Source: an uncultured bacterium (GTDB taxonomy: Bacteria > Cyanobacteriota > Vampirovibrionia > Gastranaerophilales > Gastranaerophilaceae). Taken from it: DNA of 64,000 nt. Shown piece after piece: positions 1 through 64,000 of the stretch. The translations under genes and the position numbers were made by a program. The notes under the pieces were generated by a model. It saw nothing but the letters and a program-made list of their open reading frames with translations. It did no database searches and was not told where the DNA came from. The stretch covers positions 1-64,000 of the forward strand of contig CASELF010000063.1 of the NCBI GenBank assembly GCA_949288725.1, given 5' to 3'. Position 1 is the first letter of the stretch; each line of letters opens with the position of its first letter.

Positions 1-284
1 ATACAGATATCGATACTGATACTGATATCGATGTTGATGATGATATTGATACAGATACAGATAATGATACCGATATTGATACAGACTTAGATTCTGACAC
101 GGATACAGATATTGATACTGATATCGATACTGATGATGATATTCCAGGCCATGAACCGGATTTTGGAGATACAGATACTGATACAGATATTGATACTGAT
201 ACAGATATCGATGTTGATGATGATATTGACACAGATACAGATAACGATACCGATATTGATACAGATTTAGATTCTGACACGGAT
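1..284 (+). repeat. Direct repeat, two ~104-bp copies 180 bp apart
   Basis: Bases 1-104 and 181-284 are nearly identical with an exact 180-bp (60-codon) offset. Both encode the same order of D-x dipeptides, including a DVDDDID core. The few differences seen are mostly third-position changes such as gat/gac and aat/aac. This suggests a recent in-frame duplication inside the acidic repeat region. Confidence 0.85.
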
Positions 285-728
285 TTAGATTTAGATACAG
301 ATACTGATGATGATATCGTTGACAGACCTCAAATCCCAGTTCCAGATGGCAGTATAATGTATATTCAGAGAAAAATTGATCTTGCTGACTTGTCTGCTAT
401 TGATAAACGTCAGTATATGAGATTTAACATCTCTGATACTACCCAACCTGTATTGTTAGAATCATCAAATACCGGTGTAAATCGTATTATCGATATTTCA
501 AGAGGTGGTATTGCTGTTGGTCAGGATAATACATTGCAAGTTGGTGATGTTGTACCTGTTCACATAACTTATGGAGATTTAGATATCGAAGCCGATGTAA
601 AAATCGTTGCAACTGCTGATAATAAAGCTGGTGGAGAATTCGTTAACCTAGATCAGGCAACAGCAAATAAACTTCTATATTTGAACTTGATGTTAGAAGA
701 TGCATCATATGCTGTAACATTAAAATAA
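1..728 (+). CDS. Asp-dipeptide-repeat protein with C-terminal PilZ domain (5' partial)
   Basis: The reading frame is open from the first full codon at base 3, so the gene starts left of the window; the ATG at 357 is only an internal Met. The first ~110 residues are nearly all D-x dipeptides (DT, DI, DV, DL, DN), broken once by a short IPGHEPDFG segment. A PilZ domain follows, with RxxxR (RQYMR, nt 408-422) and DISRGG (nt 492-509), the two motifs that bind cyclic di-GMP in PilZ proteins. The acidic part is probably a disordered or calcium-binding linker, which is inference. The tail (GGEF...LLYLNLMLE) closely resembles that of the second PilZ protein at 3715-4374. What precedes the repeat is unknown. 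Confidence 0.85.
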   Translation, partial: TDIDTDTDIDVDDDIDTDTDNDTDIDTDLDSDTDTDIDTDIDTDDDIPGHEPDFGDTDTDTDIDTDTDIDVDDDIDTDTDNDTDIDTDLDSDTDLDLDTDTDDDIVDRPQIPVPDGSIMYIQRKIDLADLSAIDKRQYMRFNISDTTQPVLLESSNTGVNRIIDISRGGIAVGQDNTLQVGDVVPVHITYGDLDIEADVKIVATADNKAGGEFVNLDQATANKLLYLNLMLEDASYAVTLK

Positions 729-753
729 ATAAATGAAACAATATAAATAAAAA

Positions 754-782
754 AAGACAGCCAATAAATGGCTGCCTTTTTT
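754..782. terminator. Bidirectional intrinsic terminator
   Basis: The stem cagcc/ggctg (758-762 with 770-774), extended past one mismatch, is flanked by an A-run on the left and a T-run on the right. It lies between the converging PilZ gene and fabI and can serve both. Confidence 0.8.
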
Positions 783-798
783 ATTTTGAAAAAATATA

Positions 799-1608
799 TT
801 ATAGTTCAATATTGTTTGACAAAATTTCCATTTCTTCTGCTGAAGCATAAGCTGAATGGCATCCGCAATCAACATATATAACTTCGCCTGTTGTACCTTT
901 TGAAAGGTCAGAAGCCAAATATAAACCTGCATTTCCGACTTCTTCCAATGCAACGTTTCTTTTTAATGGTGATCTAGCCACTGCGGCTTTCAACATTTTA
1001 GAAAAACCGTTTATACCCATTGAAGCAAGGGTTTTAACAGGACCTGCAGAAATACAATTTACACGAATTCCTTTTCTGCCTAAGTCTACTGCCAAAAATC
1101 TCATAGAAGATTCCAATGCTGCTTTTGCTACGCCCATTACATTGTAACTTGGTACTGATAAAATAGAACCAAGGTATGTTAGTGCAAATATTGAACCACC
1201 TTCATTCATAATTGGTTCTGCATGACGGCATATTGTTACTAATGAGTATGCACTTACTCCTAGTGCTGTATTCCAACCTTCTTGAGAAGTTTCAACAAAT
1301 CTTCCCATTAAGTCTTCTTTTTTTGCAAATGCTACAGCGTGAACTACAAAATCCAGTTTGCCATATACTTTTTCGCATTCGTCAAATACAGCTTTTACTT
1401 CGTCTTCTTTTGTAACGTCGCAACTCATAATAATTTTTGCGCCCATACTTTCTGCTATTGGACGAACTCTTTTTTCCATCGCTTCTCCGGCGTATGTAAA
1501 TGCAATTTCTGCACCAGCGTCATGAAGTTGTTTTGCTATACCATAAGCAATTCCGTGAGTGTTGGAAACACCAAAGATTAAACCTCTTTTGCCTTTCATT
1601 AAGTCCAT
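799..1608 (-). CDS. fabI: Enoyl-[acyl-carrier-protein] reductase (NADH)
   Basis: FabI catalyses the last step of each fatty-acid elongation cycle, reducing enoyl-ACP in the cytoplasm. The 269-aa protein has the usual family length and an SDR Rossmann fold. It shows the N-terminal GVSNTHGIAYGIA nucleotide-binding loop, HAVAFA after strand 4, and the FabI-type active site with Tyr in TYLGS and Y-x6-K in SYNVMGVAKA, rather than the Y-x3-K of ordinary SDRs. GGGAGAG lies upstream of the ATG. It is transcribed alone, divergent from the 637-aa orphan at 1799 and convergent with the PilZ gene. Confidence 0.95.
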   Translation of the reverse strand: MDLMKGKRGLIFGVSNTHGIAYGIAKQLHDAGAEIAFTYAGEAMEKRVRPIAESMGAKIIMSCDVTKEDEVKAVFDECEKVYGKLDFVVHAVAFAKKEDLMGRFVETSQEGWNTALGVSAYSLVTICRHAEPIMNEGGSIFALTYLGSILSVPSYNVMGVAKAALESSMRFLAVDLGRKGIRVNCISAGPVKTLASMGINGFSKMLKAAVARSPLKRNVALEEVGNAGLYLASDLSKGTTGEVIYVDCGCHSAYASAEEMEILSNNIEL

Positions 1609-1755
1609 ATTATACTCTCCCTAATTAAAATATAAATCTACCCCTCGATTTTATCAGAAATATATTTTCTAATCAAATTTTTTACTCTTTTTATTGTAAT
1701 TGTAACTAATTGTTAACAAAACCGCAAACCCTGAAATTCTGCAATTCTCAATGTT

Positions 1756-1769
1756 TTTATATATATAAG
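1756..1769 (+). promoter_or_regulatory. TATATATA upstream element of the 637-aa orphan
   Basis: TTTATATATATAAG ends 29 nt before the GTG at 1799. The same 14-mer occurs upstream of the GH73-like gene (9642-9629, minus strand). A TTAACA lies farther upstream at 1713-1718. It may be a -10-like region; this is inference from recurrence. Confidence 0.4.
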
Positions 1770-1798
1770 AGAGTTTTAAAATTTGGAGAGCTATAAAA

Positions 1799-3712
1799 GT
1801 GAGTATTAACGGAGTAAACTCAAATGTAGATATTCAAAAACTTTTGAAGACTATGAAGAATGGTCAAGCAAAGAAAGGCGGCTTGTCTTCAAAAGTTCCT
1901 GCTCATATGACTATGAACGGGTCTATATTTAGTGCAAACGCTAAAACTATAAGTTCTTCATCTTCTACAAATACAACTAACAGAACAAATAATGGTACTC
2001 CTCTAAATCAAACATCTACTACTGATAATGTTTTGAAAATGAATACAGAAAAATCTGTATCAAAAACATCAGGAACAAATTCAGCAACAAGAACTCTATC
2101 AGCTTCAAAAGCAAGTGAAACTTCAAAAACTGATGGAACCTCTCAAACCAAAGCATCTTCTCAGACAAGAGAATCTGCTGAATCTGAACAAAAACATATT
2201 GATATAAGTAATTATGATTTTGATAATTTAACAGGTTGTAGCGCAAGTGAATTGGAAGATTTAAAATCTCAATTAACAGAATTGAAAGATTCTGATGTTC
2301 CAAGATATTTGCAAAACAGTGCAAATAAAAAACTTGATAGAGTTAATTCTGAATTAAACAAAAGAGCAACAGGAACTTCTTCTGGTGCTTCAGAATCACA
2401 AGGGGCTAACGGTACAAATTCAACAAATAATAATCAAGATGTAAGTTTATCTTCAGGTTCTGAAGCACAATCATCTGCAGAAAGTAGTGAAACAGATTCA
2501 AAATCTGCAACAGCAAAATCAGAAGCTGGAACTACACAAATGAATCAATCTGCATCAGAAATGAAATCATTAGATAAAAAAATGAAAACTGATGATAAGA
2601 AATTTCAAAAGCAGATGAAAGCAGAAGAAAAGGCTATTCAAAAATCTCAAAAAGAGATGCAAAAAGAGGCTGTTAAATTAGAAAAATTATCAGCTGAAGT
2701 TGAAAAAATAAATTCTGAAACAGAACAACAAAATGCAATTTTAGCATCAGATAGTGCATCAGATGAAGATAAAGAAGTTGCACAGGGCAAAGTAACTACA
2801 AATACTACTAAATTGCAAGAAACTCAAACTGAGATTGGAACATCTCAAGTTGCAATGAAAAAAGTTCAAGTTGCAACAAATAAAAAGGTAAGAACTCTTA
2901 CAAGAACAGCAAAAACTTATCAAAAGACAGCTGTTGCAAATCAAAAAGCAGTTAATGTGCAACAAACTGAATCAAATAAAGTTTTAGAAATTGCCAATAA
3001 AGCAGATGAAATTGCCGGCTATACACAAATGGCAGGTCAAACAACTCAATATGTTGGAAAAGGTATGATTGCTGTTGGGCAGGCTCTTGCTTCAAATCCA
3101 TATACTGTTGCAGCAGGTCAAGCCTTAATTACTTCAGGTGGTACTGTTGAAAAAGTTGGTATCGGCGTTGAAACTGTTGGTAATTATGGTAAATGCGCAG
3201 CAAGTGTTACAAAAACTGCGGTTTATGCTGCTCAAGGTAATATTGCCGGTGCATTAACATCAGCCGGTGCTGCTGTTATGTCTGGTGCATCTGCAGTTAA
3301 GGGTACAAAAGAAATGACCAGTGGTTTTAAGGGTGTAAATCAAGAAGTTGCTAATGCCTCTCAAAAAGCAGAAAATAGTTTGAATGCAAAAATTGAAGCA
3401 GGTAAATATACCGGTGCAAAGGCAGATAAAGCAACTGAAGCAGCAGGTAAGTTGCAAGACACAACTGCTAAATATAGTGAAAAAGCAGGATCTACTCTAG
3501 CAGAAACTCAAGCTGCTGTTGATGGTGCCGGAGCTGCAGGCGGCAAATCTTTTGCTGTAAATTCTAAAAATATAATGCAATTTGGCGGATTCTTACAATC
3601 TGCAGGTTCTCAACTTGCTGCTATGAATAAGCAAAATCAAACAACTCCAACTTCAGTTGCAACTTCTTATTCTTATCGCAGACCTGGTGCTGTTGTTAGA
3701 GCAAGAGTATAG
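1799..3712 (+). CDS. Ser/Thr/Gln-rich orphan with coiled coil and Ala/Gly hydrophobic region
   Basis: I do not recognise this 637-aa protein. The start is GTG at 1799 with GGAGAG 8 nt upstream. There is no signal peptide. Residues 30-250 are low-complexity and rich in Ser, Thr, Asn and Gln. Residues ~250-390 are a Lys/Glu/Gln-rich coiled coil. Residues ~405-507 are small, hydrophobic and Gly/Ala-rich (GKGMIAVGQALASNPYTVAAG), and the tail is Ala-rich, ending in YRRPGAVVRARV. Coiled coil followed by a hydrophobic stretch recalls secreted pore or translocator proteins, but that is only an analogy. It could also be a structural or surface protein. Its stop is 2 bp from the stop of the convergent gene at 3715. 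Confidence 0.8.
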   Translation: MSINGVNSNVDIQKLLKTMKNGQAKKGGLSSKVPAHMTMNGSIFSANAKTISSSSSTNTTNRTNNGTPLNQTSTTDNVLKMNTEKSVSKTSGTNSATRTLSASKASETSKTDGTSQTKASSQTRESAESEQKHIDISNYDFDNLTGCSASELEDLKSQLTELKDSDVPRYLQNSANKKLDRVNSELNKRATGTSSGASESQGANGTNSTNNNQDVSLSSGSEAQSSAESSETDSKSATAKSEAGTTQMNQSASEMKSLDKKMKTDDKKFQKQMKAEEKAIQKSQKEMQKEAVKLEKLSAEVEKINSETEQQNAILASDSASDEDKEVAQGKVTTNTTKLQETQTEIGTSQVAMKKVQVATNKKVRTLTRTAKTYQKTAVANQKAVNVQQTESNKVLEIANKADEIAGYTQMAGQTTQYVGKGMIAVGQALASNPYTVAAGQALITSGGTVEKVGIGVETVGNYGKCAASVTKTAVYAAQGNIAGALTSAGAAVMSGASAVKGTKEMTSGFKGVNQEVANASQKAENSLNAKIEAGKYTGAKADKATEAAGKLQDTTAKYSEKAGSTLAETQAAVDGAGAAGGKSFAVNSKNIMQFGGFLQSAGSQLAAMNKQNQTTPTSVATSYSYRRPGAVVRARV

Positions 3713-3714
3713 TT

Positions 3715-4374
3715 TTATAGTTTGATTGGTGCAAGTTTTGTTTTAAGTATTCCGCTGTCAGATTCAAGTATTGAACTTAAGTATAAAAGTTGATTACTTG
3801 TGTCTTCATCATTTGAAATAAACTTTCCTCCAACTCTTCCATTGTTGTTGGAGGTAATTTTTAATGTAGTTTTGATATTGTTATTTCCGTATTTTATATG
3901 GATTGGAATTTCGTCATTAACTTTTAATACTTTACTGTATATGCTTACGCCTCCTCTGGAGATGTCAATGGGGGTATAAGTCAGTGCTTTTATTCCTTTG
4001 GAAATTGTTTGTTGAGTTGGTAGTAATGTTATTGTGATTGGTTTAGGACAGTTAGAAGGTTTAAATCTAAGTGATTCTCTACGATCCTCTTTTAATAAAT
4101 TAACTGTTATTTCATTATGTTGCTTGGCAAAATTTTCTTGTTCTCTTTTTTGTTTTTGAACTTGCGCCATCAGTTGTTTGTTTTTTTGCAGGTGTTGTTT
4201 GTATATGTTTAAATTTTTTGTAGCAGCGGCTTTTGAGTAAACTTCACGTGGCATTTTGGGTATTTCGTATGTTACTCTGAAGTAGGGTTGATTTTTAGGT
4301 TGAGTTTGCGCATTACAAATTGTCCCAAAGATAGACGTTATTATTAATGCTATCAGTATATTTTTAAATTTCAT
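3715..4374 (-). CDS. PilZ-domain protein with N-terminal signal peptide
   Basis: The 219-aa protein begins with a Sec-type signal (MKFKNILIALIITSIFG, likely cut near CNA-Q at residue 22). A Lys/Gln-rich helical segment (~55-90) and a C-terminal PilZ domain follow. RxxxR (RESLR, 99-103) and DISRGG (137-142) are intact, so cyclic di-GMP binding looks possible. The puzzle is location: cyclic di-GMP is made in the cytoplasm, while this signal predicts export. The hydrophobic segment might instead be an uncleaved anchor, although the PilZ domain would still lie outside if the protein is in the usual N-in orientation. The last ~30 residues match the PilZ protein at 1-728. GGGGAAG lies upstream of the ATG. 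Confidence 0.85.
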   Translation of the reverse strand: MKFKNILIALIITSIFGTICNAQTQPKNQPYFRVTYEIPKMPREVYSKAAATKNLNIYKQHLQKNKQLMAQVQKQKREQENFAKQHNEITVNLLKEDRRESLRFKPSNCPKPITITLLPTQQTISKGIKALTYTPIDISRGGVSIYSKVLKVNDEIPIHIKYGNNNIKTTLKITSNNNGRVGGKFISNDEDTSNQLLYLSSILESDSGILKTKLAPIKL

Positions 4375-4547
4375 GCGTTTTTATTTCTTCCCCTTTTATA
4401 TACAAAAACAAACAAAATTTTTGTTAAACTCATTGTTAAGTATTTGTTACTTGGCTATTTTATTTTTTCTTGAATTTGAGGTGATTGCAGTAAATTTATG
4501 TTTTTTGTAAAATGTTCATGCGGTACTTTTAGAAAAGGAGAGAACTC

Positions 4548-5750
4548 ATGAAAAAATCAATTAAAGACCTTGGTGATGTCAAGGGTAAAAGAGCGTTAGT
4601 CAGAGTCGATATCAACGTTCCTCTTGATGAAAACAAAAATGTAACAGATGATACCAGAATTCAAGCAATTTTACCTACTGTAAAATTCTTAAAAGATAAA
4701 GGTGCAAAAATTATTTTGATGGCTCACTTAGGCAGACCAAAAGGTGAATGGAATATGGATTTTTCACTTGCTCCTGTTGCTAAATACTTATCTAAAGTGT
4801 TGGGAGAAGATGTTAAATTCGTTTCAACTCCTGTAGGTCAAGGTGCAGAAAAAGAATTAGCAGATTTAAAGGATGGTCAAGTTGCTTTGTTGGAAAATAT
4901 CAGATTTTATAAAGCAGAAGAAGCAAAAGATGATGATATGACCTTTGCAAATGAACTTGCTAAATTAGGCGATTTCTATGTTAACGATGCATTTGGTGCT
5001 GCTCACAGAAATCATACATCAACTGCTAAACTTGCAAAAGTTTTAAAACCTGCAGTTTCAGGCTTATTGATGGAAAAAGAATTAAGATGCTTATCTCAAG
5101 CTCTTGATAATCCAACAAGACCATTTACTGCTGTTGTTGGTGGTGCTAAAGTTTCTTCTAAAATTGGTGTATTAGAAAACTTAATCGATAAAGTTGATAA
5201 CTTAATTATCGGTGGTGGTATGGCTTATACATTTGTAAAAGCAAATGGCGGGAAAATAGGTAACTCTATTTGTGAAGATGATCAATTAGATGTTGCAAAA
5301 GCCATTGAAAAGAAAGCCGCTGATAAAGGTGTTAAACTTGTTATGGCAACAGATGTTTTAGTTACTGATGATTTTTCAGGTAATGGAACTAACAAATTCG
5401 TTAAAATTGATGAAATTCCTGACGGATTTGAAGGTGTTGATGCAGGCGAAGAATCAAGAAAAGCATTTGCTGAAGTTTTGAAAAATTCTAAGACAATTTT
5501 GATGAATGGTCCTGTAGGTGCATTCGAAAATCCAAAATTTGCTGAAGGTACAAAGGCTGTTCTTGAAGCAATTGTTGAAGCAACTAAGGCTGGTGCAACT
5601 TCTGTTATTGGTGGTGGTGATTCTGTTTCTGCTGCTAAGAAATTCTTTAAAGCAGAAGATTTCACTCATGTTTCAACCGGTGGCGGTGCTTCTCTAGAAT
5701 TTATCGAAGGTAAAGTTTTACCTGGTGTTGCTGCTCTTGATGAAGCATAA
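4548..5750 (+). CDS. pgk: Phosphoglycerate kinase
   Basis: This glycolytic enzyme transfers phosphate from 1,3-bisphosphoglycerate to ADP. The 400-aa length is typical. Diagnostic segments in order are RVDINVPLD, HLGRPKG, NDAFGAAHRNHTS, GGAKVSSKI, GGGMAYTF, GPVGAFE, the nucleotide-binding GGGDSVSA and the C-terminal HVSTGGGASLEF. AAAGGAGAG precedes the ATG. It is monocistronic, ending at a strong terminator, and is not next to gap or tpi, the usual neighbours in many bacteria. Confidence 0.97.
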   Translation: MKKSIKDLGDVKGKRALVRVDINVPLDENKNVTDDTRIQAILPTVKFLKDKGAKIILMAHLGRPKGEWNMDFSLAPVAKYLSKVLGEDVKFVSTPVGQGAEKELADLKDGQVALLENIRFYKAEEAKDDDMTFANELAKLGDFYVNDAFGAAHRNHTSTAKLAKVLKPAVSGLLMEKELRCLSQALDNPTRPFTAVVGGAKVSSKIGVLENLIDKVDNLIIGGGMAYTFVKANGGKIGNSICEDDQLDVAKAIEKKAADKGVKLVMATDVLVTDDFSGNGTNKFVKIDEIPDGFEGVDAGEESRKAFAEVLKNSKTILMNGPVGAFENPKFAEGTKAVLEAIVEATKAGATSVIGGGDSVSAAKKFFKAEDFTHVSTGGGASLEFIEGKVLPGVAALDEA

Positions 5751-5772
5751 TCGATAATATTTTTATAACTGG

Positions 5773-5807
5773 AAAAGGGTAAATTATTTTATGATTTACC
5801 CTTTTTT
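5773..5807 (+). terminator. Intrinsic terminator after pgk
   Basis: The stem GGGTAAAT/ATTTACCC (5777-5784 with 5794-5801) is extended by AAAA/TTTT pairs and ends in a T-run. Confidence 0.85.
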
Positions 5808-5858
5808 ATAGCAAAATTAATTATGTTCATGTCTTTTATGTTGTGAAAGAAGGTTAGT

Positions 5859-6428
5859 ATGGATATAAATTTTACAGGATTATCAAATATTTATGGGCTT
5901 AAGGTTGCTGTGGCCCCGTCAAAAATTACAGGTACCCCTTTTAAAATGAATGAAAAAGTATATATGACATTAAGACTTAAAGATGATGCTTGGGGAAAAG
6001 ATTTGTCTGAATTTAGGTCTGCTATTGCGACAACTGATGCGGCTAGAAAAAATCATCCCGTGTACCCTGATTTTTTGAATATTGCTATTTCAAAATTATC
6101 AACATATACGAATAACGGACTTTCTGATTCTGATTATAAGATATTTATTAATTCTAATGAGCCGATGAATGTTAATCGACAAAATATGAAATTTTTTACT
6201 TATTTAGCCAAACTTTTAAATAAAATCAATAAACATCCGCAAGATAAATTTGTTGTTAATGAAGATTTTAAAAATAGCAATGAGTTGGCCTCTTGTCTGT
6301 TATTAGATGCTCCAGCAGATGTTAGCAGGTATAAAGATTCTTTGTTTACCCCTAATAATGTGAAATTGAGGTCAAGGGAATTGTTAGATAATTTGCAAGC
6401 TTGTATGGAGAAATATTTAGGCGATTAA
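5859..6428 (+). CDS. Orphan protein with N-terminal NFTG motif
   Basis: This 189-aa protein is not recognised. It starts MDINFTGLSNIYG, without a signal peptide or membrane segment. It appears soluble and alpha/beta mixed, with several Asn/Lys-rich helices. It stands alone between two terminators. The short [NSTL]-F-x-[GSQ] motif close to the N terminus recurs in other orphans of this window (40044, 33833, 8862, 51008 and, further in, 16426). AGAAGG upstream of the ATG is a fair ribosome-binding site. Confidence 0.8.
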   Translation: MDINFTGLSNIYGLKVAVAPSKITGTPFKMNEKVYMTLRLKDDAWGKDLSEFRSAIATTDAARKNHPVYPDFLNIAISKLSTYTNNGLSDSDYKIFINSNEPMNVNRQNMKFFTYLAKLLNKINKHPQDKFVVNEDFKNSNELASCLLLDAPADVSRYKDSLFTPNNVKLRSRELLDNLQACMEKYLGD

Positions 6429-6433
6429 ATAAA

Positions 6434-6466
6434 AAAAATACCGAAGTTATTACTTCGGTATTTTTT
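6434..6466. terminator. Bidirectional intrinsic terminator
   Basis: The stem ATACCGAAGT/ACTTCGGTAT with a 4-nt loop lies between an A-run and a T-run, separating the NFTG orphan from the converging min operon. Confidence 0.9.
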
Positions 6467-6485
6467 CTATTGGATTTAATTTAAT

Positions 6486-7019
6486 TTATCCGTTGTTTTC
6501 TTGGTTTTCATTATGTTGCTCAGGTTGTTCTGAATTTTCTTCTTGTTGTGACTCGCTTTCTTCTGTGATTTCTATATCTTCTTCAGATTCATTATTTGTA
6601 TTTTCATCTGAATTTCCATCATCACTTTCGTTATCGTTGTCATCATCATCATCATCTTCTTCATTTTCAGAGTCTTCTGAGGTTTCTTTATTTTTGTCTG
6701 CTGCTAATGCTTTTTCGATTTCTTCTTCATCTTTTGCTCTAATAACAGGGATTGATAACATTAATGCCATTTGACCATCTTCTTGGTCCAAATTTAATTC
6801 AAGAGCATCTTTATCCATTTCAACATATTTTGAAAGAAGTTCAATTAATTCTGTTCTCATACGTTGTAATAATTCCGGAGTAAGATTTGTTCTATCCTGC
6901 ATTAGTACAACTCTTAATCTGTTGCAAGCAACATCTTTTGCATTTTCCTCTTTTGTTTCTGTTTGTTTGAAAAGGTTCAAAACTCTATTACAAAGTTCTT
7001 TTAATATGTTTTCGCTCAT
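6486..7019 (-). CDS. minE: MinE, topological specificity factor with a long acidic tail
   Basis: MinE drives MinD off the membrane and confines the MinCD division inhibitor to the poles. Residues 1-93 are normal MinE: an N-terminal amphipathic membrane helix, the MinD-contact segment NRLRVVLMQDR (33-43), then LTPELLQRMRTELIELLSKYV and the dimer strands ending in MLSIPV. Residues ~95-177 are an added Glu/Asp/Asn/Gln tail with a run of six Asp. MinE is usually ~90 aa, so this is about twice the family length. It begins 1 nt after the minD stop, so translation is probably coupled. Confidence 0.95.
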   Translation of the reverse strand: MSENILKELCNRVLNLFKQTETKEENAKDVACNRLRVVLMQDRTNLTPELLQRMRTELIELLSKYVEMDKDALELNLDQEDGQMALMLSIPVIRAKDEEEIEKALAADKNKETSEDSENEEDDDDDDNDNESDDGNSDENTNNESEEDIEITEESESQQEENSEQPEQHNENQENNG

Positions 7020-7020
7020 C

Positions 7021-7836
7021 TTACTTCTCCTTACCTATCAGATTGGAGAAGAATTTTTTAACCTTTGCAATTACACTGGTTTCTTCTTCCAGATTTAAAA
7101 ATGGTACATCTTCACCCATTATGCGGCGTGCAACATTGTTGTATGCAATACCCGCTAATGATTTTTCATCATTAACAATCGGTTCACCTTTGTTTGTTGA
7201 TGTGATAATTCCTGTATCTTCAGGGATTATACCGATTAAATCCGTTGATAAAATTTCAACAACATCATCAACACTCATCATATCATTTGTTTTTATAAGA
7301 TTTGGTCTTACTCTGTTTATTAACAATTTATATGATTTAATTTCTTCTTTTGCTTCAAGTAATCCGATAATTCTATCGGCATCTCTTACGGCTGACATTT
7401 CAGGAGTAGTAACAACGATTGCTTCTGAAGCACCTGCTATCGCATTTTGAAATCCTTGTTCTATACCTGCAGGACAATCTACTAATATAAAATCAAAATC
7501 TTTCTTTAACTTTTCGCAGATGTCTTTTAATTGTTCTTCCGTGATTGCAGATTTATCTCTGGTCTGCGCTGCTGCAAGTAAGCATAAGTTAGGATTTTTC
7601 TTATCTTTTACCAGTGCTTGTTTAAGTTTGCAACGCTTTTCAACAACATCAACTATTGTATAGACAATTCTGTTTTCTAAGCCTAAAAGCAGGTCCAAAT
7701 TTCTTAACCCAAGGTCTGTATCAATCATAACAACCTTGTTTCCCGCTCTGGCAAGAGCTGTTCCGATATTGGCGTTTGTAGTCGTTTTCCCAACTCCGCC
7801 TTTTCCGGATGTTATTACTATTACTCTTCCAGTCAT
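7021..7836 (-). CDS. minD: MinD, septum-site-determining ATPase
   Basis: MinD is a membrane-cycling ParA-family ATPase that recruits MinC and is released by MinE. The 271-aa protein shows the deviant Walker A motif SGKGGVGKTTT (10-20), the switch segments MIDTDLGLRNLD and VDCPAGIE, and the C-terminal amphipathic membrane-targeting helix (SVIAKVKKFFSNLIGK). The start follows a GGAG-type ribosome-binding site 10 nt after minC. The order minC-minD-minE indicates one operon. Confidence 0.97.
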   Translation of the reverse strand: MTGRVIVITSGKGGVGKTTTNANIGTALARAGNKVVMIDTDLGLRNLDLLLGLENRIVYTIVDVVEKRCKLKQALVKDKKNPNLCLLAAAQTRDKSAITEEQLKDICEKLKKDFDFILVDCPAGIEQGFQNAIAGASEAIVVTTPEMSAVRDADRIIGLLEAKEEIKSYKLLINRVRPNLIKTNDMMSVDDVVEILSTDLIGIIPEDTGIITSTNKGEPIVNDEKSLAGIAYNNVARRIMGEDVPFLNLEEETSVIAKVKKFFSNLIGKEK

Positions 7837-7846
7837 TTATATCTCC

Positions 7847-8773
7847 TTAATTTTCTTCATGTATCTTTCTTATTACAATACTGCCTTTGTATGTGAATGC
7901 TTCTTCCGGTATATATTCACAAGATTTTTGTATGTATGGCAGATTTACTGTATCAGGTCTTCTTGCAAAAACTTCACCTATTCTTATTTGTACCGGGTTA
8001 AGTTTTAGTGCTCTTATTTTTGCATAGTTATTTCCGGCTGAACCTGCATGAGCAATTCCGCCTAAAATTCCCCATACTGTTATATCACCTTTTGCGATAA
8101 TTTCAGCCCCTGGGTTTACGTCTCCGATTACAATTATATTGCCGTCAGATGAAATACTTTGACCTGAACGAATTGTTTTTCTTAAGTATAGTGTCGGAAG
8201 CTTTTCGGCTTCGGCTTTCTTTTCTGCTATTTCTTCATCTGATTCTTCTATTATTTCTTGTTCATTTACTTTATCTGCTATTTCATCATCTTGTTTTATT
8301 ATCGGTGAAATATCATCTTTGTTATTGTCTTCTGTTGTTGTATTTTGACTTATTCTATCAGAAGCGGTTTCCGGCGCAATTTCAGTGCTTAAATTTTTTG
8401 TTTCACCTTCTGCTCCAAATATACTGTCTAAGGCTTCTGTGACTTCAGTAGGGGCTTCAGGTGTTTCAAATACAGGGGCTTCAACTTCCTCTGTGAATTC
8501 TGAAATTTTAATCCCCATTGCCTCTGCTGATTCAAGTGTCTTGGCTGAACTTGTACTGATAAATGCCAATTGTGATTCCATTAATTCAACAAGTGATTTT
8601 ATACTTGTTAATTCCTGTTGTGATAAGTCTACAGAACCAAGTTTTAAACAAATATGTTTGCCTTTAGATTCAGGCATATCAAGTATTCTTGATAATTCAT
8701 AAATTATTTCAGAGGTCTTTTTTGCAGTCGTTAAATCTACAATAAAACCGTTTTCTATATATCCCTTATCCAT
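7847..8773 (-). CDS. minC: MinC, septum-site-determining inhibitor with an acidic linker
   Basis: MinC blocks FtsZ assembly away from midcell. I place the start at the ATG at 8773 because AGGGAAAG lies just upstream; the frame is open to 8821 but that extension crosses a hairpin. The 308-aa protein has an N-terminal FtsZ-binding domain (~1-92), a Glu/Asp/Pro/Thr-rich linker (~94-190) and the C-terminal beta-helix (IRSGQSISSDGNIIVIGDVN, GILGGIAHAG, RIGEVFARRP) that binds MinD. The linker is much longer than the short one of enterobacterial MinC. Confidence 0.95.
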   Translation of the reverse strand: MDKGYIENGFIVDLTTAKKTSEIIYELSRILDMPESKGKHICLKLGSVDLSQQELTSIKSLVELMESQLAFISTSSAKTLESAEAMGIKISEFTEEVEAPVFETPEAPTEVTEALDSIFGAEGETKNLSTEIAPETASDRISQNTTTEDNNKDDISPIIKQDDEIADKVNEQEIIEESDEEIAEKKAEAEKLPTLYLRKTIRSGQSISSDGNIIVIGDVNPGAEIIAKGDITVWGILGGIAHAGSAGNNYAKIRALKLNPVQIRIGEVFARRPDTVNLPYIQKSCEYIPEEAFTYKGSIVIRKIHEEN

Positions 8774-8785
8774 CTTTCCCTTTCT

Positions 8786-8806
8786 AAAAAATCCATTACA
8801 TGGATA
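8786..8806 (-). terminator. Weak intrinsic terminator or leader hairpin before minC
   Basis: On the minus strand ATCCAT-GTA-ATGGAT is followed by a T-run. The stem is only 6 bp. It could end transcription of the GH73-like gene or attenuate read-through into minC. A 12-bp palindrome, CAAGAATTCTTG (8832-8843), lies just upstream. Confidence 0.4.
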
Positions 8807-8861
8807 AGGTACACGAAACAAATTATTACTTCAAGAATTCTTGCAGATTTGTAATTAAATG

Positions 8862-9614
8862 TTACGCAAGATAACTTTTTACATTCTTTGAATATACTTC
8901 TCTAACTTGAGATGCCCAACTTGCATCACAGTAGTGTCTGCCTATTGCATCAAGGTTGTTAAAATCTACGGCTTTTACGTCTGAATATTTTTGCGGATAT
9001 TTTGCAAGGTTTGCTATCATTGCTTCAAGTCCTTTTTCTATCGTTGAAAAATATCCAAAACCTTTTTCATTTGCACCCAAATCTCCGGCTTTTCTTACTC
9101 CGCCAAAGTTGTTGTGCATTGCAAGGTTACTTGTACCCCAACCGGATTCTAAACCTATTATTGCCGCAACAAGTCCCGGATTTACACCGTATTTTCTGCA
9201 TAATCTTGTAACTAGCGCTTCTTGTCCTGCCAATCTTCCTTTAAATAGTCCCGGTTTTAAGTCTGAATCATCTAGGGTCATATTGAATGAAGATGATTGG
9301 TTTGTTAGATTTGTTGTCGTAACACTATTATTTGTTGTATTAAATAAGTTTGTATTAAACAAATTTGTATTATATATATTAGAATTATATGTTTGATTAG
9401 ATGCCGCTGCGTTTTGCATTGCAATTTTGGATTGTTCTTGAAGTTGCTTTAAAGCATTATACATTTTTTTGTAATTTGCTGCCATCGCACTTGCTTGAAT
9501 TTGCATGTTTGCTATAAATGGATTTGCATTACTCATGCTGGCAATGTTCACCCCACTGCCCATAAAATTAGGATTTATTGTTCTATTCATCATATAGGTA
9601 GTATCAATAGTCAT
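8862..9614 (-). CDS. GH73-like N-acetylglucosaminidase domain protein, no signal peptide
   Basis: Residues ~125-250 resemble the glucosaminidase (GH73) family that cuts peptidoglycan glycan chains. Supporting features are AAIIGLESGWGTS with candidate catalytic Glu156, NNFGGV, a YFSTIEKGLEAMI segment and YCDASWASQVREVY near the end. The N terminus has no Sec signal: MTIDTTYMMNRTINPNFMG, then a helical Ala/Gln region (40-72) and an Asn/Thr linker with NTNLF repeated twice (82-91). A murein hydrolase must reach the periplasm, so another export route or a phage-like release is implied. NFMG at 16-19 fits the motif shared by other orphans here. Confidence 0.75.
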   Translation of the reverse strand: MTIDTTYMMNRTINPNFMGSGVNIASMSNANPFIANMQIQASAMAANYKKMYNALKQLQEQSKIAMQNAAASNQTYNSNIYNTNLFNTNLFNTTNNSVTTTNLTNQSSSFNMTLDDSDLKPGLFKGRLAGQEALVTRLCRKYGVNPGLVAAIIGLESGWGTSNLAMHNNFGGVRKAGDLGANEKGFGYFSTIEKGLEAMIANLAKYPQKYSDVKAVDFNNLDAIGRHYCDASWASQVREVYSKNVKSYLA

Positions 9615-9628
9615 CTCTTTATATTCCC

Positions 9629-9645
9629 CTTATATATATAAAGTA
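9629..9645 (-). promoter_or_regulatory. TACTTTATATATATAAG upstream element
   Basis: This 17-base AT-rich box ends 14 nt before the ATG of the GH73-like gene. Its last 14 bases are identical to the element at 1756-1769. TTAACA lies farther upstream at 9696-9691. A -10-like role is inferred from recurrence. Confidence 0.4.
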
Positions 9646-9769
9646 GTTTTTTTGAGTTAAATTGCATATTTTTGGGGCTATGTAAACAATTGTTAATTTT
9701 TTTTTTGTAACGAAATAGTGAAACCTGTGTGTTTATTATATGATAAAGGAAAGGATGAGAAGTTAGGAA

Positions 9770-10450
9770 ATGTTTAACGTAACAAAAACACACGAGATAA
9801 CTGTCGACGTTGTTATTTTGACAATTAAGAACAATAATATTCAAGTATTACTAGTTAAGCGTACAACCGAACCTTTCAAAGGAAGATGGGCTATTCCGGG
9901 AGGATATATCAGATTATCCGAAAATCTGGATGAAGCTGCTTTGAGAGTTTTGAAAGAAAAAACTGATGTTGATAATATTTATCTTGAACAGTTATATACA
10001 TTCGGTGATCCGCTTAGACACCCTAATGCGCGTGTTATTACTTGTGCGTATTTTGCGCTTGTCAGAGATGAGGATTTGAAAATTATTTCTACTCCGGAAA
10101 TTGGCTGGCATAAGGTTAATGATTTACCGTCATTGGCTTATGACCACAAGGAAATTATCCAATATTCTTTGAAAAGAACAAGAGAAAGATTAGAACTTTG
10201 CCCTGTTGCATATCAACTTTTACCGGAAAAGTTTACTCTTACTGAAATGCAGAAGGCTTATGAATTGATTATGGGCAAAAGTTTAGATAAAAGAAACTTT
10301 AGAAAAAAAGCCCTCGCTACTGAAGGCTTGATTGAACTTGAAGAATATACAAAGTCATCTTCAAAACGTCCTGCAAGGCTATATGCTTTTGAAAATATCG
10401 AGTTAAACTCTAAAAGGGCGCATTTTATTAAAAAGGAGAAAAATAAATAA
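9770..10450 (+). CDS. NrtR-type regulator: degenerate Nudix domain plus winged helix
   Basis: Residues ~8-150 form a Nudix domain (VVILTIKNNNIQVLLVKR, WAIPGGYI). The Nudix box is degenerate: GYIRLSE keeps G-x5-E, but the catalytic REUxEExGU is RVLKEKTDV, so hydrolase activity is doubtful. Residues ~160-220 form a winged-helix-like domain (FTLTEMQKAYELIMG, DKRNFRKKAL). This architecture is that of NrtR/YtfG-like repressors, which sense ADP-ribose or related metabolites and often control NAD synthesis. The target here is unknown, as no NAD gene is adjacent. The stop overlaps the secG start (taATG), so the two are co-translated. Confidence 0.85.
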   Translation: MFNVTKTHEITVDVVILTIKNNNIQVLLVKRTTEPFKGRWAIPGGYIRLSENLDEAALRVLKEKTDVDNIYLEQLYTFGDPLRHPNARVITCAYFALVRDEDLKIISTPEIGWHKVNDLPSLAYDHKEIIQYSLKRTRERLELCPVAYQLLPEKFTLTEMQKAYELIMGKSLDKRNFRKKALATEGLIELEEYTKSSSKRPARLYAFENIELNSKRAHFIKKEKNK

Positions 10451-10674
10451 TGGTAAATTTTTTATGGATAACCGGAACTGTTGCTTCAGTTCTTTTAGTA
10501 GTTTTAATATTACTTCACTCTCCAAAAGGTGATGGTATTGGTGCTATCGGTGGAGCATCTCAGATGTTTGCTTCTCAAAAAAGTGCCGAAAAAGGTTTAA
10601 ACAAATTGACAGGTATTATTTGTCTTGTTTTTCTAATTTGCGAATTTTTAATCGGTTTTGGAATTGTAAAATAA
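10450..10674 (+). CDS. secG: SecG, protein-export translocase subunit
   Basis: SecG is a small inner-membrane subunit of the SecYEG channel. The 74-aa protein has two transmembrane helices (~3-22 and ~53-72) joined by the conserved loop HSPKGDGIGAIGGASQMFAS, typical of SecG. The ATG overlaps the preceding regulator stop by one base. A strong terminator follows 20 nt after the stop. Confidence 0.93.
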   Translation: MVNFLWITGTVASVLLVVLILLHSPKGDGIGAIGGASQMFASQKSAEKGLNKLTGIICLVFLICEFLIGFGIVK

Positions 10675-10693
10675 GATTTGTTTAACAGTTTTG

Positions 10694-10727
10694 ATAAAAT
10701 ACCTCACATTTTGTGTGAGGTATTTTA
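10694..10727. terminator. Intrinsic terminator after secG
   Basis: The stem AAAATACCTCACA/TGTGTGAGGTATTTT is nearly perfect with a short T-rich loop, followed by TTA. Confidence 0.85.
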
Positions 10728-10748
10728 TTAAATCGATGGAGAAGGATT

Positions 10749-11456
10749 ATGAATATATTAGTTACAGGGGCTTCTAAAGGAATAGGCAGAGAAATTGCTA
10801 ATGTGATGAAATCTGTTGGAGATGTTTATATTACAGCCAGAAATGAAGAACTTTTGAAAAGTTTTGATTGTTCAGGATATTTAGTCTGTGATTTGGCAAA
10901 TGAAGTTGATTTGGTTAAATTAGGTAATTTTATCAAAGAAAATAAGATTGATATTTTGGTTAACAATGCAGGTGAATATATTTATAATCCTTTGGAAAAA
11001 ATTAGTTTAGAACAATTAAATCATATAATGGCGGTTAATTTGCAGGCTCCAATTTATTTGACATCTCGTGCTGTTCCTTATATGAAAAATAATAAATTTG
11101 GCAGAATTATAAATATTGGTTCAATTTCAGGTGTTATGGGAGAGGCTTATGCGTCATTATATTCTGCTTCAAAATCGGGTTTAATCGGATTTTCAAAGGC
11201 TACGGCTTTAGAACTTGCAGAGTATGGAATTACTGTAAATACAATAAATCCGGGGTGGGTTGAAACTGAATTGGGTAAGGCGTCTATTGAGGATAGCGAG
11301 TTTACGGAAGAAGAAATACTTGATTGCGTTCCGCAAAAACGCTATGTTCAACCTCGTGAAGTTGCTGAACTTGTTAAATATCTTTCAAGTGTGGAGGCTA
11401 AAGGTATTACGGGGCAATCCATTAACCTTTGTGCTGGTCTGTCTGTTGGTATTTAA
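10749..11456 (+). CDS. Short-chain dehydrogenase/reductase, FabG-like
   Basis: The 235-aa classical SDR has the NAD(P) loop TGASKGIG (6-13), NNAGEY, catalytic Ser in GSISG, Y-x3-K in YSASKSG and the NPGWVETE segment after the active site. It resembles 3-oxoacyl-ACP reductase (FabG) but the family is broad, so the substrate is uncertain. It is not in a fab cluster. The GGAGAAGG ribosome-binding site directly precedes the ATG. Confidence 0.85.
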   Translation: MNILVTGASKGIGREIANVMKSVGDVYITARNEELLKSFDCSGYLVCDLANEVDLVKLGNFIKENKIDILVNNAGEYIYNPLEKISLEQLNHIMAVNLQAPIYLTSRAVPYMKNNKFGRIINIGSISGVMGEAYASLYSASKSGLIGFSKATALELAEYGITVNTINPGWVETELGKASIEDSEFTEEEILDCVPQKRYVQPREVAELVKYLSSVEAKGITGQSINLCAGLSVGI

Positions 11457-11540
11457 ATTCTATTATTTTATTTTTTATTTTGATTTTGTTTGGATAAATT
11501 TAACTTTTTTTAACAAAATGGCAAATATGTTGTAAAAATT

Positions 11541-11559
11541 TACTTTATATATATGTAGG
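11541..11559 (+). promoter_or_regulatory. TACTTTATATATATGTAGG upstream element
   Basis: This AT-rich box ends 20 nt before the ATG at 11580 and matches the boxes at 51303-51285 and 9645-9629 (both minus strand). TTAACA is at 11510-11515 and GCAAA at 11521-11525. Function is inferred from recurrence. Confidence 0.4.
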
Positions 11560-11579
11560 TAAAAATAAAGGGAATTTTT

Positions 11580-12044
11580 ATGGCTTCAGATTGGACTTAT
11601 GCGCTTGATATGTGTGCAGCAAACGGGATTATAGATTATGATGCGGCGGCTGATATTTTGGGGCAAAAGCCACGATTTGTCGGACATCCAAAATTGTCTG
11701 AACTTCCACCTGTTTCGCCAATGTATCTTCCCGAAGATACAAAAATGAAATCTTCTCCGGCAAGTGATGAATTTGTGAAACCTGATGATAGTGGTTATAT
11801 TCAAAATCCTACTTGGAAAAAGGTTTTAATGGGTGTGATTACGGCTGTCGGTATTGGAGCAGGTATTGCTGCTATTCTTCTAGGAAAAGGAAAATTTAAA
11901 CTTCCTAAAATTAATTTGAAAAATATTAAAATGCCTGATATGTCAAAATTTAAAAACGGTGCTAAAAATATATTTACCCATGTTTGTGATTTTTTCAAAA
12001 AAGGGGTTAGTCATATTGCCAATTTATTCAAGAAAAAGCCTTAG
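11580..12044 (+). CDS. Orphan single-pass membrane protein
   Basis: The 154-aa protein is not recognised. Residues 1-70 are soluble (MASDWTYALDMCAANGIIDY...) with a Pro-rich stretch. Residues ~81-102 form a Gly-rich transmembrane helix (VLMGVITAVGIGAGIAAILL). The rest is strongly basic (KFKLPKINLKNIKMPDMSK...FKKKP), so the C terminus is likely cytoplasmic by the positive-inside rule. It stands alone ahead of a bidirectional terminator. AAAGGGAA is the ribosome-binding site. Confidence 0.8.
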   Translation: MASDWTYALDMCAANGIIDYDAAADILGQKPRFVGHPKLSELPPVSPMYLPEDTKMKSSPASDEFVKPDDSGYIQNPTWKKVLMGVITAVGIGAGIAAILLGKGKFKLPKINLKNIKMPDMSKFKNGAKNIFTHVCDFFKKGVSHIANLFKKKP

Positions 12045-12060
12045 ATTATAAATTGTTATA

Positions 12061-12092
12061 AAAAAGCAGTAAGATTATTCTTACTGCTTTTT
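12061..12092. terminator. Bidirectional intrinsic terminator
   Basis: The stem AGCAGTAAGA/TCTTACTGCT (12065-12074 with 12079-12088) is flanked by A- and T-runs, between the membrane orphan and the converging hydrogenase gene. Confidence 0.9.
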
Positions 12093-12109
12093 TGTATGTA
12101 TATATTTTA

Positions 12110-13576
12110 TTATTCAGGAATATCTGCATCTTTTATTGCAGGACTTTCATTTACGAAGTTTGTTAACTGTTTTAGTGCAGGGCGGTAACTGTTGATTGTG
12201 CTTGAACCTCCAAGACAACCTCCAGGACATGCCATTACTTCAATTAAGTTACCAAGTTCGCAGGTTCCTGATTTTGCATATTTTTTCAAATCTCTTATTG
12301 TTTGTTTATTTAATCCGTCGATAATGCAAGGGTGTGCTTTTTTATCTTCATCAATTAATGCATTAACTGCACCTGCAACTCCGCCTGTTACAGCATAATT
12401 TCTTGCTTCTGCTGAAGATTCTTTTCTGAAATCTGACTCTTCAAGTGTATCCAATTTCATCTCAAGTGCACTAAACCATGCTCCTAATTCTTCATAGTTT
12501 AGGATGTAGTTAATGTTTGGATTTTGATATGCTTCACGTCTTTTTGCAACACAAGGGCTGAAAAATACTGTTACTGCATCAGGATTTTCTTTTTTTACAA
12601 GTTCTGCAGTATAGTATGCCGGTGTTTTTGTTTCTGAACGGAATCTTTTTAATTCCGGAATATGTTTTTCTACAAGTTCATTATATCCGGCACAGCATGA
12701 TGTTGTCATAAACGGTTCACCATTTGCCATTCTTTCTTGGAATTCTTTTGCTTCATTTTTAGAGGTTATTTCAGCACCTTCTGCAACTTCTATAACATCA
12801 CTGAAGCCTAAATCCAATATCGCTTTTCTTAATTGTTTTGGATTGCAAGGAAATTGTCCAAATATTGCTGGGGCAACCATTGCTATTAATTTTTTACCTT
12901 CTTTTATTGATTTTAAGATGTCTATTATGTGGCTTTTTTCGTGTACGGCTCCAAATGGACAAGCACTTACGCATTTTCCGCAAGAAATACATTTTTCAAA
13001 ATCAATGTGTGCCAAGCCTTCATCATCTTTTGCTATTGCTCCAACTGGACAAGCATTTTCACAAGGTACTATAATTCTTGCAATTGCTTGATATGGGCAA
13101 ACTTGTGCACACATTCCGCAATTTTTACATTTTGTTTGGTCAATAACAGATTTTCCGTGTTCTACATGGATTGCACCAAATTTACAGGTCTGTTCACAAG
13201 GTCTTGCTACGCATCCTTGGCATAAATCTGTTACGTATATTCTTGATGGTACGCATCCTCTGCAGGCTGTGTGTAAAACTGTTAGCGGGTTTTCTTCAAC
13301 TTCTGTTCTTTCATTTGCTTCTTTTGCAAGTGTTGATAGCAAAGTACTGTCTTCTGCTTTTTCTATTGATAAGCCTAATCCTGCTATTGCTCTATCTCTT
13401 AATATAGCTCGCTCCTTATGAATACAGCATCTGTAAGGTACATCACTGCCTTTTGGTCGCATTTCAAATGGTATTAATCTTGTTTCTTCCTCAAAATTGT
13501 CGCCTAAATATGCTTTAATTAATCTTACTAAAATTTCTTTTTTTAATTGGGAAGTTTGTCTTGCGCTTTCTGCCAT
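12110..13576 (-). CDS. [FeFe] hydrogenase, group B-like
   Basis: The 488-aa protein has an N-terminal Cys-rich region with a CxxC pair (105, 108) and a CxxCx4Cx3C set (119-131). Two ferredoxin-like clusters follow (CKNCGMCAQVCP at 150-161 and CISCGKCVSACP at 196-207). The H-cluster domain has L1 TSCCAGY (292-298), L2 SPCVAKRRE (340-348) and L3 MACPGGCLGG (448-457). L1 differs from the usual TSCCPxW, which points to the less studied group B; this grouping is inference. It probably couples ferredoxin to H2 in the cytoplasm. The maturases HydE, HydF and HydG are not in the window. AGAGGA precedes the ATG. Confidence 0.9.
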   Translation of the reverse strand: MAESARQTSQLKKEILVRLIKAYLGDNFEEETRLIPFEMRPKGSDVPYRCCIHKERAILRDRAIAGLGLSIEKAEDSTLLSTLAKEANERTEVEENPLTVLHTACRGCVPSRIYVTDLCQGCVARPCEQTCKFGAIHVEHGKSVIDQTKCKNCGMCAQVCPYQAIARIIVPCENACPVGAIAKDDEGLAHIDFEKCISCGKCVSACPFGAVHEKSHIIDILKSIKEGKKLIAMVAPAIFGQFPCNPKQLRKAILDLGFSDVIEVAEGAEITSKNEAKEFQERMANGEPFMTTSCCAGYNELVEKHIPELKRFRSETKTPAYYTAELVKKENPDAVTVFFSPCVAKRREAYQNPNINYILNYEELGAWFSALEMKLDTLEESDFRKESSAEARNYAVTGGVAGAVNALIDEDKKAHPCIIDGLNKQTIRDLKKYAKSGTCELGNLIEVMACPGGCLGGSSTINSYRPALKQLTNFVNESPAIKDADIPE

Positions 13577-13707
13577 TTATTAATCCTCTTTTTTTACTTC
13601 TTCACTCTTTTTAGTATTCCATAAAAATACTATTTTTTAAAGCGTTTTATTAACTTTTATCTGTTAAAAATTTTAATATAAAAGTTACCTGGTGTAAATT
13701 TAAGTAA

Positions 13708-16326
<2,619 letters not shown>

Positions 16327-16366
16327 AATTTTTAAAGTTGCATTTGGTTTGAATGTTTTTAATCAA

Positions 16367-16397
16367 AAAAAGGGTTAGATAAAATTATCTAACCTTT
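16367..16397. terminator. Bidirectional intrinsic terminator
   Basis: The stem GGTTAGATA/TATCTAACC (16373-16381 with 16386-16394) lies between A- and T-runs, separating gyrB from the converging 833-aa orphan. Confidence 0.85.
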
Positions 16398-16425
16398 TGA
16401 TTTTTCATTAACCAAATCAACATAT

Positions 16426-18927
16426 TTACCCCTTAAGATTTGATGTGAATTTATTAAATGCTGAATTTTCATCATTTTTAAATATTATATTTTTATTTGT
16501 TTCTACTAATGATGGAATGTCTGTTTTTGCTTTTGCATTTCTTGGAGTTACTTCATAAGATTTTATTGAACGTTTTCCTGTCAATCTTTGCATAAAGTTA
16601 TAATATTTTTTCAAAAATCCTGTTGAGTTATTTTGTTTTGTTTCAATATCAATAAGTTCATCTCTTGAGTGTGCTTTAATTGGAGTACCTACAGATGAAC
16701 GGGTTAACATTTCTCCTAATGTTGTATCTACTAATGTTACCCAACTCATTCCAAGTAGTGATGAATTGTATTGATTTCTAAAGGTTGAGTTAAACAGGTC
16801 TATCAACAATGTTTGATAGAATAATCTGGAACCTTCTTGTACAAATCTTTCTTTGAATTTTGTATTGGCACCTTCTTTGTCATTACCATTAGATTTCAAC
16901 ATTACCATATTGTAGTTATCTGTCATCAAGAACCAAATTGTTGCAACTGATGCTGCAGTTTTGGCAAGGTTTGATAATTCTGCATTTGATACGCTTGATA
17001 GTGAATCAACATTGAATGCTTTTAATAGATTTACTTGTACGTAATCCTTAAATTGCTCTTGATTGAAGTTCTTCTTCAAGGCTTGTTTGCATATTTTATC
17101 AAAACTTTTTGCTAAGGCTTCTATATCTTTTGAACCTGCTTTTGGTGCAGATTTTCTAAATACGTTCATCAATTTTTCATCAATCATCCAGTATGGAAGC
17201 GTTACTGTATTCCACATAAATTTGAATGGCGCAATTATAAAGTTTACAAGAGGTTTAATCTTTTTGTCTCTATTGCCCATATCAATCAGCATTTTGCCAT
17301 CTTTATTTATTATTGCTGAATGACCAACCTGTTCATATTTTTCTGCAAGTTTTTCGAAATTCTTTTCTTTTTTCAAGACTGCAACAACCGCGTCAAATCT
17401 GTCTTTATCTACAAGGAACGGTTCTGTTGTAAGTTTTTTATAAAAATCTGTGAATGGTCTGTATATAACCTTGTCTTCAAATACTTTGACTGCATTTTTT
17501 AGGGATAATTCTTTTTCTGATAAATCTCCATATTTTTTTACATCCATTGCTTTTAGATTGTTATTGAGTTTGTTAAATAATTTATCAATTCCTAATTTTT
17601 CATATTTTTCAGGATCTTTAATTTTCATATTATCAAAATATTTCAATGCTAAATTTCTTATAGCAGGAAGATTTTTAAATCCTTTTATTCCGTATCCCAG
17701 TCCTAAAATAACAGCAGAAGCCTTCATTACTGTATCAAATGATAGTAGTGGCTTTTGTTGTTCTTTTGGTTTTTCAGAAGTTGCGTTACCTGTTGATGGA
17801 ATATCTTTTTGAGGTTTGATTTTTGCTTCAGGTGCATGCATTCTTTCATTTTCTGCACGTGCTTCTTCTGGTGTTAATCTTGTTATGTGTTTGCCATTAG
17901 ACAAACGTGAGAACATTTCTGTTACAAGAACTGTTGTTCCTGTTGTAAGTACAATTCCAAATTTTGATTTATTAATGAACTTTTGGAATGCTCCCATTGT
18001 AATTAATGTCAAATATCCGCTTGTTAATATTCTTATTGCTTCTTGCTTGAACCTAACTTTGCGTTCGTGTTCCGCTGCTTTTGGGTCATCATCCATCATT
18101 CTTGACAAATTGTATGCGTCATTTGCCAAAAATATTGCCGGCGGAAATCCTGAAACAAGTCTGTTTAAAGCTCTTTCATGTTTTGTATCATAGTTCCCTG
18201 ATTTCGGGTCAAACATTTTTAGTGAACTTTGAAATACTTTTGAATCTAGTTTTGATTCAACATTTTCTGCTATTTTTGCAAGTTCTTCAGGTGTTAAATC
18301 TTTAACCGTTTTTCCTACTCTTTTTGCAAATGCTTCTTGTGCTGATTTAAGTTGCGCGTCTTTATATGTTATTAATCCGATTAAGGTGTTTATTTTGGAA
18401 TCTATTTTTGATCTTTGTCTAATATTTTTGAATAATGGTTTTTCGTGAACTTTATTTGCCCAACCTTTTAAACCAGGAACTTTTCCAAGCATTTCAACAG
18501 TTCCGTTAAGCAAATCTCCCGGTAATATTTTGAATGGATATAATATTCCGTCAAGTGCCAAATGTGGAATTGCTTTTTTTGAAATTTTGATTGTGTCACC
18601 ATCAACTGTTATTAGTTTAGAAACTTCTTTTGCATGTTTAACTGTTATGTCTTCAAAAATATCTCTTCCCATCGGACCGACATATTTATCAATAAATTCG
18701 AAAAATTCTTTTTTGCTGTATATCTTGTCTAATGGTTTGTAACTTAGAGAAAGACCTTTAAAACTCAAATCTTGTGGATTTTGTTTTAAAGGTCTCTTAA
18801 TATCTTGATAGTTATACTGTATTGAACTTTTTAGAGGGGAATGTTCATATCGGGATTCTGGTGACATGTACTCCCTTGTGTGCTTGCGTTTGTCTATTCG
18901 AAAATTTGTTGTCTCGTTAATAATCAT
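16426..18927 (-). CDS. Large orphan membrane-associated protein with SFKG motif
   Basis: The 833-aa protein is not recognised. The N terminus has no signal peptide but is rich in charged residues and contains LSFKGL at 54-59. Several hydrophobic helices occur in the middle (around 300-350 and 410-430) and near 660-680, between long Lys-rich helical segments, so membrane association is likely. The region between the first two hydrophobic blocks is low-complexity (KPQKDIPSTGNATSEKPKEQQ). I chose the ATG at 18927 with GGAAGTGGAAT upstream; an in-frame ATG at 18867 with AGGGAG is possible. It stands alone. Confidence 0.8.
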   Translation of the reverse strand: MIINETTNFRIDKRKHTREYMSPESRYEHSPLKSSIQYNYQDIKRPLKQNPQDLSFKGLSLSYKPLDKIYSKKEFFEFIDKYVGPMGRDIFEDITVKHAKEVSKLITVDGDTIKISKKAIPHLALDGILYPFKILPGDLLNGTVEMLGKVPGLKGWANKVHEKPLFKNIRQRSKIDSKINTLIGLITYKDAQLKSAQEAFAKRVGKTVKDLTPEELAKIAENVESKLDSKVFQSSLKMFDPKSGNYDTKHERALNRLVSGFPPAIFLANDAYNLSRMMDDDPKAAEHERKVRFKQEAIRILTSGYLTLITMGAFQKFINKSKFGIVLTTGTTVLVTEMFSRLSNGKHITRLTPEEARAENERMHAPEAKIKPQKDIPSTGNATSEKPKEQQKPLLSFDTVMKASAVILGLGYGIKGFKNLPAIRNLALKYFDNMKIKDPEKYEKLGIDKLFNKLNNNLKAMDVKKYGDLSEKELSLKNAVKVFEDKVIYRPFTDFYKKLTTEPFLVDKDRFDAVVAVLKKEKNFEKLAEKYEQVGHSAIINKDGKMLIDMGNRDKKIKPLVNFIIAPFKFMWNTVTLPYWMIDEKLMNVFRKSAPKAGSKDIEALAKSFDKICKQALKKNFNQEQFKDYVQVNLLKAFNVDSLSSVSNAELSNLAKTAASVATIWFLMTDNYNMVMLKSNGNDKEGANTKFKERFVQEGSRLFYQTLLIDLFNSTFRNQYNSSLLGMSWVTLVDTTLGEMLTRSSVGTPIKAHSRDELIDIETKQNNSTGFLKKYYNFMQRLTGKRSIKSYEVTPRNAKAKTDIPSLVETNKNIIFKNDENSAFNKFTSNLKG

Positions 18928-19063
18928 ATTCCACTTCCGTTTTTAAGTATTTTCTTTCATATAAAATCAAAAGGCAAGTAATTTTTGCTAAAACTTTACG
19001 TATTTTTACAATTATTTTGAATTTTCGGTAAATTTTTGAAGAAAAATTATCATTTTTAACTAT

Positions 19064-19092
19064 TTTACAAAGGGCGTAATTTATTGTATAAT
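19064..19092 (+). promoter_or_regulatory. Sigma-70-type promoter of fixCX
   Basis: TTTACA (19064-19069), a 17-nt spacer, then TATAAT (19087-19092). The predicted start near 19099 leaves a leader of only ~14 nt, so the GGTGGAG ribosome-binding site lies at the very 5' end of the mRNA. Confidence 0.7.
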
Positions 19093-19112
19093 TAGGGTGG
19101 AGATTGGTTTAT

Positions 19113-20411
19113 ATGTTGAAACAGGAAAATAAAACTGATGTAATAGTCGTAGGGGCAGGGCCTGCCGGAATTTCTTGCGCTATAACTCTTGCACGTAGCG
19201 GCAAAGAAGTTGTTTTAATTGAGCGTGGTCTTTTTGCAGGAAGTAAAAATGTTTTTGGCGGTGCAATATATACTCAGCCTACTAAAGAGATTTTTCCTGA
19301 TTTTGAACAGAATGCTCCAGTTGAAAGATGTACTGTAAAGCACAACTTTGCAATTTTAGGTGAAGTTGATTCTACAACAATTTCTTATCGAAAAAGTAGC
19401 AATACCAGTTATTCTGTCATTCGCGGTAAGTTTGACCGCTGGGCTGCTGAGGAAGCTCGTAAAGCAGGAGTTTATTTGGTTGAGGAAACTGTTGTAAGAG
19501 AACTTATTAAGCAAAAAAATAAGGTTATCGGTGTAAAAACTGAATTAGAGGATTTTTATGCGGATATCGTTATTTTGGCGGATGGGGTAAATTCTCTATT
19601 AGCAAAGCAAATTGGTTTAAGGAAAACTATTGAAACTAAAGATGTTGCCTTGAGCGTTAAAGAAGTTATTAAACTTGATAAAGATATTATTAATCAACGT
19701 TTCAATGTTAATGATAATGAGGGAGTAATAACAGAAATTTTTGGCGGTTCTATGTTAGGTGTTTTAGGACTTGGTTTTATGTACACCAATAAAGAATCCG
19801 TTACTATTGGTTTAGGTATTACACTAAACGAACTTGTTGATTCAAAAATATCTCCGTATGAATATTTAGAAAATTTGAAAAAACATCCTTCTATTTCACC
19901 TTTAATAGAGGGTGGAGAATTGAAAGAATATTCTGCGCATTTAATTCCTGAGGGCGGTTATCATAAAATTCCGAAACTTGTAGATAATGGAGTTATGGTT
20001 GTTGGTGATGCTGCGATGCTTGTTAATAACCTTCACTGGGAAGGTACAAATTTGGCAATGATTAGCGGTAAGTTGGCTGCTGAAGTTGCAATTGAGGCTC
20101 TTGAGAATAATGATTTTTCTAAAAAAATGCTTTCTTTGTATGAAAGAAAATTAAAGGAATCTTTCGTATTGAAGGATATGAAAACTTATAGGGATTTAAT
20201 GAGCATTATGCATTCACGCAAAATGGCATTTTTATCTTATTACTTTAAAAAGATTAATTCATTTTTTGAAATGTTTACATCTGTTGATAGTGTTCCTAAG
20301 AAAGATAATTTTAGGGGATTTATTAAAAGCATTTTCACAGATAGAAGTATTGTTGAACTTTTCAAAGATTGTTTTGCAATTTTTAGATTATTATGGAGTA
20401 TTTTGTTATGA
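19113..20411 (+). CDS. fixC: FixC-like flavoprotein, electron-transfer-flavoprotein:quinone oxidoreductase family
   Basis: The ~432-aa FAD protein opens with VIVVGAGPAGISCAITLA, has a VFGGAIYT segment typical of FixC, and NGVMVVGDAAMLVN for the FAD pyrophosphate. In FixABCX the complex splits electrons from NADH between quinone and ferredoxin or flavodoxin. The frame is open from a TTG at 19104, but GGTGGAG sits 10 nt before the ATG at 19113, so I start there. The stop overlaps fixX (ATGA). fixA and fixB are not adjacent, so the electron donor must be encoded elsewhere or differ. Confidence 0.9.
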   Translation: MLKQENKTDVIVVGAGPAGISCAITLARSGKEVVLIERGLFAGSKNVFGGAIYTQPTKEIFPDFEQNAPVERCTVKHNFAILGEVDSTTISYRKSSNTSYSVIRGKFDRWAAEEARKAGVYLVEETVVRELIKQKNKVIGVKTELEDFYADIVILADGVNSLLAKQIGLRKTIETKDVALSVKEVIKLDKDIINQRFNVNDNEGVITEIFGGSMLGVLGLGFMYTNKESVTIGLGITLNELVDSKISPYEYLENLKKHPSISPLIEGGELKEYSAHLIPEGGYHKIPKLVDNGVMVVGDAAMLVNNLHWEGTNLAMISGKLAAEVAIEALENNDFSKKMLSLYERKLKESFVLKDMKTYRDLMSIMHSRKMAFLSYYFKKINSFFEMFTSVDSVPKKDNFRGFIKSIFTDRSIVELFKDCFAIFRLLWSILL

Positions 20412-20686
20412 ATTTGGATAAGAAATTATATACATTAAAATATTCTACAGATACCGAATCTCATTTGAAAATTCCTGATAAAGAAAAGTGCAAGTTGTGC
20501 ACTTCTAAAAATTGTACATATATTTGTCCAGCCAAGGTTTATGAGTGGAACCCTGATAAGCAAGAAATTATAATAAATTATGAAAATTGCTTAGAGTGCG
20601 GGACTTGTCGTATTGCTTGTGAGAAAAAAGCAATAGATTGGGAATATCCTAAGGGGACAAAGGGCGTGACGTTTAAACAAGGTTAA
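20408..20686 (+). CDS. fixX: FixX-like ferredoxin partner of FixC
   Basis: The 92-aa ferredoxin-like protein has CKLCTSKNCTYICP and CLECGTCRIACEKKAIDWEYP, and ends with the FixX signature YPKGTKGVTFKQG. It should carry electrons to or from the FixC flavoprotein. I start at the ATG at 20408, which overlaps the fixC stop in an ATGA junction with GGAG 9 nt upstream; an in-frame ATG at 20393 would add five residues. Confidence 0.92.
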   Translation: MNLDKKLYTLKYSTDTESHLKIPDKEKCKLCTSKNCTYICPAKVYEWNPDKQEIIINYENCLECGTCRIACEKKAIDWEYPKGTKGVTFKQG

Positions 20687-20710
20687 TATTATATAATTAA
20701 AGGAGGATTT

Positions 20711-21082
20711 ATGAAGGAAGAATATTCAAATCATTACAGGCGTTGGTATGACAAGGATCCTGTTTTGTCTGAGGCAGTAAAAACTTTGGAAGAGACTGAT
20801 GATCAAACTCAAATTAGGGTTGCACTTAATTTAATAAAAATTATTATTGAGCATAATATTGAAGATGAAAAGTATGAAGCAGTTGATGATATTATCAGTG
20901 CAGTAGGTCTTGGTTTGGATGACAACCGCAGAGGGCGTTGGTATGATATCGATACAACTTTAAGAACTGCTATGAATATGTTACAAAATTGTCCTGCTGA
21001 TACTCAGAAAATTATTGCTAAAGAAATGGCTCAATTAGTTTTATCAAAGATAAAAACTGATGAAAACGAAGAAGAAGAGTAA
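20711..21082 (+). CDS. Small acidic protein with two RWYDxD repeats
   Basis: The 123-aa protein has an internal duplication: RRWYDKDPVLSEAVKTLEE near the start and RGRWYDIDTTLRTAMNMLQ near residue 75. Each is followed by a helix rich in Ile and Ala. It looks soluble and helical, with an acidic end (DENEEEE). I recall similar RWYDKDP sequences in other anaerobes but no assigned function. It follows fixX by 24 nt with a strong AAAGGAGG site, so it may be co-transcribed with fixCX. The function is unknown. Confidence 0.8.
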   Translation: MKEEYSNHYRRWYDKDPVLSEAVKTLEETDDQTQIRVALNLIKIIIEHNIEDEKYEAVDDIISAVGLGLDDNRRGRWYDIDTTLRTAMNMLQNCPADTQKIIAKEMAQLVLSKIKTDENEEEE

Positions 21083-21135
21083 ATTTCAGTTAAATAAAGG
21101 ATATCCCGAAAATATATTTGGGTTAATATTCTAAT

Positions 21136-21456
21136 ATGGATAATTTTAATTCGGATGAAGATAAAGAACTGAAAGCAATAGGTCTGGAGTTGATGTTTAT
21201 GACTCCTGAAAAATGTTCATCTGACAAAGGTATTACCGCTGTAGAATTGGCTAAGTTCGTGAATTTGCCTTTAGAGGTTGTAAAAAAGAAATTGTCAATT
21301 CTAAAAGATAAGGGTATTGTCAGAGTTATCGGTATAAATCCAAAATATTGGAAATTTGATGAATACAATTTTCAACGTATGGATGAAGATGATGAAGTCT
21401 ATCTTTTGCTATGCAGTTTTGATGATGTCGATTTTGATAAATATTTTTCCTATTAA
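21136..21456 (+). CDS. Small winged-helix-like protein
   Basis: The 106-aa protein has a helix-turn-helix segment, GITAVELAKFVNLPLEVVKKKLSILKDKGIVRVIG (about 30-64), reading as helix-turn-recognition helix-wing as in ArsR/MarR-type folds. The C terminus is acidic and aromatic (DDVDFDKYFSY). No effector site is visible. It could regulate fixCX before it or lysA-cdaA-yitT after it, but nothing shows this. The ribosome-binding site is poor, so the exact start is uncertain. Confidence 0.7.
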   Translation: MDNFNSDEDKELKAIGLELMFMTPEKCSSDKGITAVELAKFVNLPLEVVKKKLSILKDKGIVRVIGINPKYWKFDEYNFQRMDEDDEVYLLLCSFDDVDFDKYFSY

Positions 21457-21533
21457 ATACTTAAATTATTGTATGTAAATTTCATGCGATTATGTTATTA
21501 TAAATACAGGATAATTGTAGAGGTGTAAGTATA

Positions 21534-22865
21534 ATGTCATTGAGTACAAATCAATATATAAAACCGATTACGACGTGTAGAAATTCTAAAGGAAATTTGG
21601 AAATAGGCGGTTGTGATTTAGTTTCTTTGGCTGATAAATACGGAACTCCTTTATATGTTATTGATGAAAAAACATTACGTACAATTTGTAAAGAGTACAA
21701 AAAGGCTTTCGAAAATTATCCCAAAACTCATATGATGTACGCATCCAAGGCATTGTGTACGAGTGCAGTGACAAAAATTCTTGAGCAAGAAGGTTTCGGA
21801 TTTGATACTGTATCTGCAGGCGAAATTTATACTGTTTATAAATCCGGTGTAGATATGAAAAAAGTCCTTTTCAATGGTAATAACAAGTCTTACGATGAGT
21901 TATCATTGGCCTTGGAGTTAGGTGTCGGACGTTTTTCTGTTGATAATTTTACTGAACTTGCATTGCTAAATCAAATCGCAAGTTCAATGAGTAAAACTGC
22001 TGATATTTTACTAAGGATTACTCCAGGGATTGAGTGTCACACTCATGAATATATTCAAACGGGACATTTGGATTCAAAGTTTGGATTTGATTTGACTCAA
22101 ATTGATGATGCTATTGATTTAATTTTGAATGAATATAAGAATTTAAAATTACATGGCTTGCACGCTCATATTGGTTCTCAGATTTTTGAAACCGGTATTT
22201 ATCCTGATGAAATCGAAATTTTAGCCAAAGAGATTTCTCGTATTGATAGAAAATACGGTCTGTTGTTAGATGAGATAAATATTGGCGGTGGATTGGGGGT
22301 TAAATATACGGAAGAAGATATTCCTCCTTCAACTTTCAAAATTGGTAAGTTGATTGTAGATAAGTTGCATGATGTTATCGAAAAATATAATATTCCTGAG
22401 CCTGTAGTGTTTTTGGAGCCTGGCAGAAGTATTATTTCTACTTCCGGTGTTACTTTATATACTGTTGGTAGTTCAAAACAAGTTCCGCATGGTACAAAAT
22501 ATGTTGCCGTTGATGGTGGAATGGCTGATAATCCTCGACCTTCTATGTATCAGGCTAAGTATTGTGCTGAAGTTGCTAATTCCAAGGATTCAAATAAGTT
22601 GAAGATGGTTACTTTGGCCGGCAGATTTTGCGAGTCAGGTGATATTTTAATTCGTAATATTGTTCTTCCTGAATTAGAGGAAGGGGATGTTTTGTGCGTT
22701 TATAATACAGGGGCGTACAATTATTCTATGGCTTCTAATTACAATAGGGTTCAAAAACCGGCTATGGTTTTGGTTTGTGATTCTAAGGATGATGTTATTG
22801 TTAAAAGAGAGTCTTTGGATGATTTAGTGGCACACGATTTAATTCCGGATAGGTTAAAATTATGA
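21534..22865 (+). CDS. lysA: Diaminopimelate decarboxylase
   Basis: LysA makes L-lysine from meso-diaminopimelate using PLP. The 443-aa protein is the usual length. The PLP-binding lysine is K72 in YASKAL. HIGSQ, NIGGGLGV, EPGRS, RFCESGD and GAYNYSMASNYN match the fold type III decarboxylases. The first ~25 residues lead into LVSLADKYGTPLYVID. The stop overlaps the cdaA start in ATGA, so lysine synthesis and cyclic di-AMP synthesis are co-expressed, a pairing I do not know to be common. Confidence 0.95.
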   Translation: MSLSTNQYIKPITTCRNSKGNLEIGGCDLVSLADKYGTPLYVIDEKTLRTICKEYKKAFENYPKTHMMYASKALCTSAVTKILEQEGFGFDTVSAGEIYTVYKSGVDMKKVLFNGNNKSYDELSLALELGVGRFSVDNFTELALLNQIASSMSKTADILLRITPGIECHTHEYIQTGHLDSKFGFDLTQIDDAIDLILNEYKNLKLHGLHAHIGSQIFETGIYPDEIEILAKEISRIDRKYGLLLDEINIGGGLGVKYTEEDIPPSTFKIGKLIVDKLHDVIEKYNIPEPVVFLEPGRSIISTSGVTLYTVGSSKQVPHGTKYVAVDGGMADNPRPSMYQAKYCAEVANSKDSNKLKMVTLAGRFCESGDILIRNIVLPELEEGDVLCVYNTGAYNYSMASNYNRVQKPAMVLVCDSKDDVIVKRESLDDLVAHDLIPDRLKL

Positions 22866-23767
22866 TCGAATATTTTTCAATGTTATTACAAAATATTTTA
22901 GGTAATTGGCATATTTATCTCAAAGAAACTTTTAGTTTGAAAAATATTATTGAGATATGTATTATCGTGGCTATTTTGGTTGTTTTTTATAAACGTTTTA
23001 TTAAAAATACCCATTCTGAAAAATTTATAAAAGGTGCTTTTGTTCTTGTTTTATTATGGGCATTCGGTGAAATTCTTATCGCTGTCAACTTAAATATTTT
23101 GGGGGTATTTATACGTTCAATTGTAAGTTTGGTTGCTTTAAGTTTAATCGTTATTTTCCAACCTGAACTTAGAAGATTCTTGGGGTATTTGGGGCAAATT
23201 GACTTTTTTAAAACTTTATTTGAAAATGACAAGTCCAAAAATTCGGATAAATCTATTGATGTTATAAAGGAAATTATTGAAGCAGTTAAATATTTATCAA
23301 AAACTCATACCGGAGCATTAATTGTTTTCCAAAATGATTTAAGTAATACTTATCGTGATGTTGGAACTATGTTAAATGCTGATGTTTCTACTGAGTTGTT
23401 ATTAACTATTTTCCATGTAAATACTCCATTGCATGATGGTGCAGTTGTTATCAGCGGTTCTAAGATTATTTCAGCAGGTGTTTTGCTCCCGTTGACTGAT
23501 GATCCGCAACTTAGTTGGAAATATGGAACTCGTCATAGAGCGGCTATTGGTATGACTGAAAACAGTAATGCAGCATGTTTGGTTGTATCTGAAGAAACTG
23601 GCGATGTATCTATTACACTGGATGGAACTTTGAAAAAATATGATGATATTCCGACTTTGAAATCTGATTTGGAAAGTATTTTAGGTTTGAAAAAAGTTGA
23701 ACAGACTGAGAAAAAATCTATTTTTAATATAGAAAATTTTATTTCCTTGAAAAAAGGAGGTAAATAA
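22862..23767 (+). CDS. cdaA: Diadenylate cyclase CdaA
   Basis: This enzyme condenses two ATP into cyclic di-AMP. Three N-terminal hydrophobic helices (~30-46, 58-76 and 80-100) anchor it in the inner membrane. The DAC domain (~105-270) has the catalytic DGA (192-194, in HDGAVVI) and RHR (224-226, in GTRHRAAIG). In Firmicutes cdaA is followed by cdaR and glmM; here it sits between lysA and yitT with no cdaR-like gene. Its last codons (KKGGK) include the GGAGG site of the next gene. Confidence 0.95.
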   Translation: MIEYFSMLLQNILGNWHIYLKETFSLKNIIEICIIVAILVVFYKRFIKNTHSEKFIKGAFVLVLLWAFGEILIAVNLNILGVFIRSIVSLVALSLIVIFQPELRRFLGYLGQIDFFKTLFENDKSKNSDKSIDVIKEIIEAVKYLSKTHTGALIVFQNDLSNTYRDVGTMLNADVSTELLLTIFHVNTPLHDGAVVISGSKIISAGVLLPLTDDPQLSWKYGTRHRAAIGMTENSNAACLVVSEETGDVSITLDGTLKKYDDIPTLKSDLESILGLKKVEQTEKKSIFNIENFISLKKGGK

Positions 23768-23770
23768 TTT

Positions 23771-24637
23771 ATGCCGCAAACTCCTGCTATTTCAATGAAG
23801 GAACTTTTGTTCAGATTAGTTAAACGCTATATTTTTATTACAATTGGTGTTTTTATAACGGCATTTGCATTAGAGGCTTTTTTAATTCCTAATTCTGTTA
23901 TTGATGGCGGAATTATTGGTATTTCAATGATATTGAGCCACATTTCAAAATGGAATTTGGGTATTTTAGTAATTCTTTTAAACTTGCCTTTTATATTATT
24001 GGCGTATAGCAAAATGGGATTGAAATTTGTTATACAAACATTGTATGCATGTGTTGTTTTGGCAATTGCGTTGAATTTGTTCACTGGATATCATGCTACC
24101 CATGAAGCGTTTTTGGCTACTGTTTTCGGTGGTATTATTTTGGGTGTTGGTGTCGGTTTCATATTAAAAAATGAAGCTTCTCTTGACGGGACTGAAATGC
24201 TTTCTTTGATTGTTTCCAAAAAGTTTGGGTGTTCTGTCGGTGAATTTATTATGTGTATAAATTTATTTATATATTTAGCAGCAGGTATGGTTTTTAGTTG
24301 GGAAAGTGCAATGTATTCAATTTTGACCTACTTTATTGCTTCTAAAGTTATTGATGGTGTTATGGAAGGCTTTAACAGTTCAAAATCTGTTCGTATAATA
24401 AGTGATGATGCTGGTGATATTGGTAATGCTTTGATTGAAAAGTTGGATATCAGTGTTACTTATTTGAAAGGTATTGGTGGGTATTCAGGTCAAGATAAAG
24501 ATTTGATTTATTGCGTGGTTTCCCGTTTGGAATTGCCTAAAATGCTTGATATTATCAGGGATATTGATTCTAATGCGTTTATTTCGATTGTTGATGTCCA
24601 TGAAACTTATGGTGGCAGATTTAAGAAAAAAGTTTGA
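23771..24637 (+). CDS. YitT family membrane protein with DUF2179 domain
   Basis: The 288-aa protein has about five or six transmembrane helices (~20-180) with VIDGGIIGISMIL early and GVGVGFILKNEASLDGTEML in the middle. A cytoplasmic DUF2179 domain follows (~200-285, SVRIISDDAGDIGNALI, VDVHETYGGRFK). YitT proteins are widespread, with suggested transport roles but no firm substrate. It begins 3 nt after cdaA, so it belongs to lysA-cdaA-yitT. A link to cyclic di-AMP is a guess from position. Confidence 0.9.
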   Translation: MPQTPAISMKELLFRLVKRYIFITIGVFITAFALEAFLIPNSVIDGGIIGISMILSHISKWNLGILVILLNLPFILLAYSKMGLKFVIQTLYACVVLAIALNLFTGYHATHEAFLATVFGGIILGVGVGFILKNEASLDGTEMLSLIVSKKFGCSVGEFIMCINLFIYLAAGMVFSWESAMYSILTYFIASKVIDGVMEGFNSSKSVRIISDDAGDIGNALIEKLDISVTYLKGIGGYSGQDKDLIYCVVSRLELPKMLDIIRDIDSNAFISIVDVHETYGGRFKKKV

Positions 24638-24676
24638 TAATACTTAATATATAGACAATTTTTTGAAAATGGAATA

Positions 24677-24690
24677 TACTTTATTTATAG
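24677..24690 (+). promoter_or_regulatory. TACTTTATTTATAG upstream element
   Basis: TACTTTAT (24677-24684) runs into a TATAG -10-like sequence 21 nt before the ATG at 24712. It resembles the boxes upstream of several orphan genes in this window. Confidence 0.35.
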
Positions 24691-24711
24691 ACAAGAAGAA
24701 GGGTAGATAAG

Positions 24712-25059
24712 ATGGCTAAACATTGTGATACTGTACCTATAGAGGTAACAATTTTAACAGCGGATCATGATATTAAAGGTATTGTTCATGTTTCCAAATA
24801 TACAAATACTAACAGAGAATTAACAGACTTGTTGAATGATAAGGAAAGAAGATTTTTGGCTGTTACAAATGCAGAAATTTATCCAAGAACAGGTAATCAA
24901 TCTCCTAGAAGATATAATTTCTTAGAAATTCATATGGATTATGTTCTTATGGTTCATCCAACTTCTCAAGCGGTGTTTAAAGATTCCGGTAAGTCTCAAG
25001 AAGATATTGCAAGGTTTAGAGATTTGCGTTTGAAATTGAACCAAACAAGACCTTTTTAA
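24712..25059 (+). CDS. Conserved-looking small soluble protein, function unknown
   Basis: The 115-aa protein begins MAKHCDTVPIEVTILTADHDIKGIVHVSK, then LNDKERRFLAVTNAEIYP and a YNFLEIHMDYVLMVHPTSQ strand. The beta-rich pattern suggests a small barrel or PilZ-like fold, but RxxxR is not followed by a DxSxxG motif, so I do not call it PilZ. It is a single gene with AGAAGGG as ribosome-binding site and a strong terminator after it. Confidence 0.75.
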   Translation: MAKHCDTVPIEVTILTADHDIKGIVHVSKYTNTNRELTDLLNDKERRFLAVTNAEIYPRTGNQSPRRYNFLEIHMDYVLMVHPTSQAVFKDSGKSQEDIARFRDLRLKLNQTRPF

Positions 25060-25072
25060 GAGTTTTTTTTAA

Positions 25073-25115
25073 TAAGAAGCGGCTTTTAGATTTTAATCTA
25101 AAAGCCGCTTCTTTT
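25073..25115. terminator. Bidirectional intrinsic terminator
   Basis: A long perfect stem, AAGAAGCGGCTTTTAGAT/ATCTAAAAGCCGCTTCTT, with a short loop and a T-run lies between the gene at 24712 and the converging SH3-like gene. Confidence 0.95.
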
Positions 25116-25134
25116 ATTTTGTGTTTACAAAGTT

Positions 25135-25800
25135 TTAAAAATCATCTTTTAGTGCCGGGAAGAAATACCTAACTCCATCATCAGATCTCCATCTTACGTA
25201 GCCGGTTTTTGGCATTCTGTCTAAATCTAAAACGCTAACAAGTGCCCAGTTCCCTCTTATGATACTTAGATTAATCTTTTGCGGATGATTTATAGTTGAT
25301 ATATTTTTTGCTAAATCATCAGGAGCGGCTTTAATGTCATTACAGGTTTCAGGACTACTTTTTAATAATGTTAGCCCGTATTTTTTTCCATACGTATTAT
25401 AAAAATGTATCCAGGTCATAAATTTATATGGGTCATCCTTTTTAATCCAACCTGTTGCTCCGGTTGTATTATCGTACATAATTTCGACCCAATTATCATC
25501 ATAATCCATTACACTAACAAGTGCCAGTGATTTTTTAGGTAACAAAACTACAAAAAATCTTTCGGCTCCAATACTTTCAGGGAAAAAATCATCTTCATCC
25601 CATCTTACTCTATAAAGAATTTGTGAATTTTCATCAGGCTCTTTGTAGATTGTGATATCATTCCCTACTTGATATAATCCTATAGTACCCGCTTGCATTT
25701 CATTTGGTCTTATAGGTATTACATCTTTGGCAAATACTTTCGGTAATGAAAATATGCTTAGTATAATTGAAAAAATTATGTATAATAATGTTTTTCTCAT
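25135..25800 (-). CDS. Exported protein with SH3-like domains
   Basis: The 221-aa protein has a Sec signal (MRKTLLYIIFSIILSIFS, cut near VFA-K at ~25). GNDITIYKEPDENSQILYRV with ALVSVMDYDDNWVEIMY and GATGWIKKDD looks like a bacterial SH3 domain (~40-125). A second, weaker copy may be at ~180-215 (GNWALVSVLDLDRMPKTGYVRW). Such domains bind peptidoglycan or proteins in the periplasm. It follows pheT by 5 nt and is probably read through from it, although the two functions look unrelated. Confidence 0.8.
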   Translation of the reverse strand: MRKTLLYIIFSIILSIFSLPKVFAKDVIPIRPNEMQAGTIGLYQVGNDITIYKEPDENSQILYRVRWDEDDFFPESIGAERFFVVLLPKKSLALVSVMDYDDNWVEIMYDNTTGATGWIKKDDPYKFMTWIHFYNTYGKKYGLTLLKSSPETCNDIKAAPDDLAKNISTINHPQKINLSIIRGNWALVSVLDLDRMPKTGYVRWRSDDGVRYFFPALKDDF

Positions 25801-25805
25801 AGGTT

Positions 25806-28286
25806 TTACTCCCTGAATGAAATTTGAGCGTATGCTTTTTGAAGTTTTTCTCTAACAGATGTCATTTGTTGATCTATAATTTCGTCTGTTAAGGTTGCAT
25901 TTTCATCTTGCATCTTTATTCTGAATGCAACACTTTTGAAACCTTCTTCAACATGTTCGCCTTGATATACGTCAAAGATTTCTGAACCCTTGAATATATT
26001 TTGTTTTACTCCGCTTTTTATAACCTTTTGAATATCATCACAAGATATATCGTCATTTATAATGAATGCTAAATCTCGTCTGACTTCTGGATATTGCGGA
26101 AGATGTTTAAATCTAGGTACAGTTTCTTTTACTATAGATATAATTGCATCAAGATCAACTTTAAATAGGTATGCTTCTTGATTTAATTTTAATTTTTCTT
26201 GCAATGTTGGGTGGATTTGTCCAAAGTACCCTATAATTTGCGGTTGTTTACCCAGTAGTGTTATAACCGCTGTTCTATATGGGTGGAAAATCTTATGTGT
26301 TTGAGCAAGTTTTGTATTTTCAAATGGAACAAGTTTTATTCTGCGAGTAATTTCTAAGTCTTCAAATAAACTTTCAATGATACCTTTTACGGTATAGAAA
26401 TCAGTTTTTGATTTTACTTGCCATTTTGAATTTTGAAGTTCACCTGTTAGTACACCTTCAAGTACAAGATTTTCTTTTACGCCTGAAGATTTTTCATCGG
26501 CAGGTGCTGTTTTTATATATGTTCTGCCGATTTCGTATGCCCAGAAGTTTTTCTGACCATTGTCGAAGTTATATTTCATACAGTTAAGAACACTTGCGGC
26601 AAGGGTTTGACGAAGCATTGAATAATCTTCACTTGCTGGGTTTGTTACTTTTACGGCATTTTCGTCATCGTATGGGATTTTGAATTTATCAAGCATAGGT
26701 TTTCCGATTAGTGAACTTGTTTGAATTTCATTTAGTCCTGCTGATATCATAAGTTCGTGAACTCGTTTGATAACTTTTTCACCTGTGGTAATAACAGGCA
26801 TTTGAGATTTGTTTGGTAGTGTCGGAGAAATTTTGTCATAACCATTAATCCTTGCGATTTCTTCTATAAGGTCAATTTCTCTTGTAACATCATAGGCTCT
26901 GAAACTTGGTACTAAAAATTTTGCAGCAGCATCATTTCCGCCAAGTTTTTTAAATCCGAGATTTTCTAAAATGTTTATGCATTTATCTGATGAAATATCG
27001 CATCCTAACATTCTTTTTATTTGGTTATAGCGAAGTGTAATTTCAATTGGTTCAAGTGTATTTTTGCCATCTTCTACCATTCCCGCAACTTCTGCATCAG
27101 CGTATTCTACAAGCAATTGCATTGCTCTAAATAATGCAGGTTTTACCGCTTCAATGTCAATCCCTCTTTCGTATCTGGCACTTGCTTCACTTCTGTATCC
27201 TGCACTTCTTGCTGATTTTCTGTTTGTTACAGGTGTAAAATATGCTGCTTCCAGTGCTATTGATTTTGTATTGTTATCAATTTCAGAATTGGCACCGCCA
27301 AATACACCTCCAAGACATACACCTTCTTTTTGTGTCGCAATTAAAACGGTATCTGTCGTTAAGGTTCTTTCTACTTCATCAAGGGTAACTAATTTTTCGC
27401 CTTCTTTTGCTCGTCTTACGCATAAATATCCGTCTAACTTGTCATAGTCAAATGCGTGTAAAGGACACCCGTATTCAAGCATTACGTAGTTTGTTATATC
27501 TACAACGTTGTTTATTGCTCTAACACCTGATGCGATTAGTCTTTTTTGCATCCATTCCGGTGATGGTTTAATCTTGATGTTTTTTAATATCGCTATTGAG
27601 TAATATTTACATACATCTTTATCTATAATTTCTACTTTGAATTTGTCTGTTGTTAAATCTTTTGTGTATTCTATAGGATTTAATTTTAAAGGTGTGTTAA
27701 ATAGAGCACTCAATTCTCTTGCTATACCGATTACAGACATTTGATCGCCTCTATTTGCTGTTGGTGCAACGTGAATAATTGTATCTTTTTCAAATCCTAA
27801 AACATCCTTTACGTCTTTGCCTAATTCAACATCAGGAAATATTCTGTTAAGAATTAGGATACCGTCTTCTTCTTGGTAATTTCTTTCTGAAACTCCTAAT
27901 TCATCTGCTGAACATAGCATACCTTGTGATGTTACTCCGCGGATTACGGCTGGTGTTAGGGTAAACATTTCTCCTGTTTTTCTGTCTAGAACTTGTGAGC
28001 CTACACTTGCGTATGGTACAATTTGTCCTTCTTCAATATTTTGTGCGCCGCATACAACTGTTTTTTGATTTGTCCCATCTGTTACTGTTACAAGGTGTAA
28101 TCTGTCTGAGTTTGGATGTGCGTCTATTTTTTCTATTTTTACTGTTTTTATATTGGTAAATTTTGGTTGAACTTCTTCTATATTTTCTACTTCAAGTCCG
28201 CTCATTGTTAATTCGTGAGCGATTTGTTCCGCTTCTATGTTTGATAAATCTACAAATTCGTTTAACCAATTTAAAGATACTTGCAT
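25806..28286 (-). CDS. pheT: Phenylalanyl-tRNA synthetase beta subunit
   Basis: With PheS (not in the window) this subunit charges tRNA-Phe. The 826-aa protein shows the standard order: N-terminal B1 (MQVSLNWLNEFVDL), the tRNA-binding fold (KIEKIDAHPNSDRLHLVTV...VVCGAQN), B3/B4 (RAINNVVDITNYVMLEYGCPLHAFDYDKL, RRAKEGEKLVTLDE), B5, the catalytic-like core and a C-terminal anticodon-binding FDX-ACB domain (FKHLPQYPEVRRDLAFI). AAAGGGAAA precedes the ATG. pheS is not adjacent, unlike the common pheST order. Confidence 0.95.
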   Translation of the reverse strand: MQVSLNWLNEFVDLSNIEAEQIAHELTMSGLEVENIEEVQPKFTNIKTVKIEKIDAHPNSDRLHLVTVTDGTNQKTVVCGAQNIEEGQIVPYASVGSQVLDRKTGEMFTLTPAVIRGVTSQGMLCSADELGVSERNYQEEDGILILNRIFPDVELGKDVKDVLGFEKDTIIHVAPTANRGDQMSVIGIARELSALFNTPLKLNPIEYTKDLTTDKFKVEIIDKDVCKYYSIAILKNIKIKPSPEWMQKRLIASGVRAINNVVDITNYVMLEYGCPLHAFDYDKLDGYLCVRRAKEGEKLVTLDEVERTLTTDTVLIATQKEGVCLGGVFGGANSEIDNNTKSIALEAAYFTPVTNRKSARSAGYRSEASARYERGIDIEAVKPALFRAMQLLVEYADAEVAGMVEDGKNTLEPIEITLRYNQIKRMLGCDISSDKCINILENLGFKKLGGNDAAAKFLVPSFRAYDVTREIDLIEEIARINGYDKISPTLPNKSQMPVITTGEKVIKRVHELMISAGLNEIQTSSLIGKPMLDKFKIPYDDENAVKVTNPASEDYSMLRQTLAASVLNCMKYNFDNGQKNFWAYEIGRTYIKTAPADEKSSGVKENLVLEGVLTGELQNSKWQVKSKTDFYTVKGIIESLFEDLEITRRIKLVPFENTKLAQTHKIFHPYRTAVITLLGKQPQIIGYFGQIHPTLQEKLKLNQEAYLFKVDLDAIISIVKETVPRFKHLPQYPEVRRDLAFIINDDISCDDIQKVIKSGVKQNIFKGSEIFDVYQGEHVEEGFKSVAFRIKMQDENATLTDEIIDQQMTSVREKLQKAYAQISFRE

Positions 28287-28409
28287 TTATTTTCCCTTTC
28301 AAATCCTCTTTCGCTTTTCTACGTATTTATTTTAGTACAAAAGATTAAACTTGTAAAACATATACAAGTCTTTATTTACAAATTATGCAAGATATTTGTT
28401 GTTCTCTTT

Positions 28410-28940
28410 TTATTGATAAATTTTTCTTGTCATAATAATATTATTGTTTTCGTTATAGCAGTTTTCGCCAAGCCAATGAGCAAGGAGGTCTCCTGATGGT
28501 GTAAAGATAAAGGTTTCATATTCTGAAACTTTTAGGCTCATATTAACAAGTTTTCCGTTTGTTGAGTATTTATATGCTTTATATGGATATTCTATTCCTG
28601 TGCGTATTTCATTGTGGGTAAGAGTCCCGTCTTTTGAGTAATAATAAGTGTTTTTTCTGTCGTTATAATACATTACGGCATAACTTCCGTCAGAAAATTT
28701 GCCCAGTTTTCTGTCTTTTAATTCGGTTATGCCCTTAAGTAGCATTGCTTGGTTTTCTTCATATTTAGGGTCTTTAAAATTGTTTATAATATTTTGTTTA
28801 TTTAGAGTTTCTTTTGTGCCGGAAAGGATTTCTCCTCTGGCTTGTTCAACTGACATTTCGACTCCGCCTGTAATTATTTTTGAATATACAGGCAGCCAGG
28901 TTGTTATTAGGCATAATAATATTATTAAAAATTTTTTCAT
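28410..28940 (-). CDS. Exported protein of unknown function
   Basis: The 176-aa protein has a Sec signal (MKKFLIILLCLITTWLPVYS, cut before K21). After a helical segment (30-70), the C-terminal half is Tyr-rich with strand repeats: DGSYAVMYYNDRKNTYYYSKDG, TGIEYPYKAYKYSTNGKLV and YETFIFTPSGDLL. They resemble the xYxxxG-type beta repeats of wall-associated proteins, but I cannot assign a family. It is divergent from the BamE-like operon at 29046. Confidence 0.75.
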   Translation of the reverse strand: MKKFLIILLCLITTWLPVYSKIITGGVEMSVEQARGEILSGTKETLNKQNIINNFKDPKYEENQAMLLKGITELKDRKLGKFSDGSYAVMYYNDRKNTYYYSKDGTLTHNEIRTGIEYPYKAYKYSTNGKLVNMSLKVSEYETFIFTPSGDLLAHWLGENCYNENNNIIMTRKIYQ

Positions 28941-28984
28941 ATACTTTTTTATAACATTTTTTCAATATTTGTCAAACTTGTACT

Positions 28985-29012
28985 TTGAAAATTTATTAGC
29001 CTTTGATATAAT
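28985..29012 (+). promoter_or_regulatory. Sigma-70-type promoter of the BamE-like operon
   Basis: TTGAAA (28985-28990), a 16-nt spacer, then TATAAT (29007-29012). The start is predicted near 29019, 27 nt before the ATG at 29046. Confidence 0.7.
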
Positions 29013-29045
29013 GTTCTAAAAAGTAAAATTTAAGGGAAATGTGTT

Positions 29046-29549
29046 ATGAAAAAGATATTACTTATTTCATTATTAGTTTTAGGATTTACAGCCGGTCAAG
29101 TTTTTGCAATTCAAGAAAATAATAAAGTCAGCAGAAAGTGTCGTAAGCATCCTGAAAAATGTCAGGTACCTATGACAACACCTGTTCAAGAACAGCAAAT
29201 GACGTTGGGGTTAGTACAAAGAAATATTCAAGTTGGAACGTCTCAGGCTGATGTTGCAACTATTTTAGGTTCTCCAAATATTGTTACTCAAGATGCCGAA
29301 GGAAAAGAAACTTGGATTTATGATAAGGTTTCTTCTATCACTGCATACGGAAGTTCAGGTTTTGGAGTTGGTGTTGGCGGTTTAGGCGGCGGCATCGGCG
29401 GAGGCGGATTTGGCGGTGGTCTTGCCAATATCGGTTACAACAAAAATGGCGGGGTTAATCAATCTGTTCAAAAAACGCTTACTGTTGTTTTGAAATTTGA
29501 TGATAAACATAATGTTTCATCATTTACTTATCATATGAGTTCATTCTAG
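29046..29549 (+). CDS. Exported BamE/SmpA-like protein with Gly-rich insert
   Basis: The 167-aa protein has a cleavable signal (MKKILLISLLVLGFTAGQVFA). VQRNIQVGTSQADVATILGSPNIVTQDAEGKETWIY (~57-93) fits the SmpA/BamE domain, an outer-membrane-associated fold. The second half of the domain (TVVLKFDDKHNVSSFTYH) is split off by a ~30-residue Gly-rich insert (GVGVGGLGGGIGGGGFGGG). Unlike BamE it has no lipobox Cys. It begins an operon with two related exported proteins. BAM membership is uncertain. Confidence 0.75.
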   Translation: MKKILLISLLVLGFTAGQVFAIQENNKVSRKCRKHPEKCQVPMTTPVQEQQMTLGLVQRNIQVGTSQADVATILGSPNIVTQDAEGKETWIYDKVSSITAYGSSGFGVGVGGLGGGIGGGGFGGGLANIGYNKNGGVNQSVQKTLTVVLKFDDKHNVSSFTYHMSSF

Positions 29550-29559
29550 GAGAATATTA

Positions 29560-30084
29560 ATGTTTAAAAGACTTTTAATTGTTGTATTTATTTTGTTTTT
29601 AGCGTTGCCGACACCTGCAAGAAAACGTCAGCAGGAAGAAATTATTACTCCTATGACGCAACTTGAAAAGCGTCAATTTCAAACACGAACTTATGAATCC
29701 AGTGACAAACCTCTTGTTATGAAGGCGCTATTGAATGTTTTGCAAGATGAAGGTTTTATTGTTTATAATGCAAATCCTTTACTTGGTTTTATTTATGGAG
29801 TCAAAGATTTTGATACTTCTGATCCCAGTATTGATATTTCCAAAGAATTCGGGCTTTCAAAGGCCAGACTTAATTGGAATGGTGTCAAAGTAGCAACTGT
29901 TGAAACTACCGCTAATGTCACTGAGTACGGTAAAAGTATGCGTGTCAGGGTTAATTTTAAACGAAAACTTTTGAATGTTTACGGTAATGCTCAATTTATA
30001 GATGATATTCTTGATGAAAATTATTATCAAGATTTTTTCTCAAAAGTTGATAAGGCTATATTTTTACAAAAGCAGAAGATATGA
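29560..30084 (+). CDS. Exported LQDxGF-family protein, copy 1
   Basis: The 174-aa protein has a signal peptide (MFKRLLIVVFILFLALPTPA). The core, TQLEKRQFQTRTYESSDKPLVMKALLNVLQDEGFIVYNANPLLGFIYGVKD, aligns with the next gene, and similar sequences occur in exported proteins of other Gram-negatives. No enzymatic motif is visible. Its stop overlaps the start of its paralogue by 4 nt, indicating duplication and coupled translation. A role in the outer envelope is inferred from its signal and its BamE-like neighbour. Confidence 0.8.
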   Translation: MFKRLLIVVFILFLALPTPARKRQQEEIITPMTQLEKRQFQTRTYESSDKPLVMKALLNVLQDEGFIVYNANPLLGFIYGVKDFDTSDPSIDISKEFGLSKARLNWNGVKVATVETTANVTEYGKSMRVRVNFKRKLLNVYGNAQFIDDILDENYYQDFFSKVDKAIFLQKQKI

Positions 30085-30689
30085 TAAAAAAATTTGTTTC
30101 AATATTTTTGTTAATAGTTATATTGTTTGGCTCTTCTTCAACAATAGTTTATGCCAAAAAGGTAAAGACGCTTACACAACTTGAACGAAGAGAGATGGAA
30201 ACTCGCTTTTTTGATACTTCTGATACTGAAAAAGTTATAAAGGCTGCTGTTAACACATTGCAAGACAGCGGATTTATTATCCAAGAAATTGAGCCAAATC
30301 TCGGTTATATCAGGGCAAGTAAGTCTTATAAAAGAAAATTCATAAATAAAGGCAGAGTTGCAGGACAATCCTTTATGCTTGCTTTGTTTGCTGCTTATGC
30401 CGTTTTTTCTTACGGCTCTACTGCTTATTATGTTACTGATCCGACAAGAAGAATTTCTAATGAATTACATGCAAAAACTGTTGTTGTTGATACAAATGTC
30501 AATGTTGACAAGTTTGGTAAAAATAAAACTAAGGTCAGGATAGTTTTTTCTCAAAAAGTTCTTCAAAATGCGGATGGGTATTCGTATGTAAAATCTGCAC
30601 CGACAAGGGTTTTGAAGGTTTATGATCCCAAAGTGTATCAGGAATTTTTTGCTCAGTTAGATAAGAGTATTTTTTATGAGGGGATATAA
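30081..30689 (+). CDS. Exported LQDxGF-family protein, copy 2
   Basis: The 202-aa paralogue of the preceding protein has a signal (MIKKFVSIFLLIVILFGSSSTIVYA). TQLERREMETRFFDTSDTEKVIKAAVNTLQDSGFIIQEIEPNLGYIRASK matches copy 1. It adds a hydrophobic stretch (GQSFMLALFAAYAVFSYGSTAYYV, ~93-116) absent from copy 1, which may be membrane-embedded or a glycine-poor loop. The end (VYDPKVYQEFFAQLDKSIF) also matches copy 1 (YYQDFFSKVDKAIF). Confidence 0.8.
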   Translation: MIKKFVSIFLLIVILFGSSSTIVYAKKVKTLTQLERREMETRFFDTSDTEKVIKAAVNTLQDSGFIIQEIEPNLGYIRASKSYKRKFINKGRVAGQSFMLALFAAYAVFSYGSTAYYVTDPTRRISNELHAKTVVVDTNVNVDKFGKNKTKVRIVFSQKVLQNADGYSYVKSAPTRVLKVYDPKVYQEFFAQLDKSIFYEGI

Positions 30690-30692
30690 TTT

Positions 30693-31376
30693 ATGCAATA
30701 CATAGCAATAAAAGAAGAAAATCACAATGGAAAATCTGTATTTATAATTAACGCTATTCCTCTAAAAAATACAAATAAGGCCGTTGTGCAAAAAATACCG
30801 CATCCGTTAGGTAGTGATAGTTTAGTGTATGAATCTTTGGAAGAAGCAAAAGAGGCTATTGTAAGAGCCGGTTTTGCTTATGTGCTTCCTGACGGGCAAA
30901 AGGGTGTTACTTCTAATAAAAGGACCTCTGCTATGCAAAGTGCCGTTGATTATGACCAAATTGTGCAAAGTACAATAAAGGCTAAAATCAATTCTAACAA
31001 TTCTAATGTTTCAGCGGCTGCGGTTTTGGCAATTTCTGAATTTCCAAGTGATGAAAATTTTGATATCCTTTTTGAGAAAATCGGTGATGAAAATGACCAA
31101 ATCCGAAAAAATGCTATTGCTGGAATTTGCCGTCATGGAAATGTGTTACAAAATAAAATTATTTCAGCACTAAAATCTTCCAATTGGGTTGTTAGAAATT
31201 CGGCTTTGACTTGTATTCAAAATCTTATTGATTATGGTACTGCAGAAATTGAACAGTTTTTTATCCCTCTTACTCTTGCGTGTGATGATAATAATACCAT
31301 TGTTCAGGCAAATGCTTTAACTACTCTTGCCAAAGCGTATCATGAATATCAAAAACAAAAAGGCAGTAAAAATTAA
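30693..31376 (+). CDS. HEAT-repeat protein
   Basis: The 227-aa protein has an N-terminal beta segment (MQYIAIKEENHNGKSVFIIN, ~1-70) and a HEAT-type helical repeat region (~95-225): VSAAAVLAISEFPSDENFDIL, QIRKNAIAGICRHG, WVVRNSALTCIQNLI and IVQANALTTLAKAY. Such repeats bind proteins or lyase-type cofactors, and the partner is unknown. It follows the exported pair by 3 nt with GAGGGG upstream, so it seems to be the last gene of that operon, though it lacks a signal peptide. Confidence 0.8.
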   Translation: MQYIAIKEENHNGKSVFIINAIPLKNTNKAVVQKIPHPLGSDSLVYESLEEAKEAIVRAGFAYVLPDGQKGVTSNKRTSAMQSAVDYDQIVQSTIKAKINSNNSNVSAAAVLAISEFPSDENFDILFEKIGDENDQIRKNAIAGICRHGNVLQNKIISALKSSNWVVRNSALTCIQNLIDYGTAEIEQFFIPLTLACDDNNTIVQANALTTLAKAYHEYQKQKGSKN

Positions 31377-31555
31377 TAACTGCTTCTTCTCATCAAATCA
31401 GATATTTTTAATTCTTTTGCAACGGGTTCTTTTTTCTTCTTTTGTACCTTTTGTTCTGAATATGGATTTTGCTTAAATTCTGATAATCCGATTTTGGTAC
31501 TGTCGTTTTCTTTCATCATAAAAATTTCTTGTAATATTGCAAATATATTACCCAT
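31373..31555 (-). CDS. Small basic orphan protein
   Basis: The 60-aa protein is supported by a strong ribosome-binding site (AGGAG, 7 nt before the ATG). The first 15 residues are hydrophobic (MGNIFAILQEIFMMK), the middle is Lys-rich (KVQKKKKEPVAKE) and the end is KISDLMRRSSY. Its stop overlaps the stop of the convergent HEAT gene. The function is unknown; the amphipathic start might bind membrane. Confidence 0.65.
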   Translation of the reverse strand: MGNIFAILQEIFMMKENDSTKIGLSEFKQNPYSEQKVQKKKKEPVAKELKISDLMRRSSY

Positions 31556-31637
31556 AATTCTTCTCCTAATTACATTATATTCGTTTTTTGAATTTCTATA
31601 TCATATATTTAAACGATTTAAGTATCAAAAATCATTG

Positions 31638-31653
31638 TACTTTATGCTATAGT
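31638..31653 (+). promoter_or_regulatory. TACTTTATGCTATAGT promoter-like element
   Basis: TACTTTAT runs into an extended -10-like TGC-TATAGT (31648-31653). It is close to the gyrB -10 region (TTTTATGCTATACT). It lies 28 nt before the TTG start at 31682. Confidence 0.45.
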
Positions 31654-31681
31654 GTTTTTGTTAGTATTGAGGAATTAAAAT

Positions 31682-32398
31682 TTGAATAATAGTTATTATG
31701 AAACTTTAGATGAAAATTTTACACAAGCCTTGAATTTGTTTGAAAAAGATTTTACTCATGATGAATTAATTTCTCTATTAAAAGATGGTAATATTGTTCA
31801 AAAACAAATTTCTGCACTAAGGCTTGATGGGATAATTTCTAATTACGATGCAGATATTTTGGTTTCAAATTTGACAGGTCAAGATGGAAAAGTTCGGGAG
31901 GCCGTTTCTCTTAGGTTGAACGAATTTATGTCTAATCCTTCTATGCTGGTGTATTTTAAATCGACAAAAAGTTATGATGTGTTTTTAGATGCTGTTATTG
32001 ATATCAATGCTAATATTTGCAGAAACGTTATTTCTGCTATTTCAAATTTAAAATCAGATGATGGTTTTTGTGAAAATTTCTGTCCTAAACTCGTTTCTCT
32101 TACCAATATTTTACTTGATAAGGTTAATGAATTTGATTTTATGCAAGGCAAATATAAAGTTAATAAGGAAGTTTTTAAATTGTATTGGTGCCTTGAAACG
32201 ATTTTTGTATTTTGGGATAAATTGGATTTTTCTGATTTGAAACAAATTTTGTTAAGAGCAAAAGATGTTGAAGAATATACTATTAGAGAAAAAGCTGCTA
32301 AAATTTTGACAAAAAACTTTGATGATATCGAACTTATCAATGCGAAAAAACAATTAGAAAACGATTCTAATTATTATGTCCGCCGTTATTTTGTTTAA
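31682..32398 (+). CDS. HEAT-repeat-like helical protein
   Basis: The 238-aa all-helical protein starts at TTG with GAGG 9 nt upstream; no ATG is near. HEAT-like units are visible: LISLLKDGNIVQKQISALRL, ILVSNLTGQDGKVREAVSLRLNEFM, VFLDAVIDINANICRNVISAI and a C-terminal DVEEYTIREKAAKILTKNF. It is the second HEAT-type protein within 2 kb. It converges on mtaB with a 10-nt gap and no terminator. Confidence 0.75.
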   Translation: MNNSYYETLDENFTQALNLFEKDFTHDELISLLKDGNIVQKQISALRLDGIISNYDADILVSNLTGQDGKVREAVSLRLNEFMSNPSMLVYFKSTKSYDVFLDAVIDINANICRNVISAISNLKSDDGFCENFCPKLVSLTNILLDKVNEFDFMQGKYKVNKEVFKLYWCLETIFVFWDKLDFSDLKQILLRAKDVEEYTIREKAAKILTKNFDDIELINAKKQLENDSNYYVRRYFV

Positions 32399-32408
32399 GT
32401 TGTCCTTT

Positions 32409-33701
32409 TTACGGGTTTAGTAATTTTGCATAAATTATGCCGTTTTTGTATTCTGTTATTTGAACTTTTTGCGGGGTATTATATAAATCTTCCCTATCTG
32501 AAATTATTTGTGTTGAAAGGTAATTTTCAGTTAAGCCTTTGAGATTTTGGGTGTGTTTATCTCTGTGCTTTTCTATTATAATTTCGTGGGTTTTTCCGAT
32601 GTTTTTGTTGATAAATTCTTCGAGTTTATGCTTTGATATTGCTTTTATTATATCTGCTCTTTTGTTTTTAACTTCATCAGAATTTTGATTTGGCAGAGAT
32701 TCTCCTATTGTTCCTTTTCTTATTGAATATGGGAAAGTGTGAATTTGTGATAGTCCTGATTTTTCAAGATTTTTTCTTGTTATTTCAAAATCTTCATCTG
32801 TTTCACCTGCAAAACCTGTAATAATATCGCTTCCTAAAAATGGGAGGTCAAAGGTTTTGTTTATCGTTTCAATCAGTTCCAAATAATCTTTTGTGTTGTA
32901 AAATCTGTTCATTGATTTTAGAGTTTTATCATTGGCTGATTGTAGTGAAAGGTGAAAATGCGGACAGAACTTTTCTGATGTTTTTAAAAATTCAAGCATT
33001 TCCGGAGTGATTTCTGTTGGGTTAAGTGAACCCAGTCTATATCTTTTTATTGTTGTTCTTGTTTCTATTTCTTTTAGTAAATCGAGAAGTGTTAGTCCTA
33101 AATCTTTTCCCCATTGACCTATGTGTATTCCTGTCAGCATAACCTCGTGAAAGTTGTGTTGGGCAAAGTTATTTATCTGGTTAATTATAAAATCAATATT
33201 TGCACTTCTGCTTTTTCCTCTTGCTTTCCAAATTATACAATATGTGCATCTGTTGTCACAACCGTCTTGTATTTTTAGGCTGGCTCTTGTTTTTGTTGTG
33301 TCTGTTAATTCTACACTGTTAAATTCATTTAGTGTCATTAAATCTCTGGCGCAGAAATTTGTATGATTTTTGATGTAGTTATACAGGTTAAGTTTTTCGT
33401 CATTTCCTATAACGTAATCAATAAAATCATATTCAAGCAGTTTATCTTTTTCAATTTGAGCAAAGCATCCTGTCAAAATATTTATTATATTAGGTTTTTT
33501 GTGTTTTGCTGATCTTAGTAAATATAATGCTTCGTTATCGCTTTTGTGTGTTACAGAGCAAGAATTGAGTACAAAAATTTCGGCATCTTGTATTTTGCTA
33601 ACTTTTTCCAGTCCGTTTTTGGTTAAATTTTCTTCTATTATTGCGCTTTCAAATTGATTGGCCCTACAGCCCATTGTATGTATGTAAAATTTTTTCATCA
33701 T
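32409..33701 (-). CDS. mtaB: MtaB-type tRNA methylthiotransferase
   Basis: MtaB adds a methylthio group to t6A37 of certain tRNAs. The 430-aa protein has the UPF0004 domain (GCRANQFES, NSCSVTHKSD, LTGCFAQ) with three cluster Cys. The radical-SAM motif is CDNRCTYC (CxxxCxxC), followed by LTGIHIGQWG, SLQSANDKTLKSMNR and DIITGFAGETDEDF, and it ends in a TRAM-like region. MtaB is preferred over MiaB and RimO from the GIHIG segment and CxxN start. Start choice between two adjacent ATGs is open because the ribosome-binding site is weak. Confidence 0.9.
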   Translation of the reverse strand: MMKKFYIHTMGCRANQFESAIIEENLTKNGLEKVSKIQDAEIFVLNSCSVTHKSDNEALYLLRSAKHKKPNIINILTGCFAQIEKDKLLEYDFIDYVIGNDEKLNLYNYIKNHTNFCARDLMTLNEFNSVELTDTTKTRASLKIQDGCDNRCTYCIIWKARGKSRSANIDFIINQINNFAQHNFHEVMLTGIHIGQWGKDLGLTLLDLLKEIETRTTIKRYRLGSLNPTEITPEMLEFLKTSEKFCPHFHLSLQSANDKTLKSMNRFYNTKDYLELIETINKTFDLPFLGSDIITGFAGETDEDFEITRKNLEKSGLSQIHTFPYSIRKGTIGESLPNQNSDEVKNKRADIIKAISKHKLEEFINKNIGKTHEIIIEKHRDKHTQNLKGLTENYLSTQIISDREDLYNTPQKVQITEYKNGIIYAKLLNP

Positions 33702-33832
33702 CCTATGATACTATAAAAAATATGAATATTTGTAAATATTTATATATAAAAGATGTTATAAATAGCAAAAAAATTTGCATTCTGTTTTAAAATATATGTA
33801 GCGTAACTAAGTGTGAAAGGTAAAGGTAGTGT

Positions 33833-34669
33833 ATGCAAATAAGTCCTGTATCAAATAATTCTTTTGGTCAATCAATGTCAACAAATCGTGCAGTTCTTGA
33901 AGGCTTTGCTAATCTTGATGATAATTCATTAAAGCAAATGGCAAGAGGTCATGCGTCTGTTCAATTAAATCAGAAAAAACACAACCGAATTAATAATATG
34001 TTATATTGGTCACTTCCTGTTGCAGCAGGTATTGCAGCAGTAGCGGCAAGTCCTGCCAAGGCTGTTAAAGTTGCTGAAGCAGCAGGTGAATCAGCAGGTA
34101 AAGTTTTATCACCTTTGATGAGAAATTTAGGTACTTTTGGCAAGACTGCATTAGGTTGGACTGGTACTCTCGCATTTTTTGAAGCTTTATTTGCAGGCAA
34201 AAATTTGTTATCTTTAAAAAGTGAAAAGGTTAGAAATTTTGACCGTGAACATCCTGTAATTTCTGTTCTTACATCTGCAGGTGTAGCGATTGCCGGTGCA
34301 ATTTTGGGTGGCAAGGCTCTTCAAAAAATTGCTCCTAAAATTTCAAAAATGATTAGTCCTAAATTGAAAACTAATGTTGCAAAAACTGTTGGTAATTTTA
34401 TAGGTAAAGTAGATGATAAAGTTGTTAACAGCAAAGTTTTAGGCAAAATTTCAAAAGGTGTTGCGAAGGTTCCTTCTGCAATTAAAAATCTTGTAGGTTT
34501 TGCTCTTCAATTTGGACCTTTGGCTTTAATATCTGCTAGTATAGTCCACTCTACTCGCTTTGCGAATGCTAAAAGTAGTATGGCAGCCCAAAATTATGCT
34601 GAGTTAAAACAGGTTCAAGCTCAGGTTCGTGAAGCCTTAGACAAAAATGATGAAACTGCTGAAGTTTAA
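33833..34669 (+). CDS. Orphan membrane protein with N-terminal SFGQ motif
   Basis: The 278-aa protein is not recognised. It starts MQISPVSNNSFGQSMSTNRAV without a signal peptide. Hydrophobic helices are at ~54-77 (NMLYWSLPVAAGIAAVAAS), ~142-163 (Gly/Ala-rich) and ~222-240 (VGFALQFGPLALISASI). The rest is basic and helical (KISKMISPKLK). It is a single gene, flanked by mtaB (divergent) and a terminator. TATATGTAG at 33793-33801 resembles part of the element before 11580. Confidence 0.8.
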   Translation: MQISPVSNNSFGQSMSTNRAVLEGFANLDDNSLKQMARGHASVQLNQKKHNRINNMLYWSLPVAAGIAAVAASPAKAVKVAEAAGESAGKVLSPLMRNLGTFGKTALGWTGTLAFFEALFAGKNLLSLKSEKVRNFDREHPVISVLTSAGVAIAGAILGGKALQKIAPKISKMISPKLKTNVAKTVGNFIGKVDDKVVNSKVLGKISKGVAKVPSAIKNLVGFALQFGPLALISASIVHSTRFANAKSSMAAQNYAELKQVQAQVREALDKNDETAEV

Positions 34670-34698
34670 TTATAAATGTTAATTTGTTAATAATAATT

Positions 34699-34736
34699 TA
34701 AAAAGTATCTCAAAGTATTAATTTGAGGTACTTTTT
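34699..34736 (+). terminator. Intrinsic terminator after the SFGQ orphan
   Basis: AAAAAGTATCTCAAA pairs with TTTGAGGTACTTTTT through a 6-nt loop, with one G-T wobble. The right arm overlaps the open frame of the next gene before its ATG. Confidence 0.8.
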
Positions 34737-34740
34737 AGTT

Positions 34741-34746
34741 TATAAT
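34741..34746 (+). promoter_or_regulatory. TATAAT -10 box giving a predicted leaderless mRNA
   Basis: TATAAT is followed by exactly 6 nt and then the ATG at 34753, where a transcript would be expected to begin. No ribosome-binding site is visible. The -35 is weak. Confidence 0.6.
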
Positions 34747-34752
34747 AAATAT

Positions 34753-35691
34753 ATGAAAGTCGTTATTGTTGGCAAAGGGTTAATGCTTGCAAATCTTATT
34801 ATTGGTGCGTTGGATGCCGGTGCTGAGATTGTCGGTGTTTTGCGTTATGAAACGACTGTTTGTAATAAAGTTAAATTATTTTTTCGAGATTTGTTCAACC
34901 CCGCTTATGAATATACTCTTATCAGACAATTACATTTGAAAAATTTGAATTTTAAGTCTGTTAATTCTGATGCGTTTCGTAATTTTTTAATAAAAAATAA
35001 TGTTGATATTGTTTTTGTAGGAACTTGGCGAGAAAAAATCTCAAGAGAAACTTTTATTATTCCGACCATTGGAACTATTAATATTCATCCTTCACTTTTG
35101 CCAAAATACAGAGGTCCAAATCCTTATCTTCAAACGATTTTAAATGGTGAAGAATTTTCTGGTGTTACTTTGCATTTGGTTGATGAAAATTATGATACGG
35201 GTTCTATTTTATTTCAGGAAAAAGTTCCGATTAAATTTGAAGATACTTCAAAAGAACTCAGAGAAAGAACGGTTGTTGTTGCAAGAAGTTTAGTTACAAA
35301 ATTTCTTAATAATTTGAATAACAATATTATTACGCCAATTCCGCAAATTGAAGAAAAATCAAGTTATTACAAAAATATTTCAGGGAATGAAAAAATGCTT
35401 GATTTTTATAATCAAACTTCTGTTGAAATTTATAGAACGGTAAAAGCATTACATCCTTTTTTACCTTGTTATATTACTCACAATAATAGATTTTTTGTTG
35501 TCAATCCTTATAAACTTGAGATTATTGATGATGTTTATACTGAAAATAAACCAAATGATATTGTTGATAAATCTGTTAAAAATAAATCGCTTACCATTAT
35601 TTGCAAGGATAAAAAGGCAGTCAAGTTTTCAGGGCTAAGATTGTATAAGTTAAAATGGCTTACCAGGTTGTATATAAAATATAAAGTTTAG
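34753..35691 (+). CDS. Formyltransferase-family protein, Fmt-like
   Basis: The ~312-aa protein has an N-terminal nucleotide-fold segment (MKVVIVGKG) and the formyltransferase signature INIHPSLLPKYRGPNPY with Asn110, His112 and Asp148, the catalytic N-H-D triad of the family. It uses a formyl-folate donor. The C-terminal ~110 residues are weakly like the Fmt OB-fold domain. It may be methionyl-tRNA formyltransferase or a sugar N-formyltransferase; def is not adjacent, which would be typical for fmt. The frame is open from a TTG at 34723, but that lies in the terminator, so the ATG at 34753 is preferred. Its stop is 2 bp from the mnmG stop. Confidence 0.75.
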   Translation: MKVVIVGKGLMLANLIIGALDAGAEIVGVLRYETTVCNKVKLFFRDLFNPAYEYTLIRQLHLKNLNFKSVNSDAFRNFLIKNNVDIVFVGTWREKISRETFIIPTIGTINIHPSLLPKYRGPNPYLQTILNGEEFSGVTLHLVDENYDTGSILFQEKVPIKFEDTSKELRERTVVVARSLVTKFLNNLNNNIITPIPQIEEKSSYYKNISGNEKMLDFYNQTSVEIYRTVKALHPFLPCYITHNNRFFVVNPYKLEIIDDVYTENKPNDIVDKSVKNKSLTIICKDKKAVKFSGLRLYKLKWLTRLYIKYKV

Positions 35692-35693
35692 AA

Positions 35694-37577
35694 TTATTTT
35701 TTAGCAATTGTATTTCTATCAAGCATAACCATAAGAATTGATATATCAGCAGGTTTTACACCACCTATTCTTGCGGCTTGGGCTAATGTTTTAGGTTGTA
35801 TTTTTGCTAATTTTTCTTTTGTTTCTGATGAAATATGTTCTATTTTTGAGTAGTCAATATTTTCAGGTATTTTAAACTTCTCAAGTTTGCCTGCTTGATC
35901 AACTTGTTCCTCTTGTCTTTTAATATAACCGTCATATTTTACGATTACTTCAATTTGTTCATATACATCTTTTGGGATGTTTAGATTTTTGGTATTTTCA
36001 TCAAGTTCTTGAATAACTTTATAAGTAATATTAGGACGTTTTAAAAGTTCAGAGGCTCTTATTCCTCTATCAATGTGTTCTTCGTATTTTGCTAGAATTT
36101 CATTTGTTGTTTCACTAGGTGAAATTTTTACGTTTTCTAAACGCTCTTTTTCTTCTGTTATTAGTTTTTGTTTATTCAAAAATCTTTCATATTGCGCATC
36201 ATCAACAAGTCCGATTTTGTGCCCTATTGGTGTTAGACGTTCATCTGCGTTATCTTGTCTTAAAAGTAGTCTGTATTCAGAACGTGATGTGAGCATTCGG
36301 TATGGGTCTTGAATATCTTTTGTCACCAAATCATCAATTAGGGTTCCTGTGTATGAGGAACTTCTTGAAAGTTCCAGCATTTCTGAATTATTTAAGTAAT
36401 TAAACGCATTTATACCCGCAATGAGTCCTTGTGCTGCTGCTTCTTCATATCCGCTTGTTCCGTTTATTTGACCACCAAAGAACAGACCTTTGATTTTCTT
36501 TGACATTAGAGAATGCGTTGTTTGAACTGCCGGAACATAATCATATTCAACAGCATAAGCAGGTTTTATTATATGGGCTTTTTCTAAACCTGGTAAACTT
36601 CTAATCATTTTTACCTGAACGTCAGCAGGCAGGCTTGTTGAAAACCCTTGTATATATGTTTCGTAAGTTCCTAAACCTTCAGGTTCTATAAATATGTGAT
36701 GTGATGGGTTTGAGGCAAATCTTACTATTTTGTCTTCAATAGAAGGACAATATCTTGGTCCTACACCTTGTATTAATCCTTGATACATTGGTGATTTATC
36801 AAGATTTGCTCTAATGATGTCGTGGGTTTCTTCTGTTGTTCTTGTTAAATAACAAGGGTATGTTTTTCTTATCGGTCTATTTGGTTTGAATGAAAAGAAA
36901 CTTAATTCCTCATCGCCCGGTTGAATTGTCATTTTTGAGTAGTCAATAGTTCTTTTGTCAACTCTTGCAGGGGTTCCGGTTTTTAATTTTTTTGTTTGTA
37001 TTCCTAGTTTGTGTAGCGAATCTGATAAGCCTATTGCTGCTTTTTCTCCAAGTCTTCCGGCACTGTATGAGCGCAGACCTACAAATATTCTTCCTTCTAA
37101 TGATGTTCCTGTTGTTAGAACTACTGCATTTGCGCTATATTCTATTCCAAATTCATCAACTGCACCGACAATTCTATCGTTTTCTACTTTTAATTCTGTT
37201 ATACAGCATTGTTTTAAATAGATATTTTCATTACTTTCAATTAAATTGCGCATATAGCGTGTGTATTCTGCTTTATCTGATTGCGCTCTCAGTGCTCTTA
37301 CGGCTGGTCCTTTTGATGAGTTTAATATCTTTAGTTGAAGATATGTGGCATCTGTTACTTCGCCCATCACACCGCCTAGTGCATCTATTTCTCTAACAAG
37401 TGTAGATTTTGCAGGTCCACCAACTGCAGGGTTGCAAGGTTGTAATGCAATATTATCAACGTTTAGGGTGCATAGTAGAACTTTTGTTCCTAATTTTGCG
37501 CAAGCAATTGCTGCTTCACAACCTGCGTGTCCAGCACCTACTACTATTATGTCAAAGTGATTGTTTAGATAATTCAT
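35694..37577 (-). CDS. mnmG: tRNA uridine 5-carboxymethylaminomethyl modification enzyme MnmG
   Basis: MnmG works with MnmE to modify the wobble uridine of several tRNAs using FAD and folate. The ~627-aa length is normal. IIVVGAGHAGCEAAIA is the FAD loop, and CNPAVGGPAKSTLVREIDALGG, GTPARVD, GLFFGGQINGTSGYEEAAAQGLIAGINA and TSRSEYRLLLRQDNADERLTPIG are all diagnostic. The frame is open from a TTG at 37595, but I take the ATG at 37577, six bases after a TATAAT box. Confidence 0.95.
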   Translation of the reverse strand: MNYLNNHFDIIVVGAGHAGCEAAIACAKLGTKVLLCTLNVDNIALQPCNPAVGGPAKSTLVREIDALGGVMGEVTDATYLQLKILNSSKGPAVRALRAQSDKAEYTRYMRNLIESNENIYLKQCCITELKVENDRIVGAVDEFGIEYSANAVVLTTGTSLEGRIFVGLRSYSAGRLGEKAAIGLSDSLHKLGIQTKKLKTGTPARVDKRTIDYSKMTIQPGDEELSFFSFKPNRPIRKTYPCYLTRTTEETHDIIRANLDKSPMYQGLIQGVGPRYCPSIEDKIVRFASNPSHHIFIEPEGLGTYETYIQGFSTSLPADVQVKMIRSLPGLEKAHIIKPAYAVEYDYVPAVQTTHSLMSKKIKGLFFGGQINGTSGYEEAAAQGLIAGINAFNYLNNSEMLELSRSSSYTGTLIDDLVTKDIQDPYRMLTSRSEYRLLLRQDNADERLTPIGHKIGLVDDAQYERFLNKQKLITEEKERLENVKISPSETTNEILAKYEEHIDRGIRASELLKRPNITYKVIQELDENTKNLNIPKDVYEQIEVIVKYDGYIKRQEEQVDQAGKLEKFKIPENIDYSKIEHISSETKEKLAKIQPKTLAQAARIGGVKPADISILMVMLDRNTIAKK

Positions 37578-37583
37578 ACATTT

Positions 37584-37589
37584 ATTATA
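37584..37589 (-). promoter_or_regulatory. TATAAT -10 box giving a predicted leaderless mnmG mRNA
   Basis: On the minus strand TATAAT, then 6 nt, then the ATG at 37577. CTGACA lies 19 nt upstream as a possible -35. No ribosome-binding site is visible. Confidence 0.55.
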
Positions 37590-37614
37590 AGGCAAACATA
37601 TTTAAATCTGTCAG

Positions 37615-38979
37615 TTATATTTTTTTATTTGTTACCTTTATTATTGCAACATTTTCTACATGGTATGTGTGACAAAACATATCAAACGGTTGGATTGATT
37701 CTACTGTACATCCCATCTGGCAAAGTTGTTTTAAATCTCTTGCTAATGTTGCAGGATTACAACTAACATATATTATGTAATTTTTTGATAATCTGTAGGC
37801 TTCTTTTAGTGAGTCTATTGTGCATCCTTTTCTTGGCGGGTCAAGTATTACGGCATCAAATTCTCTTTTTTCTTTTTGGAAAAATTTTGCAGCATCCTCA
37901 TTATGAATTTCTATATTCTTAATTTTATTCAGTTGTGCAACTTCTTTTGCTAAGTCGCAAGATGCTTTTACTTCCTCTACTGTAACAACTTTTTTGCATA
38001 CATCTGATACAACTATTCCAAAGGAACTTATTCCTGCGTAAGCATCAAGAACAATAGGTTCTGTGCAATTGTTTTTTATGAAATCTTTTACGTATGCAAA
38101 TATATTTTCTGCACTTTTAGGGTTTATTTGGAAAAATGTATCCGCACCAATTTTAAAGGTTTTATCAAGTATTTTTTCTTCAATATGGTCAATTCCATAT
38201 AAGCACTGTGTTTTTGAACCTAAAATAACATTTGTTTTTTTAGAATTGAAGTTTACGCAAACCCCTGTTACTTCTTCAAAGTTTTCATAAATTGCTTTTG
38301 CAAAATCATTTAATCTGTCAAATGTTTTTGTTGCATTAACTACTAATACTACAAGGTTTTTATTATTGTAGGACGAATTTCTTATAACAACGTGGCGTAA
38401 TTCGCCGGTGTGCTTCTTTTCATTGAAACCTTTAATCCCAAAGTCAAAAGCCTTTTCTCTGATAAATTCTATAATGCTATCACAAATTTCAGGTTGAATC
38501 GGGCAATATTTAATGTTAACAATTTCGTGAGTTTTTGTTTTGTAATAACCTGCAAGTATTCGTCCTGAAACTTTTGTTTGTGATATCGGGTATTGAATTT
38601 TGTGTCTGTAATTTTTTATTTGTGGACTTGGAATTGTGTTTTTGATTTCTATATCTAAGTTCGCAATTTTTCTTATCGCATCTTGGGTTATTTCTTTTTT
38701 TATCTCAAGTTGTTTTTCGTATTTTATATTTTGAAGTTGGCATGCTCCACATACTTTGTACATTGGACAAAATGGTTTTACGCGGTCAATTGATGGTTCA
38801 ATTATTTCTATAATTTCTCCGTTTGCATAATTTTTTGTCACTTTGGTTATCTTTATTTTTAATTTATCACCGGGGCAAGTATTTTGAATAAATACCACAA
38901 ATCCTTCTATACGTGCAATTCCTGCACCTTCATTTGTGATTTTTTCAATTTGGACTATATATTCATCATTAATTTTCAT
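37615..38979 (-). CDS. RumA/RlmCD-type 23S rRNA (uracil-C5)-methyltransferase
   Basis: The 454-aa SAM enzyme has an N-terminal TRAM RNA-binding domain (~1-60), an iron-sulfur Cys set (CPMYKVCGACQLQ, plus a fourth Cys later) and a C-terminal Rossmann MTase domain with DAYAGISSFGI, ILDPPRKGC and the catalytic SCNPATLARD. It ends FDMFCHTYHVE, as in the RumA family. The target is probably U1939 or U747 of 23S rRNA; which of the two cannot be told. Confidence 0.92.
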   Translation of the reverse strand: MKINDEYIVQIEKITNEGAGIARIEGFVVFIQNTCPGDKLKIKITKVTKNYANGEIIEIIEPSIDRVKPFCPMYKVCGACQLQNIKYEKQLEIKKEITQDAIRKIANLDIEIKNTIPSPQIKNYRHKIQYPISQTKVSGRILAGYYKTKTHEIVNIKYCPIQPEICDSIIEFIREKAFDFGIKGFNEKKHTGELRHVVIRNSSYNNKNLVVLVVNATKTFDRLNDFAKAIYENFEEVTGVCVNFNSKKTNVILGSKTQCLYGIDHIEEKILDKTFKIGADTFFQINPKSAENIFAYVKDFIKNNCTEPIVLDAYAGISSFGIVVSDVCKKVVTVEEVKASCDLAKEVAQLNKIKNIEIHNEDAAKFFQKEKREFDAVILDPPRKGCTIDSLKEAYRLSKNYIIYVSCNPATLARDLKQLCQMGCTVESIQPFDMFCHTYHVENVAIIKVTNKKI

Positions 38980-38985
38980 ATATTG

Positions 38986-38991
38986 ATTATA
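38986..38991 (-). promoter_or_regulatory. TATAAT -10 box giving a predicted leaderless mRNA
   Basis: On the minus strand TATAAT, then CAATAT, then the ATG at 38979: the same 6-nt spacing as for mnmG and the formyltransferase gene. No ribosome-binding site is visible and no good -35 is seen. Confidence 0.55.
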
Positions 38992-39011
38992 CCTTAAATA
39001 TTCTTTATATT

Positions 39012-39040
39012 TTTACATCTTTAAAAAAATATGTTATCAT
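39012..39040 (+). promoter_or_regulatory. Sigma-70-type promoter of the LppM-like lipoprotein gene
   Basis: TTTACA (39012-39017), a 17-nt spacer, then TATCAT (39035-39040) with an upstream TG (extended -10). The start is near 39047. Confidence 0.6.
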
Positions 39041-39070
39041 AGGGCATAAACAAAATAGGGGAGAGTTGTC

Positions 39071-39970
39071 ATGAAAAAATTATTAATATCAATGTTATTG
39101 TTAGCACCAATGCTTGCCGGCTGTGCCAATGTTGATACAAAAATAACTATAAATAACGACAGATCTGCATCTATCGCTACTTCTGTTTCCTATGAAGGCG
39201 ATTTGTCTGATGAATCAGATCCAAATGCCGTTTTGATACATGAAAATTATTCTAATTATTTAGATCCTTCTTATCAAGTTGAAAAAGATTTTAATTCTAA
39301 ATTATCTACAATTACGGCAACTAAAAATGTTAAAGATTTAAGACGTAATGATTTGGATTTATCTTCTCTTGGTTTTACTTCCAACTTGCCTGATAAGAGA
39401 TTTATTGAATACAGAAAAAGTTTTCTTGTGAGATCTTTTAATATTGATTGTACTTATGATTATGGAAAGCAACTTGATAAGTATAAAAATATCAAAGTTG
39501 ATAATGATGTTAAAAAACAAGAGGATCAAAAAGGGTTGCAACCTGAATATTATCAACGTTATGCCGATAAGTCTGAAATGGAAACAGAAGACAATGACTT
39601 TATTGATAACGTAGATGAAACTGTACTTCCTCCAAAAGAACCTAAAGAAGATGAAAAACAAGCATCAAAGGATGAAAAGAATAACACTTTTGCTCCAGTT
39701 GAATCCAAACCTTCAACTTCTTCTATAAGTATTCAATTGCCTGCACCTGCTTTTTATAATAATGCAGATAGTTCTGAAGGTAATTTATATACTTGGAATA
39801 TTAAAACTGATGAGCCTACTGAAATTAAATTACAATATGTTCAATATAATGGTTGGGCAATTGCATTTATCATTTTGGCTGGTATTGTTATTCTTGTTTT
39901 GGGTGCTCTTAAAATTATTAAGCACGAAAATCAGAAAAGAGTTGGTAATACTGACAATCTTGCTAAGTAA
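39071..39970 (+). CDS. LppM/DUF3153-like lipoprotein with C-terminal membrane helix
   Basis: The 299-aa protein has a lipoprotein signal ending LAGC (Cys18). A beta-rich domain follows (VDTKITINNDRSASIATSVSYEGDL), like the LppM/DUF3153 group known from cyanobacteria. An acidic linker (PPKEPKEDEKQASKDEKN, ~185-210), another strand block and a transmembrane helix (~262-285) come next, then a short basic tail. Being anchored at both ends is unusual for a lipoprotein but is typical of that group. GGGGAGAG precedes the ATG. Confidence 0.8.
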   Translation: MKKLLISMLLLAPMLAGCANVDTKITINNDRSASIATSVSYEGDLSDESDPNAVLIHENYSNYLDPSYQVEKDFNSKLSTITATKNVKDLRRNDLDLSSLGFTSNLPDKRFIEYRKSFLVRSFNIDCTYDYGKQLDKYKNIKVDNDVKKQEDQKGLQPEYYQRYADKSEMETEDNDFIDNVDETVLPPKEPKEDEKQASKDEKNNTFAPVESKPSTSSISIQLPAPAFYNNADSSEGNLYTWNIKTDEPTEIKLQYVQYNGWAIAFIILAGIVILVLGALKIIKHENQKRVGNTDNLAK

Positions 39971-39997
39971 TTTAATAAAGATTGCTTGGTTGAATAA

Positions 39998-40029
39998 TAA
40001 AAAGGAGAGAAATTTATCTCTCCTTTTTG
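39998..40029. terminator. Bidirectional intrinsic terminator
   Basis: The stem AAAAAGGAGAGA/TCTCTCCTTTTT with a 6-nt loop lies between the lipoprotein gene and the converging SFQS orphan. Confidence 0.9.
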
Positions 40030-40043
40030 TTGCTTGTTTTTAT

Positions 40044-40622
40044 TTACCAGGTTAATTCATCAAAGTTACTTATATTAGATTCTTCAAATATTTTTTCAAT
40101 GGCTTTTTCAGGGGTTTTAAATACGCTTTTGTCAACCGAATTTAGCAGTTCTGAACCAATTATCCATTCATCTTTTGCTGTTGAGTATGCAACATTATTT
40201 GCATAATCCCCTGCTCTAAAATATGAAAAAGGAATATTTAATTTTTTCATTATATTTAAGAAAAAGTCAAAAACTTTAGGACTATTTGGAGTGTTAGGGT
40301 TAAAGTTCTTTGATCCCAGTATAAAGCCTTGCAGGTATGGATTTGATGTATCAATTTTATTTTTTATAAAAGTTTCAATTTTGTTTAGATTGTTATTTTT
40401 AGGCTCAGTTGGACAGATATGCAATAATAAAACTTTTAATCCATCTGTAAAACCTGCTGCTGTGCAATCATATATTTCTGTGGTTGCTGCTTTATCTGCC
40501 ATTACACTTTGTTTGACTGTCCAGGGGTAATTTACATAATTCTTTTTTCCATAATGCACTTCTTTATTAAAGGCATCCATACTTGTTAATCTTATTCGCG
40601 ATTGAAAACTTATATTGTCCAT
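40044..40622 (-). CDS. Orphan protein with N-terminal SFQS motif
   Basis: The 192-aa protein starts MDNISFQSRIRL, with no signal peptide or membrane segment. A Cys (C53) and a His (H68) lie 15 residues apart in YDCTAAGFTDGLKVLLLHI, followed by an LGSKNFNP segment. That spacing vaguely recalls the Cys-His pair of CheD-like glutamine deamidases, but I see no firm match. The ribosome-binding site AAAGGA lies inside a 14-bp hairpin, so translation may be controlled by folding. The gene is single; its function is unknown. Confidence 0.75.
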   Translation of the reverse strand: MDNISFQSRIRLTSMDAFNKEVHYGKKNYVNYPWTVKQSVMADKAATTEIYDCTAAGFTDGLKVLLLHICPTEPKNNNLNKIETFIKNKIDTSNPYLQGFILGSKNFNPNTPNSPKVFDFFLNIMKKLNIPFSYFRAGDYANNVAYSTAKDEWIIGSELLNSVDKSVFKTPEKAIEKIFEESNISNFDELTW

Positions 40623-40626
40623 ATTG

Positions 40627-40671
40627 AAAATTCCTTTACATCGCTATAAGTTTTGTAAAGGAATTTTTTTT
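40627..40671 (-). promoter_or_regulatory. Hairpin masking the Shine-Dalgarno of the SFQS orphan
   Basis: A perfect 14-bp inverted repeat (40627-40640 with 40654-40667, 13-nt loop). On the minus strand its 3' arm contains AAAGGA (40637-40632), 9 nt before the ATG at 40622. On the plus strand it is followed by a run of T and could act as a terminator for transcripts in that direction. Confidence 0.65.
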
Positions 40672-40713
40672 ACATTTATTCTTGATAAGTTTACATTTTT
40701 TAATGATAAAAAT

Positions 40714-43005
40714 CTAACTTCTTTTTAATTCGTATATCCTGAAATCACTAGGTTCGAGTTTATCAAAGTGAATTTTGTCCATACCTTCAAGATTTTGAGG
40801 TTCAAAATCTTTATCCTTCAAAATATACTCATTTGTAAGCACGTAATCTCCCGGTATATAAACTACTTTGTCATAAACAGGATATCCTTCTACTACTTCT
40901 TTGTAATTTTCTCCGGTAGGTGCTGTTTTTGTTACTTTTTCTGTTGGATATTTGTAATTTGATACAATCAGATAGGCTGTTTTCATTGGTACTTTTGTTA
41001 TAAGCCAAGAACAAAAACCGTCATCATCACAAGTTATTATACGTGATTCTCCGCTATTTATGATTTTGTTATTTTTTACAAATCTGTCTATCGCATCAAA
41101 TTTTGTATAAAAATCTTCGTTAACGGCTCTTTTCATCGCAACTTCTTCGCCGATTGTGTATTCAACCCCGCCTTGAGTGAAACTTTCATCTCCGTCTACA
41201 TACATAATAGGTCTTTGTGCATATTTTCCGCCAGGTAAAAATTTGTATTTAAACCATTTGTACAATGCGCCTTTTTCTCCTAACTGTGCAGGGAATTGGT
41301 CTATACAATGAAATTCACCGTCTTGATTGTTATAGGTTTTTAATATTGATAGCATATTACCTTTTTTGAATTTCTCGTTGTAATTTGCCAAGTCTTGGTT
41401 GTCTTCTGTTATTTTTGCAGGTGTCTTGTCAAATTGAGAAATTATGTCGTTCCCCCACAAAAGGTTGAACTTCATATCCTGATGGTATTCTTTGTAGTAT
41501 CTGTCCCATAACATATATTCTGCAAGTGTTGCAAAATATGGGATTTCTTTTTTCATAGCGCTATTAAGTTTGTTCAAAACGTATCTTGGTGCTCTATAAC
41601 TTATCGGTACTCCGTTACGTTCTGATACTTCATCTACAACGTGGTCAATGTGGTCAATTCTAAATCCGTCAAAGTTGTAATCTTTTTGCAATTGTTTCAT
41701 GCATTTTATAAAGAGATTTACCACATCTTCATTGAATTTCCCATTTTCTAAGTTTACAAAATAATATGGTGTTTGACAGTCTAAATTTGCAAATGCTGTA
41801 ACATCATCTCCTTTGTAGTCGTAGTGTTTGAATACCGGATATCCGCCGCATTCGCTCATTCCGTCATAAACAGGAATTCCCGCAGAGCACCAAGCACCTC
41901 CAGGTGCAGGCCAAAGCCCTTCTTTTATTAGTATTTGTATTGTGTCTATTTGTTTTGTTATGTCGCTTTCTTCAAGATTCTTTTTATCTTGTTTAAATTC
42001 GTGGATTTTTGCAACAAGTTCTTTTACTCTTTTGTGTAATTTTGTTTGGTATCCACGTTCTAACATTGTGTTTGAAAATTTCTTTTTGTGGTCAAGAAGT
42101 ATTCCCTCAAAATTGTTATATAATTCTTGGTATGCAGGACTTAAGTCGCCTGAATTGCCTTGTAATCTTTGTATATATACTTCTTTTACTATTTGGATAT
42201 CTTCTTGATCATTGTCTTTGGATAAAAATTCTGCAACTTCTTCAACTTTTGCACTTAATTGTTTTTGAAGTTCTGTTATATCATACCAGCGCGCAACTTG
42301 AGGATTTGCCAGTACAAATTTTGAAAATCTTCCTGTTTGAGGAAGTATATCATATATTACCGGGTGTCCTGCCAGTTGTGCCATTTCTATAAATGTTTGA
42401 ACCTGTTGTTTTACATTTAATCCTGTTATTTCTTCTATTTTCGAATCGTTTAATTTTTCACTTACTTCATTACTCTTTGGAAGATATGCACATCCAAATT
42501 CTCTAGGGTGAAACGGTATTAAATATATGGTTGTATTATATATCCCATCCTCTTTGTTCCCTGTTGGTAATATCAAAAGCTGCTTTAACCAATCAAAAAA
42601 TTTTCCAGGTTCTTCTGATTTGTTACCGTTTCCTAATGCCGCTAAGTTTATTAGTTTTATGTCGTGACCTTCTTTTATAAACCAATCAGAATTCTTTTCT
42701 TGGTTTCTTGCAAGTACACTTACTTGATTACTTTTAAAGTGAAATTTGCCGTCTTTAAATACATTGTTTTGCTTCCACTTTTCTTCAAGTGCAAAAAGAG
42801 TTTCTTCATTAGTTAACTCGTCTAATGCCTTTTGATATGAATAAGTTAAATATCCATATTTTTTTATGTGCATAGATAATAATTTTTTACGAATTTCCGG
42901 AATGTTTTCAGACGGATATTCTTTTTTCAACGCTTCGTAAATCTTGTTTAATTCAGCATCTTTTGCTAAGTTTTGCTCTTTTTTCTTGAATAGTAAATTT
43001 AACAT
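40714..43005 (-). CDS. GH13-like (alpha-amylase superfamily) protein
   Basis: The 763-aa protein has a ~150-residue N-terminal helical part, then barrel elements of GH13: HPVIYDILPQTGRF (~214) for region I in degenerate form, DGFRIDHIDHV with GFRxD (447-451, nucleophile Asp451) for region II, and ATLAEYMLW with Glu496 for region III. A clear NHD region IV is not seen (MYVDGDESFTQGG is the best candidate). A long helical insertion (~250-360) splits the barrel. It probably acts on alpha-glucans or sucrose-like sugars; substrate unknown. No glycogen genes adjoin. A GGAG site precedes the ATG. Confidence 0.75.
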   Translation of the reverse strand: MLNLLFKKKEQNLAKDAELNKIYEALKKEYPSENIPEIRKKLLSMHIKKYGYLTYSYQKALDELTNEETLFALEEKWKQNNVFKDGKFHFKSNQVSVLARNQEKNSDWFIKEGHDIKLINLAALGNGNKSEEPGKFFDWLKQLLILPTGNKEDGIYNTTIYLIPFHPREFGCAYLPKSNEVSEKLNDSKIEEITGLNVKQQVQTFIEMAQLAGHPVIYDILPQTGRFSKFVLANPQVARWYDITELQKQLSAKVEEVAEFLSKDNDQEDIQIVKEVYIQRLQGNSGDLSPAYQELYNNFEGILLDHKKKFSNTMLERGYQTKLHKRVKELVAKIHEFKQDKKNLEESDITKQIDTIQILIKEGLWPAPGGAWCSAGIPVYDGMSECGGYPVFKHYDYKGDDVTAFANLDCQTPYYFVNLENGKFNEDVVNLFIKCMKQLQKDYNFDGFRIDHIDHVVDEVSERNGVPISYRAPRYVLNKLNSAMKKEIPYFATLAEYMLWDRYYKEYHQDMKFNLLWGNDIISQFDKTPAKITEDNQDLANYNEKFKKGNMLSILKTYNNQDGEFHCIDQFPAQLGEKGALYKWFKYKFLPGGKYAQRPIMYVDGDESFTQGGVEYTIGEEVAMKRAVNEDFYTKFDAIDRFVKNNKIINSGESRIITCDDDGFCSWLITKVPMKTAYLIVSNYKYPTEKVTKTAPTGENYKEVVEGYPVYDKVVYIPGDYVLTNEYILKDKDFEPQNLEGMDKIHFDKLEPSDFRIYELKRS

Positions 43006-43168
43006 AAATATCTCCCTGTGACATACAGATTATATCATAAGCAAAAAAAAATTATATAACAATATATAATATTCCCCATTTAGGTAATAGTTTTATAATA
43101 TTAAAGATATAAGGTTATCATGAGCTTTATGGCTTAGTTTAGTACATTTATCAGGGAGAGAGTTGCTC

Positions 43169-43843
43169 ATGGATACGAAATTAAAACAAATTTCTGTAAT
43201 TATTGTAGAGGATTTTAAATTAACCAGAGTCGGTTTAAGGTGTGCTTTGAATGCTAATCCTGATTTGGAGGTTATTGCAGAGTGCGAAGATGCTATTGAA
43301 GGTATTAAACAAATTCAAGCACTAAAGCCGGATGTTGTATTGATGGATTTGGGGTTGCCTATGATGAATGGAATTGAGGCAATGGTTAAAATACGTGAGT
43401 TTTCTTCTGATGTAAAAATCATTGCTTTAACGTCTCATGATAGAGAGGAGGAAGTTGTTGCGGCACTGAGTTCCGGTGCTAATGCTTATTGCCTTAAAGA
43501 TATTGATCCTGCAAAGTTGGCAGATGTTATTCGTGATGTTGCAAATGGTGTTTGTTGGATTGATTCTATGGTTGCAAATCTTGCTCTTAAAGCAATTCCA
43601 AAAGCAGAAAGTACTGATTTACTTACAGGCAAAATTCCCGATCAATCAAGAATCCCGCTTACCGAACGTGAATTTGAGGTTCTGAAACATCTTGTTGCAG
43701 GCAAAAGTAATACCGAAATTGCTAAAGAATTAATCGTTAGTGTTCACACCGCAAAAGCACATGTTTGTTCTATTTTGCAAAAAATGTGCGTGAATGACAG
43801 AGTTCAAGCAGCAGTTAAGGCTGTAAAAGAAGGTATGGTTTAA
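43169..43843 (+). CDS. NarL/LuxR-type response regulator
   Basis: The ~224-aa protein has a receiver domain (IIVEDFKLTRVGL, VLMDLGLPMMNGIEAM with the phospho-acceptor Asp, LTSHD, YCLKDI) and a C-terminal LuxR helix-turn-helix (LTEREFEVLKHLVAGKSNTEIAKELIVSVHTAKAHV). I start at the ATG at 43169 with GGGAGAGAG upstream, not the in-frame TTG at 43163. No histidine kinase is next to it, so its partner is elsewhere. Its stop is 5 bp from that of maf. Confidence 0.92.
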   Translation: MDTKLKQISVIIVEDFKLTRVGLRCALNANPDLEVIAECEDAIEGIKQIQALKPDVVLMDLGLPMMNGIEAMVKIREFSSDVKIIALTSHDREEEVVAALSSGANAYCLKDIDPAKLADVIRDVANGVCWIDSMVANLALKAIPKAESTDLLTGKIPDQSRIPLTEREFEVLKHLVAGKSNTEIAKELIVSVHTAKAHVCSILQKMCVNDRVQAAVKAVKEGMV

Positions 43844-43848
43844 TCCTT

Positions 43849-44418
43849 TTATTTTATTTCCTTTAATAATTCCAGTAATGTTTCCGTAGGAAGTCCGATT
43901 ACATTGTCAAGACTTCCTCGAACTTGCCGGACATAACCTTCAGGCAATTCTTGAATGCCATAAGAGCCTGCTTTATCATAGGGCTCAAAATTTTCTATAT
44001 AATAATTTATTTGCTCGTCTGTTAGTGTGTTAAATGTTACATAAGTTGTTGTGGATTTTATTTTGTGGTTCATATTTTGTGAATTTATTACCGCAATACT
44101 TGTAACTACAAAATGTGTCCTTCCAGAGAGCATTTTTAACATGTTCTCAGCCTCATTGCGATTCTGTGGCTTGCCTAAAATTTTGTTATCAATTACAACT
44201 ATTGTATCTGCACCAATTACTATATAATCTTTACCAAAATTTTCCTTTGCTACTGCTAAGGCTTTATTGTATGCTAAATCTTCTACATAATCATAAGAGA
44301 AAACCGTCCTCTCGTGTGGTTCCACATAAGGTGACGGTATAATTTCAAAATCCAATTTTAATGTTTTTAGAATATTGGCTCTTCTGGGAGATGAAGATGC
44401 CAGGATAATTTTTCCCAT
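43849..44418 (-). CDS. maf: Maf-family nucleotide pyrophosphatase
   Basis: This house-cleaning enzyme removes non-canonical nucleoside triphosphates. The 189-aa protein has the N-terminal LASSSPRRANIL loop, GADTIVVIDNKILGKPQNRNEA, LSGRTHFVVT and the C-terminal YDKAGSYGIQ with SLDNVIGLPTE. Its specificity (dTTP/UTP type or other) is not determined. A 60-nt gap separates it from the small gene at 44478 upstream; co-transcription is possible. Confidence 0.95.
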   Translation of the reverse strand: MGKIILASSSPRRANILKTLKLDFEIIPSPYVEPHERTVFSYDYVEDLAYNKALAVAKENFGKDYIVIGADTIVVIDNKILGKPQNRNEAENMLKMLSGRTHFVVTSIAVINSQNMNHKIKSTTTYVTFNTLTDEQINYYIENFEPYDKAGSYGIQELPEGYVRQVRGSLDNVIGLPTETLLELLKEIK

Positions 44419-44477
44419 TGTTGTCTCCTTGTTATTACTTTTTTAACTTAAAAGTTATAACAATTCAACTCAAACTT

Positions 44478-44717
44478 TTATCGCTGTCCCATTGATTTTT
44501 GATATCGGGCAGTCCTTGCGTTTATTGCATAACATGCAATATTTAATCTTTGTCTTAATTCCATCATATTTTTCAATGTTGAAGCGTAATCATTCATAGC
44601 CTCTAACATTTCATCAGGATCAACCATTGAGGTTGTATTATCGTGATTGTCAACTTTTTCTTCTTGATATTTTTGCACTAGCATCTTATCAATGTAATCT
44701 TCTGCGCCAATTCCCAT
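44478..44717 (-). CDS. Small helical orphan protein
   Basis: The 79-aa protein is supported by a strong GGGAGGA site upstream of the ATG. It is helical: MGIGAEDYIDKMLVQKYQEEK, a short linker, then a long helix (MLEAMNDYASTLKNMMELRQRLNIACYAINARTARYQKSMG). The pattern recalls small flagellar or secretion subunits, but I see no specific match and no neighbouring secretion genes. It may be co-transcribed with maf. Confidence 0.7.
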   Translation of the reverse strand: MGIGAEDYIDKMLVQKYQEEKVDNHDNTTSMVDPDEMLEAMNDYASTLKNMMELRQRLNIACYAINARTARYQKSMGQR

Positions 44718-44781
44718 CAGCCAGTCCTCCCTATTGATTTCTTTTTATCCTATTCCTGTAAGAAATTATTATCCTAAATAT

Positions 44782-44802
44782 TCCTTATACTATAATAAAG
44801 TA
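44782..44802 (-). promoter_or_regulatory. TACTTTATTATAGTATAAGG upstream element
   Basis: TACTTTAT (44802-44795) continues into TATAG and TATAAGG, about 65 nt before the ATG at 44717. It matches the start of the boxes seen before other orphan genes. Confidence 0.35.
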
Positions 44803-44927
44803 TTTTTGATTTTATTAATTGCTTATTTTGATGAAAATATTAAGATATATTAATAATATTTCTTACTGTTCTTTTTTGTATTTTTGCGCTATTATATACA
44901 TTGTAGAATTTAGTAGGGATTGAAATC

Positions 44928-46004
44928 ATGGTTCAAACAAAAAATGATGACAAAGTTATTGGGATACCTAGAGCAATGTCTTTTTACAACAATTACCCTT
45001 TTTATTACGGGTTTTTTACTGATTTAGGTATAAAAATAGTTCTTTCTGATATTACAACTAAGCAGACGATGTCTGCCGGTGCCGGTTTGGTTGTTACTGA
45101 AACATGCCTGCCTATTAAAGTGTATATCGGTCATATTTTGAACTTGTTAAGTAAAGGTGTTGATAAAATTTTTGTACCTTCACTTCAATCTATTGATCAT
45201 AAAATTTACAATTGTTCTAAAATCAGAGGGTTGCCGGATTTGGTTAGAAATGTTGTTAAACAACCTTTCACAATGATTGAAGCAACTTTGGACAAGTCTG
45301 AAAAACATCACGGTTTATATGACTTTTTAGCTGAAGCGGTTGCACCTTTTGGTATTACTGATAAGGCTTTGATTAAAAAGGCATCTAAAGCAGGTTGGAG
45401 ATGTTATAATAATTTCCACGTTATGTCAAAATCAGGTATGCCTTATGCTAAGGCTTTGAGTTATGCTTTACAAGGTAAAGTTGTTATTTCAGCAAAAACA
45501 AAAGAATATCCTATTGCTGTTGCTTTGGTTGGGCATGGATATAACATTTATGATGAACGTGTTTGTATGAAAATCTTTGATAAATTAGAGAAAATGGATG
45601 TCAAAGTTTGTACAACACTTCAATTATCTGAAGAGCAACTTTGTGAAGGTATTTCAAGTTTAGGCAATGACAAATACTGGGCAAACGAAGATGAAATGAC
45701 CGGTACTGCAGGTCACTTTATGAAAGATAATAAAATTGACGGTGTAATTACTATTACCGCTTTTGGTTGCGGTCCTGATTCTTTGATGATTGAACGTATT
45801 ACTCGTCGTGCTAAACAGTTTAATAAACCGTTGCTTAATTTAACTATCGATGAACAAACAGGTGAGGCGGGGTTTGTTACAAGACTTGAAGCGTTTGTTG
45901 ATATGCTTTTCCGCAAAAAACGTGCAAGTATTGTTAACAATATCAGTATGTCTCCGGTTGAATCTGTATATTCGCCTAATGTTGAATATATTGAAACAAA
46001 ATAA
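44928..46004 (+). CDS. Acyl-CoA dehydratase activase-related (DUF2229-type) protein
   Basis: The 358-aa protein resembles the DUF2229 part found with 2-hydroxyacyl-CoA dehydratase activases: VIGIPRAMSFYNNYPFYYGFF, ETCLPIKVYIGH, VPSLQSIDH and AFGCGPDS, with Cys residues placed as possible Fe-S ligands. The BadF/BcrA-type ATPase half is missing, so it is the stand-alone version. The reaction is unknown; an ATP-independent or partner-dependent radical activation role is inference. It stands alone before a strong terminator. Confidence 0.8.
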   Translation: MVQTKNDDKVIGIPRAMSFYNNYPFYYGFFTDLGIKIVLSDITTKQTMSAGAGLVVTETCLPIKVYIGHILNLLSKGVDKIFVPSLQSIDHKIYNCSKIRGLPDLVRNVVKQPFTMIEATLDKSEKHHGLYDFLAEAVAPFGITDKALIKKASKAGWRCYNNFHVMSKSGMPYAKALSYALQGKVVISAKTKEYPIAVALVGHGYNIYDERVCMKIFDKLEKMDVKVCTTLQLSEEQLCEGISSLGNDKYWANEDEMTGTAGHFMKDNKIDGVITITAFGCGPDSLMIERITRRAKQFNKPLLNLTIDEQTGEAGFVTRLEAFVDMLFRKKRASIVNNISMSPVESVYSPNVEYIETK

Positions 46005-46017
46005 GAAATTGTATATA

Positions 46018-46058
46018 GTAAAAAGAAGCGCCTGTTCATTTGAACAGGCGCTTCTTTT
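46018..46058. terminator. Bidirectional intrinsic terminator
   Basis: A long stem, AAGAAGCGCCTGTTCA/TGAACAGGCGCTTCTT, with a very short loop and T-run sits between the activase-like gene and the glmS unit. Confidence 0.95.
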
Positions 46059-46069
46059 TTGTTGTTTTA

Positions 46070-46237
46070 TTATTTTTCGTAGGTTATGCAAAGTTTTAGT
46101 TTATCATTTTTACTTTCTATTATTGCCCACCTGAGAGGGGCCTTATACTTTTTTGTCAGTTCATTTTCTATATATTCAGTAGTAATGGATTCAGGTTTAT
46201 TAATCATAATAGTAACTGATATAATCTGCTTTGACAT
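46070..46237 (-). CDS. Small protein (55 aa) downstream of glmS
   Basis: This short frame begins at the ATG at 46237, 21 nt after the glmS stop, and ends at a TAA just before the terminator. It encodes 55 residues, starting MSKQIISVTIMINKPESITTEY and ending LKLCITYEK, with a beta-helix-beta look. A GA-rich site (AAGAGAAAG) precedes the ATG. It fills the otherwise unexplained space between glmS and its terminator. The function is unknown. Confidence 0.6.
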   Translation of the reverse strand: MSKQIISVTIMINKPESITTEYIENELTKKYKAPLRWAIIESKNDKLKLCITYEK

Positions 46238-46258
46238 AATTACTTTCTCTTGTTGCTT

Positions 46259-48103
46259 TTATTCAACTGTTACTGATTTTGCAAGGTTTCTCGGTTGGTC
46301 AACATCTTTACCAAGAAATTCTGCAATGTAGTATGCCATCAATTGTAGTGGAACAATTGCGATGATTGGTGATAAAAGTTCTTCTATTTCTGGAACTTTT
46401 ATTATGTAATCAAATAATTCTTCTAATTTTTCATCATCTGAATTTGTTAGTGCAATCATTCTTGCATTACGTGCTTTTGCTTCTTCACTATTAGACAGCA
46501 GTTTTTCATATACTGAACCCTTCATTAGAATTGATAGTACCGGCATTGTTTCATCAAGCATTGCAATTGGTCCATGCTTTAACTCTCCTGCAGGGTAGCC
46601 TGTTGCATTAATGTAACTTATTTCTTTTAGTTTCAAGGCTCCTTCCAGTGCTGTTGGGTAATTTATTCCTCTTGCAATATAGATGAAATCTCTTGTTGAA
46701 GAATATTTTCTTGCACATTTTTGAATGTTTTCTTTGTGAGCAAGAATTTGTTCTATTTTTTGAGGAAGTGTTAATAATTCTGATTTTAATTTAGTAATCT
46801 TTTCAGGATCCATAGAAGCCTTAATTTCTGCCATATGTAATGCTAATAGGTAGAAAGAAGTTAACTGAGCAATATATGATTTTGTTGCTGCAACCGAAAC
46901 TTCGATACCTGCACTAACAGGAATAAGACTGTCTGCTTCTCTTGCCATAGCACTGTCAGGTCTGTTTGTTATAATCAAAATATGAGAACCTCTTTCTTTA
47001 GACTGCTTGATGGCAGTTAAAGTATCTGCAGTTTCTCCGGATTGAGAAACTCCGATAACAAGTGTATGTTCATCTGTTACTGTTTTTCTGTAGATATACT
47101 CACTTGAGGCTTCAACATCGACCGGTATTGAACAAAAATCTTCTATTATATATTTACCAATCATTGCGGCATGAAGTGATGTTCCGCAGGCAATTATTTG
47201 TATTCTTGTTAATTTCTTTAGTGTTTCTTTATTAACTTTTACTTCATTTAAAACAATTGGAGAATCTGATGTGTGCAATTTCCCAACTAAAATATTACGA
47301 ATTACATCTGGTTGTTCGTGAATTTCCTTTAGCATAAAGTGTTTATAACCCATTTTGCTTAATGCAACAGGTTCCCAAGGAAGTATTTCGATTTTAGGTT
47401 GAATAACTTCTCCTTTGTCATTTTCCAGTATCATTGAATCTGGTGTAAGTGTTGCGATTTGATTATCTGTCAGATAAATCGCTTTTTTAGTGTGTTTAAT
47501 TATTGCAGGAACATCGGAGGCTACGTAAAATTCACCTTCACCAACACCAATAACCAGCGGTGCATTTCTTTTTGTTACAACAAGTTTATTTTTTTCGTCA
47601 TTGTGCATAATACATAAAGCGTATGCACCTTGTATTCTGTCTGTTGCCATTCTAACCGCTTTTGTTAAGTCTTTTACTCGGCCATATATATCGGCTATAA
47701 GGTGAGCAACTGTTTCTGTATCTGTTTGGGATCTGAATATGCAGCCTTTTGCTTCAAGTTCTTGTTTTATTTCTTTGTAATTTTCTATAATTCCGTTGTG
47801 AACTATTACAAGTTTTCCGCAATTACATGTGTGTGGGTGGGCATTTATAACTGTTGGTGCACCGTGTGTCGCCCAACGAATATGTCCTATTCCGATAGTT
47901 GATTTTGCAAGTTCATAAGCATGCGGTGCAAGTTCTTCTCTAAGATTGATTAGTTTCCCTTCTGCTTTATAAACTTTTATTTCATTAGCACATTTTACTG
48001 CTATACCTGATGAATCATAGCCTCTATATTCGAGTTGCTCTAATCCGTCTAATAAAATATCTAATACCGGCTTTCTGCCTACGTAACCTACAATACCACA
48101 CAT
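46259..48103 (-). CDS. glmS: Glutamine-fructose-6-phosphate aminotransferase (isomerizing)
   Basis: GlmS makes glucosamine-6-phosphate, the first step to UDP-GlcNAc for murein and lipid A. The 614-aa protein has the N-terminal nucleophile Cys2 (MCGIVGYVG), LEYRGYDSSGIA, HIRWATHG, and two SIS domains (CGTSLHAAMIGKY, SQSGETADT and ARGINYPTALEGALKLKEISYINA), ending LAKSVTVE. The ribosome-binding site is GGGAGAAG. There is no visible glmS ribozyme; only ~85 nt lie upstream before the next gene. Confidence 0.97.
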   Translation of the reverse strand: MCGIVGYVGRKPVLDILLDGLEQLEYRGYDSSGIAVKCANEIKVYKAEGKLINLREELAPHAYELAKSTIGIGHIRWATHGAPTVINAHPHTCNCGKLVIVHNGIIENYKEIKQELEAKGCIFRSQTDTETVAHLIADIYGRVKDLTKAVRMATDRIQGAYALCIMHNDEKNKLVVTKRNAPLVIGVGEGEFYVASDVPAIIKHTKKAIYLTDNQIATLTPDSMILENDKGEVIQPKIEILPWEPVALSKMGYKHFMLKEIHEQPDVIRNILVGKLHTSDSPIVLNEVKVNKETLKKLTRIQIIACGTSLHAAMIGKYIIEDFCSIPVDVEASSEYIYRKTVTDEHTLVIGVSQSGETADTLTAIKQSKERGSHILIITNRPDSAMAREADSLIPVSAGIEVSVAATKSYIAQLTSFYLLALHMAEIKASMDPEKITKLKSELLTLPQKIEQILAHKENIQKCARKYSSTRDFIYIARGINYPTALEGALKLKEISYINATGYPAGELKHGPIAMLDETMPVLSILMKGSVYEKLLSNSEEAKARNARMIALTNSDDEKLEELFDYIIKVPEIEELLSPIIAIVPLQLMAYYIAEFLGKDVDQPRNLAKSVTVE

Positions 48104-48186
48104 ATTGCGCTTCTCCCTACTGTCTTCACAATATATATAGTATCATCAAAATAGAAACTTTATTATTCCTTTATAAAATTTTTACA

Positions 48187-48735
48187 TTAATCTAAAATTC
48201 TTACACCAGCCCCCATCATCGGTGCTGTTGAGCGGTAATATCTATAACCTCTGTTTGTGCGGTACATATTGTTGTACCCGTTAAATCGATTATTTAAAAA
48301 ACCGGTGTTTAAAATTGGTGGTGCTATAGGTGGGGTAAATCCTGTTGGGTATCCGTGATAACGGCTGTACATTCTTCTAAATACGTTTGGACTGTAATAG
48401 TTTGATACATAGTTTTTTGTGTTGTAGTAGTCTTGATAGCAAGATAGTATATTGTTTACTCTTTCTGTATAACTTAAATTGTTGTAAGTTTGTTTAAATA
48501 GTGTTTTTTCTATTCTTCCCAATCGATTTGTTAAGCTTTGTTTAGGATATGCTTTGTTATACAGGTGTAATTCTACACGATTTAGATCATTTGAATACAT
48601 TTCTTCAGGATCGGTGGAAGTTGTTGTGCTATTGTCTGCTATGTATTTGTAAGATTGTAATTTTGAGCCTGCTTCTGCTGTTGTTGCTGATAGTGTTATA
48701 CACAATATAAATAAGGCCACTAATATTGTTCTCAT
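48187..48735 (-). CDS. Exported Tyr/Asn-rich protein with LGRIE repeat-like motif
   Basis: The 182-aa protein has a Sec signal (MRTILVALFILCITLSATTAEA). Residues ~50-95 (VELHLYNKAYPKQSLTNRLGRIEKTLFKQTYNNLSYTERV) match a short motif I recall from exported cyanobacterial and melainabacterial proteins, where one copy of (Y-x-x-Q-x-L-x-x-R-L-x-R-I/L-E) follows another. The C terminus is Tyr/Asn/Arg/Pro-rich. It ends at VRILD with no anchor. It is probably a periplasmic or surface protein, which is inference. Confidence 0.75.
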   Translation of the reverse strand: MRTILVALFILCITLSATTAEAGSKLQSYKYIADNSTTTSTDPEEMYSNDLNRVELHLYNKAYPKQSLTNRLGRIEKTLFKQTYNNLSYTERVNNILSCYQDYYNTKNYVSNYYSPNVFRRMYSRYHGYPTGFTPPIAPPILNTGFLNNRFNGYNNMYRTNRGYRYYRSTAPMMGAGVRILD

Positions 48736-48848
48736 AATAAATCCTCTCTCTCAAGGTTTATGGTAAGTTCTTTTTAGATTTATTACATTGTTCTGTAGTA
48801 CAATATTACAAAGTGGTAAAATTTTGACATAAGTGCTATTATAATATC

Positions 48849-50915
48849 ATGTTTAATATGAAGAGTGATAAAAAAGAGGTTATTGCCTATTTCCATACGC
48901 ATTGGGATAGAGAATGGTATAGAGAGTATGAAGTTTTCAGACTTAGATTGTTAAGAGTTTTTGATCATATTCTTGATATGTTAGAAGGGCATGTTATTCC
49001 ATCATTTTATTTTGATGGTCAGGTTGTCGCATTACAAGATTACTTGGAGATGCGTCCTGAACGTGAAGTCCTTATTAGAATGCTCATCGCTGATAAAAGG
49101 CTTTTTATTGGTCCCTTTTACTGCTTGGTTGATGAATTTTTAACAGATGGCATCTGCTTTAGAAAAAATATTGAATTAGGTATGCAGATTGCTAAAAGTT
49201 TCGGGTGCAAAGATTTTGTTGCATATCTTGCAGATACTTTCGGACATAGTCAAAATATTCCGGAAATACTGAAAGAATATGGAATTTCCCGTGCAGTTGT
49301 TTGGCGTGGGTGTGGTGCTAATATCCCTGCTAACTTCAAATTCGGCGGTATTGATACTGTTAATTTGGTTAGAGGTTATTATATGGATATTTTTTCTTCT
49401 GATAAGTCTATTGAAGAAAAAGCTGAGTTTTTAAAACATAATCTTGATTTGATTGCAGAAAAATCAGGCAATCTTCTGTTGTTGCCAATTGGCGGAGATC
49501 ACTTGGATATTCCTAATGATATTATGGAGCAAATCGAGGCTGTAAATGAAGTTTTGGAAGATTATCATATTTCAGTCGGTTCACTGTTCCAGTATTTCGA
49601 TAAAGTGAAGTTTAAGGATAAATATGGCGGAGAATTGCGTGACAATTCCAAAACATTTATTTTGCCTGGTGTTTATTCTTCCAGAACAAAACTTAAAAGA
49701 TTGAATACTGAATGTTCTTATAAGTTGGATTTGGCTGATAAATTGCAATATAATTTAGGCTCAAATTATGAAACCTCTATTGATTATGCTTACAAACTGT
49801 TATTGCAAAATCAAGCGCATGACAGTATTTGTGGTTGTTCAACTGATATGGTGCATGAGGAAAATATCGTTCGTTATAATAAGATTTTGCAAATTGCAAA
49901 TACAATAATTGATGTTATTAGTGAACATCAACCAAAGGATTTGACGATGTCTTTCAAGTATCCGGATAAATATAAGATCTTGGAGGTTAAAAGAACAACA
50001 ATAGAGGATAATACTCAAGTTATTGAGAAAAAGAAGGGCTTCCCTAGAGCAATCCTTTATAATAAAAATAAAGCCCCAATTACTGAAGATTATACAACTA
50101 TTTATACTTTGCTTAAAGAGTTTAATTCTGATAATAAGACTTCGGATTTGGTTGTACGAGAATCTGCGTTGTTTAATGTCAATGTAAATTTGACTATAGA
50201 AGACGGGAAAATTATTTTATATGATAAAGCAAAGCGTTATGATAATTTTATTGAATTTGTTCGTTGTAAGGATTTAGGTGATAGTTATAATTTTGCGCCT
50301 GATAAAAATGATAAAGAAGAAATTGCAAAAATTATGTCTTCTAAAGTTTTGGAAGAAGGTCCGTTGCGTTCTACTATTCGCATTATGACAAGTTTCTTTA
50401 CAGTGGATGTTTCTTTATATAAAAAATCAAAACTTTTGAGATTTAAAATTAAATGGTTGAATTTGGCTTCTAATAAGCGTTGGCAAGTTAGATTTAATTT
50501 TCCAAACAAGGTTAAAGAAGTTAAATCAGAGGATATGAATTTGCTAATTACAAGAAAGTTCGATCCTGATTATGATATGAGAAGTAATTTGCCAAAAGAA
50601 AAAGGTATTGAGGCAAAAATTAATACTGCACCTTTCCAAAGATTTGCTTGGACAAATGGATTTGGTGTAATTACTAAGGGTATTACAGAGTACGAAGTTT
50701 GCGGCAATCATTTTGCGCTGACTTTATTACGTAGTACGGGTGTAATTTCTAATCCTAGAAATCCTGCAAGAACAACTCCGGCAGGTCCTCCTATTGAGGT
50801 TCCTGGATTGCAGCAATTGGGTGAAAATGTTGCTGAGTTTGCTGTTGGATTTTTCCCTGTTAATGACTGGGCTTCTTATGTGGAAGAAATTTATCCGCAA
50901 ACTATAATTTTCTAA
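48849..50915 (+). CDS. GH38 alpha-mannosidase
   Basis: The 688-aa enzyme has the zinc and catalytic motifs of family GH38: YFHTHWDREW (His18 and Asp20), LADTFGHSQN with the likely nucleophile Asp129, and NQAHDSICGCSTD with the second zinc His. It should release terminal alpha-mannose in the cytoplasm, as there is no signal peptide. It is shorter than many GH38 enzymes (850-1000 aa), though the C-terminal beta region is present. No sugar transporter or mannose gene adjoins. No ribosome-binding site is visible before the ATG at 48849; an alternative ATG is at 48858. Confidence 0.9.
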   Translation: MFNMKSDKKEVIAYFHTHWDREWYREYEVFRLRLLRVFDHILDMLEGHVIPSFYFDGQVVALQDYLEMRPEREVLIRMLIADKRLFIGPFYCLVDEFLTDGICFRKNIELGMQIAKSFGCKDFVAYLADTFGHSQNIPEILKEYGISRAVVWRGCGANIPANFKFGGIDTVNLVRGYYMDIFSSDKSIEEKAEFLKHNLDLIAEKSGNLLLLPIGGDHLDIPNDIMEQIEAVNEVLEDYHISVGSLFQYFDKVKFKDKYGGELRDNSKTFILPGVYSSRTKLKRLNTECSYKLDLADKLQYNLGSNYETSIDYAYKLLLQNQAHDSICGCSTDMVHEENIVRYNKILQIANTIIDVISEHQPKDLTMSFKYPDKYKILEVKRTTIEDNTQVIEKKKGFPRAILYNKNKAPITEDYTTIYTLLKEFNSDNKTSDLVVRESALFNVNVNLTIEDGKIILYDKAKRYDNFIEFVRCKDLGDSYNFAPDKNDKEEIAKIMSSKVLEEGPLRSTIRIMTSFFTVDVSLYKKSKLLRFKIKWLNLASNKRWQVRFNFPNKVKEVKSEDMNLLITRKFDPDYDMRSNLPKEKGIEAKINTAPFQRFAWTNGFGVITKGITEYEVCGNHFALTLLRSTGVISNPRNPARTTPAGPPIEVPGLQQLGENVAEFAVGFFPVNDWASYVEEIYPQTIIF

Positions 50916-50930
50916 TTTTTATTTTACAAA

Positions 50931-50963
50931 AAGAAAAACGGTCATTTTGACCGTTCTTTTTGT
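50931..50963. terminator. Bidirectional intrinsic terminator
   Basis: AAAGAAAAACGGTCA pairs with TGACCGTTCTTTTT through a 3-nt loop, with one bulge. It is shared by the mannosidase and the converging small gene. Confidence 0.85.
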
Positions 50964-51007
50964 TTGTTTCCTATCCTTTTTTCCTTAATTATTCTTTCCT
51001 GTTTTTC

Positions 51008-51259
51008 CTATTGATTTACAACAACTTTTGATACAAAATTTACTGCTTCAAAGAATGTGTCTTTTACAAATTCTTTTGCTAATACTTTTAGTGGTCGATT
51101 TTCTATACAATCAAATACAAAGTATATTGGGTCTTGTGAATTATTAAATCTCATTCGTTTATCTTTTAATTTTAAATAATCTATTTCTTTTGGAAGAGTT
51201 GCTCGACGTCCTCTTCTTTTTGTTATTGATCCAAATGTTTGTCCTGATGTTGAAATCAT
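51008..51259 (-). CDS. Small orphan protein with TFGS motif
   Basis: The 83-aa protein starts MISTSGQTFGSITKRRGRRATL with a basic stretch, then a beta-like DPIYFVFDCIE and a helix (VLAKEFVKDTFFEAVNFVSKVV). There is no signal peptide. The N terminus fits the F-x-G/S pattern of other orphans here. AAGAGAGAG precedes the ATG, and a TACTTTATATATATGTAAG element lies upstream. Confidence 0.65.
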   Translation of the reverse strand: MISTSGQTFGSITKRRGRRATLPKEIDYLKLKDKRMRFNNSQDPIYFVFDCIENRPLKVLAKEFVKDTFFEAVNFVSKVVVNQ

Positions 51260-51284
51260 TTTATTTTCTCTCTCTTGTTTATAT

Positions 51285-51303
51285 CTTACATATATATAAA
51301 GTA
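51285..51303 (-). promoter_or_regulatory. TACTTTATATATATGTAAG upstream element
   Basis: Its first 17 bases match 11541-11557. It ends 25 nt before the ATG at 51259. TTAACA is at 51356-51351 on the same strand. Confidence 0.4.
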
Positions 51304-51363
51304 TTTATCGCTAAAAAAATTGCTTTTTTAGTGTTTGTAATATGAAGAAATGTTAACGAGAAA

Positions 51364-52773
51364 TTATTTTTCCATTTCAACTACTTCATCATCAGAAATG
51401 TTTTTGCCTATTGCTTTTTCAAGTTCTGCTCTTGCTGAGTTGTATTCATAGAGTGCTGTATAGTATGTTAACTGTGCTTGCTCATAGGTGTTTTCAGCAT
51501 CTTTTAATTCTGTTGGTGAGGCTTCGCCTACTCTATATCTTCCGTATGATAGTTCATAATTTTCTCTGGACTGTTTTACGTTTAGAATTGCTACTGGTAA
51601 TTGGTTGCGTTTTTCTTCAAGTTTTAGGTAGGCGTTTTGAATTTCCAAATAGATTGTATTTTGTGTATTTCTTGCGTTTGCTAATTCTCTATCATACAAG
51701 TATTTTGCTTCTTTTATTTCGTTTCTTATTAACATTGCATTTATTGTCGGAAATGTTAAATATCCGCCTATATTAAAACCGTAATTTGAGTTCCAAGATT
51801 TACCGCCTCGTTGGTATTGACCTTCAAATGTAATGGTTGGTAAAAAGGATTTTTTTGTTAAATTTACTGTTTGGTGAGTTCCTTCTACTTTGATTTCTGC
51901 CAGTTTTAACTCAGGTCTGGATTCTCGGGCTGTATCTATGGCTTGTTCAAATGTCATATTTACAGGCTTATATTGCAATCTGTCTTGTATATCATATTTT
52001 TCTATATAAGGTACGCCCATAATATTATTAAGTTTTGCAATTGCAAGATTAACCGCATTATCAGCCTGGATTAATTTTAGTTTTGCATTACTTAAATTAG
52101 TTTCTGCAATTGTTACATCAACTTTTGGGTTTTCTCCTGTTTCATAAAATGCTTTTGCCTGATTATAAAATAGTTGATATTTTTCTACCGTATCAAGAGC
52201 AACACGCTTATTTTCGTAAGCATATAAAACATTGTAATATGCATCTTTTGTTTGGTATATTACATCATTTACTATTGCTTCAAATGTCTTTTTATATCCT
52301 TCATAGTCAAGTTTTCTTATTGTTGCTTGGTTTTGAGTTACTCCAAAATCATATAACATTTCTTGTAGCGAAACCTGTCCAAGCAAGTAATAATTGAACT
52401 CCAAACTTTGTCCTAATGCGTCAGATAATTGAAGTTGTCTTAATCTGGTGTAACTTGTTTGCCATGATATTGTTGGAAAATAATTTGACCAAACCTGTTT
52501 TATCCTGGCGTCAGCAGCTAAAATATCTTGAAATGCCGCACTGATTTGAGGATTATTTCCCAGTGCAAGTTTCAGGCAATTATCAAGAGTCATATCAACG
52601 TTTTTTTCTATAGATCCTGCAATTACATAATCGGGACTTACGGTAATTTCCGGAAGAACTTTTTCATCTTGTGGATATTCGTCAGTATTTATGTCGTTAC
52701 CAAGTTTCTTTGCTAACGTAAGTGGTGAAAATGTTAATATAATTATAAGTAGTAATATAATTTTCTTAAACAT
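51364..52773 (-). CDS. TolC-type outer-membrane efflux protein
   Basis: The 469-aa protein has a signal peptide (MFKKIILLLIIILTFSPLTLA) and two repeats of the outer-membrane efflux protein fold: LDNCLKLALGNNPQISAAF...(first) and MTFEQAIDTARESRPELKLAEIKVE (second), with the coiled-coil helices of the tunnel. It forms the outer-membrane exit for the RND pump encoded upstream. Its ATG overlaps the RND gene stop by 8 nt, so the operon is acrA-acrB-tolC. Confidence 0.92.
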   Translation of the reverse strand: MFKKIILLLIIILTFSPLTLAKKLGNDINTDEYPQDEKVLPEITVSPDYVIAGSIEKNVDMTLDNCLKLALGNNPQISAAFQDILAADARIKQVWSNYFPTISWQTSYTRLRQLQLSDALGQSLEFNYYLLGQVSLQEMLYDFGVTQNQATIRKLDYEGYKKTFEAIVNDVIYQTKDAYYNVLYAYENKRVALDTVEKYQLFYNQAKAFYETGENPKVDVTIAETNLSNAKLKLIQADNAVNLAIAKLNNIMGVPYIEKYDIQDRLQYKPVNMTFEQAIDTARESRPELKLAEIKVEGTHQTVNLTKKSFLPTITFEGQYQRGGKSWNSNYGFNIGGYLTFPTINAMLIRNEIKEAKYLYDRELANARNTQNTIYLEIQNAYLKLEEKRNQLPVAILNVKQSRENYELSYGRYRVGEASPTELKDAENTYEQAQLTYYTALYEYNSARAELEKAIGKNISDDEVVEMEK

Positions 52774-55700
52774 CTTTTTTTCTTTCTTTAAATTCTGTTA
52801 TTTTATTTGTTAAATAGATTTTAAGTTCTTCTATCATTACGTAAAAAGCAGGAACAAGGAAGGTCCCAATAAATGCTACTGCCATCATTCCGCCAAATAC
52901 TGTCATCCCGACAGAGTGTCTTGACGCAGCACCTGCACCTTGTGCAAATACCAGTGGCAACAATCCTAAGATGAATGCTATATTTGTCATCATTACTGCT
53001 CTGAATCTTAATTTTGCTGCTTGCATTGCCGCTTCTTTTATCGGCATTCCTTCTTGGTGTGCGTCTTTTGCAAATTCAACAATCAAAATTGCCTGTTTTG
53101 TACTCAGACCAATTAACATAACAAGACCAATTTGAGAATACAAGTCCATTGAATAACCTGCAACATATTGGAATAACAGCGCACCAACTAATGAAACAGG
53201 AGTTACCAACAATACACTGACTGGTAAGAACCAACTTTCGTATAAACCAACTAAGAATAAGAAGATAAATACTAATGACATTATCAATATTGGTAAAATT
53301 TGACCGCTGGATTGTTTTTCTTGTAATGAAGATCCTGACCATGAAAAGCCCATATCTTTAGGTAAAACTTTTTCAGATAGTTCCTCCATCATATCCATTG
53401 CTTTACCGGAACTTATTCCTGATCGGGCACTTCCGTTTATTGTTATTGCAGGATACATGTTGTATCTTGTTATTTTGTATGGTCCGACAATATTTGAAGT
53501 TTTTATTACTGCTGTTAGCGGAACCATTTTTCCATAATTATTTTTTACATATATTTTACCCAAATCGGATAATTTTTCTCTATATGGAGCATCCGCTTGT
53601 AAAAATACACGATAAACACGACCATATTTATTGAAGTCATTAACATAAGTTTTTGCAAAATATGATGCAATTGCGTTATAAACTTCGCTAACTTCAACAT
53701 TTTGAGCCATTGCTTTATCCACATCTACATCAATTAGTAATTGAGGAAGATTTGCGGTGTATGAACTGTATATCATTGTGAAATCTGGATTTTCTCTAGC
53801 TTTGGACATCAATTTTACTGCTTCATCATAAAATTCTGATGCAGATCTGTCACCTTTATCAAGAAGTTGATATTCAAAACCTCCAAACATACCTAAACCT
53901 GTAATTGCAGGTGGAGAAAATGATGCAACCGTTGCGTCAGGATAGTGTGCAACTTGTTTTTTTATGTTTTTCATTATTCCGTCTAAGGATTCTTCTTTGC
54001 TTTTTCTTTCTCCCCATGGTTTTAAGTGAGATACAATTAATGCGGTATTTTCACCGTCAAAACCAATCAATGAAATTAAATCTTTTATTCCAGGAATATT
54101 TTTGAATTTACTTTCTATATCTTTTGCCACTTCATCTGTTCTTGATGCTGAAGAACCTTCAGGTAACTGTATTTGTGTGAAAATTGTACCCCTATCTTCA
54201 TCTGGTAAGAAACCTCTTGGTATAATTAAAAACATAAATCCTGTTAGTACAATTATTATAGATAGTACAGAAACTGTCATTTTCCAGGAATTTACAAATA
54301 TGCTGGTACCTTCAAGATATTTATCTCTTACTTTGTTAAACCAATCATCAAATTTTTGTATAAATTTAAAATCTGCCTTTCCTGTATCTTCTTTTAAAAT
54401 GGTAGAGCATAAAGCAGGAGCAAGTGTTAGAGCGACCATTGTTGATAAGCCGATGGATGATGCAATACAAAGTGCAAATTGTCTGAACATTCTTCCTGTA
54501 ATACCACCCATAAATGATACAGGTACAAATACTGCCATTAATACTAATGATGTTGCAACAACTGCACCGAAAACTTCTTTCATTGTTACTTCAGTTGCCT
54601 CTTTTGGCGATAAGCCGTCTTGAATATGTCGTTGCGTATTTTCAAGTACAACAATAGCATCGTCTACAACTAAGCCTACAGCAAGAACAAGTCCGAATAA
54701 AATTAGCAAGTTTATTGAAAACCCAAAAAGATTCATAAAAATAAATACACCAATCAATGAAACAGGTATTGCCGCAAATGGAATAAATGCAGCCCTTGCA
54801 GTTCCCAAAAATAAATATGTTACAATTGATACCAATAGTACTGCTAAGGCAACTGCCGTTACTACTTCGTGTATTGATTCTCTAACAAATTCTGTTTCAT
54901 CGTGTTGAACTTTGTATTCTATATCTTTTGGAAATGATTTGCTTAATTCTTTAAGTTTTGCTCGTATTTTATTTGATAATTGTATTGCGTTTGCTTCAGG
55001 CATTTGTGATACTGTGATAATTGCAGAATTTCGTCCGCTTATTCTTGAAAAATATGAATAACTTTCAGCACCTAAATCTACTCGAGCAATATCTTTTATT
55101 CTAACTTGTGCACCGTTTGGTAAAGATTTGATTATAATATCTTCAAACTCTTCTGCTGTTTTTAGTCGGCCTTTTGTTCTCATTGTCAGTTTTATTAATT
55201 GTTTATCCTTCATTGGCTCAACACCCAAATCGCCGGCAGGAGATTGAATGTTTTGCGCTTGAATAGCATTTGTGACTTCTGTTGTTGATAGGCCGTAGTT
55301 TGCCATTTTATCAGCATCTAACCATATTCTCATAGCATATGATTCTGAACCGAATACGCTAACGTTACCAACACCTTTAATTCTGGCAATTTCATCTTTG
55401 ATAAAGATATCAGCATAGTTCGCAATAAATAAATTGTCATAAGTGTTGTGCGGTGAATCTACAGATATCATTAATAAACCCGGACCACCTGTTGATTTTT
55501 TTACGGAAAGCCCGTATCTACGAACTTCTTCAGGTAATCTTGGAGTTACTAATTGAAGTTGGTTTTGAACGTTTACAACAGACATATCTGGATCTGTTCC
55601 AACATCAAAATATATTGTTAATTTGTAAGAGCCGTTTTGGGATGTTGATGTCATATATATCATATTGTCAACACCGTTTAATTGCGCTTCTACAGGGGCT

Positions 55701-55900
55701 GCTATTGTTGATTCTACAACGTCTGAACTTGCACCTGCGTATGTCGCTTGAACTACAACCTGCGGTGGTGTTATTGATGGATATTCTTCAAGTGGCAATA
55801 CTTTTATCATTAGCATTCCGGCAAGAAGTATTACCATTGAGATTACAATCGCTAGTTTCGGTCTTTTTATAAACAAGTTTCCATTGTTGTTGTCAAGCAT
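52766..55900 (-). CDS. RND multidrug efflux transporter, AcrB/HAE1 type
   Basis: The 1044-aa protein is a full-length hydrophobe/amphiphile exporter. N-terminal FIKRPKLAIVISMVILLAG and PPQVVVQATYAGA are typical. The central transmembrane block has VDDAIVVLENTQRHI with the two adjacent proton-relay Asp, GAVVATSLVLMAVFVPVSFMGGITGRMFRQFA and LTLAPALCS. The second half repeats the pattern (GLSTKQAILIVEFAKD). Proton uptake drives substrate out through the TolC-type partner. Confidence 0.95.
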   Translation of the reverse strand: MLDNNNGNLFIKRPKLAIVISMVILLAGMLMIKVLPLEEYPSITPPQVVVQATYAGASSDVVESTIAAPVEAQLNGVDNMIYMTSTSQNGSYKLTIYFDVGTDPDMSVVNVQNQLQLVTPRLPEEVRRYGLSVKKSTGGPGLLMISVDSPHNTYDNLFIANYADIFIKDEIARIKGVGNVSVFGSESYAMRIWLDADKMANYGLSTTEVTNAIQAQNIQSPAGDLGVEPMKDKQLIKLTMRTKGRLKTAEEFEDIIIKSLPNGAQVRIKDIARVDLGAESYSYFSRISGRNSAIITVSQMPEANAIQLSNKIRAKLKELSKSFPKDIEYKVQHDETEFVRESIHEVVTAVALAVLLVSIVTYLFLGTARAAFIPFAAIPVSLIGVFIFMNLFGFSINLLILFGLVLAVGLVVDDAIVVLENTQRHIQDGLSPKEATEVTMKEVFGAVVATSLVLMAVFVPVSFMGGITGRMFRQFALCIASSIGLSTMVALTLAPALCSTILKEDTGKADFKFIQKFDDWFNKVRDKYLEGTSIFVNSWKMTVSVLSIIIVLTGFMFLIIPRGFLPDEDRGTIFTQIQLPEGSSASRTDEVAKDIESKFKNIPGIKDLISLIGFDGENTALIVSHLKPWGERKSKEESLDGIMKNIKKQVAHYPDATVASFSPPAITGLGMFGGFEYQLLDKGDRSASEFYDEAVKLMSKARENPDFTMIYSSYTANLPQLLIDVDVDKAMAQNVEVSEVYNAIASYFAKTYVNDFNKYGRVYRVFLQADAPYREKLSDLGKIYVKNNYGKMVPLTAVIKTSNIVGPYKITRYNMYPAITINGSARSGISSGKAMDMMEELSEKVLPKDMGFSWSGSSLQEKQSSGQILPILIMSLVFIFLFLVGLYESWFLPVSVLLVTPVSLVGALLFQYVAGYSMDLYSQIGLVMLIGLSTKQAILIVEFAKDAHQEGMPIKEAAMQAAKLRFRAVMMTNIAFILGLLPLVFAQGAGAASRHSVGMTVFGGMMAVAFIGTFLVPAFYVMIEELKIYLTNKITEFKERKKDV

Positions 55901-55913
55901 ATTTTATTGGTCC

Positions 55914-57089
55914 TTATTTCTCTTTTTTATTATTAGGATATAGGGCTTTGTTCAGTTTTGCCATTTCTTCTTTTGACACTACTTTTACCGGTAAGCCCGG
56001 CATTACTTTTAATATACCGTCAACTACTATTTTGTCCCCAGGTTTTAATCCGTCTTTGACTATCCAATTTTTCCCGGTTTGACCGTCTAGTTTTAAGTAG
56101 GTTAATTGTGGAAGCCCGTTTTCATCAATTTTATATACGTATTTGCCTTCTTGGTTTTCTTGTACTGCTGTTACTGGTACTACAGGTACTTTTATTTTAT
56201 TGTTTGCATAAAGTTTTATGTTGACAAATTCTCCGTGCAATAATCTGTTCTTAGGGTTTTGGAAGGTTGCCCTCATTGTTACTGTACCTGTTGTGTCATC
56301 AACTTTGTTATCTAAAAAGTCTTGTACTCCGTCAAGTTCGTATTTTTCTCCACTTTGAAAATATAATTCTACTTTTCTTTTTTCATCAACTTTTTTGTCT
56401 GATTTTGTTAATGCCACATATTCCTTTGATGGTAGCGGGAATGTTACATATATTGGATTAGTGCTGTTTATTGTTGTTAGTGAACCTGATGTTGGGGTTA
56501 CATAGTTCCCGATAGTAACATCTATTATCCCTATTCTGCCGTCAACTGGAGCTTTTACTTGGGTATAACTAAGATTCCTGTTTGTATCACTGTAACTTGC
56601 TTGTGCGGCTTTTAGTTGTGCTTGAAGTGCATTTCTGTTCGATAAAATTTCATCATATCGTGATTTTGCTATATAATCCTTTTTTACAAGTTCTTCGGCT
56701 CTTGCTAATTGTTTATTTGCATAATCTAATTGTGCTTTTATATTTTGTACGTTTGCACTTGCCATATTGGATGCGTTTTGAAATTCTGCGGGTTCTATTA
56801 AAAATAGTGTGTCACCTGCTTTTACGTAATCGCCTTCTTTAAAGTAGCTTTTTTGCAAATATCCTGAAATTCTTGCTAAAATACTTACTTGATATTTTGA
56901 AACTATTCTGCCTGGGGCTTCAAAACTTTGTAAAACTTCATCTTCTTTAACCGTATCTATTACAACTTCAGGAACCTGACGACCTTTTCCTTGGCTTGAC
57001 AGGTATTTTGAATAGGCAAATCGCGCCCCTATTGCAAGGAGAATACTTGCAAGTATTATAAGTATTGTTATAACCATTTTTGATTTCAT
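55914..57089 (-). CDS. RND efflux membrane-fusion protein, AcrA type
   Basis: The 391-aa periplasmic adaptor has an N-terminal membrane anchor or signal (MVITILIILASILLAIG). A lipoyl half (RISGYLQKSYFKEGDYVKAGDTLFLIEP) is joined by a coiled coil (KAQLDYANKQLARAEELVKKDYIAKSRYDEI) to the second lipoyl half (TQVKAPVDGRIG), followed by barrel and membrane-proximal domains. It bridges the AcrB- and TolC-type proteins. AAAGGGAGA precedes the ATG. It begins the three-gene operon. Confidence 0.92.
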   Translation of the reverse strand: MKSKMVITILIILASILLAIGARFAYSKYLSSQGKGRQVPEVVIDTVKEDEVLQSFEAPGRIVSKYQVSILARISGYLQKSYFKEGDYVKAGDTLFLIEPAEFQNASNMASANVQNIKAQLDYANKQLARAEELVKKDYIAKSRYDEILSNRNALQAQLKAAQASYSDTNRNLSYTQVKAPVDGRIGIIDVTIGNYVTPTSGSLTTINSTNPIYVTFPLPSKEYVALTKSDKKVDEKRKVELYFQSGEKYELDGVQDFLDNKVDDTTGTVTMRATFQNPKNRLLHGEFVNIKLYANNKIKVPVVPVTAVQENQEGKYVYKIDENGLPQLTYLKLDGQTGKNWIVKDGLKPGDKIVVDGILKVMPGLPVKVVSKEEMAKLNKALYPNNKKEK

Positions 57090-57147
57090 TTTTTATATCT
57101 CCCTTTGGATATCTGGTGAGGTAAAAGCCCTAATCATTATTATTAGT

Positions 57148-57174
57148 TTAATATAAATCAGAATTATCTGTCAA
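57148..57174 (-). promoter_or_regulatory. Possible promoter of the RND efflux operon
   Basis: TTGACA (57174-57169) overlaps the end of rdgB. TATTAA, 15 nt further, is the best -10 candidate. The spacer is short, so the call is weak. Confidence 0.35.
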
Positions 57175-57754
57175 TTATAAATTCTTTTATATATTTTATC
57201 ATTTTGTTCAATGCTATACTCCTATGGGATATCGTATTTTTTAATGATTCAGGCATTTCTGCTATTGTGATTTCGTATCCGTCAGGAATGAAAATGGGAT
57301 CATATCCAAAACCGTTTGTGCCTGCTTGCTTTGTTGCAATATTTCCGTGACACTCTCCAATTTCTTGGTTTAATATATTTCCATCTTTATCTACAAGTGT
57401 CATAGCACAAACAAATTTTGCCTTTCTATTAGCCAAGTCGTTAATATTTTTAAGAAGTTTGTCTATGCGCTCTTGGGCTGTTGGAGCGTATCTTGCAGAG
57501 TACAACCCCGGTTCACCGTTTAGGGCTTCTACGCATAAGCCTGAATCGTCGGCCAGTGACAAATTGTGTGAAAGTTTTGATGCTTCTTTTGCTTTTATAT
57601 ATGAATTTTCGGCAAAAGTTTTACCATTTTCATCAGGATCAAAACCTTCCGGGGGTAAGATAAATTCTATTCCAGAGCCTTGGGCTATTTCATTTATTTC
57701 TTTTACTTTGTGTTTATTGCCTGTTGCAAATACTATTTGTATTTTATTTTCCAT
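57164..57754 (-). CDS. rdgB: XTP/dITP diphosphatase, RdgB/HAM1 type
   Basis: This enzyme removes inosine and xanthosine triphosphates from nucleotide pools. The 196-aa protein has IVFATGNKHKVKEI at the start, NSYIKAKEAS, LADDSGLCVEALNGEPGLYSARYA with the catalytic acidic residues, GFGYDPIF and SHRSIALNKM near the end. The ATG overlaps the uppS stop by 11 nt. It is the last gene of the ftsI-to-rdgB cluster. Confidence 0.95.
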   Translation of the reverse strand: MENKIQIVFATGNKHKVKEINEIAQGSGIEFILPPEGFDPDENGKTFAENSYIKAKEASKLSHNLSLADDSGLCVEALNGEPGLYSARYAPTAQERIDKLLKNINDLANRKAKFVCAMTLVDKDGNILNQEIGECHGNIATKQAGTNGFGYDPIFIPDGYEITIAEMPESLKNTISHRSIALNKMIKYIKEFIIDR

Positions 57755-58457
57755 ATCTTCTTTGCCTCATATTAAATTCTTCTATGCAAGATTTTAGCAA
57801 GTTCTTATCAAATTCAGGCCAGTATTCATTTTTGATTATGATTTCGGAATATGCAATTTGCCACAACAAGTAATTTGATATTCTTTTTTCTCCGCCTGTT
57901 CTTATCAAAATGTCAGGATCTGGTATCCCTTTTGTGTACAAATATTGTGAAATTATATCTGGGGTTATTTCTTCCGGTGGAATTTTATCTGTGACTATTT
58001 GTTTTACTGCGTGGGTAATTTCATCTCTTGAACCATAATTTAGAGCAATTTGTAGCACTACACCTGTATTATTTTTAGTTGTTTCAACGGCGTTTGCTGT
58101 TACTTGTTGAAGTTTTGTTGATAATCTTGTTTTATCTCCTATAAAATGAATTTGAACACCTTCTTTGTGCATTTCTTCTAATTCGTTTTTTAGTGTAACT
58201 GCAACTAAATCCATCAGAAAATCTACTTCTTCCTGTTTTCTGTTCCAATTTTCTGTGGAAAAGGCATATACGGTTAAATATTTTACTCCAAAATCTTTGC
58301 AGGCTCTAAGTGTCTTTTTTAATGCTTCGACTCCTTTTTTATGTCCCATAGCTGATGGTAAATTTTTTTCTTTTGCCCAACGTCTGTTTCCATCCATTAT
58401 GATTGCTATATGTTTTAAGTTTGTCTCTTTTACTATATTTTTTATTTCGTTATCCAC
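57744..58457 (-). CDS. uppS: Undecaprenyl pyrophosphate synthase
   Basis: UppS makes the C55 lipid carrier for murein and other glycans. I choose the GTG at 58457 because AAAGGA lies 7 nt upstream and 11 nt separate it from ilvD; an open extension to 58541 would overlap ilvD. The 238-aa product has IMDGNRRWA with catalytic Asp22, GHKKGVEAL, YAFSTENWNR and RTGGEKRISNYLLWQIAYSEI. The length is typical. Confidence 0.92.
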   Translation of the reverse strand: MDNEIKNIVKETNLKHIAIIMDGNRRWAKEKNLPSAMGHKKGVEALKKTLRACKDFGVKYLTVYAFSTENWNRKQEEVDFLMDLVAVTLKNELEEMHKEGVQIHFIGDKTRLSTKLQQVTANAVETTKNNTGVVLQIALNYGSRDEITHAVKQIVTDKIPPEEITPDIISQYLYTKGIPDPDILIRTGGEKRISNYLLWQIAYSEIIIKNEYWPEFDKNLLKSCIEEFNMRQRRYGK

Positions 58458-58468
58458 TTTGTTTTCCT

Positions 58469-60127
58469 TTATAAAACTATTGCGCCGTGTGATGCGTCTT
58501 GAACATTTTTTGCATATTTGGCAAGATATCCTGATTTGCATTTCAATTCAAACGGTTTCAGATTTAATCTTCTTTTTGCTAGTTCTTCTTCAGATACAAG
58601 AAGAGTTATTTCTTGAGTATTTATATCTATTTTTATTTTATCTCCGTCTTTTATAAGTGCTATAACTCCGCCTTCTGCGGCTTCAGGAACTACGTGTCCT
58701 ACACAAATTCCTCTTGTTGCACCTGAAAATCTTCCATCTGTTATTAAGGCACATGTTTTACCAAGACCTTTTCCTACAAGTAGTGATGTTGGCGCCAACA
58801 TCTCACGCATTCCTGGACCTCCCTTTGGTCCTTCATAACGAATTACGATTACGTCACCCTCTTTTATTGTGTCATTTTCAAGTGCTTCCATAGCACTTTC
58901 TTCACTGTCAAATGTTCTGGCACTTCCTGTGAATTCATAACAATCTGGGTCAACTCCTGATGTTTTTATTACGCATCCGCCTTGTGCTAGATTTCCATAT
59001 AATATTGTTAAGCCGGCCTTTGTATATTTTGAATCTTTATAATATGGGATTATTGAGGTATCAATTTGTGCAGTTTTGGCTATTTCCAGTGTTGAAATTC
59101 CTGATACGGTTGGGGTATCTGATATTAAATTTGCTGATGCTAAGGTTTTTAAAACTGCCGGTATTCCTCCTGCGTAGTGAAAATCAGCCATTGTTAAACT
59201 TGAGGATGGATTGATCTTTACTATTTGGTGAACCTTTTTGCTTAATTCATCAAAATCGTTCAGTGTAATATCTATTCCTCCTGCATTTGCTATTGCAAGT
59301 GTATGTAAAAATGTGTTTGTAGAGCCACCTAGTGCCAAATCTGCAACTATCATATTTCGCATACTTTCTTTTGTAATTATTGTTGAAGGTTTTATGTCCT
59401 TTTCTACAAGGTCAACAATTTGCATGCCTGATTCAAATGCAATTCTTCTTTTTTGAGAAGATACAGCACTTGAACTTGCACAATATGGAAGGCTCATCCC
59501 TAAGATTTCAGTTAAGCAAGCAAGTGTGTTTGCTGTGTACATTCCTTGACAAGAGCCTGCTGATGGGCAAGATGCTTCTTCCATTGCAAGTAATTCTTCT
59601 TCTGTAATTTCACCTTTGCGATATTTCCCAACGGCCTCAAATGAACCTGTCACCATAGTTAATTTATGATGACCTTGGCATTCGCCGTCTAGCATTGGGC
59701 CTGCTGTTACAATTATTGTTGGAATATCTATTCTCAATGCTGCAATAAGCATTCCGGGGGTTATTTTGTCGCAATTTGAAAGGAGAACTAACCCGTCAAG
59801 TTGATGTGCTTGGGCAACTGTTTCTACACAATCTGCTATCAAATCTCTTGATGGTAGTGAATATTGCATTCCGCAATGGCCCATTGCAATTCCATCACAT
59901 ACTGCAGGAACACCAAAGATGAATGCTTGACCACCTGAAGTGTGTATTCCCTTTTCAATTTGTCTTTCTAAATCACGCATTCCGATATGACCGGGAACCA
60001 AGTCTGAAAATGAACTTGCTATTCCTATAAATGGAGCATTCATATTCTTTTTACTAACTCCTGTAGCCATCAAAAGTCCGCGATGCGGAGTTCTTGCTAT
60101 ACCCTTTTTTATACTATCGCTTCGCAT
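58469..60127 (-). CDS. ilvD: Dihydroxy-acid dehydratase
   Basis: IlvD catalyses a late step of valine, isoleucine and leucine synthesis with an iron-sulfur cluster. The 552-aa protein has three cluster Cys segments (SFSD..., [10 protein letters not shown] and [16 protein letters not shown]), then [40 protein letters not shown] and [11 protein letters not shown]. No other branched-chain gene is in the window, so its place between nagA and uppS is odd. A TATAAT (60156-60151) just before it may be a separate promoter. Confidence 0.95.
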
Positions 60128-60158
60128 TTTATACCAATCCCTTCATATCAATTATATA

Positions 60159-61067
60159 TCAAATGATTTTTATATCGGTAATATTAAAATCTTTATCCCA
60201 TTCAATTTCTCCTTGTAAAGGAATTTTATGGTATTTGTATGGGTTTATAATATATTCTTCATTTAATAAATTTTTCTTTCCTAAAATTTTTATTATATCA
60301 GGTAATAATGTTGTGCTGCCCGCTAATGTACCTTCTTTTGAGGCGGCCTTTTTCCCGTCATAATAAATTTTTGAGCCTGCAAATTCAAATTCTTTTACTT
60401 TACTATGAGTACACGGTAGGCAATCTGATATTAAGATGATTTTATTGGTTGGTTTGACTTTGAACAACAATTTTAGTGCATCATCTGAAACGTGAACCCC
60501 ATCTGCGATAATTTCTGTGTATAAATTATCGTTGATTAATGCACTGAGTGCTGTTGATTTGCCTCTGTGTGTGATTGGACTCATTGCATTAAAAGTGTGT
60601 GTTGCAGCATCACAGTTTTCCAAGTTCCCGCCTGTACAGTGTCCTGCTTGAACTTTTATTCCATTATCTTTTAGGTATGGAATAAACTCTGATGTGCATA
60701 ATTCAGGTGCAAGGGTTATTATTTTTATGAAATCATTTTCTATAAGTTTAAAATTTTCAACTGTTGGTTTAAGAAAATATTTTGAATCGTGTATCCCTTT
60801 TTTCTCAGGGTTTAGAAATATCCCTTCTAAATGCACACCTGCAATTTTTGCCATTTCTTTGGTTTGTTTTGTTGATGCGGTTTTAATAATTTTAATTTGG
60901 CGTTTTATATTTTCTATTGTATCAGTTACAAGAGTTGGAAATATTATTCCAACTCCTTCTTTTAGAATTTCTTTTGATAAATATAAAACATCATCAACTG
61001 TTGCTGTATTAAAATCTACACCGTAGCAGCCGTGGAAATGTTGTTCAATCAGTAAAGGTGTTTTCAT
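60159..61067 (-). CDS. nagA: N-acetylglucosamine-6-phosphate deacetylase, short form
   Basis: NagA removes acetate from GlcNAc-6-phosphate in amino-sugar and murein recycling. The 302-aa protein retains the metal and catalytic residues: HFH (10-12), HLEGIF with Glu81, AGHCTGG with His143, THTFNAM with His157, DGVHV and Asp215 in ISDCLP. It begins almost at the first metal motif and so lacks the N-terminal part of the small beta domain of the ~380-aa family members; the C-terminal part is also reduced. It begins 2 nt after murE. Confidence 0.85.
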   Translation of the reverse strand: MKTPLLIEQHFHGCYGVDFNTATVDDVLYLSKEILKEGVGIIFPTLVTDTIENIKRQIKIIKTASTKQTKEMAKIAGVHLEGIFLNPEKKGIHDSKYFLKPTVENFKLIENDFIKIITLAPELCTSEFIPYLKDNGIKVQAGHCTGGNLENCDAATHTFNAMSPITHRGKSTALSALINDNLYTEIIADGVHVSDDALKLLFKVKPTNKIILISDCLPCTHSKVKEFEFAGSKIYYDGKKAASKEGTLAGSTTLLPDIIKILGKKNLLNEEYIINPYKYHKIPLQGEIEWDKDFNITDIKII

Positions 61068-61069
61068 AG

Positions 61070-62545
61070 TTAGATTACACTTCCTGCAAAGACTTTCCTT
61101 GCTTGTTCTCTATCGTCAAAATGTATTGTCTTATCTTTTAGAATTTGATAGTCTTCATGACCTTTCCCTGCAAGAATAACAACATCATTATTGTTTGCAA
61201 TAGTTTTTAGTAATGCAATTGCTTCGCCTCTATCAGGTTCTACCGTAACAATATCAGGACTTATTGATTTTAGGCCTGCTAAAATATCTGTTATTATTTG
61301 TTGAGGGTCTTCTGAACGTGGATTATCGCTTGTTATAACTATTTTGTCTGCAAGTTTTTGAGCAATAGCACCCATTTTCGGACGCTTTGTTGCATCTCTA
61401 TCACCGCCGCAACCGAACAGGCAGATTAATTTGCCATCAGGTGGTGTAATTTCTCTTGCTGATTTTAAGACATTTTCTAATCCGTCTGGTGTGTGTGCAT
61501 AATCCACTATAACAAGCGGTTTTTTATTAACGATTTCAAATCTGCCTGCTACCCCGTGAACATTTTGTAATGCTTTTAGCGAAATATTTATGTCAATTCC
61601 CATTGCAAGTGCTGCTGTTAATGCCGCAAGTACATTATAGACACTGAACATTCCGTTCATATGCAGATTTACACTATAGGTTTCTCCTTTATATGTCAAT
61701 TTGAATTCTGCACCGTTTAGTGAAAAATGAATATCTTTTGCCATAACATCTGCACTTTTCTTAACTCCGTAAGTATATTTTCTTACGCCTTCCGGTACTA
61801 CAGAAAGAAATCTGTCACCATATTCATCATCTTTATTTATTACTGCAAAATCACCTTCTGTTAGTCTTTCAAATAGCATTGCTTTTGCTTTAAAGTAATT
61901 TTCCATTGTAATATGGTAATCTAAATGATCCTGAGTTAAGTTTGTAAGAACTGCACCATTAAATCTGCAGCCTCCAACTCTATTTTGTTCAAGAGCGTGT
62001 GAACTAACCTCCATTACAACATTATCAATTTTTTCAACATCTTTTATCATTCTTAAGGTTGCTTGAAGTTCAGGTGCTTGCGGAGTTGTATGTTTTGCAT
62101 CTCTATATTCACCGTTTGAGGATAATTTGTATCCTAATGTTCCTATCAAAGCACATTTTTGATGGTTTTCTTCAAATATTTTTTGAATAAGATGTGTAAC
62201 TGTTGTTTTTCCGTTTGTGCCGGTTATTCCTATAAGATTTATCCCCTTTGACGGGCTTGAATAAAATCTGTCTGCTATATCAGCAATTTTATGTCTTGTT
62301 GAATCAACTTGTATCTGCGGAACTTTTACATCCGGAATTGCTCTTTCTACAAGTAATGCCGCTGCTCCATTTTCTATTGCCATTTTGGCATATTCATGTC
62401 CGTCTGTATGTTCTCCTACTAAACAAATAAAGATATCTCCTTTTTTTGTTGTCTTTGAATTGTATGAAATCCCTGATATTTCAACATTCTTGAAGTTTAT
62501 CAAATCGTCATACTGCAGATATTCAATTAATTCATCTAATTTCAT
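61070..62545 (-). CDS. murE: UDP-MurNAc-tripeptide synthetase, meso-DAP-adding
   Basis: MurE adds the third amino acid to the murein stem peptide. The 491-aa protein has ITGTNGKTTVTHLIQ (P-loop), EVSSHALEQNRVGG, a central DYHxxxENYFxAKAMLF and the C-terminal SDNPRSEDP. The DNPR motif is that of enzymes adding meso-diaminopimelate, in line with lysA at 21534. AGGAGATA precedes the ATG. It follows ftsI as in the classic division and cell-wall cluster. Confidence 0.95.
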   Translation of the reverse strand: MKLDELIEYLQYDDLINFKNVEISGISYNSKTTKKGDIFICLVGEHTDGHEYAKMAIENGAAALLVERAIPDVKVPQIQVDSTRHKIADIADRFYSSPSKGINLIGITGTNGKTTVTHLIQKIFEENHQKCALIGTLGYKLSSNGEYRDAKHTTPQAPELQATLRMIKDVEKIDNVVMEVSSHALEQNRVGGCRFNGAVLTNLTQDHLDYHITMENYFKAKAMLFERLTEGDFAVINKDDEYGDRFLSVVPEGVRKYTYGVKKSADVMAKDIHFSLNGAEFKLTYKGETYSVNLHMNGMFSVYNVLAALTAALAMGIDINISLKALQNVHGVAGRFEIVNKKPLVIVDYAHTPDGLENVLKSAREITPPDGKLICLFGCGGDRDATKRPKMGAIAQKLADKIVITSDNPRSEDPQQIITDILAGLKSISPDIVTVEPDRGEAIALLKTIANNNDVVILAGKGHEDYQILKDKTIHFDDREQARKVFAGSVI

Positions 62546-62563
62546 ATTTATTTATCTCCTGTT

Positions 62564-64000
62564 CTATTCTTCATTCTTCTTATTCTGTGGGGTATTAACC
62601 TGAACTTTATCAGGCTTTAAGTCTAAAATTCTTGCCGTTTGTTCAGCAACCTCCTTAAATACCGGACCTGCAATTGTATTTCCCCATACAGGACCAACTT
62701 TTGCGCTATCAACAACCACGTATATCAAAACCTGAGGATCACTTGCAGGTAGATATCCGATAGTTGATGTGTACATCGCTCCTGAATATCCAGGGCCGTT
62801 TTCTAATGGTTTTCTTGAAGTTCCTGTTTTTGCAGCAACGTTGTATTTATCCATTTTAATACAAGATTTTCCGTTGTTTACACTCATTGCAAGAAGTTTT
62901 GTTATTGTTCTTGCTGTTTCAGGGGAAACTGTCGGTATTCGTTTGACTTTTTCTGCTTCCTCTTCTTCTGAATATTTTATAACGTGTGGAGTTACTCTTA
63001 CTCCGTTATTAGCAAGTGCTGAAACCGCTGATACCATTTGCATAATTGATACTGATGTTCCGTATCCGTATGACATTGTCATATGCAATCCTTTATCCCA
63101 TAATTTTGGAGGAGCAAGTAAGCCTGATGATTCTCCAGGTAAGTCAATCCCTGATTTTGAGCCAAATCCGAATTTTCTCAGCATATCGTAAAATTCTTTG
63201 TGTGTCATCAATGCGCCAATATTTACAGAACCAATGTTGCTTGAATGTTCAAATAAATATACTAAATTGATTTTGCCCGGAGCACCTTTTTGTTTATAGT
63301 CATAGTTTTCTATGGTGTAACCGCCAAACTTCATTCTTCCGGAATCTTCTATTATTGAATTTTCATTAATCTTTCCAAGTTCCATTGCACTTGTTACTGT
63401 TATTGTTTTGAAGGTTGAACCCGGTGGATATACATCTGTTAGTGTCCAATTCTTAATTTGTTGGTTTGTCGCCTTTTGAAAATGATTTGGGTCGTATGTC
63501 GGATATACTGCGTATGCTAGTATCTCTCCGTTTTTAGGATTCATAACTATTACGGCACCTCGTAGGGCTTCTTTTTCTTTTATTATTTTATTAAGTTCTC
63601 TTTCACATACGTGTTGAATTGCTGCATCTATCGTTAAGGTTATGTCTTGACCTTTTGGATTTCTGGTTGGACCTATCGGATCTGTTGGGATTTTATAGAT
63701 TATTCTTCCGTCTCTTGTTTTTTCATAGGTCGCCCTCACTGCGTGCTCTAATTTGTCTTTTGCTGTTAGTTCTACACCATTTGAGACCCCTGCATCAAAG
63801 TTGTAAAATCCTAGAACATGTGAGGCAAATACTCCTTGCGGATATTCTCTTGTATTTTTTTTATCCAAACTTATTGATCTGAAATTGTTTTCATTTAATA
63901 CAGTCATAACCTTTTTTGCTGTATCTCTGTCAACATCTTTCTTTACTGCTATTACAGGTATTTTTGTGTTTGAAAGTTTGCTGTATAAATTTGCTTCTGA
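62564..64000 (-). CDS. ftsI: FtsI/PBP2-type peptidoglycan transpeptidase (5' partial)
   Basis: This class B penicillin-binding protein is cut by the right edge; the frame stays open to base 64000, so the N-terminal anchor and part of the dimer domain are missing. Present are the end of the dimer domain (REYPQGVFASHVLG), the SxxK motif PPGSTFK with the catalytic Ser, SSN (SxN), KTGTS and the C-terminal region ending NTPQNKKNEE. Its position before murE fits ftsI of the dcw cluster; SpoVD-like naming is an alternative. Confidence 0.92.
   Translation of the reverse strand, partial: SEANLYSKLSNTKIPVIAVKKDVDRDTAKKVMTVLNENNFRSISLDKKNTREYPQGVFASHVLGFYNFDAGVSNGVELTAKDKLEHAVRATYEKTRDGRIIYKIPTDPIGPTRNPKGQDITLTIDAAIQHVCERELNKIIKEKEALRGAVIVMNPKNGEILAYAVYPTYDPNHFQKATNQQIKNWTLTDVYPPGSTFKTITVTSAMELGKINENSIIEDSGRMKFGGYTIENYDYKQKGAPGKINLVYLFEHSSNIGSVNIGALMTHKEFYDMLRKFGFGSKSGIDLPGESSGLLAPPKLWDKGLHMTMSYGYGTSVSIMQMVSAVSALANNGVRVTPHVIKYSEEEEAEKVKRIPTVSPETARTITKLLAMSVNNGKSCIKMDKYNVAAKTGTSRKPLENGPGYSGAMYTSTIGYLPASDPQVLIYVVVDSAKVGPVWGNTIAGPVFKEVAEQTARILDLKPDKVQVNTPQNKKNEE

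Follow-up and report, generated by a model that had tools for sequence, protein, structure and literature searches.

A signal-less GH73-type hydrolase behind an order-wide promoter-like element in Gastranaerophilales, with a second flagellum-type gene set as candidate export route

Gastranaerophilales are gut-dwelling, non-photosynthetic relatives of cyanobacteria. We report here that a gene on a 64,000-nucleotide stretch from an uncultured member of this order (hereafter the window, referring to the whole stretch) almost certainly encodes a GH73 protein devoid of an export signal, and that it lies downstream of a promoter-like element, GCAATT-N17-TTTATA, which we are highly confident is a real and conserved class of sites throughout the order. 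In the genome of the window, the element precedes a set of about 25–30 genes, several of whose products look wall-active or wall-binding, as judged from sequence. Relatives of the window's host harbor a second flagellum-type gene set that has no filament and stands apart from the true flagellar genes. That such a machine exports the products of the element-preceded genes, including the hydrolase, which would then open peptidoglycan, is the reading that we favour, tentatively, as possible rather than probable.

In the open-licence literature we found no account that brings together an order-wide element, wall-type proteins lacking Sec signals and a second machine without filament. If true, common and little-cultured gut bacteria would possess an unrecognised export route, the cargo list of which could be read from a promoter pattern that is scannable in any genome of the order. 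The “incomplete flagella” would then be a working device and not a product of decay, and the system would offer a direct test of how signal-less enzymes reach the wall.

Results

A GH73-type domain without an export signal

The hydrolase gene (8862..9614, minus strand) encodes 250 aa from an ATG start preceded by GGGG...AAAGAG. The Pfam Glucosaminidase model PF01832 matches residues 135–243 with 42.4 bits for a cut-off of 30.2, while the NCBIfam models (Bax, MltB-type and similar) gave only matches far below cut-off. From a 16-row domain alignment, the conserved catalytic domain spans residues 118–250 (8865..9263, minus strand), from DLKPGLFKG to the C-terminal YLA. It contains the putative catalytic Glu156 in the motif ESGWG (codon at 9147..9149, minus strand), which is invariant in 16/16 aligned orthologue domains and aligns with LESNWG of Listeria Auto (3fi7). 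The 16-row sets used throughout hold 16 of the 17 orthologues; the remaining one (L009; G045:C119:3466-3981) has an in-frame stop and is either a pseudogene or an assembly error.

Among solved structures, Listeria Auto (3fi7) and a Clostridioides endolysin (8yxk, glucosaminidase domain) come nearest, with ~25–27 bits in profile searches. An AlphaFold2 model built from five sequences is poor (mean pLDDT 48.6), and its best four Foldseek matches in the PDB (Auto, the Clostridioides endolysin, FlgJ 5dn5 and a Thermotoga endo-N-acetylglucosaminidase; E 0.12–0.56) are therefore a hint only. The domain matches place the protein in the GH73 endo-N-acetylglucosaminidase family, of which it is a new member, with murein as the predicted substrate.

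No hydrophobic Sec-like core was found in the first 35 residues by a crude hydrophobicity rule, which is not SignalP (best 10-residue mean Kyte–Doolittle value 0.93). Between an in-frame TAA and the ATG lie five codons, none of which is a start, and an alternative upstream start that would hide a signal peptide is therefore excluded. The first-pass annotation of this DNA, which had read from the letters a GH73-like domain with an apparent catalytic Glu behind an N-terminus without Sec or Tat signal, is thus borne out, and the finding that it named as refuting this reading, a signal peptide at an alternative upstream start, is excluded. The N-terminal region, residues 1–117 (9264..9614, minus strand), is modeled with low confidence, with a helix at ~32–72, and is unrelated in most orthologues.

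Conserved catalytic domains behind changing N-termini

Used as a protein query, the hydrolase matches 19 of 98 relatives at E up to 1e-6, and a relative with 69% identity over the best segment is found on a contig named “Candidatus Gastranaerophilales bacterium”. A catalytic-domain profile finds matches in 23 of the 98: 17 of them exceed 230 bits, and the remainder reach 46.4 bits at most; the profile was built from 16 of the 17 orthologues, and those 16 matches are thus obtained by construction. All 17 belong to the same genus, where they represent 17 of the 46 genomes. At 13 of the 17 loci, at least one of the markers MinC, MinD, nudix and SecG is present (gene names assigned by eye), most of the 17 being therefore true orthologues. 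The loci surveyed were 10.5 kb long in G042 and G007 and 2.4–3.8 kb elsewhere, so that neighbours may be missed in the four marker-less ones.

The catalytic domains of 15 orthologues are 59–95% identical to that of the window protein. When the N-termini were compared to the window protein, only two (L003 and L004) outscored every shuffle, and the rest fall into a small number of separate groups (for L015 and L018, the start was picked by hand). In three genomes, the orthologue carries an N-terminal region of ~480 residues with EF-hand-like and coiled-coil-like sequence, as judged by eye. The tripeptide NPF, at residues 31–33 of the window protein (9516..9524, minus strand), is common in these N-termini: it is present within the first 40 residues of 13/16 orthologues, for a mean of 0.5 and a maximum of 5 in 5000 shuffling runs. 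At the other end, 15 of the 16 orthologues terminate in Y-x-A.

Two other N-terminal features noted by the first-pass annotation were rejected as signals. The NTNLF repeat is indeed present, twice, at residues 82–91 (9342..9371, minus strand), but it is confined to one species of the 16 and is not a conserved signal. Membership of an F-x-G set did not hold up, as the motif is neither enriched at N-termini (4 of 122 ORFs at residues 5–32, versus 12 and 10 in the next two residue intervals) nor fixed in place: some F-x-G is found in the first 40 residues of 6/16 orthologues, and the other five never have it at position 17 as in the window protein.

An order-wide GCAATT-N17-TTTATA element

Upstream of the hydrolase gene, genome scans and orthologue upstream regions revealed a GCAATT (9660..9665, minus strand), with an inferred -35-like role, separated by 17 bp from a TTTATA (9637..9642, minus strand), with an inferred -10-like role. 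The latter corresponds to the first six bases of a 14-mer, TTTATATATATAAG (9629-9642), that the first-pass annotation had described as shared with a 637-aa orphan. The 14-mer was confirmed, with exactly two copies in the window, and forms the -10 part of the longer element; the copy before the orphan has no GCAATT at 17 bp and is a half match only. The orphan itself (1799-3712) has no Pfam match and displays, by eye, a Ser/Thr/Asn-rich start with coiled-coil-like and hydrophobic stretches.

Of the 14 genomes in which at least 99 nt of sequence precede the orthologue, 11 carry the exact element there, one has a one-mismatch copy and two have no copy; three further orthologue loci are too short upstream to be judged. 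No exact copy arose in 300 shuffles of one orthologue upstream region. In whole-genome scans, we observed 34 sites in the window's own genome (none with the reversed-pattern control) and 32 in that of a sister species (control 1). Of these 34 sites, 26 pair with an exact site before orthologous DNA in the sister species, many of these pairs differing in their spacer. Elsewhere in the order, 13 more genomes harbor 13–39 sites each (controls 0–3), the element being present in 15/15 Gastranaerophilales genomes examined, and 17 genomes of the class outside the order harbor 0–6 (controls 0–2). A sequence logo drawn from 31 of the 34 sites, omitting three without a plausible gene (L094, L111 and L123), reaches to about GCAATTTT...AATACTTTATATAWATGTAAGG. 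The window contains a second site (51295..51323, minus strand), for which no paired site was found in the sister species; it is followed by an 83-aa ORF of no assigned function (51008..51259, minus strand).

The form, spacing and place of these sites suggest that the element would be a promoter in use. Its reading as a flagellar late-gene promoter was rejected, with the exact site in 0/19 flagellin upstream regions of flagellated relatives; three further flagellin loci (L041–L043) had no copy of the narrower ACTTTATA form with up to two mismatches. A variant of the site, ending in TGTTTTTATA instead of ATACTTTATA, was seen among the matches listed in G050, G055, G061, G064 and others, and may correspond to a different promoter class.

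Wall-type proteins without Sec-like N-termini behind the element

Both GH73 matches of the window's genome carry the element upstream, the second product scoring 31.2 bits in one search (above the cut-off) and 28.3 bits in another (just below). A CHAP product behind the element scores 26.0 bits, exactly its cut-off. Two LysM products, of 534 and 450 aa, are also preceded by it, the site of the second one (L121) having no partner in the sister species. All four of these products lack Sec-like N-termini by the crude rule. A GH73 enzyme without Sec- or Tat-like signal needs another route, as the first-pass annotation had pointed out for the hydrolase alone, and these four proteins under the same element support and extend that argument: a LysM or GH73 protein without signal would seem of little use in the cytoplasm, where peptidoglycan is absent.

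Many of the other products are short proteins. A Sec-like N-terminus was found in 1 of 25 scored products and in 26 of the 121 ORFs that served as background (Fisher p 0.047), the rule being one of crude hydrophobicity and the background made of uncurated longest-ORF picks; the sole Sec-like product, L108, has a GTTTTTATA site. These 25 were scored out of the 34 sites, eight having no ORF of at least 50 aa within 100 nt or being removed by hand, and the 83-aa ORF of the window was not included. Compared with the background, the N-termini of the products hold more N, S, T, P, Q and G (0.424 versus 0.307; a difference reached in 0/5000 shuffles) and fewer D, E, K and R (0.190 versus 0.250; p 0.035), in a comparison of 20 products of at least 70 aa, L108 excluded, to 95 background proteins. 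With about two dozen mostly untagged proteins behind one element, an exit by a little-studied route is suggested.

Three additional observations concern these products. The N-terminus of the signal-less CHAP protein (L002:1225-2106, L022:1222-2067) bears a weak resemblance to the N-terminus of the hydrolase (E 8.5e-4). A 280-aa protein without signal (L112; G000:C56, site 5009-5037) has a weak match to Porin_3, of the eukaryotic VDAC type, at 18.3 bits, below cut-off. Lastly, a C-terminal Ala (YLA, FTA, PVA, TLA, etc.), counted post hoc, ends 9/26 products in the window's genome and 9/24 in the sister species versus 14/195 background ORFs; such an end might act as a degron or as a tail for export.

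A second flagellum-type export gene set

No flagellin match was obtained in the window's genome, and a single one was obtained among the 46 genomes of the genus; the contig that bears it is 3.1 kb long, and its bin is 6% contaminated. The window's genome nevertheless keeps flagellum-type export genes: FliE, FliF, FliH, FlhA, FliMN_C, FliO, FliP, FliQ, FliR and two FlgE/F/G-type proteins, together with two Flg_bb_rod matches among the matches listed (FlgB and FlgC being named by eye) and a FliG-like ORF that the Pfam flagellar models do not recognise. No FlhB of this machine was recognised by eye; FliI-like ORFs were seen by eye in other genomes. FlhA-type matches are found in 94 of 98 relatives and FliP in 55 of 59, and all 46 genomes of the genus have an FlhA match, weak in G027 and G035.

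A tree of 29 FlhA proteins, picked by profile score and midpoint-rooted with a long-branch warning, resolves two clades (support 100/100), one of 13 proteins with high flagellar-profile scores and one of 16 proteins of the kind present in the window's genome. Both kinds, plus flagellin, are present in nine genomes (G050, G052, G055, G061, G063, G066, G068, G069 and G073). From the separate clade and this coexistence it follows that the second kind is not a simple flagellar remnant. In G063, G068 and G069, it belongs to a run flgF-flgG-flgB-flgC-(~200-aa ORF)-fliE-fliF-fliG-like-fliH-flhA, named by BLAST to the proteins of the window's genome, which in G068 adjoins a separate flagellar run, fliP-fliQ-fliR-(flhB-like)-flhA, where flhB was named by eye. 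This second operon beside true flagellar genes of flagellated Gastranaerophilales is complete at L184:1597-10225, L187:8979-17621 and L189:2019-11369, and extends from fliE on at L188:4581-10567; in the window's genome, which has no flagellin match, its genes lie on contigs C102 and C7. The run is partial in G050 and G051, and in G085, outside the order, flhA is found without any of the neighbours of the second-kind run. FliE and rod-type proteins are present in this second machine; passages of PMC3459982 count them as flagellar.

A FliA-like sigma gene adjoins flhA in the window's genome and in its sister species, and is a possible regulator of the element in this genus; no match to it was found in ~19-kb stretches around flhA of six other genomes. 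Directly beside fliE at one locus (L036:4192-11421), we observed by eye genes for a type I-like ABC transporter, an HlyD-like and a TolC-like protein, together with an RTX-like repeat protein.

Discussion

The hydrolase would act outside the cytoplasm without Sec or Tat, as one product of the 25–30-gene set under the dedicated promoter-like element. We propose the second type III machine as its most likely exit: its polar, charge-poor and fast-changing N-terminus may serve as the export signal, and its conserved C-terminal domain may open the peptidoglycan of the cell itself around this machine, as FlgJ does for the rod, or that of a neighbour; passages of PMC8517470 describe FlgJ as making the hole for the flagellar rod. 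This supposes that the machine, most of whose genes are present, is complete and working and that the hydrolase leaves by it. The N-terminus resembles that of a type III substrate in having no cleavable Sec signal (crude rule), and in being polar and poorly ordered (low-confidence model), while the co-regulation or linkage with apparatus genes that is frequent, though not strict, for such substrates was not seen.

Several observations speak against export by the second machine. The hydrolase gene is not linked to the export genes and lies instead with the MinC/MinD/nudix/SecG markers; in the window's genome and its sister species, the stretches read around the export genes contain no exact element site; the flagellins are devoid of the element; and the sigma gene beside flhA is unmatched in the six other genomes. 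One genome, G035, has the hydrolase and 35 sites, yet its best FlhA match among those listed is at 2.8e-48, from a broken assembly or from loss. Moreover, as the hydrolase is present in only 17 of the 46 genomes of the genus, the machine does not need it, and as FlhA of the machine's kind occurs almost throughout the order and also outside it, where the element is at noise level, co-occurrence of the two is not discriminating. A broader version of the proposal, in which the order-wide regulon would be the cargo of an ancient second type III machine without filament, the hydrolase a warhead or drill on interchangeable, mostly NPF-bearing address regions, and part of the cargo would share the C-terminal Ala tail, appears doubtful to us.

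Among the other ways in which a signal-less wall enzyme might reach its substrate, we consider release by lysis unlikely. The enzymes would be stored in the cytoplasm and freed like endolysins when a subpopulation lyses, by way of a prophage, a tailocin, a gene-transfer agent or programmed autolysis. Phage endolysins of GH73 type share with the hydrolase a domain without signal, two PHROG endolysin families match it (34.3 and 30.2 bits), and a second GH73, a CHAP and LysM proteins under one element would suit a lysis programme. However, the hydrolase occupies an orthologous chromosomal place by the min genes (the same neighbours at 13/17 loci), none of 57 viral-contig pattern matches encodes a relative of it, the five phage records that match are all below 60% identity with none covering 80% of the query, nine other products of the element are unmatched in PHROGs, and no holin was recognised by eye. 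With no viral-contig relative, only these five weak phage records and no close relative in the phage collections searched, a phage origin of the hydrolase was rejected. In plasmids, 29 records matched, none reaching 60% identity; wall enzymes of Gram-positive bacteria make up most of those listed.

About equally improbable, in our estimate, is exit through a Sec-independent system of another kind, whether type I, IV, VI, VII or one not yet described. The type I-like transporter genes and the repeat-rich protein beside the export operon would provide such a system, and the Ala C-terminus of the products (post hoc) or the Y-x-A end of the orthologues could be its C-terminal export tail; RTX-type repeats were not seen by eye in the hydrolase itself. 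A type IV system is proposed for the relative Vampirovibrio in passages of PMC4451040. The dedicated promoter-like element, the many small proteins and the LysM and lytic proteins without signal also resemble a late sigma regulon, with the hydrolase staying cytoplasmic or acting in a mother-cell-like compartment during differentiation. Endospore-coat LysM and lytic proteins do act without signal peptides; we know of no spores in the order Gastranaerophilales, and we regard this explanation as very unlikely.

Equally remote, and already weakened, is the view that the hydrolase is simply a rod enzyme of the FlgJ type whose rod-capping half disappeared along with the filament genes. FlgJ has no Sec signal, and flgJ is customarily, not strictly, found among rod and basal-body genes. 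Like the hydrolase, FlgJ has a GH73-type domain, described in passages of PMC8517470 as the enzyme of the flagellar rod; the host of the hydrolase also has flagellum-type export genes, and FlgJ 5dn5 figures among the top fold matches of the poor model. In contrast to FlgJ, the hydrolase is without the rod-capping N-terminal domain (Pfam, E up to 1) and has an unrelated N-terminus. Its gene does not lie beside rod genes, is patchy in the genus, being absent from 29/46 genomes despite FlhA matches in all 46 (weak in G027 and G035), and shares its upstream element with the CHAP and LysM genes. Another known enzyme, Listeria Auto (Lmo1076), has the same Pfam-level domain and the aligned ExxWG motif, and is the best fold match of the poor model; the similarity amounts to ~26 bits only, and Auto, unlike the hydrolase, carries a signal peptide and is exported as an autolysin.

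For the export genes themselves, the non-flagellated Lysobacter enzymogenes offers a parallel, as it has, like the window's genome, an export core without filament, and passages of PMC9927559 describe its retained flagellar system as secreting FlgD. The FlhA of the window's genome, in contrast, is of a kind that forms a clade apart from the flagellar one, and both kinds coexist in nine flagellated relatives. The incomplete flagella of gut Melainabacteria are likewise partial gene sets without filament, and are read as flagellum reduction or loss in passages of Di Rienzi 2013 and Soo 2014 (PMC3787301, PMC4040986), whereas our analysis points to two parallel machines: the “incomplete flagellum” looks like the second machine, there all along beside the flagellum. 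Di Rienzi 2013 (PMC3787301) lists two flhA genes for ACD20 in one such passage. We also note a 494-aa protein in the window's genome (L040:1072-2556; contig C75) that matches only the C-terminal part of FHIPEP (314-652), resembling a soluble C-terminal part of FlhA; a frame of this FlhA-C-like type, ~495 aa long, is found in many relatives among the matches listed.
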